Positions 1 to 64,000 of a stretch of DNA of 64,000 nt are shown piece after piece (the first letter of the stretch is position 1; each line of letters opens with the position of its first letter). The translations under genes and the position numbers were made by a program. Source of the stretch: Basidiobolus meristosporus CBS 931.73 (lineage: Eukaryota > Basidiobolomycota > Basidiobolomycetes > Basidiobolales > Basidiobolaceae). Below the pieces are notes generated by a model. That model was not told where the DNA came from. It searched no databases and saw nothing but the letters and a program-made list of their open reading frames with translations. Location: positions 23,900 through 87,899 of the forward strand of contig MCFE01000357.1 in assembly GCA_002104905.1 (NCBI GenBank), written 5' to 3'.

Positions 1-369
1 ATAAGGAACTTATCAATGTACAGTGATAATAGTCAAGCTGTTGTTTATTCATAAAGAGGATCAGTGTTTATATCTTTGTAGAAGTAATATAGCTGTAACA
101 CTATGTAAAGAGGGTTTCTCAATATTCAGGAGCATTCCGTAACAGTTTCAGGGTTAGTACATAAGGTTTGGTAAAAAGTGTCAATTTGATCTTTACTATA
201 GGGGAATAATCATAGGATCATAGATGTGAAGGAACTGGCAAAGTTGGGACTGCAAAGAAGTCCTACAGTGACCTAGACTAGTCTAGAATTGTTCAGTAAA
301 TTTTTAGCTGATGAATGATACCAAATAGTCCAATATTTCTACAAATCCTTGCAGGATTCACTTTGACCA
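1..369. other. AT-rich sequence without a recognisable gene
   Basis: No supported reading frame is present. The stretch is AT-rich and lies left of a truncated copia LTR. It is probably older transposon debris, but I cannot assign it. Confidence 0.3.
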
Positions 370-3300
370 TTTTCACCAAAGTAACAGGTACCCAGAACAT
401 AGAGAATACTGACCAAATTCCTTGTTAGGACTTACTTAGAATATTCTCACCAAAGTACCAGGTACCCAGAACATGGAAATTCTCAAAGTTATTCAAACAG
501 CCACAAACTTTGCACACATGTTCTTGGTGCTTTTCTAAGCCTATTCCACATGTTTGTTATTCCAAGACTGTGTGAAAGTATATATATCACTTTTACATTT
601 GATAAATCAATAAGTGAAAACCACTTAATCTACTTGTCCTCCCAATCACTTCCAGTATCCCCAAGACTCTTACAACAGGTCATGAGCCCCAAGCTGTCAC
701 TCTCTGCAATGTCTACTACTGCTATTACTGAAATTTTTCCCTCTGCTGAAAAGTTGGATGGGTCTTACTCTCAAGTGTGGAAGGTGAAGATGAAGAAACT
801 GCCACAAGTAAGATGCCTCTGGGATATTGCTGTGGGAGAAGAATGCCCTCCTAAAAGTGCAAGGATTCTCAGATGTGGTATATGGACTCTGGATCATCTC
901 AACACTTTACGTACCAAAAAAAACTTTTTACCCAATATCAAGATATTCCAATGAAGAAGGCTTTCATGGGTGACAATAGAACACTTGATGCATCGGGAGA
1001 AGGAGCTATCCAAGCTAACCTGAGAAGCAGTGAAGGAAGCCATAGACCAACCTTTAAAGAAGTACCTTATGTACTAGAAACAGCCAAGAAGCTACTATCT
1101 GTAAGCAAGACCACTGCAGAAGGACTCAGTTTCAGCTTTGACAAATCTGGATTCAAGATCAATGATCAAAATGATGCCCATATTGCTTTGAGTATCAGTG
1201 ATTGGAATCTATACAAGTTGACTTATATGTCATCCTATCTGGAAGCCAGTATAAGTAACTTGAATGAAGAAACATGAATGCTTTGGCACAGGAGATTTGA
1301 GCACATCAATTTTGAATATTTGCACAGAATGATCAAAGATCAGCTAATTTCTGGTGTAAAAATTGATCCCCCAGATAGCCTGGAGCATTGTGAAGCCTGC
1401 ATTTATGGGAAAAAAGTCAGACAACCATTCAGGAGCCCTGGGATAATCAAAACTAAGAAAAAACTAGATCTAGCTCACTCAGATCTGTGTGGACCTTTGC
1501 AAAATTTGTCCTTAGGCAGGATGAGGTATTTAACCACTGTTATTGATGATTATATAAGATACACATAGGTCAACTTTTGAGAGAGAAAGGAAAAAGCTCT
1601 GTCTAAGCTCAGGGACTTCAAAGCCATGGTGGAGAGAGAAACTGGTGGGAAAATCAAGAAAATACGCTCTGACAATGGTAGAAAATATTCCTCAAAACTT
1701 TTCATCCACTTCTGCAAATTCATGGGATAAAGCAAGAGACTACTGTACCATACTCCCCACAGCAAAATGGAGTAGCTGAATGTGCTAATAGATCACTAGT
1801 TGATGTGGTAAGATCTATGATCCATGATAAAAAATTATCCTATGATTTTGGAGCGGAATGAGTTGCCACTGCTGTATACCTTAAAAATAGGAGTTATAAC
1901 AGAATACTTCATGTGTTATGATCTGCCGCTTGAATGTCTAAGTTAGATCAATTCTTAGTCAAATCAATCAGTTATATGTTTAGGTTATCAGTATATCAGT
2001 ATTATCTATCAAATCAGTAGCATTAGTCAGCATATGAACCAGCAGATCCTTATCAGACAGAAATAGATATATTAGGTAGGATCCTATTGGGTGATGATGA
2101 TGCAATCAAAAGAGTCATCAGCCACAACTTACATTAGGAAATACAATTAGTCAGCAATTGATCTGGCAAAATGTATATAAGGAGCTGCTGGAATCTCAAT
2201 CAAGATCAGTTCAGGTTTTAGTAAATACAACACTAGCTAAACTCTCTGCTCCTCTACAACTCTTACACCAAGACTTGTAACACATGATTTACTCCATTTG
2301 AAGCATGGCATAGGTACACTCTAAGTGCAGAACATCTATGACTACTTAGGTGTACAACATATGCCAAGACACTGCCCAGGAATCAGTCAAAATTTGAACT
2401 AAAAAGTGTAAATGCATATTTTTGTGCTACTGCATGGAGAGTAAGGCATACGGACTCTACAATACCAAAGCAAAGAAGCTGATCAAGTCCAGGGATGTGT
2501 TTTTTTGATGAAAATTCAAAATTTTCACAAAAAATGACATCAGATGATGACAAAAATCTGATCTCAAGTCCACTAATTGTTAGGATAGAATGCAAGCAAA
2601 ACAATGAGGATTTTTTACTCCAGCAGACTCCACAACTGTGGTTCAGCCAGAAATAGTGCCCAGAAATATCCCAAAAGTGATCATTCCAGTATCAGATGCC
2701 TGGAGATCCAATTGGACAAGAAATAGCCCAAATTACTATATCAATGAGGGCACAAACTTAGTCTATACCTATTCAGTTCATATTGATGAACCCCAGACTG
2801 TAAAAGAGGCCCTAAATAGTCCTCAGGCAAAGTTTTGGAAATCTGCATGACTGAGGAATATCAGGCCCTAATGGAAAATAAACTTGGGACTTGGTCAAAT
2901 TACCAATCAACCAAGAATCAATTGGATGCAGATTGGTCTTCAAGACAAAATACAAGGCTGGTGGTACAGTTGAAGAATACAAAGCAAGACTTGTGGTCAA
3001 AGGATACTCTCAAACAAAAGGACTTGACTATATTGAGACCTTTGCACTGGTATCCAAGTTTAATTCCATCAGATTAATATTGGCTATTGCAGCCAAATAC
3101 AAGTTTTTCAGACATTAAATGGATGTGAAAACTGCATATTTGAATGGTGAACTTGCTGAGGACATGTATATGGCCCAGCCTGATGGGTTTGATGACCAAG
3201 ATAACCCCCATTTGGTCTGCAAGCTCTAAAAGTCACTATATGGTCTCAAGCAATTACTCAGAGCTTGGAATTGCAAGATATATTCTTATTTGGAATCTTT

Positions 3301-3371
3301 GAGTTTCAAAAGGAGTAATGCCAACTATAGTATACACTATTAGCCAGATAGAGCAAATCCAGCTCTATGCA
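370..3371 (+). mobile_element. Ty1/copia element, degenerate copy 1 (truncated at both sides)
   Basis: A partial 5' LTR ends in TTACAACA at 677. It carries an internal duplication: the block CACCAAAGTA-CAGGTACCCAGAACAT occurs near 375 and again near 443. A primer-binding site follows at 678-690. The gag start is joined near 858 directly to the protease region through a deletion of roughly 0.7 kb compared with the complete copy at 9690-14368. Then come the protease (DSGS in place of DSGA), GAG-pre-integrase and integrase (1278-1900), and reverse transcriptase (2638-3370), broken by many stops and frameshifts. A solo LTR of another family sits inside the integrase. The RT stops abruptly near 3371 and runs into CACTA-like sequence. 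Confidence 0.85.
1914..2282. mobile_element. Solo LTR of an unrelated LTR retrotransposon inserted in copia copy 1
   Basis: This is a 369-bp block that begins TGTTATGATC and ends CTTGTAACA, giving 5-bp inverted termini TGTTA/TAACA. It is flanked by CATG on both sides (1910-1913 and 2283-2286). The same site in the complete copia copy, near 11930, is uninterrupted. Inside it is a TATA-like TGTATATAAGG near 2172. The sequence is unlike the local copia LTR, so it derives from another family, left after LTR-LTR recombination. Confidence 0.75.
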
Positions 3372-3532
3372 TCAAGTTGGCATTGGTGATCTGCTTCTGG
3401 ATAAATATTCCTACAATGTCCATATATGACCCCAAATGATTCCAATGTACTCCTGGTAGAAATGGCTTCAGAAGGCCACTTTAATAAGTACATATCCAGC
3501 TCATTCAGTCTTTGCATTGGTATTGTTGCATA
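3372..3532 (-). mobile_element. Fragment of CACTA-type transposase (C-terminal part)
   Basis: On the minus strand this encodes a peptide close to that encoded at about 8430-8600: LDELDMYLFKWPSEAIATKS there, and LNELDMYLLKWPSEAISTRS here. It is therefore a second, short copy of the CACTA-like transposase relic described below. It lies between two copia copies. Confidence 0.6.
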
Positions 3533-5216
3533 TGTTGTAAAAATTTGTATTTCCACCTAAATATTCACCTAACTTAGTCATTTAGATCATTACCTTCATA
3601 TTCTAGAGAATACTGACCAAATTCCTTGTTGGGATTTACTTAGAATATTTTCACCAATATACCAGATACCCAGAACATGAAAATTCTCAAATTTGTCCAA
3701 ACAGCCCCAAATTTGCACACATGTTCTTGGGACCTTCCTTGACCTATTCTAAGTGTTTGTTATGCCAAGACCATGCAAAAGTATAAATATTAGTTTTGCA
3801 TTCAATAAATCATTAAGTGAAAACCACATAATCTACTTGTACTCCCAATCACTTCTAATATTTCCAAGACTCTTACAACAGGTTATGAGCCCCAAGCTGT
3901 CACTCCCTGCAATGTATACTACTGCTATTACCAGAATGTTTCCCTCTGCTGAGAAGTTGGATCAATCTAACTACCAAGTGTGGAAGGTGAAGATGAAGAT
4001 GCTGCTACAAGAAAGAGGCCTATGGGATATTGTCATGGGAGAAGAATGCCCTCCTAAAATGTGGGAGAGGAAGCCTTAAAGTACCAGAAAAAAGAACAAA
4101 GTGCCTTTAACTGCATTTGACTTAATCTTAAAGACAAATAGTTAATTCAATGCTCAAAAGTAAAAACAGCAAAGCCCTGACTTTCCTTATCAATATATGG
4201 CTGGAAATCTGATGTATATCATGCTTGGAACATGTCCAGATATCATATATTCAGTGGGAGTTGTCAGCCAACATAATCTGAGCTATGGATCTGATCATAT
4301 TGCACCAGTTAAGCGGATTTTTAAATACCTAAAAGTAATTGCTGATATCTGCTTAAGATACACTTATAGGGACTAAGAATAGAACCTTGTGGGATACTCT
4401 GATGCTGATTGGGGACAAAATTTGGAACACAGAAGATCCACCACAGGATACACCTTTGTTTACTGTAAAGCAGCAATTTCATGGAATTCAAGAAAGCAAC
4501 CAGCAGCAGCACTTTCTACCACAGAGGCAGAGTATATGGCAGCCTGTCAAGCTGCAAAAGAAGCTATGTGGTTAAGAAAGCTTTTTAAAGATTTAGGCCT
4601 ATGTCAAAAAACACCTTTTACATTATTTCAAGATAATTAAGGATGTACACAATTAGGTAGAGATTCAACTTCTCATGCTAGAACTAAGCACATGGATATT
4701 AGACATCATTTCATATGTGAAGCTATAGAGAATAACTTAGTTAGTTTGGTTTACTGCCCTTCTGATGAAACAATTGCAAACATATTTACCAAACCATTAG
4801 CTAGAGACAAGTTGAATATCTTAGGTCAAAATCAGGACTAGTCAGTATGAACATTTAGCTGAGTGGGAGTGTTGTAAATATTTGTAATTCCACCAAAATA
4901 TTCACTGAACTTAGTCACTTAGATCATTACCTTCAAATTCTAGCAAATACTGACCAAATTCCTTGTTGGGATTTACTTTGAATATTTTCACTAAAATACC
5001 AGGTACCAGGAACATGAAAATTCTCAAAGTTGTCCAAACAACCCTAGAACTTGCACACATGTTCTTTGGACCTTCCTTAACCTATACTACATGTTTGTTA
5101 TGCCAGGATCATGTAAAAGTATAAATACAACTTTTACATTCAATAAGCCATGAAGTGAAAACTACATAATCTCTTGTCCTCCTGATACTTCCAGTATCTC
5201 CAAGACTCTTATAACA
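3533..5216 (+). mobile_element. Internally deleted copia copy (1.7 kb, two LTRs)
   Basis: The 5' LTR is 3533-3880 (348 bp, TGTTGT...TTACAACA). A primer-binding site GGTTATGAGCCCC follows at 3881, then gag (ATG at 3885). The gag frame breaks near 4188 and jumps directly into the late RT/RNase H region (about 4190-4855), so protease, integrase and most of RT are missing. The polypurine tract GAGTGGGAG precedes a 3' LTR at 4870-5216 (347 bp). The flanks (GCATA, GAATC) do not form a target duplication. RNase H still shows the DADWG and TTEAEYMA motifs. The copy is non-autonomous and has internal stops. Confidence 0.8.
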
Positions 5217-5884
5217 GAATCAAGCCATTGCAAATTAGTGATCATTAAATTTTTGTTATAGGTAACATCAAGGTTGTCAAAATTAATGACAGAGCTCCTA
5301 TAATAAATTCCATGCATATGTATACATCATCTGTTACACCGGTGCAGCTATTTGATCTGATTTGCACCTACTCAATTTGTTGCATGCTTGCTATGACACC
5401 TTATCAAATCACTAAGGTCAGGGATCTACTTGCTCAATGGGCAAAATGGGATATTTGATGGCAAGTCAGGTAGCTTGTGTATTGGTCAATGAGCCAAGTG
5501 GGAGCTAATAGCTTCAGGATACTCTTAGACCTATCAAATATTGACATATCAACCAATTCAAATAACAATAACAACTATGGTAAGTATCAGTGTAGCTTAT
5601 AGTGTGATACACATTTATTTCCATTTACATTAAAGAAGCCTATCCAAATACTGGATTTTACCTCCCACAATAATGGTATCCATTTGCGCATGTGATGCAA
5701 ACATTACAAGTTGGTGCAATCATCCATGTCAACCTCATTGTGTCAGATTGTGCCATAGTGTGCAAGATAGCTCCACACAATGCAAAATGGCCTAAGAGTA
5801 ATCCTGCCTACTGGTAACTACAAAATTGAGCCCAAATGTATTTTGCAATCATGGATTGTGCCTTGCACCCTGGCCCCAAACAGT
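5217..5884. other. AT-rich spacer between copia fragments, no gene seen
   Basis: No frame longer than chance is seen, and there is no match to the other elements of the window that I can recognise by eye. Confidence 0.3.
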
Positions 5885-6186
5885 GGAAGAAGTCTATTAT
5901 GTGGTTTGCATGTAATGATTTGAATGTAAAAATAGCATTTGTACTTTTCCATGGTATTGGCATAGCAAGCACATAGAATAGACTTAAGAAGGTCCCAAGA
6001 ACCTGTTTGCAAAGTTTGGGGCTGTTTTGACACTTTGAGAATTTTCACAAACTGGCTTCCGGATATTTAGTGAAAATTTTCAAAGTAAACCCAACAAGGA
6101 ATACTGCTAGTATTCTCTAAGATTAGTATGTGATAATCTAAGTAACTAAGTTAGATGAATATACAGGTAGAATTTCAAACTTTTAC
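5885..6186 (-). mobile_element. Partial copia LTR, inverted
   Basis: This is the reverse complement of the copia LTR. The order is GAATGTAAAAATAG, the GGTCCCAAGAACC block, the GGGGCTGTTTTGACA block, AACAAGGAATACTG, then a degenerate AAACTTTTACAC end. The portion that would carry the TACAACA terminus is missing. It lies directly left of a plus-strand copia coding fragment. Confidence 0.6.
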
Positions 6187-6189
6187 ACA

Positions 6190-7160
6190 AAAATAGGAAC
6201 TAAAACAGAATATTTTGGGACACTACTTCCTTTAGGGAATGTTATGGATATAAACCAGGTTCATATCACCTAAGAGTATTTAGATGCTTGGCACATGCCA
6301 AAAAAAAGTCGGGAATATTCAGAACTTCAGCTAAAATGTGCTATATAATATAAACTCAAAGGATCACAAAATGATTACAGATGATGACCAATATTCAAAT
6401 GCAAGCCCATCAGCTGTTATCATTTAATTAGAATAAGACCATTGGCTTCTTTCACTCCAGAGGACTCTGCAGCCATGGTTTATCCTGGACTGGTGCCTAG
6501 GAATATCCCAGAAGCTGGTTTGCAGCATCATAAGGCAGAAGATGAAATCAAACTCAGAAGTAGCCCTAGTGACTATATCAGTGAGCGTATCAACTTGGTC
6601 AATACTTATTTAGTCCATATTGATGAGCCACACATAGTACAGAGGCCTAAATAGCCCTCAGGCAAAGCTTTTGAGATCTGTAAAGACTGAGGACCAGCAC
6701 ACCCTGATGGAAAATCAAACATGAGATTTGGTCAAGTTCCTGATCAATCTAAATCAATTGGATGCAAGTAGGTCCTCACCACAAAATACAAGGTTGATGG
6801 TACAGTTGCTAGACACAAAGCAAGACTTGTGGCCAAGGGATACTCATAAACAATGGTACTGAGCTACACTGACACCTTTCCACTGGTAGCCAAGTTTAAT
6901 ATTCTAACACTAATATTGGCTATTACAGCCAAATAGAGGTTATTTATTTATCAAATGCAGGCAAAAACCAAACTTTTGAATGGTCAGCATGATGAGGATG
7001 CATACATTGACTAGACTGGTGGGTTTGCTGACTGAAATACTCCCCATTTTAACTGAAAGCTTAATAATCTCTACAGTCTGAGTCATTGCCAATATGCTGG
7101 AATTGCCCCTATGAAAAATAATTTGGTCCCACAGGTGGATCCAATTTGGATCAGTTGTCA
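6190..7160 (+). mobile_element. Degenerate copia integrase-C/RT fragment
   Basis: Plus-strand peptides such as FTPEDSAAMVYPGLVPRNIP and the following reading in broken frames (KARLVAKGYS, LILAITAK) align with the RT region of the complete copy at 12244-12906. It is more diverged than the other copies, with many stops, so it is an older insertion or another subfamily. Confidence 0.6.
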
Positions 7161-7582
7161 ATATCCTGTCAGGAGACTGCTATAATACCAGCAGCTTCAA
7201 ATTAATGACCATTTACACAATCTTGTGATAAGATCACAACAGTATTTGCTAATTTTACAGCCAAATAAAGTTGATAAAATATGACATTGTTCATAAAGTG
7301 TATTGCCAAGGGTGGTACGGCATTGTTGTGGTCTTGGTGCACTTTACAATGATTTGAGTGAACCTAACTGGCCAGTACATCCAATTGCCTTATATGGCAA
7401 GGAACTTGACAGTGTTTGATGGCCTCTTTGCAAGCCTCTGATGGCATTATCATGGCAGTATGGTGGCCTACAGCTAGCAACATAAAATGCTACCATACCA
7501 TTTTACCAAGTGGTATTTCCTTTTTCTACCTCCCCTTGCACAACTCATATATTCCACTGTAGAATCATCCCTCTTGATTTGC
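7161..7582. other. AT-rich sequence without a gene
   Basis: No supported coding content. It may belong to the 3' side of the CACTA-like relic on the minus strand. Confidence 0.25.
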
Positions 7583-9684
7583 TTACCCACTACATCCTTG
7601 GGTATTCCACATATATCTTAAATCAAAAAATACTATGGCCCCCAGCATACCAACCTCTACCAACACACACACCTGCTGCAATTGACACACTTCTATCACC
7701 TCAACTTTACGGCTTTTTGGTGTGATGCTTGCAAAGTAGCCATATATCTTACATTGCTGGTAACATATACATCTTGCAAACAGATGCTTGGCTGCTGCCA
7801 CTTCTGCCATGAATACCTCTTGAATATCAGCAAAGAACTTCTTGGTATTTAACCAATATATTCCTTCTCCCTGCTGGATTCTAGTCCCCTTTATAAGTGC
7901 ATTCTGGCTCTTTTTTGTGTGAATTTCATATTGAATGGTGTAGAAATTGGCTTGTGACCAAGTGAGATCCAGCATACCTTGGTAGAGTTTTCCTAATAAA
8001 AATTAGTTACTTGTTGCATCCAACCCAACCTTGCATTACTTAACTGATTACCCACACATTGGGGCTGCTTAGCTTCTTAATGACATAGGCATAGATGTCT
8101 CCATGTGCACATCTGTCCTCAGTATTTTCCAACTTTTCCTGGCTGTCCTCCATGCACCAATTCATCACATCCATGACAGATTTGAAGGTAATATTCTTGA
8201 TGAAAATGGGATATGGTAGTACCTGCGACTTGACTTGTCTTCCTATCTCCCCACACATCTGCTCCATAGGAAACTCCCAAAAGGTGAAGCAAGGTCCAAT
8301 ATTCTCAATACACCAAGTAAGATGGAATAGCAAATGGATACAGCAGTGGCAGAGATCTATGCATTCAGCTTTATGTTTATAGTATAGCCACTCAAATCCT
8401 GTCACAAACATTTTGCACAATAGCTGTAGATGTGTCAAGCTGGCATTGGTGATCTGCATCTTGATGATTATTCCTGCAAAGTCCACATATGACTCCCAAT
8501 GCTTCCAATGTACTCTTGGTAGCAATAGCTTCAGAAGGCCACTTGAATAAATACATATCCAGTTCATCCAGTCCTTGCACTAGTATTGTCACATGGGCAT
8601 ATGAATGTTGGTTGGAGCCTGTGAGAGGTAGCTATGGTAGCAGATACTTTGTAATATCTTGCCAATTATTTCAAATTTCTTTAGTATTTCAAAGAGCTAT
8701 TTAGCTTGAGATCCCCCACGTACAACTGGGTCATCAGTATAGGGATATTTTTGAAAAACTATTACATTGCTCCCGGTGGAAAGTTTTTGCTGCAACAGAT
8801 ACCCTCTATCCTAAACATCTCTGGTTTACAATTAATTCCATATTATTGCCAATGGCTTATAGCTTGCCAACTTTGCTGCAATTGCATTCTGCCATTTGTA
8901 TGTTCTCTCTGTGGAAAGATTATGCTCTTAGTGTTGGTGGTTGGGTAATAATAGTGTGTGTGAGTTATGAAGTAAGTCCCCTGGATCTCACACATTTGAC
9001 AGCAATGCATGCCATTGTGCCCAGAAAAGCTGGCTATCTTGCTGATGCCTGGTGTATATCCAATGCAGATAATAATATGAGCTTTTACATGATGGCCATT
9101 TACTGTTATCCTACTGGAAAGCATGCAAAATTCATCTAGCAATGGATACAGGTAGCTATCCAGGTTGGATTGTGATTTAGGCCCAGATACCAGTGAGACC
9201 ACCATAAGATTTTGGCACTGATACCGTAAGATAGGCAGCAAAATCAGGTTGATGAGATTCAGTTGCCAGCAGGATCTGCTGGTGGAGTACTTGTTTGATG
9301 AGTATCCATCAAGTGCCAAGGCAAAGGCAAGGTCATACATACCTTCAAAGTGGCCCTTGCTTCTTAGCTGTTTGTAGTGTTTGCCATCAAGCATATCTGA
9401 TACGTTTGTGTTTGATTGATACTGAGTGGGGTACTTTATAGATTCACAATATTTGTCAGACTGCATGAGCTTGTTTATATGTGGTATTACTGTAATATAT
9501 CTGGAGTGTGAGCAATGTTTTCCCCCAATGGTGGTGGATTCCCGCCAAGTTGGACACCTTGCAGTGGTGGCATTTCCAGATGTGAATGCCATGTAATTGT
9601 TAACACATGCTGGCATCAGGACAGTCTCTGGATCATATGTTGCCAGCCATATGGCAGTTTTCCACTTATACTATATACATGGTA
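7583..9684 (-). pseudogene. CACTA-type (Transposase_21/TNP2-like) transposase, middle and C-terminal part, broken
   Basis: Minus-strand frames at 8843-9616, 8392-8592, 8040-8567 and 7583-7975 read in this order as one transposase interrupted by frameshifts. The 8843-9616 part holds LALDGYSSNK, a CWQLNLINL block, VSLVSGPKSQSNLDSYLYPL and a CQMCEIQG cysteine pair. These match the catalytic-region layout known from TNP2-like transposases. The 8040-8567 part has the family's C-terminal region, with GPCFTFWEFPMEQMCGEIGR resembling the usual 'fWafPMEr..G.l' motif. The complete copia at 9690-14368 is inserted in this relic. Mobilisation is not possible in the present state. Confidence 0.7.
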
Positions 9685-9689
9685 AGTTG

Positions 9690-10039
9690 TGTTGTAAAGA
9701 ATTTGTATTTCCACCTAAATATTCACCTAACTTAGTCACTTAGATCATTACCTTCCTATCCTAGAGAACACTGACCAAATTCCTTGTTGAGATTTACTTG
9801 GAATATTTTCACCAAAATACCAGGTACTCAGAAAATGAAAATCCTCAAAGTTGTCCAAACAGCCCCAAACTTTGCACACATGCTCTTGGGACCTTCCTTA
9901 ATCTATTCTAAGTGTTTGTGAATCCAAGGCCATATAAAAGTATAAATACTACTCTTACATTCAATAAATCATTAAGTGAAAACCACATAATCTACTTGTC
10001 CTCCCAGTCACTTCCAATACCTCCAAGACTCTTACAACA
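9690..10039 (+). repeat. 5' LTR of complete copia
   Basis: 350 bp, TG...CA termini, with TATAAAAGTATAAATA near 9933 as a likely core promoter. It shows high similarity by eye to the LTRs at 3533-3880, 4870-5216, 14022-14368 and 56126-56473, and to the inverted LTRs at 18017-18367 and 56560-56882. Confidence 0.9.
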
Positions 10040-10053
10040 GGTTATGAGCCCCA
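10040..10053 (+). promoter_or_regulatory. Primer-binding site, half initiator-tRNA(Met) type
   Basis: GGTTATGAGCCCCA directly follows the 5' LTR. It is complementary to the anticodon stem-loop region of eukaryotic initiator tRNA-Met (…GGGCUCAUAACC…), not to the tRNA 3' CCA end. This is the half-tRNA priming known for Drosophila copia and yeast Ty5. The same site follows the LTRs at 678, 3881 and 56474. Confidence 0.75.
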
Positions 10054-13000
10054 AGCTGGCACTCTCTGCAATGTCCACTAATGCTATTACTGGAATTTTT
10101 CCCTCTGCTGAAAAGTTGGATGAATCTAACTATCAAGTGTGGAAGGTGAAGATGAAGATGCTGCTGCAAGAAAGAGGACTTTGGGATATTGTCTTGGGAG
10201 ATGAATGCCCTCCTAAATACACGGGAGAGGAAGCCTTGAAGTACCAGAAAAAAGAACAAAGTGTCTTTAACTGCATTTGCCTTAATGTTAAAGACAAATT
10301 GCTAATTCAATGCTCAAGAGCAAAAACAGCAAAGAATGCCTGGAAGGCATTAGAAGACACCTACCAGTCATGTTAAGCTGCTAAGCAAATGTATCTGAGA
10401 CAAAATTCTTTACTACAAAGATGCTGTCAGGAGAAGAAATGAAAAATCTAATTAACAGAATTATCCTGCTGGTAGATGAGATGGAATCTGTGGGTGTACC
10501 AACCACTGATGTGGATGTGATAGTTACCATCCTAAATAGCCTGACAGACAGGTTTTGGGGCCTTTTATCATCTCTAGAGTCCAGAACTGAAGATTTGACC
10601 TTAAATTACATATATGGAAGGCTCCTGGAAGAAGAATTAAGAAAATCAAGTGCAATTAAAAAGGAAGAAGAAAATGCTTTAGTAAGCAATGATAACCAGC
10701 AAAGGAGGTACCCAAAGCCCTACAAAGACAACAGCAACCTGGTTTATAACTACTGCAAAAGGAAAGGACACACATCAGACCGGTGTCTCAAAAAGAAAAA
10801 TAATCAGCAAAAGAAGCCTGAATATGGAAATACTGCACCAACTGAAGATCGACTATTCATATCTGTACTAAATATGACCACAAACAAGGATTCTCAGATG
10901 TGGTATATTGACTCTGGAGCATCTCAACACTTTATGCACCAAAAAGAACTTTTTACCCAATGTCAAGAAATTCCAATTATGAAGGTTTTCATGGGTGACA
11001 AAAGAACATTTGATGCAGTGGGAGAAGGAACTATCCAAGTAAACCTAAGAAGCAGTGAAGGAAGCCATACACTGACCTTGAAAGAAGTACTCTATGCACC
11101 AGAAATTGCCAAGAACCTACTATCTTTAAGCAAGGCCACTGCAGAAGGACTCAGTTTCAGCTTTCACAACTCTGGATGCAAGATCAATGATCAAGATGGT
11201 GCCCATATTGCTTTGGGTGTCAGAGATCAGAATCCATACAAGTTGACTTATATTCCACCATGTTTGGAAGTCAATATAAGTAACTTAAATGAAGACACAC
11301 CAATGCTTTGGCACAGGAGATTTAGGAACATCAATTTTGATTATTTGTGCAAAATGATCAAAAATCAGCTAATTTCTGGAGTAAAAATTGATCTCCCAGC
11401 TAGTTTGGAGCACTGTAAAGCCTGCATATATGGGAAACAAGCCAGACAAATGTTCAAGAGCTCTGGGTTGATCAAAATTAAGAAAATTTTAATCTAATTC
11501 ACTCAGATCTGTGTGGACCTATTCAAAATTTATCCTTAGGTGGATGAAGTATTTAATCACGTTTAGTGATGATTATACAAGATACACATGGGTCTACTTC
11601 ATTAAGAGAAAGGAAGAAGCTCTTTCTAAGTTGAGGGCGTTTACAGCCATGGTGGAGAGAGAAACTGGTGAAAAAAACAAGAAAATATGCTCTGACAATG
11701 GTGGAGAATATACCTCAAAACTCTTCATCCACTTCTGCAAAATTCATGGGATAAAGCAAGAGACTACTGTACCATACTCTCCACAGCAAAATGAAGAAGC
11801 AGAACATGCTAACAGATCAATAATTGATATGGCAAGATCTATGATCCATGATCAAAAATTATATTATGATTTTTGGGTGGAATTGTTGCCACTGCTGTAT
11901 ATCTTAAGAATAGGAGTTATAACAGAATACTGTGTGATTCTACTCCATTTGAAGCATGGTATTAATACAGACCAAGTGCAGAACATCCAAGAATATTTGG
12001 GTGTACAGCATATGCCAAGAAACTGCCCAGAAATCAGTCAAAATTTGCGCCAAAAAGTGTAAAATGCATATTTTTGGGCTACTGCAATGAGAGTAAAGCA
12101 TACAGACTCTACAATACTGAAGCAAAGAAGCTGATCAAGTCCAGGGATGTGTTGTTTGAGGAAGATTCAAAATTCTCACAAAAAACGACATCAGATGATG
12201 ACAAATATCTGATCTCAAATCCACCAATTGTCAGGATTGAATAGTGCAAAACAATGAAAATTTTTTCACTCCAGAGGACTTTACAACCGTGGTTCAGCCA
12301 GAATCAGTGCCCAGGAATATCCCAGAAGTGATCACTCCAGTATCAAATGCCTGGAGATCCAATTGGATAAGAAATAGCCCAAATTACTATATCAATGATG
12401 ATACAAACTTAGCCTATGCCTATTCAGTCCATATTGATGAACCCCAGACTGTAAAAGAGGCCCTAAATAGCCCTCAGACAAAGTATTGGAGATCTGCAAT
12501 GACTGAGGAATATCAGGCTCTGGTGGAAAATCAAACTTGGGACTTCGTCAAATTACCAATCAACCAAGAATCAATTTGATGCAGATTGGTCTTCAAGACA
12601 AAATACAAGGCTGATGGTACAATTGAAAGATACAAAGCAACACTTGTAGCCAAAGGATACTCTCAAACAAAAGGACTTGACTATACTGAGACCTTTGCAC
12701 TGGTATCCAAGTTTAATTCCATCAGATTAATATTGGCTATTGCAGCCAAATATAAGTTTTTTATTCATCAAATAGATGCAAAAACTGCATTATTGAATGG
12801 AGAACTTGATGAGGACGTGTATATGGACCAGCCTGATGGGTTTATTGACCAAGATAACCCCCATTTGGTCTGCAAGCTTAAAAAGTCACTATATGCTCTC
12901 AAATAATCACTCAGAGTCTGGAATTGCAAGATAGATTTTTATTTGGAATCTTTGAGTTTCAAAAGGAGTAATGCTGACTATTGTATATACTATAAGCCAG

Positions 13001-14010
13001 ACAGAGCAAATCCAGTTCTATTAGCTCTATATATTGATGATCTTATTATAGCCGCTAATAACCTAGCAACATTGGAAGAGACTAAATCCAGCCTGTCTAA
13101 GAAGTTCAAGATGTCCAATCTAGGAGAACTTAGTTACTACTTAGGGATTAAGTTCTCCATAGACCAAAGAGCCCAGACTATCACCCTAAGCCAATCCAAG
13201 TATATTCAAGATATACTAAAGCAGTACCAAATGGAAGACCGTAAACTGGCAGCTACCCCAATGGAGACAAACCTTAACTTGGTCAAAACTCAACCAAATC
13301 AAGAGAGCTTGGTGCCATCTGAAAGCCCTGACTTTCCATATCAATCTATAGTTGACAGTCTGATATATATTATACTTGGAACACATGCAGATATCTCATA
13401 TTCAGTGGGAGCTGTCAGCCAACGTAATCAGAACTATGGAACTGATCATATTGCAGCAGTTAAGTGGATTTTCAGATACCTAAAAGGAACTGCTGATATC
13501 TGCTTAAGATTCACTTATAATGATTCAGAACAGGATCTAGTGGGATACTCTGATGCTGATTGGGGATGAAATTTGGAAGATAGAAGATCTACCACAAGAT
13601 ACACCTTTCTTTACTGCAAAGAAGCAATTTCATGGAACTCAAGAAAGCAACCAACTGTAGCTCTTTCAACCACAGAGGCAGAGCATATGGCAGTCTGTGA
13701 AGCTACAAAAGAAGCAATGTGGCTAAGAAAACTTTTTACAGACTTAGGCCTATGTCAAAAAACGCCTATTACTTTATTTCAAGATAATCAAGGATGTTTA
13801 CAATTAAGTAGATATCCAACTTTTCATGCTAGAACCAAGCACATAGATATTAGACATCATTTCATACATGATGCTATAGAGAATAACTTAGTTAGCTTAG
13901 TTTACTGTCCTTCAGATGAAATGATTGCAGACATATTTACCAAACCATTTGCTAGAGACAAGTTTGAATATCTTAGGTCAAAATTAGGACTAGTCAGTAT
14001 GAACATTTAG
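10044..14010 (+). pseudogene. Copia gag-pol polyprotein, broken
   Basis: The likely gag ATG at 10044 overlaps the primer-binding site. Gag runs to a TAA at 10374-10376, followed by a frameshift. 10421-11497 carries the rest of gag with a zinc knuckle (YCKRKGHTSDRC, where the first of the two leading cysteines is replaced by Tyr), the aspartic protease (WYIDSGASQHF) and the GAG-pre-integrase region, in which the expected GH of 'HRRFGHINF' is RN. The integrase core is 11511-12062 (SDNGGEYTSKL; the second half is frameshifted near 11885). RT is 12244-13569 with LYIDDLIIAA; RNase H follows to 14010 with SDADWG, TTEAEHMA and HIDIRHHF. In-frame stops lie at 12577, 12904 and 13567. Expected activity is none. 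Confidence 0.9.
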
Positions 14011-14012
14011 TT

Positions 14013-14021
14013 GAGTGGGAG
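14013..14021 (+). promoter_or_regulatory. Polypurine tract of complete copia
   Basis: GAGTGGGAG lies directly before the 3' LTR, after the stop of the RNase H frame. The same tract precedes the LTR at 4870. It is the expected primer for plus-strand synthesis. Confidence 0.8.
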
Positions 14022-14368
14022 TGTTGTAAAAGTTTGTAATTCCACCTAAATATTCACCTAACTTAGTCACTTAGATCATTACCTTCCTATCCTAGAGAAT
14101 ACTGCCCAAATTCCTTGTTGGGATTTACTTAGAATATTTTCACCAAAATACCAGGTACTCAGAAAATGAAAATCCTCAAAGTTGTCCAAACAGCCCCAAA
14201 CTTTGCACACATGCTCTTGGGACCTTCCTTACCTATTCTAAGTGTTTGTTATGCCAAGACTATGTAAAAGTATAAATACTACTTTTACATTCAATAAATC
14301 ATTAAGTGAAAACCGCATAATCTACTTGTCCTCCCAATCACTTCCAATATCTCCAAGACTTTACAACA
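14022..14368 (+). repeat. 3' LTR of complete copia
   Basis: 347 bp, TGTTGTAAAAG...TTACAACA, followed by the target duplication AGTTG. It differs from the 5' LTR by scattered substitutions and small indels, so the insertion is not very recent. Confidence 0.9.
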
Positions 14369-14373
14369 AGTTG

Positions 14374-15180
14374 CAACTTGGGATGATTTTGGCAAGAAGT
14401 AGTAGTAAATCCTCAATGCCCCCATTACTGCTATTAGTGGATGCAAACCACTTCACTAGCCACAACATCACATCATTCACCAGTAGATGGATTACTGGGC
14501 TCACTTGATTCCAAAGAGTTTCCTTGGCATTTTTTTTCTACAAGTATAGTCTCATTGCATAATGGGATCTTGCTGGGCTCCTGCAGGGTACTGCTGTTAG
14601 GGAAGACAGGCTCACAATCCTTCAGTGAGCCTGCTTCTTCACAGCTATCACTCTACATGCCATATTCACAAGGCTGGGGTGTGCCTAAAGGTGTCACAAA
14701 CTCTCCTGACTCAGTTTGCGCAAGGTGAAAAGTATGGCCAGATGCTGTTATAGAAGTATCAAGTGGCCAGCAAGATTTTGTTGGTACAGGGATACCTAGT
14801 GAATGTTCAAATATTACTTGTGTGGCCAACCACTGGCCTTGATACTTTTAATACTTCCTATGCTGTCTGTGTTCTTTGTGGGTGGGAGGCTTGCTACAAG
14901 AGCCACATGGTCTTTTTTCTCTTCTCTTATGGTGTTGAATCAAAGTAGTCTTGTCAATGGGGCAAACAGCTACAAACTCAACAATGTAACACTATTATAT
15001 CACTTTTGTGTCAATATGCATGTGAATTTAAGACAGTCTTGTATTTGAGGCATTGCACCTAAATGAATGTAAGACCCAATGATGACCTGCCATAGTAAGC
15101 ATAATAAATAAAGCTGTGGCACCACATACATATGTATATGTAACACCACTTCCCCATTGGTTTGACTCACTTTCTTATAT
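14374..15180 (-). pseudogene. Probable N-terminal part of the CACTA-type transposase
   Basis: This is the sequence on the other side of the copia insertion, so it was continuous with 9684 before copia arrived. A minus-strand frame near 14860-14930 gives RPCGSCSKPPTHKEHRQHRK, which resembles the Cys-pair plus His segment seen near the N-terminus of TNP2-like transposases. The frames are otherwise broken. I did not find CACTA terminal inverted repeats. Confidence 0.4.
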
Positions 15181-15690
15181 ATGCTGCCAAAAAATAAAGC
15201 AACATTGTCTGGTTCCCAACTAAACCCCACTGCTGACAGCAGCAGAAGAATGGCTGGACAAAAGCTTGCATTGAAATTTAGTGCAACAAGCAGGGCTGCA
15301 ACCAAAAAAGGCCCTGTGGACAGTGTGCCCACTGAAGGGAATAATGCAGACTCCTCAGGCTCTCAGTAAAGTATGCAATTGGGAATCTTGGAAGAGCTGC
15401 AAGCTCTCCTTGTTGCTGAGGTAGATGAGAATGTAGCAAATACAGTACCTTCAGTTGAAGACCAACAAGTGGCCATCATAACATTATCATCACCTTTATT
15501 AGCAAGTATGTTTTCAGCTCATACCAACTCATTAATGAGGCAATTAGGTGCAGTGGCTGATAGGATAGATGCAATGGCCCAGAGAAATCAGGAAATAGTC
15601 CAGAAACAAGATGAGCAGATAATGTGTAGAACATTCAATATCCCAGGTAGAGAAAGCAGTATCTCTGCTGCAAGGAAAAAACTCAAGTAG
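15181..15690 (+). pseudogene. Hypothetical ORF remnant (two frames), coiled-coil-like
   Basis: Two adjacent open stretches in the same frame are separated by one TAA. The first, 15181-15369, is Ser/Ala/Lys-rich. The second, 15373-15690, contains LLASMFSAHTNSLMRQLGAV followed by an Asp/Gln/Lys-rich heptad-like segment. The arrangement resembles the N-terminal part of an element-encoded structural protein, but no family is recognised. The next frame (15830) may be the downstream part of the same broken gene. Confidence 0.35.
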
Positions 15691-15829
15691 CTCTATATCA
15701 GAGCCAGGAATTGAGCAATTTCCCAATATAGCAGCAGAGGAACACTGTACAGTCTTTGAGGCACAACAACAGTGCCTAAAGATAAAGCCCACAGAAAAAT
15801 CTATCACAGCATGAGAGGAAGAAAATGTA

Positions 15830-16600
15830 GTGTTTATACCAAGGCATAAAAATCAAAAGACATTGAAGATCCATGAAGCCATTGAGTGCAATGATGAAGA
15901 GTTGACTAATATTCAAGAGGCTATTAGAAGTCTTGCACATCTACACCTCAAGGCTGGCACACCATGGGACCATCAGGAGCTCAAGGCCAAGCAGAATGTG
16001 CTTGACTTGCTCCATGAGCAATATCCTGGATGGAAACAAGCAAATGGATTTTGGGCCAGCATTGGTAAGCTAAGAGAGTATCTCAAGAATAGCAGAAACC
16101 TTCAAAGGCAGCAGAACAAGGGTGCTATGGCTAAAAACCAGCAGCTTCCTCAAGAGCCTGTTGCAAGCAGGGCCAAAAGCTCCAAACAAGTGTCAAAGAG
16201 GCATCAGGTAGCTGGAAGAGTGCCAATAAGGGAAAAGCAGGCAGATACAGATGCACCAGCACAATATTTACTAAGGAAAAAGCGTACTTCTACTCAAGAA
16301 GCACTCAGTCACAGTAGCAGTAAAGGACCTGGCAATGATAAAAACAAGTGGCTACTGCAGGAGCCCATCTCAGCATGGGTGGAGAGCTCAAAACAAGCGG
16401 GAAAGAAGCATCATGTTGCCCGCACAGTGCCAGCAAGGAATAAGCAGGCCAAAACAGATGCATCAGAGCAGCATTTATCAAGAAGAAAATGTAGTTCAAT
16501 ACAAGAAGCCCTCAGCAAAGTAGCGGTGAAAGACCTGGCAGTGACAAACAAAAAGGCAAAGGGGAAAAAGTCTACTCAAGCCAGAGACAGGGAAGTATAA
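15830..16600 (+). pseudogene. Hypothetical basic protein with two 69-residue tandem repeats
   Basis: An open frame of 256 codons. Residues 1-90 are helical-looking, with GTPWDHQELKAKQNVLDLLH and YPGWKQANGFW. Residues 102-170 and 171-240 are imperfect tandem copies of one 69-residue unit, each with QEP, SSKQ, KQA-TDA and QEALS at the same spacing. The unit is Lys/Arg/Ser-rich and low in hydrophobics. The frame sits among transposon relics and is followed by further broken frames to 17124. It is probably an accessory or structural protein of a mobile element; no known domain is recognised. Confidence 0.4.
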
Positions 16601-16617
16601 GAAAAAATCTGCAGTTC

Positions 16618-17124
16618 TTGCCAATTAACACCATATGCCTGGAGCAGACTGAATCCCATCATAGCCAAGAAGAATTACCAGCAAAAAAACAGCTGTTTTC
16701 ACAGGAGTTGGAACCACAGCCAGTTGAGCTACACTCCAGTGAGGTAGATAAGCTTGTAGGGAAAGGCAATTTGTCTACCACAGCCTCCATGTCCTCCATT
16801 GTTAACAGAGTGGAGGTCCCACTGACACACTAAGTAAAACTGTCAAGAACTCAAAAGGTTATCACAATGCCTTCAGTGGAATTCTGGAACATTAATAGGC
16901 ACACCAAGAGGTTACAGCACCTCTTCCAGAGCAGTGCTCAAGAAAACACACTTGAATATTGCATAGACTTATTGCAAAGACTGGCGTATGAGAAGCTAGA
17001 CCTTGCAGTGCTGGCTGCAGACCAGGATGTAGGGGAACCAGTGAATGAACAATGGCATAAAGCCATAGGGTTCCCGCCAAAATTGTGGAAACAGAGCATT
17101 ACAGCAGAAATTTGTATTGAGTAG
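16618..17124 (+). pseudogene. Hypothetical ORF remnant following the repeat protein
   Basis: Two short plus-strand open stretches (16618-16833 and 16867-17124). The second has a helical segment RLQHLFQSSAQENTLEYCID. They are probably the C-terminal side of the broken gene starting near 15181. No family is recognised. Confidence 0.3.
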
Positions 17125-17585
17125 TTGATTTTAATGGAGTTACTTGTTGAGTGTGGGGTTGGGCTTAATGTTGGTGTAGGGTATAGGGACTTGCATAGGT
17201 CAATACAATTGGCAATTGAGGTACAACTGAAGTTTCAACTGAAATAAATAAATTTGTATGCATGAAAAATAAGCAAAATGGTTGAGTCAGGTAGTAAGGA
17301 GTGTGAAAAAGAGGCAATAGCAAACCAATATTCACAAATGTAGGAGGTGATACTGTGTCTGGGATTGGAAAGTGAGAAAATTGACAGAGAACCAATCAAA
17401 AGCCACTTTTGTATTGTTGTCATGAAAAATTTTGACCAAGTTGTTATGATATATGGGGTGCAATTATTTTTTGATGGTCTTTGCACAGTGTCCTGATGTA
17501 ATCAATACCTCTTAGTCATGGGACTTAAAATCTGTGATGGCCTTTTGACAGGATCTTCTCAATAAATTCTCATAGGGTGCTAGAT
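17125..17585. other. AT-rich sequence, no gene seen
   Basis: There is no reading frame I would support. It links the broken ORF set to a copia fragment. Confidence 0.3.
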
Positions 17586-17589
17586 AGAT

Positions 17590-18016
17590 CTGTATTTGGA
17601 ATCTCTGAGTTTCCAAAGAGGTACCACTGACTATAGTAGCTGCTATAACTTAGATAGAGAAAGCCCTATTTTATTAGCTCTATATGTGGACAATCTCAAT
17701 AAAGCCATCAATAACCAAAAGTCATAGAAGAGACTTTATCCACTCTATCAAAGGAGTTCAAATGTCCAATCTGGGAGAGCACAGTTACCACTTAGGGATA
17801 CAGTTCACCATAGACAGAAGTACCCATACTAACACCCCAAGCCAGTCCAAGTATTCTCAAGATACACTGAAGAAGTCCCATGTGGAAGACTGCAAAGTAG
17901 CAGCTACCCCAGTTGTGACAAACCTTTATGTAGTCAAAGCTCAACCAAATCAAGAAACCTTGGTACTATATGAAAGCTCAAACTTGCAATACTATACTGT
18001 GGTTGGTAGTTTGATA
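17590..18016 (+). mobile_element. Copia reverse transcriptase fragment
   Basis: In broken frames this reads as the RT segment of the complete copy from the 'NADYC' region, through ALYVDNLN (the YIDDLI motif mutated to YVDNL) and MSNLGEHSYHLGIQF, to QPNQETLVLYESSNLQ. It stops where an inverted LTR begins at 18017. Confidence 0.75.
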
Positions 18017-18367
18017 TGCTGCAAGAGTCTTGGAGATATTGGAAGTGATTGGGAGAGCAAGTAAATGTTGTGGTTTTTGCATAAAGATTTACTGAATGTA
18101 AAAATAATAATAGTATTTTTACAAGGGCTTGGCATAGAAAACACATAGAATATATCTAGTAAGGTCCCAAGAGCATGTGTGCAAAGTCTGGGGCTGCTGG
18201 GACTACTTTGAGAAATTGCATGATCTGGTCAACTGGTAATTTGGTAAAAGAAAACTCTGACTAAATCCCAAGAAGAGGCTTAGTCAGTATTCTCTAAGAC
18301 CTGTAGGTAGTGATTATAGTGACTAAGCTAGGTGAGTATTTAGGTGGAATCAAGTACTTTTACAACA
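18017..18367 (-). mobile_element. Copia LTR in inverted orientation
   Basis: 351 bp, starting TGCTGCAAGAGTCTTGG and ending CTTTTACAACA. This is the reverse complement of the copia LTR at full length. It abuts a plus-strand RT fragment on the left. The flanks (TGATA / GATGT) do not form a target duplication, so the junction came from rearrangement or the duplication has decayed. Confidence 0.8.
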
Positions 18368-19750
18368 GATGTGCTGACTGATATTCATCAACATCTCAGA
18401 TGCACATACAAGTTGCAAAATAGCAATATATTGGTATTGTAGTGCAGTGGGGTCATAGTGCCATCTACGGACAGATGTACTCATTCCCATGTTTCTTCCC
18501 CCTGCATTACATTACCTTAATACTAGGACTATGCACTCCTCTTGCTTGATCTATATTGTTCTGTTTACCAACTTGCTACCACTCCTGCTCATTCTATTGC
18601 AAAGCTATCTCTCACTCTATGTATGATGCTGGAATATAATGCCTCTTAAGTTGCAACAACATTAGTGCAGGCTGCAGGAGCTTCAAGCAACTTTGCAACC
18701 TTCAGTCTGATGTAGCTGACTAATTAGCTATAATATAATGAGCAAAATCCTTCATGATTTGTCAGCTATATTTGAAGTGTCTAAGCTAGTGGAGTATTAA
18801 GGTATATTGAAATTTGCAGACTACTTAGAGGTGTATTTAATATTTAAGACACCTTGATGTGATAGCCAGAAGTTTTGCACATAGAAGTTACCAGGGTGCT
18901 AGCATGAAAAGTTTTATAAAAGTTCTTAGAAGGTTTGTTAAGTCTTCTCCAGATATATGGCAAATTTATGAAGCTATTCTGAGTAAAGAGCCTGTGTGGG
19001 AAGTAGAAAAATCCAGAATCCATGATACAAGTAGCCAAATGGATGTTAGTGTTCAGTTATATGTGCAAGTTTTATGCAAAAGTGACAACTACTACTACAT
19101 AACTATTTAGACTATGCAGAAGCTGTGAATAACTTGAGAAAATGCAGCCAACACAGTAATGCCACTTTCTACACTGCACCCAATTGTATTAGCTCCATTG
19201 AGCCAGTACTTGTAGAATATTAATTACTCTGAGACTACTTCTATCTGTAAGTATACTGCTTGAAGACATTGATGCCATCCATCACACTGGTATAGATTAG
19301 GAATGAAATCATATTTGAGTTAGGAAACTACTATGTGAAGAATTGTATGCATAGCTCAGTGCTCTGAGACATGGAAACATTCATGGGCTTCTTTCTAGAA
19401 GTTGTGATCTGGATGAAGAATCACTGTACATTGCTGAAGTGGGCATTTACTGAGATCCAGAGCTAGAAACCTGGCATAAGTATCTGCATAGCCAATTGGA
19501 GTACTGGAGAGCATTCACCAAACATTTTGCTGACACACAAATGGAACAAAGTCTAGGAGTTATGAGAAGCTTTGAACTTGTCCATATAGCCACATATTAT
19601 GCAGACAGTGTGTAACAAACAAGTGATTATCATGAACCTCATCTGCAAAAACCACTTTGAACTGTACATACCAATTTTGGGAGTAGGTTTGAAAGCAAGC
19701 TTCAATATAAATGACAACACTAATGGGGCGGGATACCACCTGAAGATCAC
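18368..19750. other. AT-rich sequence without a supported gene
   Basis: Only short, chance-like frames. Base composition is that of the transposon block, and it changes to a GC-richer, unique-looking sequence near 19.7-19.8 kb. Confidence 0.35.
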
Positions 19751-22700
19751 ATAATAATTGATTGGGATGATCCTTCCTGGGAACATTTTGGGGGGACGCC
19801 AATCAAACCATGGAACATTATACGGTGGCTCGAAATGACTTGATGGTGAGCGGGGATATAGCGGGGATTTGATGAACTAAGCCATCGATGCTCTTCCGTC
19901 AAAGGCCCTTACCACACGTTGGAAGCTAGTGTTAGCGAAAGAGATCCAGGTTGGGTTGGAGTGTTAACACTGTGGGTTTGTCTACAGCTCAGAAACCAGT
20001 ATTCGGCAAGAAAACCGCCGACCGAGCAAGATCTCTCCATGTCACCTGTCCTCTAGAAACGAAATCCACTGGTGATCCTTCTCGAGGGTTTGCAGTTCAA
20101 TTCGAGTGCAGGATGACTAATCCTATCGTATATAGTCAAATGCCAGCCTTACCACATGCGATGACGAGGTGTAGATAAATAAAGGAAGCACTCCTCCCGC
20201 TGGCAAGAATCTCCGATTAATCACCAACACCGAGATCTAGAAATGGATTTGGAATGATTTGAGCAACTCACCCACATGCCACCAGGATTGAGCTAGATAA
20301 TCACGAGTCAAGTCAACAGAAACCACATTATCCAAGGTATCAATCCTTGTGTAAGCAACAAATCTGGTGGAGGAACAACCAAGACATCACGCTTCGAGAA
20401 TGCAGGATATGCTGCTCGAGCCGAGCCTATCTAACGAGCGCAGAAGCTGCGGACGAACACTGCTGCTGTAAAGTACGGTCGGGACTTGGTGGCAAGCACC
20501 AGCACTGCTCTTTCATTTGGCGGCTAGCAAGTTGACTGATTACTACAGCCCATGTGAAGATTCGAGAGATTTGTTCATGAAATTACAACGTGAGTGGTTT
20601 CTGAGGGTTAGATGCGATTCGAGAGGAGTGAAATCCATGCCTCCATTAACCATACATCGCCATCGTGGCCAATCACTCGCCACGCTCACTGAGATAAGCG
20701 GAATTGAGGTGAACGCTGTCTCAGGTAGCACCAAGGCCATGGAGGAACCGACTCCACTTTTTTCCTTTCCATCAGACACGCTACCTCACCTCCCTATCCA
20801 ATTATAGGCTAACCTGCCTAATGCAGTATTTCAGCTCTCCAAGTGCATTTGGGGCTGCATCTGATCATTGGTTGGGCGGACGACAATGACTAACTCATGA
20901 ACACCTCTACCACCTGCTACCAATAATATAGGTTACTGATTCAGAGCGTATCACACCAAAGTCGAGCAATTAGCTTTGGTCATCAGGTAATATGATTGCT
21001 AATTGTGTGAACAGAAGCCAGCAAGCCTATCCCGCGCTGATAGATTGGTTTTAGGGGGTTTTGCAGGCAAGGCCTCCTTTGTTCTAGAATTCGCCCATTG
21101 AGACATCAAGGAAATGCTGGCTGGTATTCAACTAGCAAGGTAATACTGAGCGACGCAAGAGGTTCTATGTACAAGTAGATCCGTATCGAGCCAATAACCA
21201 GACGCCCCTCACTTTCCGTATAATAGAGCCGCATCTGGCCAACCCTAAACCACGGAACAAATAAACCTACTCCGAATCTCCCATAGTTCTCCAAAACATT
21301 CCTTCCACGGTGTCGACAGCCGCCCTTCGTGATTGGCCGGTTCGGTGAGAATAATAAATAATAACAATCGGATCAGCCAACCACTGGGATCGTTGGAATT
21401 GTTATTTGAGATGTGATGAATGGGGAAGGTGGCCGATACCGCTTGAAACTTCTCTGCGCGAGGTTCAGCATATCGGAATGACTGGATCTGCTATTGTATC
21501 TCTTGCTGCACCATAGCATCGACATCGAAGAGCCGACGTTGTACAGCATGGAAACAATCCCCAGCCATCGAAAGGGATGCAAAGTTACGTAAACCTAGTC
21601 ATCACCCAGTTTATTAAGCAGAATGACGAGCTTATTAATCCTTTGAGTATGGCGGTAACACCATCTGACTCGCTCTTGCTGCAATTAAATGGCTGGGTCT
21701 AATGCAAAACTACTTGGAGGATTGAGCCCAAGGTCACTGCGATGACACACCTGGGTTCTAGCGCAAATGACAGGGAATTCCGCTGGTTTCATATGTCACT
21801 TTTCCTAGTGATGACACTAGCCATCAGTCACCCCTTTGTTTGGGATGGTTGATTTTTGTTGTACATTGATCCTACTCACTCTCATGATGTCTCAAGATGC
21901 ATATTTGCTGCTTCTCTTTCCCTTCCACCTTGCCTTGAGACCGATGCAGTATCGATCAGCTAGATGGGAGATCTTAGATTTCTAGTCTGGCGATAGACGA
22001 TGCTCATACAACCCAAAGATGGCCTTCTCTTGGAGTGGCCCAATGCATTGGACCATGCTTGGCCCAGCGATCATGTGACCTGAGGGCTGCATGCTTGCTG
22101 GATGAGTATTTTTCCACACATACACCACCAGCGATCCCGACCATTCCCATCGGTAGGTTTAACACGGGAAAAAGATATGTGTTGAATCAATAGAGATCGC
22201 TTACAAATTAATTGGGGTTGGGACCAAATTTCCAGTTAGCCTAAAGCGGGAGTCAGATCGAACTAGCTTGGCCTAATCTACATCAACCGCTCTACCATCC
22301 CCTAATCTATATTAAATCGGCAATTGAGAGGGCTCGCTCATCCTTGCTTTTTTAAGGAAAGAGCTCAGTGCAGATCAAACATGAAGTTATCGCCAGTTAC
22401 ATAAGCTAAGCCTATACCCATCCACCTTGCGTAATCAGAACAATGTTACATAGTCGCCACAGAGGACAGAGGATTCTGGTTTGAGCTGCTGATATAATCC
22501 TCCCAGTGATTACACAGGCATAAGCAGCGCCATATTCACAATTATAGACTACTATCAGACTGCGCCAAAGAGGGCTCACAGTTGGCCATTCTCCGGGTAG
22601 AACAAATTGGACAGCCGGCATGTTCGTTTAGGGGGGCCATATTTATTTAATACATATCTGATACTTCGTTGCTGGTAGTTGTACAGTATGGATGTAGGGG

Positions 22701-23940
22701 TGTTTAAATGACTTTTCTCGATAAGGAGAAATTGCTGAGGAATGTCGATATTGATTAATGCAGAACACGACCGGGAAACTCTAAATATCTCACTCGACTT
22801 CGAGATCGTTTTCGCATCGGATTTATCCAAATGCAGGGAAGCGTTTCCCTGTATCCAGCCCGAAAATATGGGGATTTCCGAAATCCCCAAGCCCCTTATC
22901 TGCGACAGGGATGACATGCGTGACACAACACTGATAGAGTCAAGTCCTAGCGTCGCGCCGATGAAAGTGGTTTCTGGGAAATTCCAATGGCTGCTGGTTG
23001 GCGTTGATTATCAATCCGATGGTTGGATATCCGCGGCGATATGCTCATACCGCCCTCAACCGCACCTCCATTAAACATCCACATCTTCCGGAATTCCCAT
23101 GGTGATTCACTCCATGAGACCGGCACTAATCGCTCATCAGCCTGGCATCGCATACAAATCCGCCGTACAAATCAACCGTTACAATATATGCCTCGCCAAC
23201 ATCAATGCTGCACTGGCATGAAAATTACAGCGAGCTGCATCGAAGTGCAGCAGATCGGATTTTCCTGAATCCCAGACTAGAACCGATATCAGCACACATA
23301 CAGTGTCGCAAGTGAACGATATTCCTACCTTTTCGGGTAATCGGTGGTGAACGCCATATTCAGATGAGTGGTAGAGCCGCGAGTGAATTTCAGTAGCTGA
23401 ACTCGATGTGACGCAACTCCAGGCTTCTCTGGTTTGGGATGAACCATGCGTTGCTAGGTTAGATTGGGTGGACATTAGAACATTCAGCACCATAGTTTCA
23501 CCAGAATCCACGCTAAAAGTCATTGGAATCGGCGCCTTTGGATGGGAAAAGCCATCGAAAACCACCAGCCTGTGATACAAAAGGTATGTTTATTTTCCTT
23601 TCGAGACTTTGTTAATCTAATACGTAAGAAGGTGAGCCGGATTGTGTACCAGTTGCCTAGGTAACAGGTCAACTCGCAGTCTGGTGACAAAATAGACAGC
23701 AATAACAACATATACTCCAGATGGCTACAATTAATCCTAAAGTTGGCCCTAATGGCTCTGATCTTTTAATAAACTGATGAATGGTGATTGACTGTTCTCC
23801 TAAGCATTCGGCCACCCAAACCAGCATGTCTTACGTTGTGCTACTGACAATGGTAAGAGAATAGAATATTGATCTGAGGCAGCAAATAATGAGCCGTATT
23901 TAACTTTGTTATTGGTATATTGGAATCGATCTCATCGGTC
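19751..23940. other. About 4 kb of unique-looking DNA without a supported gene
   Basis: Many short frames occur on both strands. None shows a recognisable domain, and no consistent chain of exons could be built. It lies between the left transposon block and the first supported gene. It may hold long promoters, non-coding RNA or a decayed gene; I see nothing I can name. Confidence 0.35.
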
Positions 23941-23952
23941 GTCTGGAATGCT

Positions 23953-23960
23953 TATAAAAG
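23953..23960 (+). promoter_or_regulatory. TATA box of the C2H2 factor gene
   Basis: TATAAAAG lies 71 bp upstream of the ATG at 24024, within the usual TATA-to-start range for fungal genes with short leaders. Confidence 0.55.
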
Positions 23961-24023
23961 GGGCGGCGCCCTGTGCCATCTAGACATCAAGCATTGTTTC
24001 TCCTACTTCTCCAACTCATTAAG

Positions 24024-24932
24024 ATGTCTTGTCCATTCGAAAGCAACTTGGATTTTGCGAATTTTTGCTCTGATTTTGAGCCACTGCTGTTCTCGAGCGT
24101 GAACGTATCCGACTGCAGAGACGCCTATGATGGCTTCTCTCACTTACCATCTCCTCAAACGCCCACCAAGTACATCTCGGATGATCTGTCATTCGTCGAG
24201 CCAATCGGTCGGGACTTTGCTCATTTTTGGAAGGAATCGCCTCTCTCCTCGCCACCAGAGAGCAACTACAGCCAGGAGAGCGATCCCTTCATATTTGCCA
24301 ATTATGACAATAAAGTATTTCCATTTTCAATGGAAGATCCTCTGGTTCTGGATAATATGTCCCCTATGGCATATCTCCCAGTACCATCCAGTGGGGGTCT
24401 TTGTTTACAGCCCGACTCGTGTGTCTCTCCAAACGACTTGGAGAGCCTACCGGCGACGCCATGTGTGAAGAGCACCATATCCGAGGCTAGCACAGACTGC
24501 CCCTCCCAGAGCCATCAGACCGTTCCAGAAGGCACCAAGCGGTCCAGGGGCCGCAAGGCGTCGACCAAACAGGAGAGCCAAGGGTGCAGCAAAACATTCG
24601 CCTGCGAGTACAGAGACTGTGGCAAGGTGTTCAAAAGGGCGGAGCATCTCAAGCGCCATGTTCGCTCCATCCACACCCTGGAAAAACGTAAGTTGGCTAG
24701 CGTTCGTCAAGAGTGTCTGACCATGTATCTAATGATTCTCTGTACCTCAGCCTTCCCATGCCCGCATCCAACTTGCACCAAGCGCTTCTCACGATCCGAC
24801 AACCTGAACCAGCACATCAGAGTCCATCGCAACTCTAGAGACAGGGTGGCCAACCCCAATTTCAGCCACTTCACACCCTACGTTCCATCGTCAGGAAATC
24901 CAGAGGCATACCAATCAGTGTTTCTGAATTGA
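24024..24932 (+). CDS. C2H2 zinc-finger transcription factor, Msn2/Msn4-like
   Basis: Two exons, 24024-24687 and 24751-24932, predict 281 residues. The 63-bp intron starts GTAAGT and ends CTCAG. Its removal joins the fingers by an EKPFPCP linker, which supports the splice. The ATG at 24024 (MSCPFESNLDF) is preferred over an upstream ATG because it lies closer to the expected distance from the TATA box. An acidic/Ser/Pro-rich N-terminal region is followed by a basic patch (KRSRGRKAS) and two adjacent C-terminal fingers, CEYRDCGKVFKRAEHLKRH and CPHPTCTKRFSRSDNLNQH. The finger pair with KRAEHLKRH / SRSDNLNQH is that of the yeast Msn2/Msn4 group, which binds the stress element AGGGG. Role in stress response is inferred from the family. 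Confidence 0.85.
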   Translation: MSCPFESNLDFANFCSDFEPLLFSSVNVSDCRDAYDGFSHLPSPQTPTKYISDDLSFVEPIGRDFAHFWKESPLSSPPESNYSQESDPFIFANYDNKVFPFSMEDPLVLDNMSPMAYLPVPSSGGLCLQPDSCVSPNDLESLPATPCVKSTISEASTDCPSQSHQTVPEGTKRSRGRKASTKQESQGCSKTFACEYRDCGKVFKRAEHLKRHVRSIHTLEKRKLASVRQECLTMYLMILCTSAFPCPHPTCTKRFSRSDNLNQHIRVHRNSRDRVANPNFSHFTPYVPSSGNPEAYQSVFLN

Positions 24933-25940
24933 TCGATTTCGCACCAGCAAACTGTCAATTATTGTCATACCTCTTCGGCACTCTCGTATCGAACAGCCTT
25001 AATGGCATTCTCTACATTTTGCTCACTGTAATCAATGGATATGCTTCGGCTCATATCAAAGATACGTACTGTACATAGGTCATCTGCCTTTCCTCTCTGT
25101 ATTCGATATTTTTCCCTCCCTCCCATCATGCATCACTTCGACTCAATAAATTAATCAAATATGCGGATTGCGCTTGGATCAAACCCTGCTGCATGTCCTA
25201 TTGGACAGCCGGTGTTTCGTACGGGTATCTTGGCATCGTTGATTGCAGTTGCATTGCTGACAATTTGGTAGGTGACCACCGGCAAAACCGGTGTCGCTCC
25301 ACGAATGAAGGCGATGGAGAACAGGAAGTTGCATAAGCGAGTATTAGGTAATTTCTGTGTACATGGGCTTAGGTATTCCGCCGAAACTTGCATTTAATTT
25401 AGATGCAACATGGGTTGACTCATTTGTCAGGTCTAATACTATGTCTTGGTCTTGTGTCCCTCACCTAAGCTAAGCACTTACTAAATCCGCTGTTGTGTGG
25501 ATCAAGATGAGGATGCTCCATCTTCATCCTTCCTGGGCTGTGTGAGAACTGCCTTGATGACAAATGGGATTTCTGCTTAGCTGATTACCCAAGTTTGGTT
25601 GGCAGAGCTGACTCAATATTTGCCTCTCCTATTCGATTTCTAGTTCCATTCTTGATTGTTGTTACCGTCCGAAGCTACCTCAAAATGTTACCGTACCTCA
25701 ATATCTGTGCCTTGTCCGGCAGCTGACTCGCCAGAGATGCTAATTGGATACAGACGTGGTGCTCTTGTTCTCAGGTCCTCACCACAGCCGCTCATACATG
25801 GCTGAGGGAAATCCCTGGATATATGCTAGTCAATGATCACATTGATTAGTGGAGTGATTTCCACAAAATCTATCCCAAATTAATTCAATGTTATCGCCAC
25901 AAATAAACAATCATAGTTACTTCCAGACGAGCTTGGAGAG
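24933..25940. other. Intergenic region between C2H2 factor and cullin
   Basis: About 1 kb. It holds the 3' end of the C2H2 gene and the presumed promoter of cullin-4. No other gene is supported. Confidence 0.4.
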
Positions 25941-28900
25941 ATGAATCCCTCATCGGCTGCGAACGGTAAAATGGAAGCATACGTCGAGCCACCCATAAAG
26001 AAACAAAAGCTATATGCTGAATACGAGCGTTCCGCGCAGAAAAACGCCGAGCTTGTACTGAAAGAAGCCGACAAATTCTACGCCCACCGCAAGGACGCGT
26101 TCCTGCTCTCACCCAGGCAGACGAATCACGAGCAATTCGAGTTGAAAGTGCTGGCGTCCTCTACCAAACAGATCCCTGGAAATTGGATATCTTCTTCACA
26201 AATCACTCTAAGTAGTAAACCCAACTCCAAGAAGCTCGTTATCAAACCACTTAAAGGTGAGTGGGTTTTGATGATTATCTGTTTTGACCTCGTTCTGAAA
26301 CTTACGCGCCCTGTTGCTATTCAGCTCCGCCCAAAGTCTCCGACGAATATATCCTAACACAGTGGGGTAGGTTAAAGCGCGCAATCAATGAAATTCAGCA
26401 GAATCAACCCCTCTCGGAGAAACTTGAGGAACTCTATCAGGTTTTACCTATTCTTTCCGTATCGTCTTGCCTGGTTTTGGCTCAACAGTTTTGACCCTTG
26501 TTGTTAAGGTGTGCCAAAATCTTTGTCACCAAAAGAAAGCAGCCTTTCTGTATGAGAAACTGGAGGTGGAGTGCCGGAACCACGTCGTCTTAGAGAAAGA
26601 GAAACTTGAGCGGTAAGTAAGCAGAATTTATATGTTGTCAAAGGCGCCTATGTTAAATTCTGTATGCTGTATTTTATAGGGACGCTTTCTTCGATGAACC
26701 GTTCTTGATAACTTTGAATGACTGTTGGACTCGATATTGTTCTCAGATGGTAAATAGCTTCTTACAATAGCATCTATAATTATGCCACTTCTAACCAGAG
26801 TCTGCGCTAGCATCTGATTCGCAGCATCTTCCTCTACCTCGATAGAACCTTTGCATTGCATACATCAGGAATGATGACTTCTTGGTAATGGCATATATGT
26901 AGTTGATGAAGAAATGGGAGATGCTAACTGGACTATTCCAGGGATATGGGATTGAGTATCTTTAATAAGTTCTTGATGACTTCCACCGAGATCCGGAAGA
27001 AGGCATTATCAGGAATCCTTAATGCTATCGAAAAAGAAAGGTTTCTATCAAGTCTAACGCACATGCTAGCCATAATGTTGAGACTAACCGTCTAAGCATG
27101 GATCAATAGCATGCCACAAGTATTGAAATCACTTCTTCGTATGTATTCCGATCTCGGAATATATCTCAATGGTTTCGAAAGACCGTTTCTAGAAGCAACA
27201 ACGCTGATCTACCGAGGGGCGGCTTCAGAGCGGATTGCTAATATGGAAATACAAGACTACCTATTGTATGTCGAGGAAAGACTGTTGAAAGAGAAAGAGC
27301 GTTGCCTACTTTATTTAGACGAGAAAACTAGGCGACCTCTAATTGAGTTGGTGGAACATGAGCTAGTCAAAAAGCACGCCAAAGCTCTACTAGAAAAAGG
27401 TAATGGTTATTCCAGCAGTCCATGTTGCAAGATCCCACCTAACATGCCACCATAGGGTTTGAAAGCCTCGTTAATACGAACGCTAGAGCAGATCTCTCCA
27501 GATTATACATACTGTTAGAGCGGGTCGGTGAATTAGAGCTGCTTCGAGCCTTCTTCGGATTTTATACCAAAGTAAGTCAAGTATACTGTCTTTGTTCGTC
27601 GAACTATAATTCACGCCGTTCCTCGATCTTTCCTATTAGCGTGTTGGCTTGCAGATTGTTACTAATCAAAACAAAGATTGTACTATGGTGCAAGACCTCC
27701 TGAATTTCAAAGAAAAATTAGACTTGATCCTCGATACATCTTTTCAAAAGAATGAGGGATTCTCCAATACTTTGAAGGATAGCTTTGAATCATTCCTCAA
27801 TATCAGGCAGCACAAACCAGCCGAGATGATCGGTATGCTCCATTATACAATATCCTACATCCAGTAACTAATTTTCTTTCGTTAGCCAAGTACATAGACT
27901 CAAAGCTTCGCTCAACCAGCAAGGTTAGTTTTCCCACCCGGTTTTATTGTTGTAAGCGGATAATAATCCCCACATAATCAAGATATCGGAGTCAGAGGTC
28001 GATGCTTTTCTCGACCAATCCTTGGTGCTCTTCCGATTTGTTCAGGGCAAAGACGTATTCGAGGCATTTTATAAACGTGATTTGGCCAAACGGCTGTTAC
28101 TGAATAAGAGCGTCTCGCTGAACGTCGAGAAATCGTTCATCTCCAAACTTAAAGCGGGTATGCTGACCATTAATAGGCCTGATTTCCGCATGGCTCTGAT
28201 GTTGTCTCCACCTTTTTTAGAATGCGGGCCTGGGTTCACGAGTAAACTTGAGGGGATGTTCAAGGATATGAATATATCCAGAGAACTTATGGATGCTTTT
28301 CACCAGGTTCATCTTCAATATACCGTCGATAATTCTACGGCTACTGACTACAGATTCCAACAAAGTCCAAAAAATACAAGGATACTTGTAAAGATACGGA
28401 GCTACATGTATCGGTACTAACTCAAGGCTTCTGGCCTGCTTATCGACCAAGCGACGCCAGATTACCGCCACAGGTAATGAAAGCATGATTCTGTATATGT
28501 AAATGATCTTGCTTATTTACTTAGTTTTGTCCCTAACCCATAGATGATGGAATACCAAGACCTGTTCAAGGATTTCTACCATAAGCGGTATCGCGGCAGA
28601 CACTTGATATGGCAATCCTCTCTTGGGTACTGCGTATTAAAGGGATATTTCCCAAAGGTACTGGTCGAGTGGTTTTCGCAATGTAAGGGAGGTGAGGCTA
28701 AAGTGGTTTGATTTTCAGGGGAACAAGGAGTTGGTGGTATCTTTGTACCAAGCCATAATTCTATTTCTGTTCAACGACGCTCAAACCCATCCCTTACGCC
28801 TGAGCTACCTTGATATATTCAAAGCCACCAACATCGGTAAGATTTGTGACCGAGAATCCAGTTTGGACGTTGGGCGTTGAGCGTATCTCATTTGTTGGTT

Positions 28901-29525
28901 TCTAGAAAAGCCTGAACTCGACAGGGCGCTTGCTTCGTTGACCCATGGCAAAACGCAGATTCTATTGAAGTACCCCAACGTACGGTTACATCCTGAACAC
29001 TCACCGTCACCTCTACACCACTAACCCTATCTAAAGAATCCTCAGATCAACAGCACAGACCTATTCGCAGTCAACGAAGAATTCACCGCCCCGTTGCTTC
29101 GTATCAAGACCAACGCGGTACAACTGGAGGAGTCTGTGGAAGATAACGCCATCACCACCGAAAAAGTCTTCCAGGATCGACAATACCAGGTAGGATCAAC
29201 GAGAATCGATTGAACCACCCCATACTGAAACCGGTCACCCCACTTAGGTCGATGCGGCCATCGTACGAATCATGAAATTCCGGAAAACCCTGGGTCATAC
29301 GGAGTTGATTAATGAACTCTTGGAACAGCTGAAATTCCCAATGAAGGTAAGGAACCCGAGCATGTCTAGCTTTAGCCCTGCGCCCCCACCCACACTCGCA
29401 CAGGCGATTAACCACTCCGAAACCTCTAGGCCACTGACCTGAAGAAGCGTATCGAATCATTGATTGATCGAGATTACCTCGAACGGGATAAATCCGACGG
29501 GAACATGTACAATTATCTTGCTTAA
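25941..29525 (+). CDS. cul4: Cullin-4, scaffold of CRL4 E3 ubiquitin ligase
   Basis: Nineteen exons predict 816 residues; the hand-made model sums to a multiple of three. Exons: 25941-26256, 26325-26440, 26509-26612, 26680-26749, 26811-26884, 26942-27040, 27110-27399, 27456-27571, 27640-27832, 27886-27923, 27983-28157, 28221-28306, 28354-28473, 28544-28657, 28719-28836, 28906-28979, 29037-29189, 29248-29346, 29430-29525. The N-terminus with KKLVIKPLK and the downstream [16 protein letters not shown] identify the Cul4 subfamily. The cullin-homology core has [27 protein letters not shown] and [11 protein letters not shown]. The C-terminal NEDD8 region has [12 protein letters not shown], with the acceptor Lys expected in IMK. 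The end, [10 protein letters not shown], is typical. It should bind DDB1 at the N-terminus and Rbx1 at the C-terminus. The small exons and introns are consistent throughout. Confidence 0.93.
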
Positions 29526-29555
29526 ATGAATGTATATCAGGTTGCGAGGGTGGAA

Positions 29556-29602
29556 TAAAATGAATGAATGAATGAATGAACGAACGAACGAACGAATGAA
29601 TT
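29556..29602. repeat. Tetranucleotide microsatellite (GAAT/GAAC)n
   Basis: About eleven units of AATG/AACG-type tetranucleotides just after the cullin-4 stop, in the presumed 3' UTR. There is a switch from GAAT to GAAC and back. Confidence 0.8.
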
Positions 29603-29734
29603 AGATCACATGTGTCGGTTGGCAAATGATTTCACTTTGCTCATTCCCGTGGGAATCCATGTCACCTGAGATCTCTCCTTTGGTGAGGTTGATGAACCAA
29701 CTGGTGTGGAAGCGGCGAGCCACGCTTTTCGACC

Positions 29735-31249
29735 ATGAGACTCACAGTTTCCCCTTGGGTTAACGCACTTTCCAGAACACAATTCAGGGCCGCTGCCGTG
29801 TTACCCCGACAGGCCCAAGTAAGGCAATACTACGGTGGTGCAGGTGGTAAAGCGCTTGGAGATAGCAGCCAGGAGTGCTGGGACCTAAGAAGCGACACCG
29901 GTAGGTCCCCTTCCCCCTTCCTCTTCCCTGTCTTCACCGAGAGGCTTCCTCTCGGGTGGCCTTCGTGGACTCGGAGAACGGTTTACTGATTCCAATTGTT
30001 CCCCCCCTTCCTGCTTTGCAGTGACCGAGCCCACCGCGGCCATGTTTGAGACGATGAGACAAGCTTCCAAAGGGGACGACGTGTTCGGGGTAAGTTTTTC
30101 CAAGGGTGTCCGCGCGCTCTGACAACCCGTCCCGTGGAGGGAGCGCCTGGAAACGGTCACCCCGCTCCTTGGCCGCCCCTCGCCACCCCTCCCTTCCCAC
30201 CGCTCACCTTGATTTTTTAGGAGGATCGGTGCGTTACCGGGTTCGAAAGCAGAGTGGCCCGACTGGCCGGTCACGAGGCGGCCCTGTTTTGTACCTCCGG
30301 TACACTTACCAACCAACTTGGCCTTCGGACCCACCTGAGGGATCCCCCGCAGTCCGTGCTGTGCGATAGCAGAGCGCACGTGTACGTCTACGAGGCAGGC
30401 GGGATCTCCTTTCACTCCCAGGCCAGCGTGACCCCGGTCGTGGCCAGTAACGGGGTGCACCTGACATCGGAGGAGGTCCTGGAGAATTTGATCGGGGAGG
30501 ATGTACACAACGCACCTACGAAGGTGGTTTCCCTGGAGAACACCTGCAACGGAATGATCTTTCCCCTCGACGAGATCAAGTAAGTGCGGCTTGGGTGTAC
30601 GGCCCTGCGACGGGGAAAGGACCTGGCGGTATCGGTGGGCTAACGTTTGTGATTTAGGAAGATCCGAGCCCTGACCAAGGAGAGAGGGATCAAACTCCAT
30701 CTAGACGGGGCGCGTCTGTGGAATGCCTCGGTGGCCGAGAACATCCCCATCTCGGAGTATGGCGCGCAGTTCGACTCGATGTCGTTGTGTTTCTCGAAAG
30801 GCCTGGGCGCACCCATCGGCTCGGTCCTGGTGGGGGACACCATGTTCATCCGGAAGGCGCGTCACTTTCGCAAACTGTTCGGCGGCGGCTGGAGACAGGC
30901 GGGTATGCTGGCCGCGGCCGGGGAGTATTGCCTCGACGAGCATCTGCCGAGACTCGGCCTTGACCACCGGAGGGCGCGTGGGCTGGCGGAGAGGCTGGCC
31001 CGGTTAGGCTTCCAGCTGGTCTACCCAGTTCACACAAATATGGTCTTCTTCAGCAGCGAGTCGGTTGGTGTCCCGATGGGGGACATCATCGAGGCGCTGG
31101 AGCAGAACCATGTCCGTATCATGGACTACGGTAAGAACCGGGCCAGGGTGGTGTTCCATCATCAGGTCCCAGATGAGGCGGTGACGAGGATCGCAGATGT
31201 TCTGGAGCGGATGGTAAGGAGCGGCAAGAACAAACCTGCCACCGACTAA
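29735..31249 (+). CDS. L-threonine aldolase, PLP-dependent
   Basis: Four exons (29735-29900, 30022-30089, 30221-30579, 30658-31249) predict 394 residues. It cleaves L-threonine or allo-threonine to glycine and acetaldehyde with pyridoxal phosphate (family knowledge). Visible signatures are DLRSDTVTEPT at the start of the fold, the EDRCVTGFE region, LAGHEAALFCTSGTLTNQL, SLENTCNG, HLDGARLWNAS, and the PLP lysine in SLCFSKGLGAPIGS. About 45 residues precede the fold; they are rich in Arg, Ala and hydroxylated residues and look like a mitochondrial presequence. Base composition is clearly richer in G+C than the neighbouring cullin gene. It converges with the minus-strand gene at 31498. Confidence 0.93.
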
Positions 31250-31497
31250 TGTGGTGCGTATCGTCCACTTCTGCCAACAAAAAACGGAATAAATCGCGGC
31301 GACCCCACGTTCGGGAGGGGAAGCGTGCCCACTGCTACGTAGAAATCAAGGGATCACTTGTGGTGGATACCGGTGGTTTTATTCGTTTGGCGAGGGGAGA
31401 ATGGACATGTATGCATCGAGTAAGCTTGGTACATAAAGAAAGATTATATTACATAAAGGGACGGTTCTCTCATGCTGGGTTGGCCAGTTTCCTGTTG
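31250..31497. other. Convergent intergenic region
   Basis: This short interval lies between the stops of the threonine aldolase and the minus-strand repeat protein, and probably holds both polyadenylation regions. Confidence 0.4.
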
Positions 31498-32064
31498 CTA
31501 CGAGTCACCGCCTGAAGTCCTCTGGACTTTGGCCTCTCCGGGCACGTTGATTGTGTCATTCTCCACCGCGCGCACCGCCTCGTCCACCAGCCCCGACTCC
31601 TCGTCGTCGAGCCAGTCCTGTTTGGGCGGAGAGGGGTGTTTCTTGGAGGCGCCTAGGGATTGCGCCTGAACCCCTTGCACGTTCGAGTCGGATGGGGCGC
31701 TGAAGGTCTCCTGCTTCGCCACACGGATGGCCTCTTTGGCGTACTCACTGTCCTCGTCGGAGCTCATCCAATCCTTCTGGATGTTCTCGGGAGAGAGGGA
31801 GGAAGGGGCGTCGGTCGTCTCCTCGACCACCGTTTCCCTATCCCCCATGGACTCGACCACCGTCTCACCGGGGATGTTGATGGTCTCCTCGGATATGGAG
31901 CGAATCGCCTCTTGGGCGTAGCCGCCATCCTCGGCGTCCATCCAATCCTTTTGGTCCGCGGGACGGGTGGGTTTCCCGGAGTAGAGGCGAGGCACAAGTA
32001 GCGGTCGGGCGGGGACCCTTGCGAGGTGGGGGTAGATGCGGAGGGGATTTCTTACGGGGAACAT
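31498..32064 (-). CDS. Hypothetical protein with three acidic repeats and a mitochondrial-type leader
   Basis: A single exon of about 188 residues. The frame is open further to an ATG at 32100; I prefer the ATG at 32064 because it starts a classical amphipathic Arg-rich leader (MFPVRNPLRIYPHLARV). After the leader come three imperfect copies of a roughly 30-60 residue module. Each contains a KDWM/QDWL-type start, an acidic DAED/DEDS/DEES stretch, an AIR or AVR core and an INIPGE/SAPSD/INVPGE end, at about residues 40-75, 95-130 and 155-185. No known family is recognised. The leader suggests import into mitochondria; the repeats could be short binding modules. High G+C, like the neighbouring threonine aldolase. 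Confidence 0.6.
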   Translation of the reverse strand: MFPVRNPLRIYPHLARVPARPLLVPRLYSGKPTRPADQKDWMDAEDGGYAQEAIRSISEETINIPGETVVESMGDRETVVEETTDAPSSLSPENIQKDWMSSDEDSEYAKEAIRVAKQETFSAPSDSNVQGVQAQSLGASKKHPSPPKQDWLDDEESGLVDEAVRAVENDTINVPGEAKVQRTSGGDS

Positions 32065-32100
32065 GGTGTCGAAGTGAATGTGGGGGATTCCTTTGGGCAC

Positions 32101-32673
32101 TGGAGCTGGTTTATATCATCCCCTGAGCATCACCCACCCAAGGGAAGATGGGACGCGCCGAGAGATTGCGCAATCCAATCCGAGCCCGACCCATTACTTT
32201 GTGATGACGCATCTCAAGGGTGAGGTGTTGGTTCCCGGACGACCCACTCCTATTTGTCACTGTTGGTGTCATGCTGAACTATAGTTCAGGGCTCACCTCG
32301 ACACGACCAGTCATTCGTCCCCTCACCCTCACCCATGCCATCACTCTCACTCTCACTCCCACTCCCACCCTCTCCCTCTTCCTCGTCATATTTGGGTGGC
32401 AGCAGCCGCGAGCCCGGTTCACCTCAACCGAGGACCACCATCGCAACAACCACTGCCCACCCCACTCGTCAGCGCAGAAAAACAACAAATAAATCCACAT
32501 ACAAAATCATCAGCAATATATATTTTTGGCAATTTTCTTGGGTTGGTTCCAGTTCAACGATACTAACGGGATAGGATCTACGTGAAGCGGAAATGGATTA
32601 TGGTTCATTTTGCGTAGAGGGGAAGGTAAAGGTGGAGGTGGAGGTGGAGGTGGTGGAGGGTGGGTGTGGTCGT
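32101..32673. other. Intergenic region with low-complexity tracts
   Basis: Contains a (TCACTC/CTCCCAC)-type pyrimidine-rich tract at about 32320-32380. A (GGTGGA)n purine tract lies at about 32631-32662, just downstream of the eIF3m stop. No gene is supported. Confidence 0.4.
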
Positions 32674-34393
32674 CTAGGCATTGGCATTGGTGGCTGCGTT
32701 GGTGGTGATGCTGACGGTGGCGTTCCCATTGGCATTCACACTGGACTGAGCGATCACCTTGGCGTTGGAGACCACCTTCAAGATATCCGACAACGATTGC
32801 TTCCAGCCCTTCATCTTGGCACCGAGCTCTTCCCAGTCCTTTGTGGTGAAGACACGACGAGTGGAACGGCTGTGGATGGGATGGGGGTTAGTGAAACACG
32901 GTCTTCATGCTGGCTGGCCGGTGGCGGCAACGTACCTGATGGTGACGGTCTCGTTGAGTTGGTTGAGCTTGGCTTCGATCAATCCGGCGCGTACAACTGG
33001 TTTGGTCGGTAAGTATCAGGTGGGAATGGATAGATTCAGTGGTGCTTACCATCGATGACCCAGAACTCAACCTCGTCGGCGTCGATCTTGAGTGCGTCAC
33101 AGACTGCACTGTAGGAGAGTTCGTTTCCGAGATGCTCCGAGCCCAGGGAGGCAAGGGTCAACATACGGATCTTGTTGATGTTGTCTTCCTCATTGAAACC
33201 TAGCGAGATTCCGGGAGATCAGTGGGGTGACCGGAGAGAAGCGGGTGACATCCCCCTCGACTTACCGAACTCTTGAACAGCCTGGCCGTTCTCCGCCACG
33301 AATTGGTTGTACTCTGTGAGGCTGCCGTTCAGGAAGATGTTCATCAGCTTGAAGATGGTCTCGCCCTGGAGGAGTTGGACGGAGGGCATCTTGGACAGAT
33401 CCTCGAATTGGAACACTCCGGGCATTTTGATGGCGTCGACGATGGCCTTCTTGGCGAATGGCTTAGCCTCCTCGGCATCCGAGTCGAATGAGGCGAGGTA
33501 CTTGAGGGCGTATTCGTAGGATTGCTTACTAGAAAAGAGGACGCCCGGTAAGTAGAGATTCCAAGGTGGATATGCACTGCAGGTCGATCCTACTAGTATT
33601 GAGCTGTGTTCAATTTCTCACTCAAAAGGAGATACAATTCACGGATCTGGCTCTTGGAAGCACCCCACTGCTGAAGCCACGAGTCCACAGACTTGAGCTG
33701 GGAAGCAACGGCCTCCATACGGTTGTTTTGGGAGGCGACGTTGACGACGGCAACAAAGAGGGTGTAGCGAAGTGGGAAGGTGGCAGGCAAAACGTTGAAG
33801 TAGTTCGAGAGGCTAACAGGGAGAGGAAACCAGTTTAGTTGACTTGGCTAGGCTACGTAAGCACAACGGACGCAGTCTTACATTTGCATTCTGACACTGG
33901 CTTTCCCTTCGGCCTTGACCAAAGCCTCGATCAACTTTTGAAGGAGGGCTTCGGATGAGGCGGCTTTGCTACCAACGATCACGGCCAACAAATGGTTGAA
34001 GGCGAGCTCGGTTTCTGGGTACAAGTGGCTGGGGTTAGTAAGGGTGCGGCAAGCAGAAGAGAACTGTACTTCAGGTACCTTGGTCATCAAGGGTGAGAAG
34101 AAGGTCGCTCTCGTCGACGAACTTTTGGTAAACTTCGTCGAACTTCTCGGAATCGACGAGGGCCTTGATTTCCAAGTAGTATGGAGAGTTCTCGTTTTCT
34201 TCTCCCTTGATATCGCTGACGTAGGAGGCGAAATCCAAAGCCTGCATAGACACATACATGGGGTTAAAACGGAGCCAGGCGAAGAAGGTTGAAGCGGGCC
34301 CCCCAAAAGTGCTTGGGCCCGCCTCGTCATAGCTTAGGCAGGTACCTGAACGTCCGGGCTTCCCTCAACAAAGATGGTGTTTACGTTCTCCAT
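32674..34393 (-). CDS. Eukaryotic translation initiation factor 3 subunit M (PCI domain)
   Basis: Eight exons on the minus strand: 34393-34346, 34241-34079, 34014-33882, 33812-33594, 33528-33266, 33199-33050, 32996-32936, 32869-32674. They predict 410 residues; the sum is divisible by three. The acceptor of exon 3 was chosen at 34014 because the nearer AG breaks the frame. Visible signatures are NYFNVLPATFPLRYTLFVAV, the FEDLSKMPSVQLLQGE segment with the following helix, and the PCI winged-helix part (IRMLTLASLGSEHLGNELSY ... VRAGLIEAKLNQLNETVTI). The C-terminus is Asn/Ala/Thr-rich (NANGNATVSITTNAATN). The role in the eIF3 complex during initiation is known for the family. It lies head-to-tail with MZT1. 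Confidence 0.9.
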
Positions 34394-34657
34394 TTCGAAA
34401 ATAGAACCTGATAGCTTTCTACTTAGCTTACGCAAAATAAAGCTAATCGCAAAGCTCGCGTACTCAGCGAGGTTCCTTTTTTCAGGCAAGAAAAAAATCT
34501 CCCCTCCCAACGAAAAAAAAGAATCAAATGGTGGTGATATTCCCAGCAAAACTGGATCAAAAAAATTCTCGATTTGTTCAGCGGTTCAGGATTGCGATCA
34601 AATTTGCTCGGATCAAGCGATCTCCCTTTATTTATATTACAGATGGGCTCACGAGGG

Positions 34658-34716
34658 TGGGATAGTATGGCTAGGATAGTATCGCTAGGATAGTATCGCT
34701 AGGATAATATTGCTAG
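34658..34716. repeat. 14-bp tandem repeat
   Basis: The unit GCTAGGATAGTATC occurs at 34670-34683 and 34684-34697, with a variant at 34698-34711 and partial units on both sides. It lies between the eIF3m start and the MZT1 stop. Confidence 0.8.
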
Positions 34717-34750
34717 AAGTATATTTGTCTAGTAATTCATTACAGAAGCG

Positions 34751-35067
34751 TCATGCTTCGCTGGTCTGTTTGAGGAAGGGTTGAGTTTGACATTGGTTCG
34801 TTGGTGAGCTTCTCAATGCGAAAGGTACCTGTAGCTTCTTTCCTTCGCGGCGAAGTTCCTTGATGACCGCCGCTAAAGCATCCGGGTTTACCCCGTTCTC
34901 AAGTAAAGTCATGCACAGGCTGAGCGTCTCACGGTCCAAGCCTGTCCCTAGAAGCTTGGAAATATCATTTACAACTGGAAGTTGGATCAGTACACTGTCA
35001 TATTCTTATTGTTTTATTGCCTACTTTCAAAGGTCTCTCGCATATCGCGGCTGCGTTGATCCTCCAT
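34751..35067 (-). CDS. mzt1: MOZART1 (mitotic-spindle organizing protein 1)
   Basis: Three exons (35067-35025, 34974-34829, 34765-34751) predict only 67 residues. The last exon is 15 nt. The protein is almost entirely the MOZART1 core, with ISKLLGTGLDRETLSLC, LLENGVNPDALAAVIKE and LRREGKK, preceded by a RETFE helix as in animal and plant MOZART1. Known role: it binds the N-terminal regions of gamma-tubulin complex proteins and promotes microtubule nucleation at spindle pole bodies. It is divergent from the MTG1 gene, with about 235 bp between the starts. Its small size and micro-exon make it easy for annotation pipelines to miss. Confidence 0.9.
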
Positions 35068-35302
35068 CTTGTGCAAGTTTAAGTGTTCTCTCGGCTTCAC
35101 CAATGGTTTGGCTGAAGTGTGGTTTATTTACTGGATTATTTAGAAGGATGGTGTTGTCGGTAGGGACCAACCCCATTTCTGGCCCATCCTGAATAATCAT
35201 CACCGAGAATTTTTTCAAACTGTTTAACTTAGCCACCGCGGAAATAAAGCAAAAGCGGTCCTTCAAGAGTTTGGGTTGTTTAGGCGGACCGAGGCGGAAA
35301 CC

Positions 35303-36716
35303 ATGGCAAGCAAACTAGTTATTCCCAAGTTGAGAGACACTTTTCTGTATGATCGGAAGATCAACTGGTTTCCCGGCCACATGGCAAAGGGCTTGAGAAT
35401 CATACAGGAGAAATTAAACTCCATTGACATTATCGTGGAAGCTAGAGACGCAAGGATATCCTTTTGTTTGACTGGTTGTGAATCATTGGCATTTATGTGG
35501 CGCATCCTTGACTTGAATTTTCTTACATTCCAGTCTCCTCCATTAACCCACGGTTTGAGGAGGTTGTCGGGAAGAAAGAGCGCCTCGTGGTATATAACAA
35601 AGCGGACTTGGCCGACCCCAAGACGCAAAAAGTATGTTCCTCCGTGCCCGGGTGACTAGTGTTTACTTGCTAATCCTCCCCACTAGCCCATCACCGAAGC
35701 CATAAAAAAATACCACGGACACAAGGTTCTGTTCACGAACGCGAACCAAGACATGAACGTGAAGAAAATCATCAAAATGGCTGCAGGTTCGTCCCCCCCC
35801 ATCGCCATATATTCAGCATGTCTATTGACGGTAGCGTCGCAGAGAAATCCAAGAAAAATCCCCTCGAATTTCCCTTCGTTAATGTCATGATTGTGGGGAT
35901 GCCAAATGTAGGCAAATCCTCGCTGATTAATTCCATGCGCCGAGTAGGCTTAAACAAAGGTTCATTAGACTTCTGAGCAATGCCCAGGATCGACTCATAA
36001 ACACTTAACACGACTGAATTCTCTAGGCAAAGCGGCCAGAACAGGACCGATGCCCGGCGTTACACGCAAAGTAATTGGCACAGTTAAAGTGTGGGATGAC
36101 CCACCAGTCTATCTGTTCGACACTCCAGGCGTAATGATTCCCCATATCCCTGACCCCCTGACCTCGCTGAAGGTCGCATTGACAGGTATATAAAGCAGGA
36201 CTCTTTGGGTGGATGTCAGTGTGACTAATAGGCTTCGTAAGGTGGCATCCGCGACCATATCGCTGATGAAGAGATTATGGCGGATTATTTGCTTTATCAA
36301 CTAAATAGGTTTGGGAATTTAAGGTAAGGGCCATGTTCGAAATCAGGCGAACCTTCTACTAATGGCGCGGTGGTTTTAGCTATGTTGATATGTTCAAGAT
36401 GTCTGAGCCTACCGACGATATTTCGGTGGTTTTACCGGCCGTGGCAAAACGCATCGGGGCATTACACAAAGGGGCAGAACCGGACCTAACTGCCGGTGCG
36501 CGCTATTTCATAAAGCAATATCGTGACGGAAAGTTTGGTAGATACACGCTGGATGACTGTAGCCCCTCGGCGCTAGACAGATTTTTCACCGAACCATCCA
36601 TTTTCAAGGTGGAGAAAAGTAGACATCAGCTGAAGAAGGAGGCCTTTGCTGAGAAAATGGCAAAGATCATGAATAGAAGAGAAATCCGTCGAAAGAAGAT
36701 GGCTGGTGAATCTTAG
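35303..36716 (+). CDS. mtg1: Mitochondrial ribosome-associated GTPase 1 (MTG1/RbgA family)
   Basis: Seven exons (35303-35465, 35534-35631, 35687-35786, 35843-35959, 36027-36185, 36242-36323, 36380-36716) predict 351 residues. This is a circularly permuted GTPase: the G4 motif (YNKADLADP) precedes G1 ([12 protein letters not shown]) and G3 (DTPG). The N-terminal [19 protein letters not shown] is the hallmark of the YlqF/RbgA/MTG1 group. Known role: assembly of the large mitochondrial ribosomal subunit at the inner membrane. The first intron starts GTTTGA; the DAR-I segment before it and SSINPRFEE after it match the family. The C-terminus is Lys/Arg-rich. Confidence 0.9.
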
Positions 36717-36779
36717 ATAGTTGCATTGTATTTCCTTTTTGTAAAAGCCCCGATAAATACTCGTCCCAGTCGGAATTGG

Positions 36780-37728
36780 CTATTCGAGAATAGGCAAAAA
36801 CTAGATTGCAAGGAGGCGTCAATATGATGTTGTTGGGGATTCCCATTATTTTGCTTACATTTCCAACAATAGCAAGAGGGATATCGAATATATCTCTCTT
36901 GAAAGTGAAGCAGAATGCGCAGGGAACAACCCTCCCAGCAGGCGTAACCAGATTGCATTTTATCTGGACAGATTGCTCAGAGTTGTCAAAAGCGTGCACC
37001 GCGAAATGGTCCCAGTAACTTATCGCGGACTTACTGTCCATCAGCTACCATTCAAAGTTCATATCATGGGGAGAAGGTGAGGCTACGAAAACTGAACATA
37101 CCTCATAAATGTACGTCGGCTTTCGGAGAAGGTCGTCTCTAGACCACTGCGTCAAGAAGGAGAATTCTTTCCCAACCAGCGCAAGTTGGCCGGTTCGCCG
37201 CCAGACAGCAGTTGGGGTCCCTGAGAAACTAATCATCTTCTCATACTCCTAATCAAAGCAGGGTAAATCAGTCACATTTGGCCGGACGATTACATCCAAC
37301 TGACGCATACGAACTAGTATAACTCTCTGGAACCCTTTTTCCATGTATATCATGTCTTCCTCGGTCAAGTTCTTAACGAGAGCAATGAATGATGGTCGAA
37401 ACACTGCAAAAGCTTTGCAAATATGAATGACCTCCTCCTTTGTCATCCTAGAAACTCCATGAATATCAATTGATGCGTGCATATCTGGCTTTGAATCCGA
37501 CCTTGCTTTGATATAGCGAAAGAGATGGTGATATCCCTCTGTATAATTGTATGGGGCCGTGGGATTGTGATAAATAGCACTAACGGCTGGTACAACGTTG
37601 GTTGGACTCCGATTTCCCTGCTTGATACGCAACAAATTATTGTCAGGAACACTCTCAGAAACGCTCCCCCAACCAGTATTAGCCATATTCTCAGCTGGGT
37701 TGACCAACATGTACAATATCGAACTGAG
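36780..37728 (-). CDS. AcuK/Ert1-like gluconeogenesis regulator, PAS-like C-terminal part (5' end unresolved)
   Basis: Four supported exons (37728-37315, 37248-37102, 37044-36859, 36800-36780), all phase 0, give about 255 residues. They match the conserved C-terminal region of the Rds2/Ert1/AcuK/AcuM factors: [91 protein letters not shown], and the end IVGNFLPILE reached through a 21-nt last exon. These proteins normally begin with a Zn2Cys6 cluster and activate gluconeogenic genes. I saw no C-x2-C-x6-C pattern in the next about 750 bp upstream. A Ser/Arg-rich open stretch around 37850-37990 could be an upstream exon. The gene may be 5'-truncated or lack the DNA-binding domain. Confidence 0.8.
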
Positions 37729-38134
37729 CTGCTAGGTAAAGGGTGTGACCGCTGACAACAATGTTAGACCCAACAAGAGTACGCTTTATAGGTGCAAATT
37801 GTAAGCTTATGCTTGGGCCAGGAAGGGAGACATTTCGACTTACTCTTGCGAGGTTTGATGTTGTTCGTTTGTAAGAGCTGCTACTGGTTAGGGGTCGACG
37901 CTTTTCACGGTTTGAAGCTCTCCGCCATAATAAACGTCCTTCAAACTTGTTATCAAGGAGAGTGCTCGGAAAGAGCCGGAATGGGCTACCTTGAGATAAG
38001 GGCCAAGGTGTCGAAACCAGGAATTTAGAAACTCATCATGTGATCTAGCTACCTCATTCACATCATCCATCCATCCATGAACCATTTTCGTACATAATTG
38101 TTACGAATATCTACTGGAACCTGGAGCTCTCGAT

Positions 38135-38182
38135 GTGTACCGGATTGTGTACTAAATCGTGTACCAAATCGTGTACTGAATA
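38135..38182. repeat. Four tandem 12-bp repeats GTGTAC(C/T)(A/G)AAT-type
   Basis: Units are at 38135, 38147, 38159 and 38171: GTGTACCGGATT, GTGTACTAAATC, GTGTACCAAATC, GTGTACTGAATA. They lie between the 5' side of the AcuK-like gene and the acidic protein gene, and each carries the half-palindrome GTAC. They may be a cluster of binding sites. Confidence 0.8.
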
Positions 38183-38493
38183 CATAAAGCCCCTATCATG
38201 GACAGTGTTGCACGATCATTCGCTCACCAACAAGGTGTTTTGAAAGGCCTCTTCTACGCCATATTCCTTTAGAGGGAAAAGATCTATTATCATGGATTGA
38301 AAGAGAATACTGTATTACATCATTCATGACGAGATGGGCCAGTTTTCCTTGAAGGGTTGAACCAATACAAATGTTCCATCTGATTTCATTTGTTTCGTAC
38401 ACAAACGGATACTGAAGGGATTTTAGAATTTATATTAAATCCGTTTTCTGGCGAGCAGGAGGGTTTTGTTTTTTTCAGTCGGCTGTATTGACC

Positions 38494-38928
38494 ATGAGCG
38501 ACTTGAGCAACAGTCCGGTTTTCGCGAACGGTGGTGCCTCTTCAAAAAGACTGACCGTGGAGTTTTCCACTCACTTGCCTGAGAAGCCCATCAATATTCC
38601 TTCGACCACTGCCGCGAATAGTGGACTTGGAAAATCTTTGCAAGGCATTCGTCATATCAACATGGAGCCGTTACCACCCGCCAATCGTCCGGTTCCTAAG
38701 AAACCAGGGATGACCTTGAAATTCAGTGAGGATGTAAACACCGAAGCACACGAGTACCATCCGCCCAAGACCCCTTATCCTTACCAATCATACTTCCCAA
38801 TTGAAGAAGAGGGGGATGACAGTGATCTAGACAACGAAAAGGACAGTGAAGAGGAGGAGGAGGAGGAGGAGGAAGATGACAAACGCCGGACTTCAGAGGA
38901 AGACGATCTGTTTCCGGTAGACAACTAG
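38494..38928 (+). CDS. Hypothetical protein with acidic C-terminal tail
   Basis: A single exon of 144 residues from ATG 38494, in a good start context (ACCATGA). The N-terminal half is Ser/Pro-rich with HLPEKPINIPS and PLPPANRPVPKKPG. A short conserved-looking block, HEYHPPKTPYPYQSYFP, precedes a tail of Asp/Glu runs (residues about 110-135, with nine consecutive Glu) and a DDLFPVDN end. No family is recognised. A pyrimidine tract ending TTTTTTTCAG just upstream (38467-38477) may be the acceptor of an intron in the 5' leader. The acidic tail suggests a nuclear or chaperone-like binding partner, but that is only a guess. Confidence 0.6.
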   Translation: MSDLSNSPVFANGGASSKRLTVEFSTHLPEKPINIPSTTAANSGLGKSLQGIRHINMEPLPPANRPVPKKPGMTLKFSEDVNTEAHEYHPPKTPYPYQSYFPIEEEGDDSDLDNEKDSEEEEEEEEEDDKRRTSEEDDLFPVDN

Positions 38929-39472
38929 TGTACTCTCTTCGTGAAACTTCCCAACCTTGTATATAGACTCCTCAGTTCATGGGGATTTTAGAATTTTCTT
39001 GGGCAGTTTCTTTGCTTTCTTTGGTTAAATATTGAGTTTTCATGCCTCCGCACTATATTTTTTTTCATATAAAGATCGATGAATTTTGTCAAGTCATCTT
39101 TGAAATGAACAGTATTAGATGAATTTTGTCAAGTGTTTTTGAAATCAATACCAATTTCGAGCGTATCAGCTGTTCCATGGAATCATGGGTAACTTCTGTT
39201 CAAAACCGAATCATCTTGGTGACATCAGTACGTAACCCTATGGAGAGCGTCTATCACATTGAAATTGGTTAAGACCCACTGGACTTTATCCGAAGCAACA
39301 TTGCGCCATAATGTGTCAACTACTCGGCCCAATATTAGTGACGGTGTAACAGTAACACTCATTCTGATTCGTCTGCTCTCTGGCACGCTCTATGACTTCT
39401 ATTATGGGCATGGAGGATATATATAAGAAGGCTGGTTGGAGCAGAAGCAGTATTATACCACTTACTTAGAGT
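38929..39472. other. Intergenic region with a direct repeat
   Basis: GATGAATTTTGTCAAGT occurs twice, at about 39077 and 39118. A TATA-like ATATATAAG lies near 39419, about 55 bp before the next start. No gene is seen. Confidence 0.45.
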
Positions 39473-40072
39473 ATGGCAGAATTAGCCCCAGCCAGTGATA
39501 ATATTTCTTTAGAAGAAACATCCCCTAAGCCTCTTGAAGAGGGAATCTCAGAACCAGAGAAAACGCCCGCTTCGAATTCGCCCGAACCGCAAGAAACCAA
39601 AAGAACCTCAAACGTAGACACCAGTTGGTACAAGTCGATTGTAGTCGTTCCAAACAACGGCAGCACAGCCCGAGACCACTTAGGTATGGTTACTAATGAT
39701 ATTTGCTGACCTTTACCTTCTGAATAACCATTTCCGTCTCTAATAGCAAACGAGCGTACGTACCTTGCGGAGTTCCGGTTTTGCTTGTTGGTGATAGTTT
39801 TAGGAATGTCGATTATTGGGGACTTTAGGTTTGGAAGCAGCCATCAGGAGGAGAATAAAGTCAGTCTTCATGCAGACTGGTCGGGCATCGCTTGGGTCTC
39901 CATAGGGATTCTGTTGTCACTCTTTTGTGTGATCAACTACTTTGTCATGCAAATGAGATACGTCAAATCAAGAGCACCACTACAGAACTTCAAGGTTGTT
40001 ATACCAGTGATTGCTTTGATGGCAATAACTATATGCACCTTTACCATTAGCGCACTGGTTCGCAGAGACTAG
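39473..40072 (+). CDS. DUF202 family membrane protein
   Basis: Two exons (39473-39683, 39747-40072) predict 178 residues. A soluble, Ser/Pro/Glu-rich N-terminus of about 65 residues is followed by the DUF202 signature ARDHLANERTYLAEFRF, which spans the splice junction and so supports it. Three hydrophobic segments follow: CLLVIVLGMSIIGDF, the stretch from IAWVSIGILLSLFCV, and VVIPVIALMAITICTFTI. DUF202 proteins occur in bacteria (YidH-like) and in fungi. The domain also forms the membrane part of vacuolar VTC subunits, but the SPX and VTC domains are absent here. Function unknown. Confidence 0.8.
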
Positions 40073-40899
40073 CAGCATCAACAATTGGCATACACTGTAA
40101 AATTCATATTGCACATTGTACTATAAAATAAATGCGTTCATGCGCTCCCTTCCCTCACCAATATTTAGCCATGGGTTTCCTTTTTGTGCAAATGGCGAGA
40201 ACCATTCTCGGATGGCCTGCCTAAATATAGAAATCAACAAGGTTTCAGGGAGAATATATTGCCCTCCCAGCCAAAATTGTCAAGCGTATGTGCGACGGGA
40301 GGGAATCACGACTTTAGTAGCCACCGGTAGGAGCATTTATCCTTGATATGGCGGGGACATTGGAAGAGTATGGCAACGGAATCCATTGTTTCAATCTTAC
40401 GTGTCTCGCGTGTTGGCCCCTTAATCAGATAATTAAAAAGAACAATGGGATTTGTGATGGATTCCTCAACAATAGACCATTTGTTTCTCCCGGCAGTATT
40501 GCGTTGATTTATAACTGTTTCCCAGCGTATGTCGTACGGAAATTACCACTCGACCATGCTGCATGAGGTAAAACCAAGTAGCAGGTACAAAGTCTAAATC
40601 TGATTCATGCGGGCATTGTGAGATGAGCGAGAATAGCATGACATTTGTTTCTCAACGTTGGGCTTAGAGCCGTTGTCAAGATCTGCAGTATTAACGATCA
40701 GAAATATCGTTGAATTGCTTTTTCTCCGGTTTCACGGGTGGTCTTTGTGCTGTTAATTCGCACTAGGCTAGGCTGCATAATGCTCATTGACCCCTGAATA
40801 TATAAGGCAGCATCGATGGATAATGGATTGGTGTAAATTTCTGTTTGAACGCGTCTCCACTGATTCTCAAGCTTACAACAACTCCTCCCACCCATTGCT
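40073..40899. other. Intergenic region, no supported gene
   Basis: Short frames only. It separates two genes on the same strand and probably contains the promoter of the PH-like gene. Confidence 0.4.
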
Positions 40900-42381
40900 A
40901 TGTCAAGTGTTTCTTGGCTAAAGATATCCTTTCCCGACAAGGCGTCTGGTGAGCGATTGGGCTTTCATGCTCAATTCCTGAGCGCATCCAAAGGTTGGTT
41001 CTTCTCAATAGCAAACCTCTACCACCTATTAACCATCAAGCTTAGTGATATGTGTGCGATGTCGACAAAATATGGTCGTTGGTCCCCAGCCTTTCAAGAA
41101 TCTACGCTGCACTGGCTGTGGGATGGCATTTATCACTCCACTCCACACATCCTACACTTGTACCACAATTGATCCGACCATTACAGACGACTTCAAGTTT
41201 GACAAACCAGTGGATATTGGGGCTTTCCTATACAACCATGGCCCGAGTTTGGCCTCGTCGTCTGCCCGCTTTGGCTTTGTCTATTATAGGGAAAAGCTTG
41301 GCCCTTCATCCATTTTGAAGAGACCATCCAAGAGAATCCGCAACGATCTCCGATTCTTGGGCAGCGCTTGGGAAAAGGCACTAGCTGTATTATCTGGCTC
41401 TTGGATTCGGTTCTATGATATCCAAGGCGATTCTAATCTAGAAGCCCAGCATAAGGTACGCTATTGAAGAACTGTCATCCGCATCCCCAAGATACACTAA
41501 CGCAGCGTGCAGCTCATAGGAGAGATTGTGTTGAGAGACATCCAGCTGGAATACATGGCGGAATACAAGGGACGGCGGTGTATTCTCGCCCTCTCCAGAG
41601 GTGGATCAAGTGTCTACATCCAAGTGGGTTCGCCCATCTTACAGAACTGGTAACCTTGTCTGGCTTCACCTCTGTCTTTACTCAGACTGACCGCCGCACT
41701 GTAGGTGGGGCGAATGTCTCGAATACTTCGTACAAAAGCTGCGCTCTCCCAAACACTACAACTCTTGCGATGTTCTCAACGTCCGAGCAAATCGACACAA
41801 TGGCATCTCCTCCCCGCTTTCCCACTCACCCCACACTAGAACCTTTTTAGAGCTCGATGGAGGTAGGCTGCAGTGGTCACATGTCAAGCACATGAACTAG
41901 TCGCTAACATATTGCTACATGTGTATAGTGAAGCACCTCAAGAAGCGCTTAAGCTCGCTGCATATTGGCAGTCATGGCCTAACATCCGGCTTCGAAAGCA
42001 TGCGTGCATTTAACGTATTTCGGGATCGGGACACTAACCATCTCCTAGCCCCCTACTCAGCCATCATCTTTTCTCCAGGTAGGTCTTTCCATCATAAAGG
42101 CTCGCTGGATTTGGCTGACCATTGATCAGACTTTTTAGAAGAGACGCCGGACATTGAAGACTCCCTTTCAAGTAGTGCTGGTTCGTCCGTCTCTGAGAGC
42201 CCAATCCATTCCGATATCGACGAAGAATCCTCCAGTGGGTACACCAGCAGACGCGACTCGGCTTCCTCCAATCACTCCAACGAAATATCGCTGAAAGGTC
42301 CTGATCTACTAGCAAGCCTCCAGGAGACTGGTGACAATTGGGATTACCTTCTAGATGCGTTTCCTCTCCCACCTGTGTAAT
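40900..42381 (+). CDS. PH-domain-like hypothetical protein (model partly resolved)
   Basis: The ATG at 40900 (MSSVSWLKISFPDKASG) probably starts the gene. The best-supported exons are a large one ending at about 41457, 41494-41624, one around 41706-41871, 41929-42078 and 42129-42381. The central part, WEKALAVLSGSWIRFYDIQG ... IVLRDIQLEYMAEYKGRRC ... WGECLEYFVQKLRSP, has the strand pattern and C-terminal Trp helix of a PH domain. The C-terminal 80 residues are Ser-rich (SSSAGSSVSESPIHSDIDEE) and end DAFPLPPV. I could not find a splice pair that keeps the frame between the LYIQ-type strand and the final PH helix near 41625-41706, and the first exons are uncertain. Possible role: phosphoinositide-linked signalling or trafficking. 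Confidence 0.55.
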
Positions 42382-42555
42382 TAACCAAAACCAATTAATT
42401 TATTCTTGCATTGTGTATATCTGAGATTTCGGTTTTCTGTTTGGACTTCAAATATATTTTATTCATCACATCGCTTGGTTGTTGTTTGGATAACCCCATG
42501 TGCATGGTCTAGATCGGTTATATCTTCCAAACACCAGGTCGATTGAATTTTCCTT

Positions 42556-43652
<1,097 letters not shown>

Positions 43653-43861
43653 TCGAAACACTTCGGTAAGACGACAAACAGAACTGCTCGATTGCCATGG
43701 TACTTATAAAAAAAGAATAAACAATCAGATCACTGGGAAAACGTTGCGATCGTCCATAATATAATCAATTTTTTAGCAGCTATGTATCTGTCTGTTTAAA
43801 GAATGGCTTATTCGACTCATTTTTATTTGAATTAGAAAAATATGGATCAAACAGTGCGAGC

Positions 43862-44629
43862 TTATTTGTCGGCAATCTTCTTGGTACCACGGAGCAAACC
43901 GGTACGACGAGCAGCAATGAGACCAACCTTTTGACCAGCGGAAGAGTCGCGGGCAACGGTGGAAGCGTGACCAATGTGTTGATGATTACCACCACCGTGA
44001 GGATGGTCAACGGGGTTCATAGCAACACCACGAGTCTTAGGCCAGCAGTTACGCTTGACTCTGTATTTGTGGTAGGCACGACCAGCCTTAAGCAAGGGCT
44101 TGTCAATACGACCACCACCAGCGACAATACCAATGGTAGCACGGCAAGTAGATTGGATAACCTTCTTGGAGCCGGAGGGGAGCTTGACTCTGGTCTTGCC
44201 ATCATCGTGGTTGTGGGAGATGATAGTAGCGTAGTTACCGGAAGCACGGGCAATAGCACCACGATCACCAACAGACTCTTCGATGTTGCAGATGATGGTA
44301 CCCTCAGGCATGGCGGAAAGAGGGAGGACGTTGCCAATGGTCAAGGCAGCCTTCTTACCGCAGTAAACGAATTGACCAGTGTACATACCTTCGGTAGCAA
44401 TGAAGGTTTGAGTGGTAGTCTTGTATCTGTAAGGATCACGGAATTGGACCTTAGCAAGAGGGGCACCACGTCCAGGATCGTGGATGATCTCCTTGACGAT
44501 ACCACGGATGTAACCGTTACGTTCAGCGAAGTCCAAAGGACGGAGTTGGGCGGCACCCTTTCTAAGTCTGGTGTGGGACTTGAAGATTCCTCCGGGACCC
44601 TTTCTCTGAGCACGAATAACACGACCCAT
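43862..44629 (-). CDS. rpl2: 60S ribosomal protein uL2 (L8/Rpl2)
   Basis: One uninterrupted exon of 255 residues from ATG 44629 to TAA. It is nearly full length for eukaryotic uL2 (about 254-257). Signatures are [80 protein letters not shown], and the diagnostic [20 protein letters not shown], whose His is near the peptidyl-transferase centre. Strong codon bias creates a long antisense open frame (43931-44656), which I regard as a shadow. It is divergent from TAF4. Confidence 0.97.
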
Positions 44630-45331
44630 TTCTTCTACTACCTAGTTTCCTATTAACTGGGAGTATAAGTAATGGTACTCAGACATCATCCCCATCCCAG
44701 CCCATCCATAGCCGTCACTGCCACGATGGATGGAATGGTACGGCGGCGATTGATAGTTTCTAGCGGACTTACCGATAAAAAAATAGCCAACTTAGGCTTT
44801 GATGAACGGAAGAAGAGAGAGTCCAAGTCGAACACTGGTGGCCATTTTGTGCTTGGAACAGACCGTGACTTCTGATTGGATAGATTCCCAGTGCCTATGC
44901 TCAAAACTTTTTTGTCGTGGAAAATTTGATTTGATCATTGGCTGAAGATTCGATTAACACATAGGGATCGATTAATCTAAAGCTTATCCGCTCGCGAGTA
45001 CAAAGCATTGTAGCTCAGTTGATTATTTTCAAACCAACTAGCCATTCACCCATATTTCAGTGTTGGAAAATAATTGGTTAGATGAGCATTCATTGATTTT
45101 TTTTCCTCTTGTCAAATTTTTTGGTGCATTTGAATTGATAGCATAGAGTATTGGAGTGCTGGCTTTGATACCGCAGCTCGCTTGGTTTGTAATATATAGG
45201 CCGGGTTGAGGCATACACATATAAAGCGCGATTTTTGGTATTCTATTTGATTGTACAAGTCCGGCCCGATATCTTTGTTTTTGGTGTATAATTCTAGCTA
45301 CATACGTGTTAAAATACAACCTGTCCGTCAA
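44630..45331. other. Divergent intergenic region (uL2 / TAF4)
   Basis: About 700 bp that must hold both promoters. TTCTACTACC-type pyrimidine tracts lie near the uL2 start. No extra gene is seen. Confidence 0.4.
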
Positions 45332-48085
45332 ATGGCAAATTTAGACGATATAGATCTGAGTAACATAGACCCATCGGGGAACCTTATGGAGTTATTTTCT
45401 GATCTCAACGACAACTCAACCTTATCAGCTTCCACTGAAGAAATTCAAAAAATAGTCAGTTCTTTGCACAGTGATATTGATACAGATGCCTCCTTTAATA
45501 TTGATCTCGACGAACTATTATCTGGCGCCGATTCCGAGGATTTTGCGAGCACCGAGGCTGTAGACCTGACAGTAGATGAGATCGATTCGATTACTGCCAA
45601 GGTTCTCGGAACTTCCAACCCGTTAAGCCCTAATTCGGCCTCGTCGGAAAATAACCAAACAACACCTACTATTTCTCGATCCTCTTCTTTTCCAATTCTG
45701 ACTTCCAAGCCAATCGCAAAACCAACCGACGGTAATGGGAGAATTGCTCCGAGCTCTCCTCTCGTTGCTTCACCAGTCTCTACAACGCTATCGCCCTCAT
45801 CAGCGCCTGTCTCTCGTACATCCAGCCCAAAAATAACCAACGTGAAATTACCCACCAAGCTCGAGGCGGCCCGAGCGGTTGGCGAATCACACAAACCTCT
45901 GCTTCAAAGGTCAATCTCAGATATTAGCAAAGTTGGTACTGGATCGAGCGCAGCCTCAAGGCCATTTCAATCCTCAGACTCGCTCGCGCACAAAGTCAAT
46001 ATTGGAAAATCAACCACGCCTCTATTGAGTAAACCATCAAATCCTTCCTCGATCGCAACTTCTCTGAACAATGCAAGAGAGCAACTACTCTCTAGAGCTG
46101 CCTTATCAGGCCACCCAAATGCAATCGGGTTAGCCACTCCAAATGCTCGAAGCCCCTTGTTAGCATCTCGTCCTGTCATTCCCAATGGTCGACTTGCTCA
46201 TTTACCTGGTACCCCGACCCCTATTAGAGCAGCAGGCAACGCTGAAAATCGAGCTTCCACTCCAAATCAACCTGGATCAGCCTCGTCAAGACGAGGTACG
46301 TATTTGCATCTATTGCTTTCGGGCAGTTGTAAGAAGCTTTCCGTCTCAAGTATATCTTACTCAAAGTTGCATTTACGTGTAGCTTCCGGGAATACCTTGC
46401 TCGACACCATTCTCAGCCAACTACAGCCTGATAAGCAAGAAAAACTGAAAGAGATCTTTAAAAACTTGCAGGTTGAACCCTTAATTACCACACACTTCAC
46501 TTCTCTAGTGGCAATCGCTGATTCTACTATCATGTTGAAATAGGAAAATTTGCTCAGTCCGGAGCTTTTTCTTGCTAAAGCTCGTGAGTTACTCGGGGCT
46601 CAGCACTCGCCACTCCTTGCTAACCTTAGGGCACGCTCCAGCACAGCACCGGCATCGCAGCGCCCACCACAGACGCTCCAGCCTGGGAATATCAGATCAA
46701 GCCCAAATACACCTGCTTTGTCGGCCTACACTTTACTAAGGAAAAGGCTCGCTGAACAAACAAATGCAACTGCAGGTTCCACTCCTAGTCTTCCCAGCAA
46801 AAAATTCAAGGTTGCTCACACTCCTGGTGCCTCGTCTCCGCTACCTTCTACTTCAACACAGGTTGGGGTGGCTAATTACCGCCCGACAGGTTCAGCACCA
46901 GTTGCGGCACTTAGCCAACCTCAAATTCAGAGTCCATCCACGGCAAGTCCTACGCTACCGACCGTGTCAGTTAGACCCGCAGCGGTTGCCGCAATTAGCA
47001 GACCTTCCACGCCGGTCCAAGCCTCGCCTATGAAAGACAATAAGGTGGACTTTGATACACTCACAGATGTTATGGGGTATGTGGGTGTAGATCTTAAGGA
47101 GGAGTCCGACAATATCATGAGGCAAAGCGAAATCATGGACAAGAACAGGGCGGTGGACATTGTTGATCAGTCGAAAACTCAGGACTTCCTCAGCTTGAGG
47201 GTGTTGAAGTCGATGGTCGACAAAATCGCCAAGCCATACCATATTCCCAATATCGATCCAGATTTTCTGGTTTATTTGGCACTTGCCACACAAGATCGAT
47301 TGAAATCTTTGGTAGAACAAATGATAGTGGCGAGCAAGCATAGAGTTAGGTCACATCATTTGGCACCTCCGCCCATTCAAGAAGATACGAATATTCCGTT
47401 GTATAAGATAGTTGTATCCGATGATGTCAAGAAGCAGCTGCTTTCACTGGAGCGAGTTAGCCGAGAAGATGAGTGTAAGCGCAAGAGGATATTGGCCGAG
47501 CGCGAGAGGCGGTTGGCTGAAGAGAATGCGAAAGCAGAAAATAAGGAGGAGTCCGGAGATATGCAAAAGTCCAAGAAGGTTCGGCGTAAGGATGGTTTGG
47601 ATCTTCCGGGGGCTGCCCGAAACATGAACGATGCGAATACAACGGCCCTACTCATTGCTGGTGGTGTACGAAGAAGTTGGATGCTCGCAGAGCCAACCGG
47701 TTCTGGTTCAGCTAAATCTGCGACAAGTACGCCGAAATCCAGCAAACCTATTGGCAATCCACCAGCCTCTGGATCAGGCACCTCCTCGGCACTCCCAAAT
47801 AACCCGAGCAGTTCTCGTTTCGCTCCTGTACAGAAACCGCTACCACACTCATCGAAGGCTGCAGTAAAATCAGGAGGAGCCTCACATGGCTCTACCCCTA
47901 AGCCAGGTTCGAAGTCTCGCCTTGTTCTACCGCCTTCGACGGTAAATCACCCATCCATCACAAGTGCACAAACCACATCCCGGAAGGTGACAGTACGTGA
48001 TGCCTTATTCAGTTTAGAAAAAGACACCAATCTTGGAAACGGTGAGCGAGTGTTACTAAAAGGGTATGTCAAGTGGCTTAAATGA
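45332..48085 (+). CDS. TAF4: TFIID subunit TAF4
   Basis: Three exons (45332-46295, 46383-46471, 46544-48085) predict 864 residues. The N-terminal 300 residues are Ser/Pro/Thr-rich with an acidic start (MANLDDIDLSNIDPSG). A short conserved stretch crosses both introns (LLDTILSQLQPDKQEKLKEI then ENLLSPELFLAKARELLG). The histone-fold region at about residues 515-640 has FDTLTDVMGYVGVDLKEESD, LKSMVDKIAKPYHIPNIDPD and TQDRLKSLVEQMIVASKHR. A basic coiled-coil (RKRILAERERRLAEENAKAE) follows. The TAF4 C-terminal motif TVRDALFSLEKDTNLGN...LLKGYVKW ends the protein. Known role: pairs with TAF12 in the TFIID core. Confidence 0.9.
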
Positions 48086-48564
48086 TTTGGTTAGCTTTCG
48101 ATAGATGATTTTCATGGCACATAATATTCGTAACTACCTCCACACATTCCTTCGATACATGGAATGTGCTTCCACCACATCCGCCCCCTACAACCATCAC
48201 CTTGTAATAATAGACCATTTCAAATGTAAAACCGACGGAAATAAAAGCGGCAGCATATCTAGCACTTTGTTTTATACAGCTGGCTAGGCTCATGACCCTG
48301 TGAAACAATAGTGCCTGCATATACTTTATATTATACGACCAATGCCCTAGTGTGGTCCAGACTCTTCCACATCCCGAAGGGAAGCGAAACATGAGATGTG
48401 GCACGATCACCATTCCAATTTATCACTCGAATGTTGCTCCCGATTGGTGCGAGCCTTGGCAGAGTGCAATTGGTCGTGGAGCAGGTTACGGTTGGGTCCG
48501 GTTACACAAGCCAAGGAATATTAATACTGAGGATAGACTGCTTATTACGAGCAATAATTGCAAG
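48086..48564. other. Intergenic region, no supported gene
   Basis: TAF4 3' side and promoter of the reductase. A minus-strand frame at 48078-48413 has no recognisable features and overlaps the TAF4 stop; I do not call it. Confidence 0.4.
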
Positions 48565-49795
48565 ATGTCGAACAAGACCGTATGCGTCACCGGAGGTACT
48601 GGCTATCTGGCTAGGTAAAGGAGATTTGGCATGTCTGATCGTATTTTCGGGATTTCTCACCTGGTTAATCATAGTAAACTCATTGAGATTTTGCTATCGA
48701 GGGGATACAGGGTTCGATCTACAGTGCGTTCGTTGAATAACCAGATCAAGATCGCCCCCTTGAAGAGGTTGACTTCCAAAGGCGACCTCTCTCTCTTCGA
48801 AGCTGATTTGTTGTCGGAAGGGAGCTTTAAAGAAGCCATGGACGGTATGTGTTGTCGCCCACCCTTGCACTGAAGTAAGCCACTGATAGTTGCTAGGCTG
48901 CGAGTGCGTTTTCCACGTCGCCTCACCCATGCATACCTCATACTCGGTAGACGACCCGCACAGCCAACTAGTTGTTCCGGCGGTTCAGGGGACTCGCAAC
49001 GTTATAGAGGAGGCGCTCCGGAGCAAAACCGTAACTACGGTTGTTATGACCAGCTCTGTGGCCGCCATCAAAAGTCAACTCAAGCCGGAGGACTACATTT
49101 TCTCCGAGAAAGTAAGTGTCCCGTAGGAGTCTAACACGCTCGGGCCGAGTGATTCAACCTCGAAAAATAAACCATAGGATTGGAATGAAGACGCCTCCAT
49201 GGAGGTCAGCCCATACTCGTTTGGGAAAACACTCGCGGAGAAGGAGGCCTGGAGATTGGTGGCCGAAAGTAGGATTCGCTTGGTTTCGATCAACCCGTCG
49301 TGCATCATTGGTAAGTGGAGAAAGTGGAGTGTCGGTGGGGCACATTGTTTAGCTAAACCGCGGGTATTTCTAGGTCCTTCGGTTGGAGTCCATCCAGAAA
49401 CAGAGAGCATCGTCCACTTCATTGACCTTCTTGAGGGCCGCTACCACGAGAGCGGAGTTCCTTCCATCGAACTTTGCACCGTCGATATCAAGGATGTGGT
49501 GGAGGCACATATTCGTGCCTTCGAGAATCCCAACGCTTCAGGAAGATACATAGTGTCAAGCGAGCACTCCACTACGCTTCTGGACTGGGCGCAAATCTTA
49601 GGCAGCGACCCACGATTCGCCACTTATCCGCTCCCTACGAAACTCACCGGGGAGAGGCAGAAGAAGTTCCATTATGAAAACCGAAGAGTGCAGGAGGAGC
49701 TAGGGATAAGCTTGGCTCCGTTGGAGGAGTCTTTGAAAGAGGTGGCAGAATTCCTGATCAAATCCCGGGTGATCCATAGTCAAAAGCGCTTATGA
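48565..49795 (+). CDS. NAD(P)-dependent reductase, dihydroflavonol-4-reductase/cinnamyl-CoA-reductase-like
   Basis: Five exons (48565-48614, 48675-48844, 48897-49111, 49178-49310, 49374-49795) predict 329 residues. It is an extended short-chain dehydrogenase. The N-terminal Rossmann motif VCVTGGTGYLA is encoded by exon 1 and the start of exon 2. GYRVRSTVRSLN (NADP-binding Arg), CVFHVASPMHTS, VVMTSSVAAI and the catalytic Tyr-x3-Lys in SPYSFGKTLAEKEAW are present, and INPSCIIGP follows. In fungi such proteins act on ketones, aldehydes or glyoxal-type substrates (Gre2-like); the substrate here cannot be told. The last 63-bp intron is a multiple of three without a stop, so retention would keep the frame. 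Confidence 0.88.
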
Positions 49796-49987
49796 TAGCC
49801 CGGTTTACTTTTATCAAACGTGGTCTTTCTATGCTGCTACGCTGCTGGTGTATATATGTATATGTATGTCTATCTGGATTGCCCAAAGTGCTGATGTGCT
49901 ATCGCTTGTATAGTTAAATACAAATATTTATTTGGTCTCTTTTACATTCTCGTATATAATTTGATATCCAGAGTATTCGCATAGCAG

Positions 49988-50548
49988 TTACAGGGCACAC
50001 GCCTTTACGGCGGAATCCCCCAGGAGTTTCAAATCCAAGTCAACGGCCTTAGTGCACGGTGATGTATTAGACTCGGCAGCAGGCGGTGGAGTAGGCGAGA
50101 TATCAGAGTCGGCCGATGCCGAGGCTTGAGTGGGAGGGCTGACTGTCGCATCGTCTAAGGGTTCATCATCGGCTGGTTTGAGGAGGTTATCTTCAGCCAC
50201 CTCCTTTATTGAGTTGGGTTTGTGATCATGAGATTCGTCATATTCTACAGATAAAGAATAGCTGCGGGAGTCCGGGTACGAATATTCCTCACCAGATCTC
50301 CCAGTTTTGCCGTGGTACCTTGAATCATGGTCATTTCCGTGGTAATCTGCATCAACATCGTCGTTATAACGTGATCCATATTCATGGCGCCGGTCGGGAG
50401 AGTAGTCACTGGTGTCGTAGCCTGAATTATGATGGTCTTGGGAGCGTGCTAATAAACGGTGGTCAATCGCTTGGGAATCAAACGCCACGAACATTGCCGA
50501 GCTGGTGGAGATCAGGAGAGAAAGCGCAGCTGCATTGATTAACACCAT
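49988..50548 (-). CDS. Small secreted His/Asp/Tyr/Ser-rich protein, hypothetical
   Basis: A single exon of 186 residues. The N-terminus (MVLINAAALSLLISTSSAMF) is a signal peptide. A basic site after LLAR could be a processing site. Residues about 35-105 are dense in His, Asp, Tyr and Ser (SQDHHNSGYDTSDYSPDRR, DADYHGNDHDSRYHG). Residues 110-165 are Pro/Ala/Asp/Ser-rich, and the end has two Cys about 19 residues apart that may form a disulfide. No family is recognised. The composition suggests a secreted, disordered, possibly metal-binding or wall-associated protein. It is divergent from the CSC1-like gene. Confidence 0.6.
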   Translation of the reverse strand: MVLINAAALSLLISTSSAMFVAFDSQAIDHRLLARSQDHHNSGYDTSDYSPDRRHEYGSRYNDDVDADYHGNDHDSRYHGKTGRSGEEYSYPDSRSYSLSVEYDESHDHKPNSIKEVAEDNLLKPADDEPLDDATVSPPTQASASADSDISPTPPPAAESNTSPCTKAVDLDLKLLGDSAVKACAL

Positions 50549-50914
50549 TTGTGTTGATTGTTCTTGCCGGGGAATGCTGACATTGTTCAGCTCTTATATG
50601 GTCATCGAAACGTTCCTTGAAACTTCATGTTTATCGCCGTTGTCTCCACAGAAGATTGTATGCAGAGAATGTTGATGGTCAATCGTAGATCAGCCTAAAT
50701 AGAGTAAATTTCACATACTGTGTATTTGGTTGTGTATTGTATTCAGGCAATCTCAATCTCCATAATGCTCCTTGAGTAACATATAATTCCGATAACAAGT
50801 GGGTGAGGTTGTGAATTAATTTCTTGTTTTGTCCCACCCAAGGCGCAATATTTGTATGGGAACTTGCCAAATTATCTGGTTCACATTCGCTCTGCCCTCT
50901 TACTCCTCACTTGA

Positions 50915-53688
50915 CGGTTGAAAGCAAAGCTGTCTCAAACTACCTGCAACTCTCATTCAGTGCTCTGCTCCATAGCAGAAGCACTGAAAAAACTTTTCCC
51001 AACTCTGGGACGGGAGCTGTCAAAGGCACACGGCAATTCCCAAGCTCAAGCTAACAGCACGCCGGCCCTTGAGGTCCAGCTATTAATTACCGCCTGCTTT
51101 GGGGTACCCCTTTTCTTGCTTTTTTGCCTGCTACGTAGAACGTGGCACTCCATGTACACGCCCAGATCGAGATTGCGAAGGTAGGTCCCTACAAATTCAT
51201 GGTTGCTTGGCGCACACCTTAAATCCTCCCTCCCAGAAATGCTCCACCGCCACTGCCCGTCTCCTTCTTTGGTTGGATCTTACCCGTACTACGCTATCCT
51301 CAACATGATATGGTTGAACGGGTTGGTTTGGATGCCGTCATGGTAAGAAACTGCCTTCATATCATGAGCCCGACTGTTGGCATTGATGGTTAACCTCTGC
51401 CTTGCTTTAGTTGCTCAAATTCCTTGAGATGGCCTTTTTGTTGTTCAGTTCTTGTAGCGTCTTTGGAATGATAATTCTGTTGCCCATCAACTATCTCAAC
51501 GCCACCAGCCCGGAAGACGGGGAGCTCTCTCTTTCAGAAGCACTGACCAAGCTTTCCATTCCCAAGGGTTCCAAAGTGTTTGCGGCCCACTCTGTGTTCA
51601 CCTGGGTGTTTTCGCTGCTGGCCTTATATTTTCTTCATCGAACCTACGAGCAATATGTCTCCCTACGATGGACGTATCTGATTGGGGTGTCGAGATCGGT
51701 CAGTGGTAGATCGGTCATGGTCACGGCGATCCCGGAAAAACTAAGATCAAATGCGGCGCTTCGTGATTTCTTCGACAAGCTGAATGCAGGGCCGGTAGAG
51801 GCAGTCCACATCTGTCCACAACTACAAGAACTGCCTCGGATCCTCAAGAAACGCGCAGACTATCTACGGAAGTTAGAGAAGACGTGTACCGTGTATTGCG
51901 GAAACGGGGCCAAGGAATGGGAAAGGCCTTCTATAAGATTAGGGATATTGGGGCTAATTGGGCAAAGAGTGGACGTAATCGAACATTACCACAAGCTGAT
52001 ACAAAGTTACGATCACTTGGTAAGCAAGGCGAGGTCGTTGAGCTATCCACCTACCACAGTGGGGTTTGTCACTTTTGCTGACCAAAAGAGCGCAGTAAGT
52101 GCCAGGATACGACTGATACGACACCAAGCTTTACTAACCCTGTCCTCAAGAGCGTGATTGCGCAGACATTGACGCACACTCAAGCCTATACCTGTGTCAC
52201 TCAGATTGCGCCTGACCCTCGAGACATACTATGGGACAACCTGTACCGTACTCGCCGTGAAGTGCTGGTCCGCAAAGCGGCCACGGAATTGGTGATCTTC
52301 ATACTGCTGTGTTTCTGGACTTATCCAGTGGCCACATTGGCCAGCTGGCTTGGCGTCGATGGGCTACAAAAGGTTTTCCCGTACATCCAGGAATGGATTG
52401 ACCGCAATGCAATCACCCGAGGAATGATATTCAAGCTTCTGCCGTCGTTGTTCGTACTGGTGTTCATGGCGATTGTACCAATCATTCTGGAACGTGAGTG
52501 GCATGTGATATGGTCATGGCCTGGGTCTTGGTTGACTAACTCTCTTCTATATCGGCAGCCCTGATCAGATTCCAGAGAAAGCCCTCGCGCAGTCTGGTTG
52601 AGCTGGCGGTTTTGAAAAAGTATTTTCTGTTCCAACTGATCAACGTCCTCTTGATCTTCACCGTGGCCAGCACCTTTTTCTCCTCCTTCTACGCGATCGT
52701 CGAGAAGCCCACTGACATCACCACCATCCTTGGTCGGCAGCTACCATTGGTACGAGTTTCCTTCTGTCAGCATGCGAGATCTATGCTCCTAACCCGAGTC
52801 TAGTTTGCCCCATTCTTCATCAATTATGTGACCATCCTGGGGCTCGGCTACCTTCCGCTGAAGCTGGTGCAACTGGGCCCAATGATCTTGCTTAGCATTC
52901 GAAGGCTGTATTGCTCTTCTCCCAGGGATTACGCCGAGCTGCTCACGCCAGTCAACATTGATTATGGTTGGGCGTATCCCATCCCCATGCTGGTGTTTGT
53001 GATTGTGCTCACTTACTCGGTGATGGCACCGTTGATCCTTGTGTTTGGAGCGGCGTACTTCTCCATTGCGTATCTATTCCAGAAATACAACTTTCTCTAT
53101 GGTTAGTGGCTTGCGAGTATGAGCTCCCGGGGAGCAAGAATTGACAGTCCTCTTCCACCTTTAGTTTACTTCCGCCGGTTCGAGACAGGCGGCATATTCT
53201 GGCCGGTTGTTGCCAGGAGATTGGTCTTTGGGGTCTTCATCTTTCAGTTGACCATGCTGGGCGTGCTCATTTTGAACAACGCATATGTGTCTGGTTTGTT
53301 GATCGCCCCACTGTTTGTTATCACTGTGGTGGCTTATCGCAGGATTTTTCGCGCCCTGGAAGAGCGTAGCCGGTTTCTCCCATTAGAGCTCAGCGAGTTG
53401 ATAGTCCCGAAGTCGCCAGACGAGTGCACCAATCCAGAACCCATCCCAACCACCGATCTTGATCTACTCGACGACCAATACGAAGCAGCACCTACCAGCA
53501 AAACTGACTACCGAGAAAGCCCGATGAGTCGATGCCCGGGAATCCTCGATGCCAGTGAGCGTACCTATAGCCACCCCGCAATGGTTGGCGTGTTGCCGAA
53601 GCTGTGGTTACCACGAACTATCGTCGGGGTCAAGAATGACTCATCAATTTATGCTACAACAGATGAGAAACATGAGGTCCAATTGTAG
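50915..53688 (+). CDS. CSC1/OSCA-type (DUF221) membrane channel, start unresolved
   Basis: Seven exons (about 50915-51180, 51237-51342, 51411-52094, 52151-52493, 52559-52749, 52804-53101, 53165-53688) give an open frame of about 800 residues. An N-terminal membrane segment (LLITACFGVPLFLLFCLL) is followed by the RSN1 N-terminal region (FFGWILPVLRYPQHDMVERV, LDAVMLLKFLEM), the cytoplasmic domain (SVMVTAIPEKLRS, GFVTFADQKSA, APDPRDILWDNL) and the seven-helix DUF221 core (LPSLFVLVFMAIVPIILE, LGYLPLKLVQLGPMI, YGWAYPIPMLVFVIVLTYSV). The family forms calcium-permeable, osmotically or mechanically gated channels. No in-frame ATG precedes the first membrane segment; a TGA lies at 50912-50914. An additional 5' exon is therefore likely. 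Confidence 0.85.
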
Positions 53689-53774
53689 GTTGGGCTGGAG
53701 CCAGCACCAAACACCAATCAATTAATAGTCTTAATTCAACCTGTATATATACAACACACGTAATAATAAGAATC

Positions 53775-53992
53775 ATGGTATGTACAAGAATATACGAAGA
53801 GGAAGCTGGTCTGTATGTACAAGTATATAGAATCTGCAACCAATAGGCTTAGCACCCAACAGCCAAACGATATGCAACCCGCGTACAATTAAGGACCAAG
53901 GTATCTTTATTACACGAAGAGAAGGCTAGTTTGTATGTACAAGAATATGGAATTTACACTCAATGGGCTTAGCACCTCACCGCCAATCGATA
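53775..53992. repeat. 120-bp tandem duplication covering the 3' end of the APSES gene
   Basis: Two copies at about 53775-53872 and 53895-53992 are offset by 120 bp. They share CGAAGA-GAAGCT, TGTATGTACAAG, GGCTTAGCACC and the reverse complement of the last codons. The gene-proximal copy ends the reading frame as YRLAVRC-stop. The outer copy still reads YRLAVGC-stop but is out of the gene. Confidence 0.75.
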
Positions 53993-54850
53993 CTGCTGGT
54001 TGACGTACTGAAATTCTTGCTTACCGATGATGAATGAAACAGGTGGCTTGTAGATGACTTTATCGGTGGGTCGAGATCCATCATCCACCGAGAGTTGTTG
54101 GAGACACAGACTGGCGTAAATCGCTTCGCTCAGTTGTTGTGGGCTTTCAACAAAGTCATGGTTGAAATCTTCGGTCTTCAGCCGTTTGCTGTGGTGGGTG
54201 GATGAATACAATGGCTCTTTCTCCGCCCAAGCGGGGAAGTTTGGTTTGATGAGGTGGCTCAGTTTGTGTGCAGAGGGGTTAAGATCCCGCTTCCGTTTTG
54301 TGTTCTTCGCAGGGGTCTGACCCGAGAGAGTGGGAGAGGTGGGAGGGCTAACCATGCCGCCTTTGGAGTTTTTGATTCGTCGACGGGCTTCTAGGAGCTT
54401 GTTTTGGCGCTCCTCTAGTGGGACGGGAACTCGTGATAATGAGCCTGGATGGGTGGGGTCGAGCACTTGTTGTAGAAAGCTGGGGCCGAAGATTGGCTCC
54501 AGATCCTCTCGGATGTACCAGCAGGTTTTCGTGGCTAGGTCAAAGGCGCTTTCAAATGGCAGCCAAGTGCCCTGAATCTTCAGGAAGCCGCCGCGGATCT
54601 TTTTCACTTCGGTCGACAGCTTCGTGTTTGTCTCGAGAAGTTTGGTAATCTCGCTTTTCTCTCTCCCCATGGACTTCCAGATGCCAGTCCAGTAGACGTA
54701 CCCAGTCTCACGATCCCACAGTATTGGCTGGTTGAACGCAACATATTCATATACCGGTATGTAGCCCCTCGGGTCCAGGGAAGTGGAATACTTGGCGCAG
54801 TGAACCTGGTGCTTAGCGCAGTTGAAAGGGGTGTGAGCTACCTCAGACAT
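53969..54850 (-). CDS. APSES/KilA-N-type DNA-binding protein, Xbp1-like
   Basis: One exon of 293 residues from ATG 54850. The domain at about residues 25-130 matches the APSES/KilA-N fold: GYIPVYEYVAFNQPILWDRE, GYVYWTGIWKSMG, KIRGGFLKIQGTWLPFESA, and TCWYIREDLEPIFGPSFLQQ. The FLKIQGTWLPFE block and the downstream IR-L-PIFG-F are typical of the group related to yeast Xbp1. Then comes a basic linker with a nuclear-signal-like TKRKRDLNP and a moderately conserved C-terminal part. Likely a nuclear DNA-binding regulator; targets unknown. This is the last intact gene before the right transposon block, about 9 kb from the telomere. Confidence 0.82.
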   Translation of the reverse strand: MSEVAHTPFNCAKHQVHCAKYSTSLDPRGYIPVYEYVAFNQPILWDRETGYVYWTGIWKSMGREKSEITKLLETNTKLSTEVKKIRGGFLKIQGTWLPFESAFDLATKTCWYIREDLEPIFGPSFLQQVLDPTHPGSLSRVPVPLEERQNKLLEARRRIKNSKGGMVSPPTSPTLSGQTPAKNTKRKRDLNPSAHKLSHLIKPNFPAWAEKEPLYSSTHHSKRLKTEDFNHDFVESPQQLSEAIYASLCLQQLSVDDGSRPTDKVIYKPPVSFIIGKQEFQYVNQQYRLAVRC

Positions 54851-54880
54851 GATCACAGGATATTAATCGGAAACCAATGA

Positions 54881-54938
54881 ATCAAATAAGCAGTAACAGG
54901 AGGATAGGAATCAAACAAGCAGTAACAGGAGGATGGGA
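54881..54938. repeat. 29-bp tandem duplication just upstream of the APSES gene start
   Basis: ATCAAATAAGCAGTAACAGG... at 54881-54909 and ATCAAACAAGCAGTAACAGG... at 54910-54938. The nearer copy begins 31 bp upstream of the ATG, in the leader or core promoter. Confidence 0.8.
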
Positions 54939-56125
54939 TGGTTGGGGAAAATGTACAATGTAGAAGATATATCGTGCCCGGAAGGGTGGCCGGGGTATTT
55001 ATATGGCGGCCACAGGTGGAGGTTGGATAGTGTTGGGTGCTTAGCCGATGACGTTAGTGATTGCGGGGTTGCGGAAACAGGTATCAACCCACTCATTGTT
55101 CCGAGGAGGGGAGAGGGGAGAGGAGAGTGGTGTTGGTTCGCGGACCAATGACACCCGAGGATCATGTAGCCCATTGTTTCAGGAACGTGCGAAATGCCTT
55201 CAACCTTCTCGATTGATGGCTCCTTTGGCCCGGATAAGGGGGAGGTCATTCGGTCGAGCTGAGGTCGGTGATTGGAGCAGACCGAGAGCGATTAATAATG
55301 TACCCACCCCTAATCTCGCTCAGGTGACTGGTAATCGAGAAACGCTTGGTTGTTCATAATTCGCGGCCATCATTTGCCATTTGGACAAAAGTGGATTCAG
55401 CCTTGCTTTGAGCTTGAAAGCATGTGCTTGTTGGCTGTTTTCTAGGCATTTTAGAGATATACTTTGCATATGGGCCATGAATCTAACCGTACTAGAGCCA
55501 AAGCATAAGTTATTGATCTCTGTGGTTACGTTGGATGAGACATGAAATATCCTTAATGACTTCAAATAGCATTCGTCCATTATTTATTACTTGGTGACTT
55601 GTGTTGGTTGACCTACAAGTATCTCTAATAGGTGAAGAAGATACCGGCCGCAATCTTGATCTTGTTTGATATGAGTAGCCTGGAACCAGCAATGTGGCTA
55701 TGAACTCTGACAACCGCTTTTACTCAATCAGCCTTTCCTAACCCACCAGCGTTGTTGTAGCGTAATTGTGAATACTAGAAGTAACTTGGTGAACTGAAAG
55801 CGTGCTTCATGCTAATTTTAAGAACAATCAATAACTATGATACTTTTGGTTAATTGTCTGACTTGTATTGGTAAAGGTTTATCAAAGCACCAAGGGTTAG
55901 GGGAAACGGTTGCCAACATGTGGAATCTTTATTTTAGGTAAATCACAGAAGCCTGTGCTACTTTTGCTGCTTTTTACAATAGCATGGATTTGTGTGGGGT
56001 TAGTATGTAGATAAGAAAGAGCAAGTGAAAGGTACCTAAGCCACTACTCAAAAGAAAAAGTGAAAGAGGGAGTGATAAGAATGTGGACCATCAATACTGA
56101 TTGGCATAATACTATTGCAGGATTC
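54939..56125. other. Subtelomeric intergenic region, no supported gene
   Basis: Promoter side of the APSES gene, then AT-rich sequence without a supported frame up to the copia LTR at 56126. Composition shifts from island-like to transposon-like near 55.3-55.8 kb. Confidence 0.4.
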
Positions 56126-56559
56126 TGTTGTAGAAATTTGTAATTCTACCTGAATATTCACCTACATAGTCACTTAGATCATTACCTACAAATCTTAGAG
56201 AATACTGACCAAATTGCTTATTGGGATTTACTTAGAATATTTTCACCAAAACATCAGGTATCCAGAATATGAAAATTCAGTAAGTTGTCCAACCAGCCTC
56301 AAACTTTGCACACATGCTCTTAGGTCCTTGCTAAGCATATCCTATGTGCTTGTTATGCCAAGACTATGTGAAAGTATAAACACTACTTGTACACTCAATA
56401 AATCATTAAGTAAGAACCACAAAATCTTCTTGTACTCCAAGTCACTTCCAATATCTCCAAGACTTTCACAACAGGTTATGAGCCCCAAGCTGTCACTCTC
56501 TGCAATGTCTACCACTGCTATTACTGAAAATTTTCCCTCACTTGTAGAGTTGGATGAAT
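56126..56559 (+). mobile_element. Copia LTR plus first 86 bp of internal region
   Basis: A 348-bp LTR (56126-56473, TGTTGTAGAAATTT...TTTCACAACA) is followed by the primer-binding site GGTTATGAGCCCC and the start of gag (ATG at 56478). Gag stops after about 27 codons, where an inverted LTR of the same family begins. Confidence 0.85.
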
Positions 56560-57946
56560 CTGTTGGAAGTGATTGGGAGAACAAGTAGATAATGTGGTTT
56601 TCACTTAATGATTTATTCAATGTAAAAGTAGTATTTATACCTTTACATGGTCTTGGCATGACAAGCACCCAGAATAAGTTAAGGAAGGTCCCAAGAACAT
56701 GTGTGCAAAGTTTGGGGCTGTTTGGACAACTTTGAGAATTTTCATGTTCTGAGTACCTTGTATTTTGGTGAAAATATTCTATGTATATCCCAACAAGGGA
56801 TTTGGTCAGTATTTCCAAGGCCTTGAAGATAATGATCTAAGTGACTAAGTTAGGTAAATATTTGGGTGGAATTACAAATTTTTAAAATACTCCCACTGAG
56901 CTAAATGCTCATACTGACTAGTCCTAATATTGACCTAAGATATTCAAATGTGTCTCTAGCTAATAGTTTGGTGAATATGTCTGCAATCATTCATTTGAAG
57001 GATAGTAAACTAAGCTAACTAAGTTATTCACTCTAGCTTCACATATGAAATGATGTCTAATATCTATGTGCTTAGTTCTAGCATGAGAGGTTGGATTTCT
57101 ACCTGATTGTATACATCCTTGATTATCTTGAAATAAAGTAATAAGCATTTCTTGACATAGGCCTAAATCTGTAAAAAGCTTTCTTCACCATATTGCTTCT
57201 TTTGTAGCTTCACAGGCTGCCATATACTCTGCCTCTGTGGTGGAAAGTTCTACAGTTGGTTGCTTTCTTGAATTCCATGAAATTGCTCCTTGACAGTAAA
57301 GAAAGGTGCATCCTGTGGTGGATCTTCTGTTGTCCAAGTTTTGTTCCCAATCAGCATCAAAGTATCCCACAAGATCCTGTCCTGAATCCTTATAAGTGTA
57401 TCTTAAGCAGATATCAGTAGTTCCTTTCAGATATCCAAAAGTCCGCTTAACTGCTGCAATATGACCAGATCCATAGTTCTGATTATGCTGGCTGACAGCT
57501 CCCACTAAATATGAGATATCTGGATATGTTCCAAGCATGATATACATCAGACTGCTGACCATAGATTGATAAGGAAAGTCAGGGCTTTCAGATGGCACTA
57601 AGCTCTCCTGATTTGGTTGAGTTTTCACCAAGTTAAGGTTTGTCTCCATTGGGGTAGCTGCTGGTTTACAGTCTTCCATGTTGTACTTCTTTAGAATATC
57701 TTGAATATACTTGGATTGGCATAGGGTGATAGGCTAGATACTTCTGTCTATGGAGAACTTTATCCCTAAGTGGTAACTGAGCTCCACTAGATCAGACATC
57801 TTGAACTCTTTAGATAGGCTGGATTTAGTCTTTTGAATGTTGCTAGGTTATTGACAGCTATAATAAGAGCATCCACATATAGAGCTAATAGAGCTGGATT
57901 TGCTCTATCTGGCTTATAGCATATACTATAATCAGCTTTACTCCTT
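56560..57946 (-). mobile_element. Inverted copia 3' part: LTR (56560-56882), polypurine tract, RNase H and RT
   Basis: The LTR in reverse lacks its outer 20 bp or so (it begins TGTTGGAAGTGATTGGG). CTCCCACTGAGC at 56886-56897 is the reverse of the polypurine region. The minus strand then encodes RNase H (57185-57679: TTEAEYMAACEATKEA, FDADWEQ) and late RT. It stops near 57944, where a LINE has inserted. Frames are broken. Confidence 0.85.
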
Positions 57947-59906
57947 AGGGGGAGACAGTTACCAACAGGTAAAATCTATATTTCAGTTGAAACAAAGAAG
58001 CCAGCACTACAGTTGTAGCCTTGATGCAAGAGTTTGTAGATGAGGGGAGTTTTAGGTAAGTTTACAAGAAGTGAAGATAGTTCTTCAGTGCTCAAGACAC
58101 TGTTCAGTGGGAAGGGGGGTGGCAAGAGGGGTAAGAATGATTTGTGAACAACATTAATGAGGGGAATATGATAAGGATTGATATTCATCATGAAGGGAGT
58201 GTGCTGCTTCAGATATTGCTGCCAAAGATCTGTCAAGTACTTCAGGTAGGCCAGCTTGGGATTTTCTGACTGCAGAATATAGTGAGCAAACTTCTTGACT
58301 TCAGGATCTCCAAGTATAGTTCTCCAGCAGGAGCCAGGTGTAGTGTGGTGTGTTCTCTTCCAGGCCTTGATCAGTGGGTTGTTGCAGTGGTGAAGTCTGA
58401 GATACAATCTGGTTCTAAGGTAGAGTAGTCTGATCTTGTAGGGCATAAACCCAAAAGCACCAAGAATAGCATGTCTGTAGGGGCATTCAGGCAGATGAGG
58501 CACCAGGGATGTAATGGACCAGACTGCAAACTTGTCAAGTTTAGTGCAGTCTCTGGCAGTAAGAGAGAGAAGTGGTAAGCCAAATTCCAGGACAGGGAAG
58601 ACAAACTGCTTGAGTAGAAGGAGGCAGCTGGGAGCTGAAGTTGTAGGAGGAGTTACAGCCAGTAGATTGTGGAATGCTTGTCTTGCCAGGATAATTCTCT
58701 TCTACAGGTGTGCTCCAGAGTCTAGTCCAGTAGGGAGGAAAGGAAAGCCAAGATATGTAGCAGAAACTTGAGCCACTAGAGTGCAGTTGTCTAAGCTGAT
58801 AGGACAACCCAAAGGTACTGTCTTTGCAGTGGAAAGCTGGAGATTATTCTTTTGCAGATACTGTTGGATTGACTGGGAATCTTGTTGCACATTGGAGGAG
58901 GATATTCTGATGTCATCAGCAAAGAGAGTAACCAGGCAGTCCGCTGAGAGTCTTGGGAAGTCATTTAGGAAGATGGCAAACAGTATAGGACCAAGCACAG
59001 AGCCATGAACCACTCCATTAGGAACTGAGAACACAGCTGATAGCTCACTTGGGTGCAGAATTCTTGCTTGTGGATCCAGAAACAGAGACCTGACAAGGAG
59101 GGTGAGGGAGGTACTGGAGAAGCATTGCAACTTGGACCAAAGCAGATTTCTGTCAACTGAATCAAAGGCCTTAGTAATATCAAACAGAACGGAGGGATAC
59201 TTGCACTGGAGAGAGTGATCTTGGCTAAGTGTAACTGCATATTCCAAGGAGAGGCCAGGAACAAAGCCAAACTGTGCAGGGTGAAGCTTGAGGGAGTCAG
59301 AGTAGAGCTCCTGAGCAAGCAGAAGCTCAAACACCTTTCTGCAGGTGGGCAGCAGAGATATTGGCCTGTAGGAGCTAGGATCCAGGTGCTTTCCTTTACC
59401 CTGATACAGTGACAGAAACATTGGCAAAGGACCATTCCTCAGGAGTAGAAAGCTGGGCTGAGCATTGCTGAAACAGTGGAAGCAGAAGAGTAGACATGGC
59501 CTTGGTACTAGTCTTCAGAAGCTCATAGGAGATTGTGTCCACACCTGGAGCAGTAGAGTTGGGAAGCTTCTTGAGCACATTCTGGGCTCTCTCTTGATCA
59601 AGTGCAAGTGGGATTGGCAGAGTCTTGAAGTCAGGATGAAAGCCAGGAGTAGAGTACTGCTTTGTAGAGAAGAAGATGTTAGCCAGCTGTTCTGTTGAGG
59701 GTAACTTCCTGGAAGAGGGCCTCATTGCCCTGTAGAGTCTTGATACTGTTCTTGTTATAGAGTTGGAAGATTGCAGAGGCAAAGAACTCAGAATATGGTC
59801 CCAGAGCTGAGTATGCAGAGAGTGGTGAGTTGCCTTGGAGTGGTGTATGGCTGTCAGGAGGAGTTTCTCTGTTTTTGGGTTAGGGAAACTCAGGTAGCTT
59901 TGCTGC
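57947..59906 (-). mobile_element. LINE (non-LTR) retrotransposon copy 1, 5'-truncated
   Basis: The minus strand runs from 59906 to 57947. Frames 59782-59396, 59427-58702, then 58503-57976 carry RT with SYRPISLLPTCRKVFE, AQFGFVPGLSLE, FDITKAFDSVDRN, VLGPILFAIFLNDF and LFADDIRIS. A Cys/His-poor C-terminal region follows and ends in STEI-stop. The 5' part (ORF1, endonuclease) is missing. The 3' end reads GTCTCCCCCTAA and has no poly(A). It lies inside copia RT sequence, with roughly 50 bp of copia missing at the site. It has a frameshift near 59400 and a TAG at 58702-58704. Confidence 0.88.
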
Positions 59907-60090
59907 TTATTGGTGATTGTTTGAGTCCATATGGAGATTTTATAAGCCTGCAGATCAAATGGGGGTAATATTGGTCAACAAACCCATCAGGCTGGTTGAT
60001 ATACATGTTCTCATCAAGTTCACCATTCAAAAATGTAGTTTTTATATCCATTTGATGAATAAAAAGCTGATATTTGGCTGCAATAGCCAA
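59907..60090 (-). mobile_element. Copia RT piece separated by the LINE, ending at a telomeric seam
   Basis: Minus strand: [37 protein letters not shown] and [14 protein letters not shown] match copia RT. This continues the copia at 57946 across LINE copy 1. It ends at GGCTGCAATAGCCAA, where the complete copia continues further, and is followed at once by TTAGGGTTAGGG. Confidence 0.85.
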
Positions 60091-60102
60091 TTTAGGGTTA
60101 GG
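60091..60102 (+). repeat. Two interstitial telomere repeats
   Basis: TTAGGGTTAGGG joins the broken copia to the 3' end of LINE copy 2. It is in the same orientation as the terminal telomere. Confidence 0.9.
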
Positions 60103-60878
60103 GGGGGAGACAGTCACCAACAGGTGAAATCTTTATTTCAGTTGAAACAAAGAAGCCAGCTCTACTGTTGTAGCTTTGATACAAGAGTGTGTAGCTGAGG
60201 GGAATTTGTAGGTAAGTTAATAAGGAGTGATGATAGTTCTTCAGTGCTCAAGACACTGTTCAGTGGGAAGGGGGGTAGCAAGAGAGATAAGAATGCCTTG
60301 TGAACAACATTAATGAGGGGAATGTGATAAGGATTGATATTCATCATAAAGGGAGTATGCTGCTGCAGATATTGCTGCCAAAGGTCTGTCAAGTACTTCA
60401 GGTAGGCCAGCTTGGGTTTTTCTGACTGCAGAATATAGTGAGCAAACTTCTTGACTTCAGGATCTCCAAGTATAGTTCTCCAGCAGGAGCCAGGTGTTGT
60501 GTGGTGTGTTCTCTTCCAGGCCTTGATCAGTGGGTTGTTGCAGTTGTGAAGACTGAGGTATAATCTGGTTCTAAGGTAGAGAAGTCTGATCTTATAGGGC
60601 ATAAACCCAAAAGCACCAAGAATAGCATGTCTGTAGGGGCATTCAGGCAGATGAGGCACCAGGGAGGTAATGCACCATACTGCAAACTTGTCAAGCTTAG
60701 TGCAGTCTCTAGAAGTAAGAGAGAGAAGTGGTAAGCCAAATTCCAGGACAGGAAAAAAAAAACTGCTTGAGTAGATGGAGGCAGCTGGGAGCTGAAGTTG
60801 CAGGAGGGGTAACAGCCAGTAGCTTGTGGAGTGCCTGTCTTGCCAGGATAATTCTCTTCTACAGGTGTGCTCCAGAGT

Positions 60879-62930
60879 CTAGTCCAGTAGGAAGGAAAGG
60901 AAAGCCAAGATATGTAGCAGAAACCTGAGCAGGTAGAGTGGAGCTCTCCAAGTTGATTGGAGAGCCCAAAGGTACAGTCTTTGCAATGGAAAGCTGGAGA
61001 TTATTCTTCTGCAGATACGGTGGATGGTCTGGGAGTCTTGCTGCATATTGGAGGAGGATATTCTGATGTCATCAGCAAAGAGAGTAACCAGGCAGTCAGC
61101 TGAGAGTCTTGGGAAATCATTCAGGAAGATGGCAAACAGTATAGGACCAAGCACAGAGCCTTGAACCACTCCATTAGGAACTGAGAACACAGCTGATTGC
61201 TCACTTGGGTGCAGAATTCTTGCTTGTGGATCCAGAAACAGAGACCTGACAAGGAGGGTGAGAGAGGTACTGGAGAAGCATTGCAACTTGGACCAAAGCA
61301 GATTTCTGTCAACTGAATCAAAGGCCTTAGTAATATCAAACAGAACGGAGGGATACTTGCACTGGAGAGAGTGATCTTGGCTAAGTATGACTGCATATTC
61401 CAAGGAGAGGCCAGGAACAAAGCCAAACTGTGCAGGATGAAACTTGAGGGAGTCAGAGTAGAGCTCCTGAGCAAGCAGAAGCTCAAACACCTTTCTGCAG
61501 GTGGGCAGCAGAGATATTGGCCTGTAGGAGCTAGGATCCAGGTGCTTTCCTTTATCCTTGTACAGTGGCAGAACATTTGCAAAGGACCATTCCTCAGGAG
61601 TAGAAAGCTGGGCTGAGCATTGCTGAAACAGTGGAAGCAGAAGTGCAGACATGGCCTTGGTACTAGTCTTCAGAAGCTCATAGGAGATTGTGTCCACACC
61701 TGGAGCAGTAGAGTTGGGAAGCCTCTTGAGCACATTATGGATTCTCTCTTGATCAAGTGCAAGTGGGATGGGCAGAGTCTTGAAGTCAGGATGAAAGCCA
61801 GGAGTAGAGTACTGCTTTGTAGAGAAGAAGATGTTAGCCAGCTGTTCTGTTGAAGGTAACTTCCTGGAAGAGGGCCTCATTGCCCTGTAGAGTCTTGATA
61901 CTGTTCTTGTCATAGAGTTGGAAGATTGCAGAGGCAAAGAACTCATAATATGATCCCAGAGCTGAGTATGCAGAGAGTGGTGAGTTGCCTTGGAGTGGTG
62001 TATTGCTGTCAGGAGGAGTTTCTCTGTTTTTGGGTTAGGGAAACTCAGGTAGCTTTGTTGCAGGGCTGAAACAATGGATTCCCATTTTCTTGAGGTAACA
62101 GCAGTAGTCTTGCATGACAGTGAGAGGGAGGCAGACACCAGAATCAGATGCTTCACAAAGAGCCAGGCATAGTTGAGATCATCTGGCAGAGAAAGTAGCA
62201 AACTGGCAAGCTTCAAGTAGTTCCCAAAGTCTTTCTTCTGATTCTTGGTAGCTTTGTGGGTGAGCACAGTAAGTTTTGGCAGCTTCTTCTTCACAACTGG
62301 TTGCATAGAAAGGGACCAGGCTGGGTGGTCAGAGGCTCTCAAGGATCCTAGCTCAGCTCCAGAGAATTGCTTGACTTCATTCACAAAGTAGAGGGCAGCA
62401 GCAGAAGGGCAGATCCAGTCAACACATCTTTTCTCAGATTGAGCACCTAGTGCTAGCAGGTGGCTTTCTCTCAGGCAGTTCAGTAGGAATGTAGACCTTG
62501 GCTTCATTCTTGCAGTCAGAGTAGTCTTGTTCTCAGGATGGGGAATGTTGAGATCTCCAAGCAATATAACAGATGTTGATATAGATTGTTGGTATTGCTG
62601 AACCTTCTGGCATATAACTTGCACTTCCTGAAGGGGGAGACTTGGAGGCAGATAGCAGAGCACCAGACTGATAGTTGGCAACTGGAGAGCAGCACAGTAA
62701 GGGGAGTAAAGAGGAACACAGAGCTGAGGAGTATTGATGGTAGAAGAGATGAAGCAGATAGAGGAGGTATTCTTTGTTCTAGGAGTAGAAAAGCAATATA
62801 GATTAGTCAAAAGTATAGAGGGTAGCTGGACATCAATCAAACACAGGAGGGAAAATCTTGAAAGAAGTCTCTCTAGAGTTGGTCTTGATGGCTGTATGCT
62901 GTTGCAGTTAGGCAACAGAACTTCAGGTAG
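60879..62930 (-). pseudogene. LINE copy 2 ORF2: endonuclease-like plus reverse transcriptase
   Basis: An open frame directly after the ORF1 TGA and in the same frame; no ATG occurs within the first 120 or so codons. The endonuclease-like part has NCNS near its start, VILLGDLNIPHPE (GDxN), RCVDWICPS and ASDHPAW (SDH). The position expected to hold the catalytic Glu after VQ is Leu (LIDVQLPS, codon 62823-62825). RT at about residues 400-640 has YRPISLLPTCRKVF, FDITKAFDSVDR, GVVQGSVLGPILFAIFLND and FADD. A 1-bp loss near 61015 shifts the frame and ends it at 60879. Function: reverse transcription of element RNA. Confidence 0.85.
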
Positions 62931-63783
62931 TCAGGCAGAGGTTGTAGCTTCTTCAGAGGCAGCATTGACAATGTGACCTGCAGAGTCCCAGAGCTCTTCA
63001 AATGGTGCATCACTTAAGTCAGCAAGGAGGGAAATGGCATGGTTCTTGAGGAAGTATGCCACATCATAGGAGGGGGCTTGTCTCTTGATGGCAGCAAAGA
63101 AAGACAGAATGGCAACATGGGCTGGAGGCTTGTTGAACAGTAGAGAGTCAGAGGATTCAGATTCTTCAGGCACTATCTTGAAGTCAGTTTTCAGCCAGTT
63201 AAGGTTCTTCTCCACAAAGGCAACAAATGGGTCAGCAATGTTTTGGTCTAGGATAACCTCCAGAATCTTCCCTTTTCTCCAGGCCAGATTGACAATTCTT
63301 GAGAGCTGAATATTGCATGCCTTGAGTGCTTTCCTGATGTTGGAAATGGGAGTCCAGGGAACTTGCTTCAAGTACACCACAGTCCAGGTAGAAGCTGGTG
63401 GTAGGTTTGCTGGGGGCTTGTAAGTCCTTCTGTGTGGCAATGGAGCTGCAGTAGTCAGATTGGAGTCCACATTCTCAGTAGAGGGTTTGCTTGATGTGTC
63501 TTGCTGAATGGTACTGGAGCTGGATGTGCTGATTATTCTTGCTAGAACCTTGCCTGCATAAGTCTGAGGTATAGCTGAGGTGACTGTAGTGGTGGTGGCA
63601 GCTGGTGCAGGTGGAGAGGCAGAAACTGAAGCAGGAACTGAGGTCACCTGGGAGAAGGCAGTAGAAGCAGGTTTTCTGGGAGGAACAGAGTTCACTATCC
63701 AGTTGTTCTGTAAAACACTGGAGTAGCTTTTCTGTGGAACAGGATCTTGCTCTTGAACAGGAACAGAAACAGGAGGCTGGGGC
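62931..63783 (-). CDS. LINE copy 2 ORF1 (gag-like), 5' end fused to the telomere
   Basis: The frame is open from the telomere to a TGA at 62931-62933, about 284 codons within the element, with no ATG seen at its start. The N-terminal part is Pro/Ser/Thr-rich (VPVQEQDPVPQKSYSSV, SVSASPPAPAATTTTVTS). The middle part, TWTVVYLKQVPWTPISNIRK ... NLAWRKGKILEVILDQN, resembles the RRM-like domain of some fungal LINE ORF1 proteins. No CCHC knuckle is seen. The stop is followed directly by CTA. The frame continues upstream through the telomere as Asn-Pro repeats, so the natural start is missing or lies in lost sequence. Confidence 0.7.
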
Positions 63784-64000
63784 TTAGGGTTAGGGTTAGG
63801 GTTAGGGTTAGGGTTAGGGTTAGGGTTAGGGTTAGGGTTAGGGTTAGGGTTAGGGTTAGGGTTAGGGTTAGGGTTAGGGTTAGGGTTAGGGTTAGGGTTA
63901 GGGTTAGGGTTAGGGTTAGGGTTAGGGTTAGGGTTAGGGTTAGGGTTAGGGTTAGGGTTAGGGTTAGGGTTAGGGTTAGGGTTAGGGTTAGGGTTAGGTT
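63784..64000 (+). repeat. Telomere (TTAGGG)n, chromosome end
   Basis: 217 bp of uninterrupted TTAGGG units, about 36 copies. The last unit reads TTAGG before TT, probably a sequencing or assembly end effect. The G-rich strand runs 5' to 3' toward the window end, as expected at a right chromosome terminus. Confidence 0.97.

What the first reader, a model, noticed from the sequence alone, without database searches (positions are those of the whole stretch)
57940..64000. Terminal LINE with a CCCTAA-ended 3' terminus, oriented as if primed by the telomere G-strand
Seen: both LINE copies lack poly(A). On their own strand they end GTCTCCCCC(CC)TAA, and copy 2 continues CCCTAA. Both have the 3' end inward, and copy 2's 5' end meets the telomere array with no other sequence between. 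Established: in target-primed reverse transcription a DNA 3' end primes on the 3' end of element RNA. Telomere-associated LINEs are known elsewhere (TRAS/SART in Bombyx, MoTeRs in Magnaporthe, Zepp in Chlorella). Inference: an RNA ending in CCCUAA would pair with the 3' TTAGGG overhang, and extension would place antisense LINE on the G strand exactly as found here, with telomerase later re-capping the 5' end. This would be a LINE that adds itself to chromosome ends.
Basis: partly seen in the sequence, partly recalled or inferred. Interest (0 to 1): 0.92.

Follow-up and report, generated by a model that had tools for sequence, protein, structure and literature searches.

The report
Chromosome-end LINE arrays in Basidiobolus
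In a fungus that still carries a telomerase gene, a jumping gene (with a short companion element that shares its tail) sits in one-directional stacks at chromosome ends, apparently joined to broken or worn ends through a telomere-like tail and then capped again by ordinary telomere repeats.

Summary
The window ends a contig of Basidiobolus meristosporus. A 17-base LINE 3'-end pattern occurs 760 times, 699:61 by strand. Of 80 sampled copies, 31 lie on contigs of 100 kb or more: 31 of 31 are 3'-inward and 30 of 31 within 20 kb of an end (21% expected). Mapped ends show head-to-tail, 5'-truncated copies under caps of about 35 TTAGGG repeats. The 3' end is a hairpin, a C-run and a short CCCTAA stub, then diverse, mostly non-telomeric DNA: 263 C6 copies reach TAA, 59 TAACCCTAA, 6 a third repeat. 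Stub and flank share letters in 13 of 15 LINE-body junctions, but only in 17 of 31 overall (46% simulated). A TERT domain is present. A ~527-bp SINE-like element (210 head matches) shares tail, place and orientation. Best reading: an APE-type LINE adds itself, and its SINE-like partner, to broken or eroded ends by CCCTAA-guided priming, and telomerase re-caps them. Whether LINE RNA or telomerase RNA templates the stub is open.

The parts
55900..55979 (-). decayed 3' end of an older relative of the LINE (77% over 81 columns)
   Evidence: blastn of the LINE body against the window
57500..57947 (-). copia element, piece on the inner side of LINE copy 1 (the part tested)
   Evidence: 91-92% to four copia copies elsewhere in the genome, where it is continuous with the piece at 59911-60091 apart from about 50 bp
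57948..59906 (-). LINE copy 1, 5'-truncated, 3' end at 57948 (GTCT-C5-TAA)
   Evidence: 94.8% to copy 2; no TSD, about 50 bp of target missing
59911..60091 (-). copia piece between the two LINE copies, cut off at 60091 (rest of copia missing outward)
60092..60107 (+). stub TTAGGGTTAGGG plus extra Gs between broken copia and copy 2
60114..60127 (-). 3' hairpin TCACC-TGTT-GGTGA shortly before the C-run
   Evidence: five-base stem kept, loop varied, in 17 of 22 tail types listed, incl. the SINE-like element
60132..60137 (-). AATAAA (possible polyadenylation signal) about 25 nt before the C-run
   Evidence: sequence; function inferred
60099..63783 (-). LINE copy 2 (terminal), truncated at its 5' end by about 880 bp
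60162..62930 (-). ORF2 of copy 2 (APE-like endonuclease + reverse transcriptase) in two open frames, 60879-62930 and 60162-60878; an uninterrupted ORF2 frame exists elsewhere (L150, 922 aa)
62931..63783 (-). 3' part of ORF1 (a frame of 523 aa in L150)
   Evidence: position by correspondence with L150:8139-9710; inferred for the window copy
63784..64000 (+). terminal telomere array (TTAGGG), 35.8 copies, end of contig C599

Best explanation
An APE-type non-LTR retrotransposon of B. meristosporus extends chromosome ends. Its RNA ends in a hairpin plus a C-run (with or without CCCUAA). The 3'-OH of a broken or badly eroded chromosome end, carrying at most one or two TTAGGG units or only a few matching bases, primes reverse transcription of that RNA without needing a nick. 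This lays antisense LINE outward; the (often truncated) 5' end becomes the new end and telomerase caps it. Repetition gives head-to-tail, truncated arrays. A SINE-like element with the same tail is added the same way, presumably in trans. Shown: position, orientation, stacking, capping, short stubs, shared hairpin, a TERT domain. Partly supported: microhomology. Inferred: end-priming, trans-mobilisation, and which RNA (LINE tail or telomerase RNA) templates the stub.
For: 760 copies of the 3'-end pattern, 699:61 by strand; 5'-end query 40 of 40 scored matches on the minus strand. On contigs of 100 kb or more, 31 of 31 sampled 3' ends point inward and 30 of 31 lie within 20 kb of an end (21% expected); copia control, best 40 scored without the window's own, 16 plus / 23 minus. 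Stacked, variously truncated copies on C2 and two in tandem on C450. Telomere arrays sit directly on truncated or full-length elements. 74 distinct 15-mers after the stub in 80 junctions. Stubs short: perfect-match t=1-9 in 80 of 80; 263, 59, 6 genome-wide for C6 ends. LINE-body junctions: microhomology >=1 nt in 13 and >=2 nt in 9 of 15, against 46% and 18% simulated. Copy 2 joined to a truncated copia end. Shared 3' hairpin. TERT RNA-binding domain.
Against: Over all 31 junctions that could be scored, microhomology >=1 nt is 17 of 31, little above the simulated 46% (>=2 nt 12 of 31 against 18%); of the 16 SINE rows only 4 show any, and the LINE-body subset was singled out after the result was seen. 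In 3 of the 15 LINE-body rows all stub letters are native, so nothing need have been added. Stub length falls steeply but has no hard limit (6 of 263 with a third repeat; 7 of 149 longer than 9 nt in a selected set; imperfect longer tracts such as L121). Copy 1 is an internal insertion. Exceptions to place or orientation: C136 (42.6 kb in), C558 (about 98 kb from the nearer end) and C726 (10.3 kb from the right end, 3' end outward). The endonuclease keeps most of its active site. G after TAA is preferred both in LINE stubs (17 of 27) and before telomere arrays (64:41 G:A), which would fit telomerase making the stub. No RNA data.
Confidence: 0.7

Rival explanations
1. The element works like TRAS/SART or MoTeR: its endonuclease nicks TTAGGG arrays, it inserts within them, and long interstitial tracts are later lost by breakage, leaving short stubs.
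For: Endonuclease active site mostly kept. In Magnaporthe, interstitial tracts of more than 3 repeats are prone to break and MoTeRs have their 5' ends nearest the chromosome end (PMC7367193, passages). Fusarium FoTeRs typically keep 3-7 repeats at the 3' end (PMC12857005, passages).
Against: Flanks after the stubs are LINE, SINE, copia or unidentified DNA; only 6 of 263 C6 copies keep three perfect repeats; no poly(A) after the C-run in 80 of 80.
Confidence: 0.17
2. Arrays grow mainly by recombination between chromosome ends (break-induced replication of LINE/SINE blocks), the LINE being a passive passenger.
For: The best-scoring matches to the LINE ends are 98-99% identical; three flank 15-mers recur, accounting for 6 of 80 rows beyond the first of their kind.
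Against: 74 distinct flanks of 80 need many separate joinings, each with the same 3' terminus. The most frequent repeat (5 rows) is the SINE-like head, which can recur without copying.
Confidence: 0.07
3. Ordinary dispersed LINE whose end bias comes from assembly or selection.
For: Nearly all telomere matches read one way (7428 against 81), so assembled telomeres lie almost only at right contig ends, an unexplained asymmetry; three exceptions to the end pattern exist.
Against: Copies near left ends (C80; C979, C1257, C679, C598) have the opposite strand, so orientation follows the end; copia in the same assembly is on both strands.
Confidence: 0.03

Closest known systems
MoTeR1/MoTeR2 (Magnaporthe) and FoTeR (Fusarium)
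   Same: Fungal telomeric non-LTR elements; MoTeRs in head-to-tail arrays, 5' end nearest the chromosome end, TTAGGG between copies, truncated copies with de novo telomeres, a defective partner MoTeR2 sharing both ends (passages)
   Different: MoTeR1 has a putative REL endonuclease and telomere-like 5' repeats; FoTeR typically keeps 3-7 repeats at the 3' end and has 4-55 copies per genome (passages). Here the endonuclease is APE-type, stubs are mostly 2 repeats or fewer, there are hundreds of copies, and the partner is SINE-like
TRAS/SART (Bombyx)
   Same: LINEs tied to telomere repeats in a species with a TERT gene (SART1 paper, passages); APE-type endonuclease (recalled; a TRAS1 entry is among the PDB profile matches)
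   Different: They insert inside (TTAGG)n through a sequence-specific endonuclease, SART1 with poly(A); here no poly(A) and attachment to mostly non-telomeric DNA
HeT-A/TART/TAHRE (Drosophila; start of abstracts in the listing, and recall)
   Same: Addition to chromosome ends, 3' end inward, 5' truncation (recalled)
   Different: Drosophila lacks telomerase and the elements have poly(A) tails (recalled); here a TERT domain and TTAGGG caps exist
Stringent-type LINE/SINE pairs (UnaL2, ZfL2; PMC4176376, passages)
   Same: LINE and SINE share a 3' tail with a stem-loop
   Different: Known pairs are dispersed (recalled); here the tail runs into CCCTAA and the pair sits at chromosome ends
Endonuclease-deficient Penelope-like elements at telomeres (start of abstract in listing; rest recalled)
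   Same: Retroelements associated with telomeres
   Different: Different RT lineage (recalled); this element has an APE-like domain

Membership tests
telomere-associated non-LTR retrotransposon (broad kind) | non-LTR RT in ORF2 | tested here: met
   RVT_1 E=2.5e-25; LINE-1 ORF2p are the best PDB matches by profile and by fold of a relative's model
telomere-associated non-LTR retrotransposon (broad kind) | concentration at chromosome ends with one orientation | tested here: met
   30 of 31 within 20 kb of a contig end, 31 of 31 3'-inward; in the selected rows with known contig length, 29 of 30 and 29 of 30
MoTeR (and FoTeR, found by others with the MoTeR1 RT) | restriction-enzyme-like endonuclease, no APE domain | tested here: not met
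   N-terminal APE-like domain (below Pfam cut-offs in P0107; profile and fold matches to APE/L1 endonucleases). No separate REL model was searched; FoTeR's endonuclease type is not in the passages I saw
TRAS/SART | poly(A) 3' end and insertion within long telomere arrays | tested here: not met
   no poly(A) after the C-run in 80 of 80 and perfect stubs of 9 nt or less; the sample requires the C-run, so other 3' ends were not seen
HeT-A/TART | replaces telomerase | tested here: not met
   TERT RNA-binding domain over its cut-off; TTAGGG caps
HeT-A/TART | head-to-tail arrays, 3' end inward, 5' truncation | tested here: met
   C2 and C450 maps, two ends mapped
stringent-type LINE/SINE pair | shared 3' tail with hairpin | tested here: met
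   TCACC/GGTGA stem in LINE and SINE-like tails; evidence by covariation rests on one TTACC/GGTAA copy
stringent-type LINE/SINE pair | SINE mobilised by the LINE protein | not testable with these tools
   needs a retrotransposition assay
tRNA-derived SINE | tRNA-like Pol III promoter | tested here: inconclusive
   A- and B-box-like motifs seen by eye (consensus recalled) in the 527-bp unit; ARAGORN and Rfam found no tRNA
CR1/L2/Jockey LINE clades | RT phylogeny | not tested
   named hits include X-element and jockey RTs, no RNase H in the scan of P0107; no tree built

The most novel reading that the evidence does not exclude
A LINE and its SINE carry, in their RNA 3' tails, a working copy of the telomerase template (C-run plus UAACCCUAA) next to the RT-recognition hairpin, so the LINE enzyme acts as a second, telomerase-like end-healing machine in a telomerase-positive fungus; the SINE would be a telomere-specific SINE parasitising it.
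Probability: 0.3. Interest if true: 0.95.

Novelty: new variant of a known kind. Interest (0 to 1): 0.8.

Why it matters
It would show LINE-based chromosome-end growth beside telomerase in an early-diverging fungus, built on an APE-type LINE rather than the REL-type MoTeR, with a SINE-like partner at the same place. It gives hundreds of natural junctions in which hand-over between telomerase and a LINE can be studied, bearing on how Drosophila-type telomeres could arise. I found no report of it in the library searched (open-licence PMC papers only): of the papers listed for Basidiobolus + telomere + retrotransposon, one holds all three words, and its title is about 6mA in Mucorales; of the 9 papers found for SINE + telomere + non-LTR retrotransposon + chromosome ends + trans and the 13, none is about telomeric SINEs by title and start of abstract.

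Tried and rejected
Hard two-repeat limit: in the 80-junction sample no perfect stub exceeded TAACCCTAA, but genome-wide counts for C6 ends (263, 59, 6) show a steep decline, not a wall; I withdrew the claim. In a wider, selected set 7 of 149 stubs exceeded 9 nt.

EN target-site reading (TAA belongs to the target): in 12 of the 15 LINE-body junctions at least one stub letter is not native, in 3 (L077, L107, L144) all are, so it is disfavoured but not excluded. For copy 1 the AA is native and the T is not; a target-site duplication guessed by eye was rejected against four other copia copies.

Telomerase-made against LINE-RNA-templated stub: not resolved. C-runs of 8 or more occur only with stubs of 5 nt or less (12 of 48 against 0 of 32, p=0.0013), but G after TAA is preferred both in LINE stubs and before telomere arrays. 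C-run lengths may carry sequencing error. The telomere counts (64 C, 41 T before five TTAGGG) include restarts inside arrays (five contigs are in both lists) and leave out A and other phases.

tRNA search of the SINE-like unit: ARAGORN none; Rfam one match far below its gathering score, a snoRNA family. Microhomology counts rest on the 31 of 80 junctions whose flank aligned to my references; the 16 SINE rows gave 4 with any overlap, many with 1 nt of mismatch at the variable head of my single SINE reference.

Sampling: junctions were read for the first 80 of the 100 listed rows, of 760.
Full report
WHAT THE WINDOW IS. The window is bases 23900-87899 of contig C599 (length 87899) in an 89.0-Mb, 1311-contig assembly. 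A TAF4 gene in it is 95% identical over 71% of the query to a Basidiobolus meristosporus CBS 931.73 protein, and another contig has the length recorded for a contig of that strain (103055), so I take it to be that fungus.

ANATOMY. From the inside outward (+ strand): a decayed LINE 3' end (55900-55979), copia, LINE copy 1 (57948-59906, antisense), copia again (59911-60091), TTAGGGTTAGGG plus extra Gs, LINE copy 2 (60099-63783, antisense), then 35.8 copies of TTAGGG to the contig end. Four other copia copies show that copy 1 replaced about 50 bp of an otherwise continuous copia and made no target duplication; at its 3' end one T precedes native AA. Copy 2 follows a copia cut off at ...GCCAAT. 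Copy 2 lacks about 880 bp that other copies have at their 5' end, where ~100-bp tandem monomers and an internal AACCCTAACCCTAA are seen. On C450 one copy has an uninterrupted ORF2 frame (922 aa) and its outer neighbour an uninterrupted ORF1 frame (523 aa); no single copy with both was looked for.

GENOME-WIDE. TTGGTRACTGTCTCCCC occurs 61 times on one strand and 699 on the other (reversed control 0/0). Of its 100 listed rows I read the first 80 junctions, 75 minus and 5 plus. Of these, 31 lie on the 15 contigs of 100 kb or more: 31 of 31 have the 3' end inward from the nearer end and 30 of 31 are within 20 kb of an end (median 3.4 kb; 21% expected if uniform); the exception is on C136, 42.6 kb in. 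In the 301-bp 3'-end search (42 matches, 40 candidates scored, best first) 36 are minus and 6 plus; of the 30 with known contig length 29 are inward and 29 within 20 kb of an end. The exceptions are C558 (about 98 kb in) and C726 (10.3 kb from the right end, 3' end outward). The 5'-end search gave 40 of 40 minus. The copia control (best 40 scored, without the window's own) is 16 plus and 23 minus. The C2 end reads: telomere, LINE from body position 937, pieces of about 1000, 118 and 115 bp, about 2.5 kb without LINE match, then four SINE-type tails about 527 bp apart; C450 carries two long copies in tandem.

CAPS. Twenty array starts chosen from the telomere patterns lie 184-297 bp (median 217) from the contig end. 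In 8 of these 20 the LINE or SINE references match right at the boundary, in 2 more within the 350 bp read, and 10 have no match to them. Of 20 right ends of LINE-bearing contigs, 10 carry a telomere and 10 end without one. A TERT RNA-binding domain is found in two pieces at C880:173109-173423, one with an in-frame TAG in the six-frame reading.

THE 3' JUNCTION. Each sampled end is GTCT, a C-run of 4-12 (mode 6), then a prefix of TAACCCTAA, then other DNA; the sample is chosen by the C-run, so other 3' ends are not seen. Perfect stub lengths t=1..9 occur 5, 7, 19, 9, 8, 8, 12, 4 and 8 times; none longer, though a few rows (for example L101, L115, L121, L146) go on as imperfect repeats. For C6 ends genome-wide, 263 reach TAA, 59 TAACCCTAA and 6 a third repeat: about 2%, against caps of about 35 repeats. 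Of 80 junctions, 74 flanks are distinct. In 31 of 80 the flank aligned to my LINE or SINE references. Over these, stub and native sequence share at least 1 nt in 17 of 31 (46% simulated) and at least 2 nt in 12 of 31 (18% simulated). Split by type, 13 of 15 LINE-body rows share at least 1 nt and 9 of 15 at least 2 nt, but only 4 of 16 SINE rows share any; I made the split after seeing the result. The LINE-body pattern is that of a DNA 3' end pairing with a CCCTAA template; the SINE rows mostly join at its full 5' end, where my one reference copy is a poor guide.

WHO TEMPLATES THE STUB. For the LINE RNA: the hairpin TCACC-loop-GGTGA before the C-run is kept in 17 of 22 tail types (two of the other five look like false matches, three are broken stems), with different loops, in LINE subfamilies and the SINE-like element; copy 1 has TTACC/GGTAA. 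Stringent-type LINEs recognise such a 3' stem-loop (PMC4176376, passages). Long C-runs appear only with short stubs (12 of 48 against 0 of 32, p=0.0013). For telomerase: the base after TAA is G in 17 of 27 LINE stubs (22% expected, p=5e-6), and a like bias is seen before telomere arrays (G:A 64:41, 37% expected, p=8e-7), though those counts include restarts inside arrays. I give neither a clear lead.

THE PROTEIN. ORF2 has RVT_1 and APE-type endonuclease matches below Pfam's cut-offs; profile and fold searches find LINE-1 ORF2p first and AP endonucleases for the N-terminus (model of the relative P0003, mean pLDDT 78). In an alignment of 16 the lineage keeps the Asn, Asp and His positions but has Asp (3 of 3 readable: P0001, P0003, P0004) where the 9 other readable sequences have the metal-binding Glu; the residue roles are recalled. 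The endonuclease is thus kept but altered, leaving open whether it nicks.

THE SINE-LIKE PARTNER. A ~527-bp unit with A/B-box-like motifs (by eye) at its head and the LINE-type tail stands four times in tandem on C2. Its head pattern occurs 10 times on one strand and 200 on the other; of the 100 listed rows, 15 lie on contigs of 100 kb or more whose length I had, and 15 of 15 are oriented inward and within 18 kb of an end. C424 has plus copies at 143 and 671 and minus copies at 311576 and 312325, which looks like both ends; its length was not read. No tRNA was called.

COMPARISON. MoTeR and FoTeR are the nearest in behaviour; MoTeR1 has a different endonuclease, and both can have longer tracts. 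SART1 inserts within arrays. Papers were read as passages only; otherwise I saw listings with the start of abstracts. I therefore call it a new variant of a known kind: a telomere-associated LINE that appears to work like an end-adding element, without membership in MoTeR, TRAS/SART or HeT-A/TART.

Noticed in passing
G000, telomere pattern; contig right ends: Telomere matches read almost only one way (7428 reverse against 81 forward 24-mer matches), so assembled telomeres lie almost only at right ends of contigs; an assembly asymmetry I cannot explain.
   Followed up: partly
L149:1710-3336 and pattern: Tandem ~527-bp SINE-like element sharing the LINE 3' tail, terminal and in the same orientation; possible telomeric SINE.
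   Followed up: partly
full-length LINE 5' end, e.g. L041, L150: 5' UTR with ~100-bp tandem monomers and an internal AACCCTAACCCTAA of unknown role.
   Followed up: no
telomere arrays: C before the first TTAGGG is over-represented (64 C against 41 T), hinting at a G 3' of the telomerase RNA template; counts include restarts inside arrays.
   Followed up: partly
window 34660-34716: 14-bp tandem repeat GGATAGTATCGCTA, about 4 copies.
   Followed up: no
window 8843-9670, minus strand: Transposase_21 (tnp2) fragment.
   Followed up: no
G000:C136:42598 (+), C558:97681 (+), C726:58991 (+): LINE 3' ends far from both contig ends (C136, C558) or pointing outward (C726); possible internal insertions or misjoins; not read beyond the junction or locus.
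   Followed up: partly
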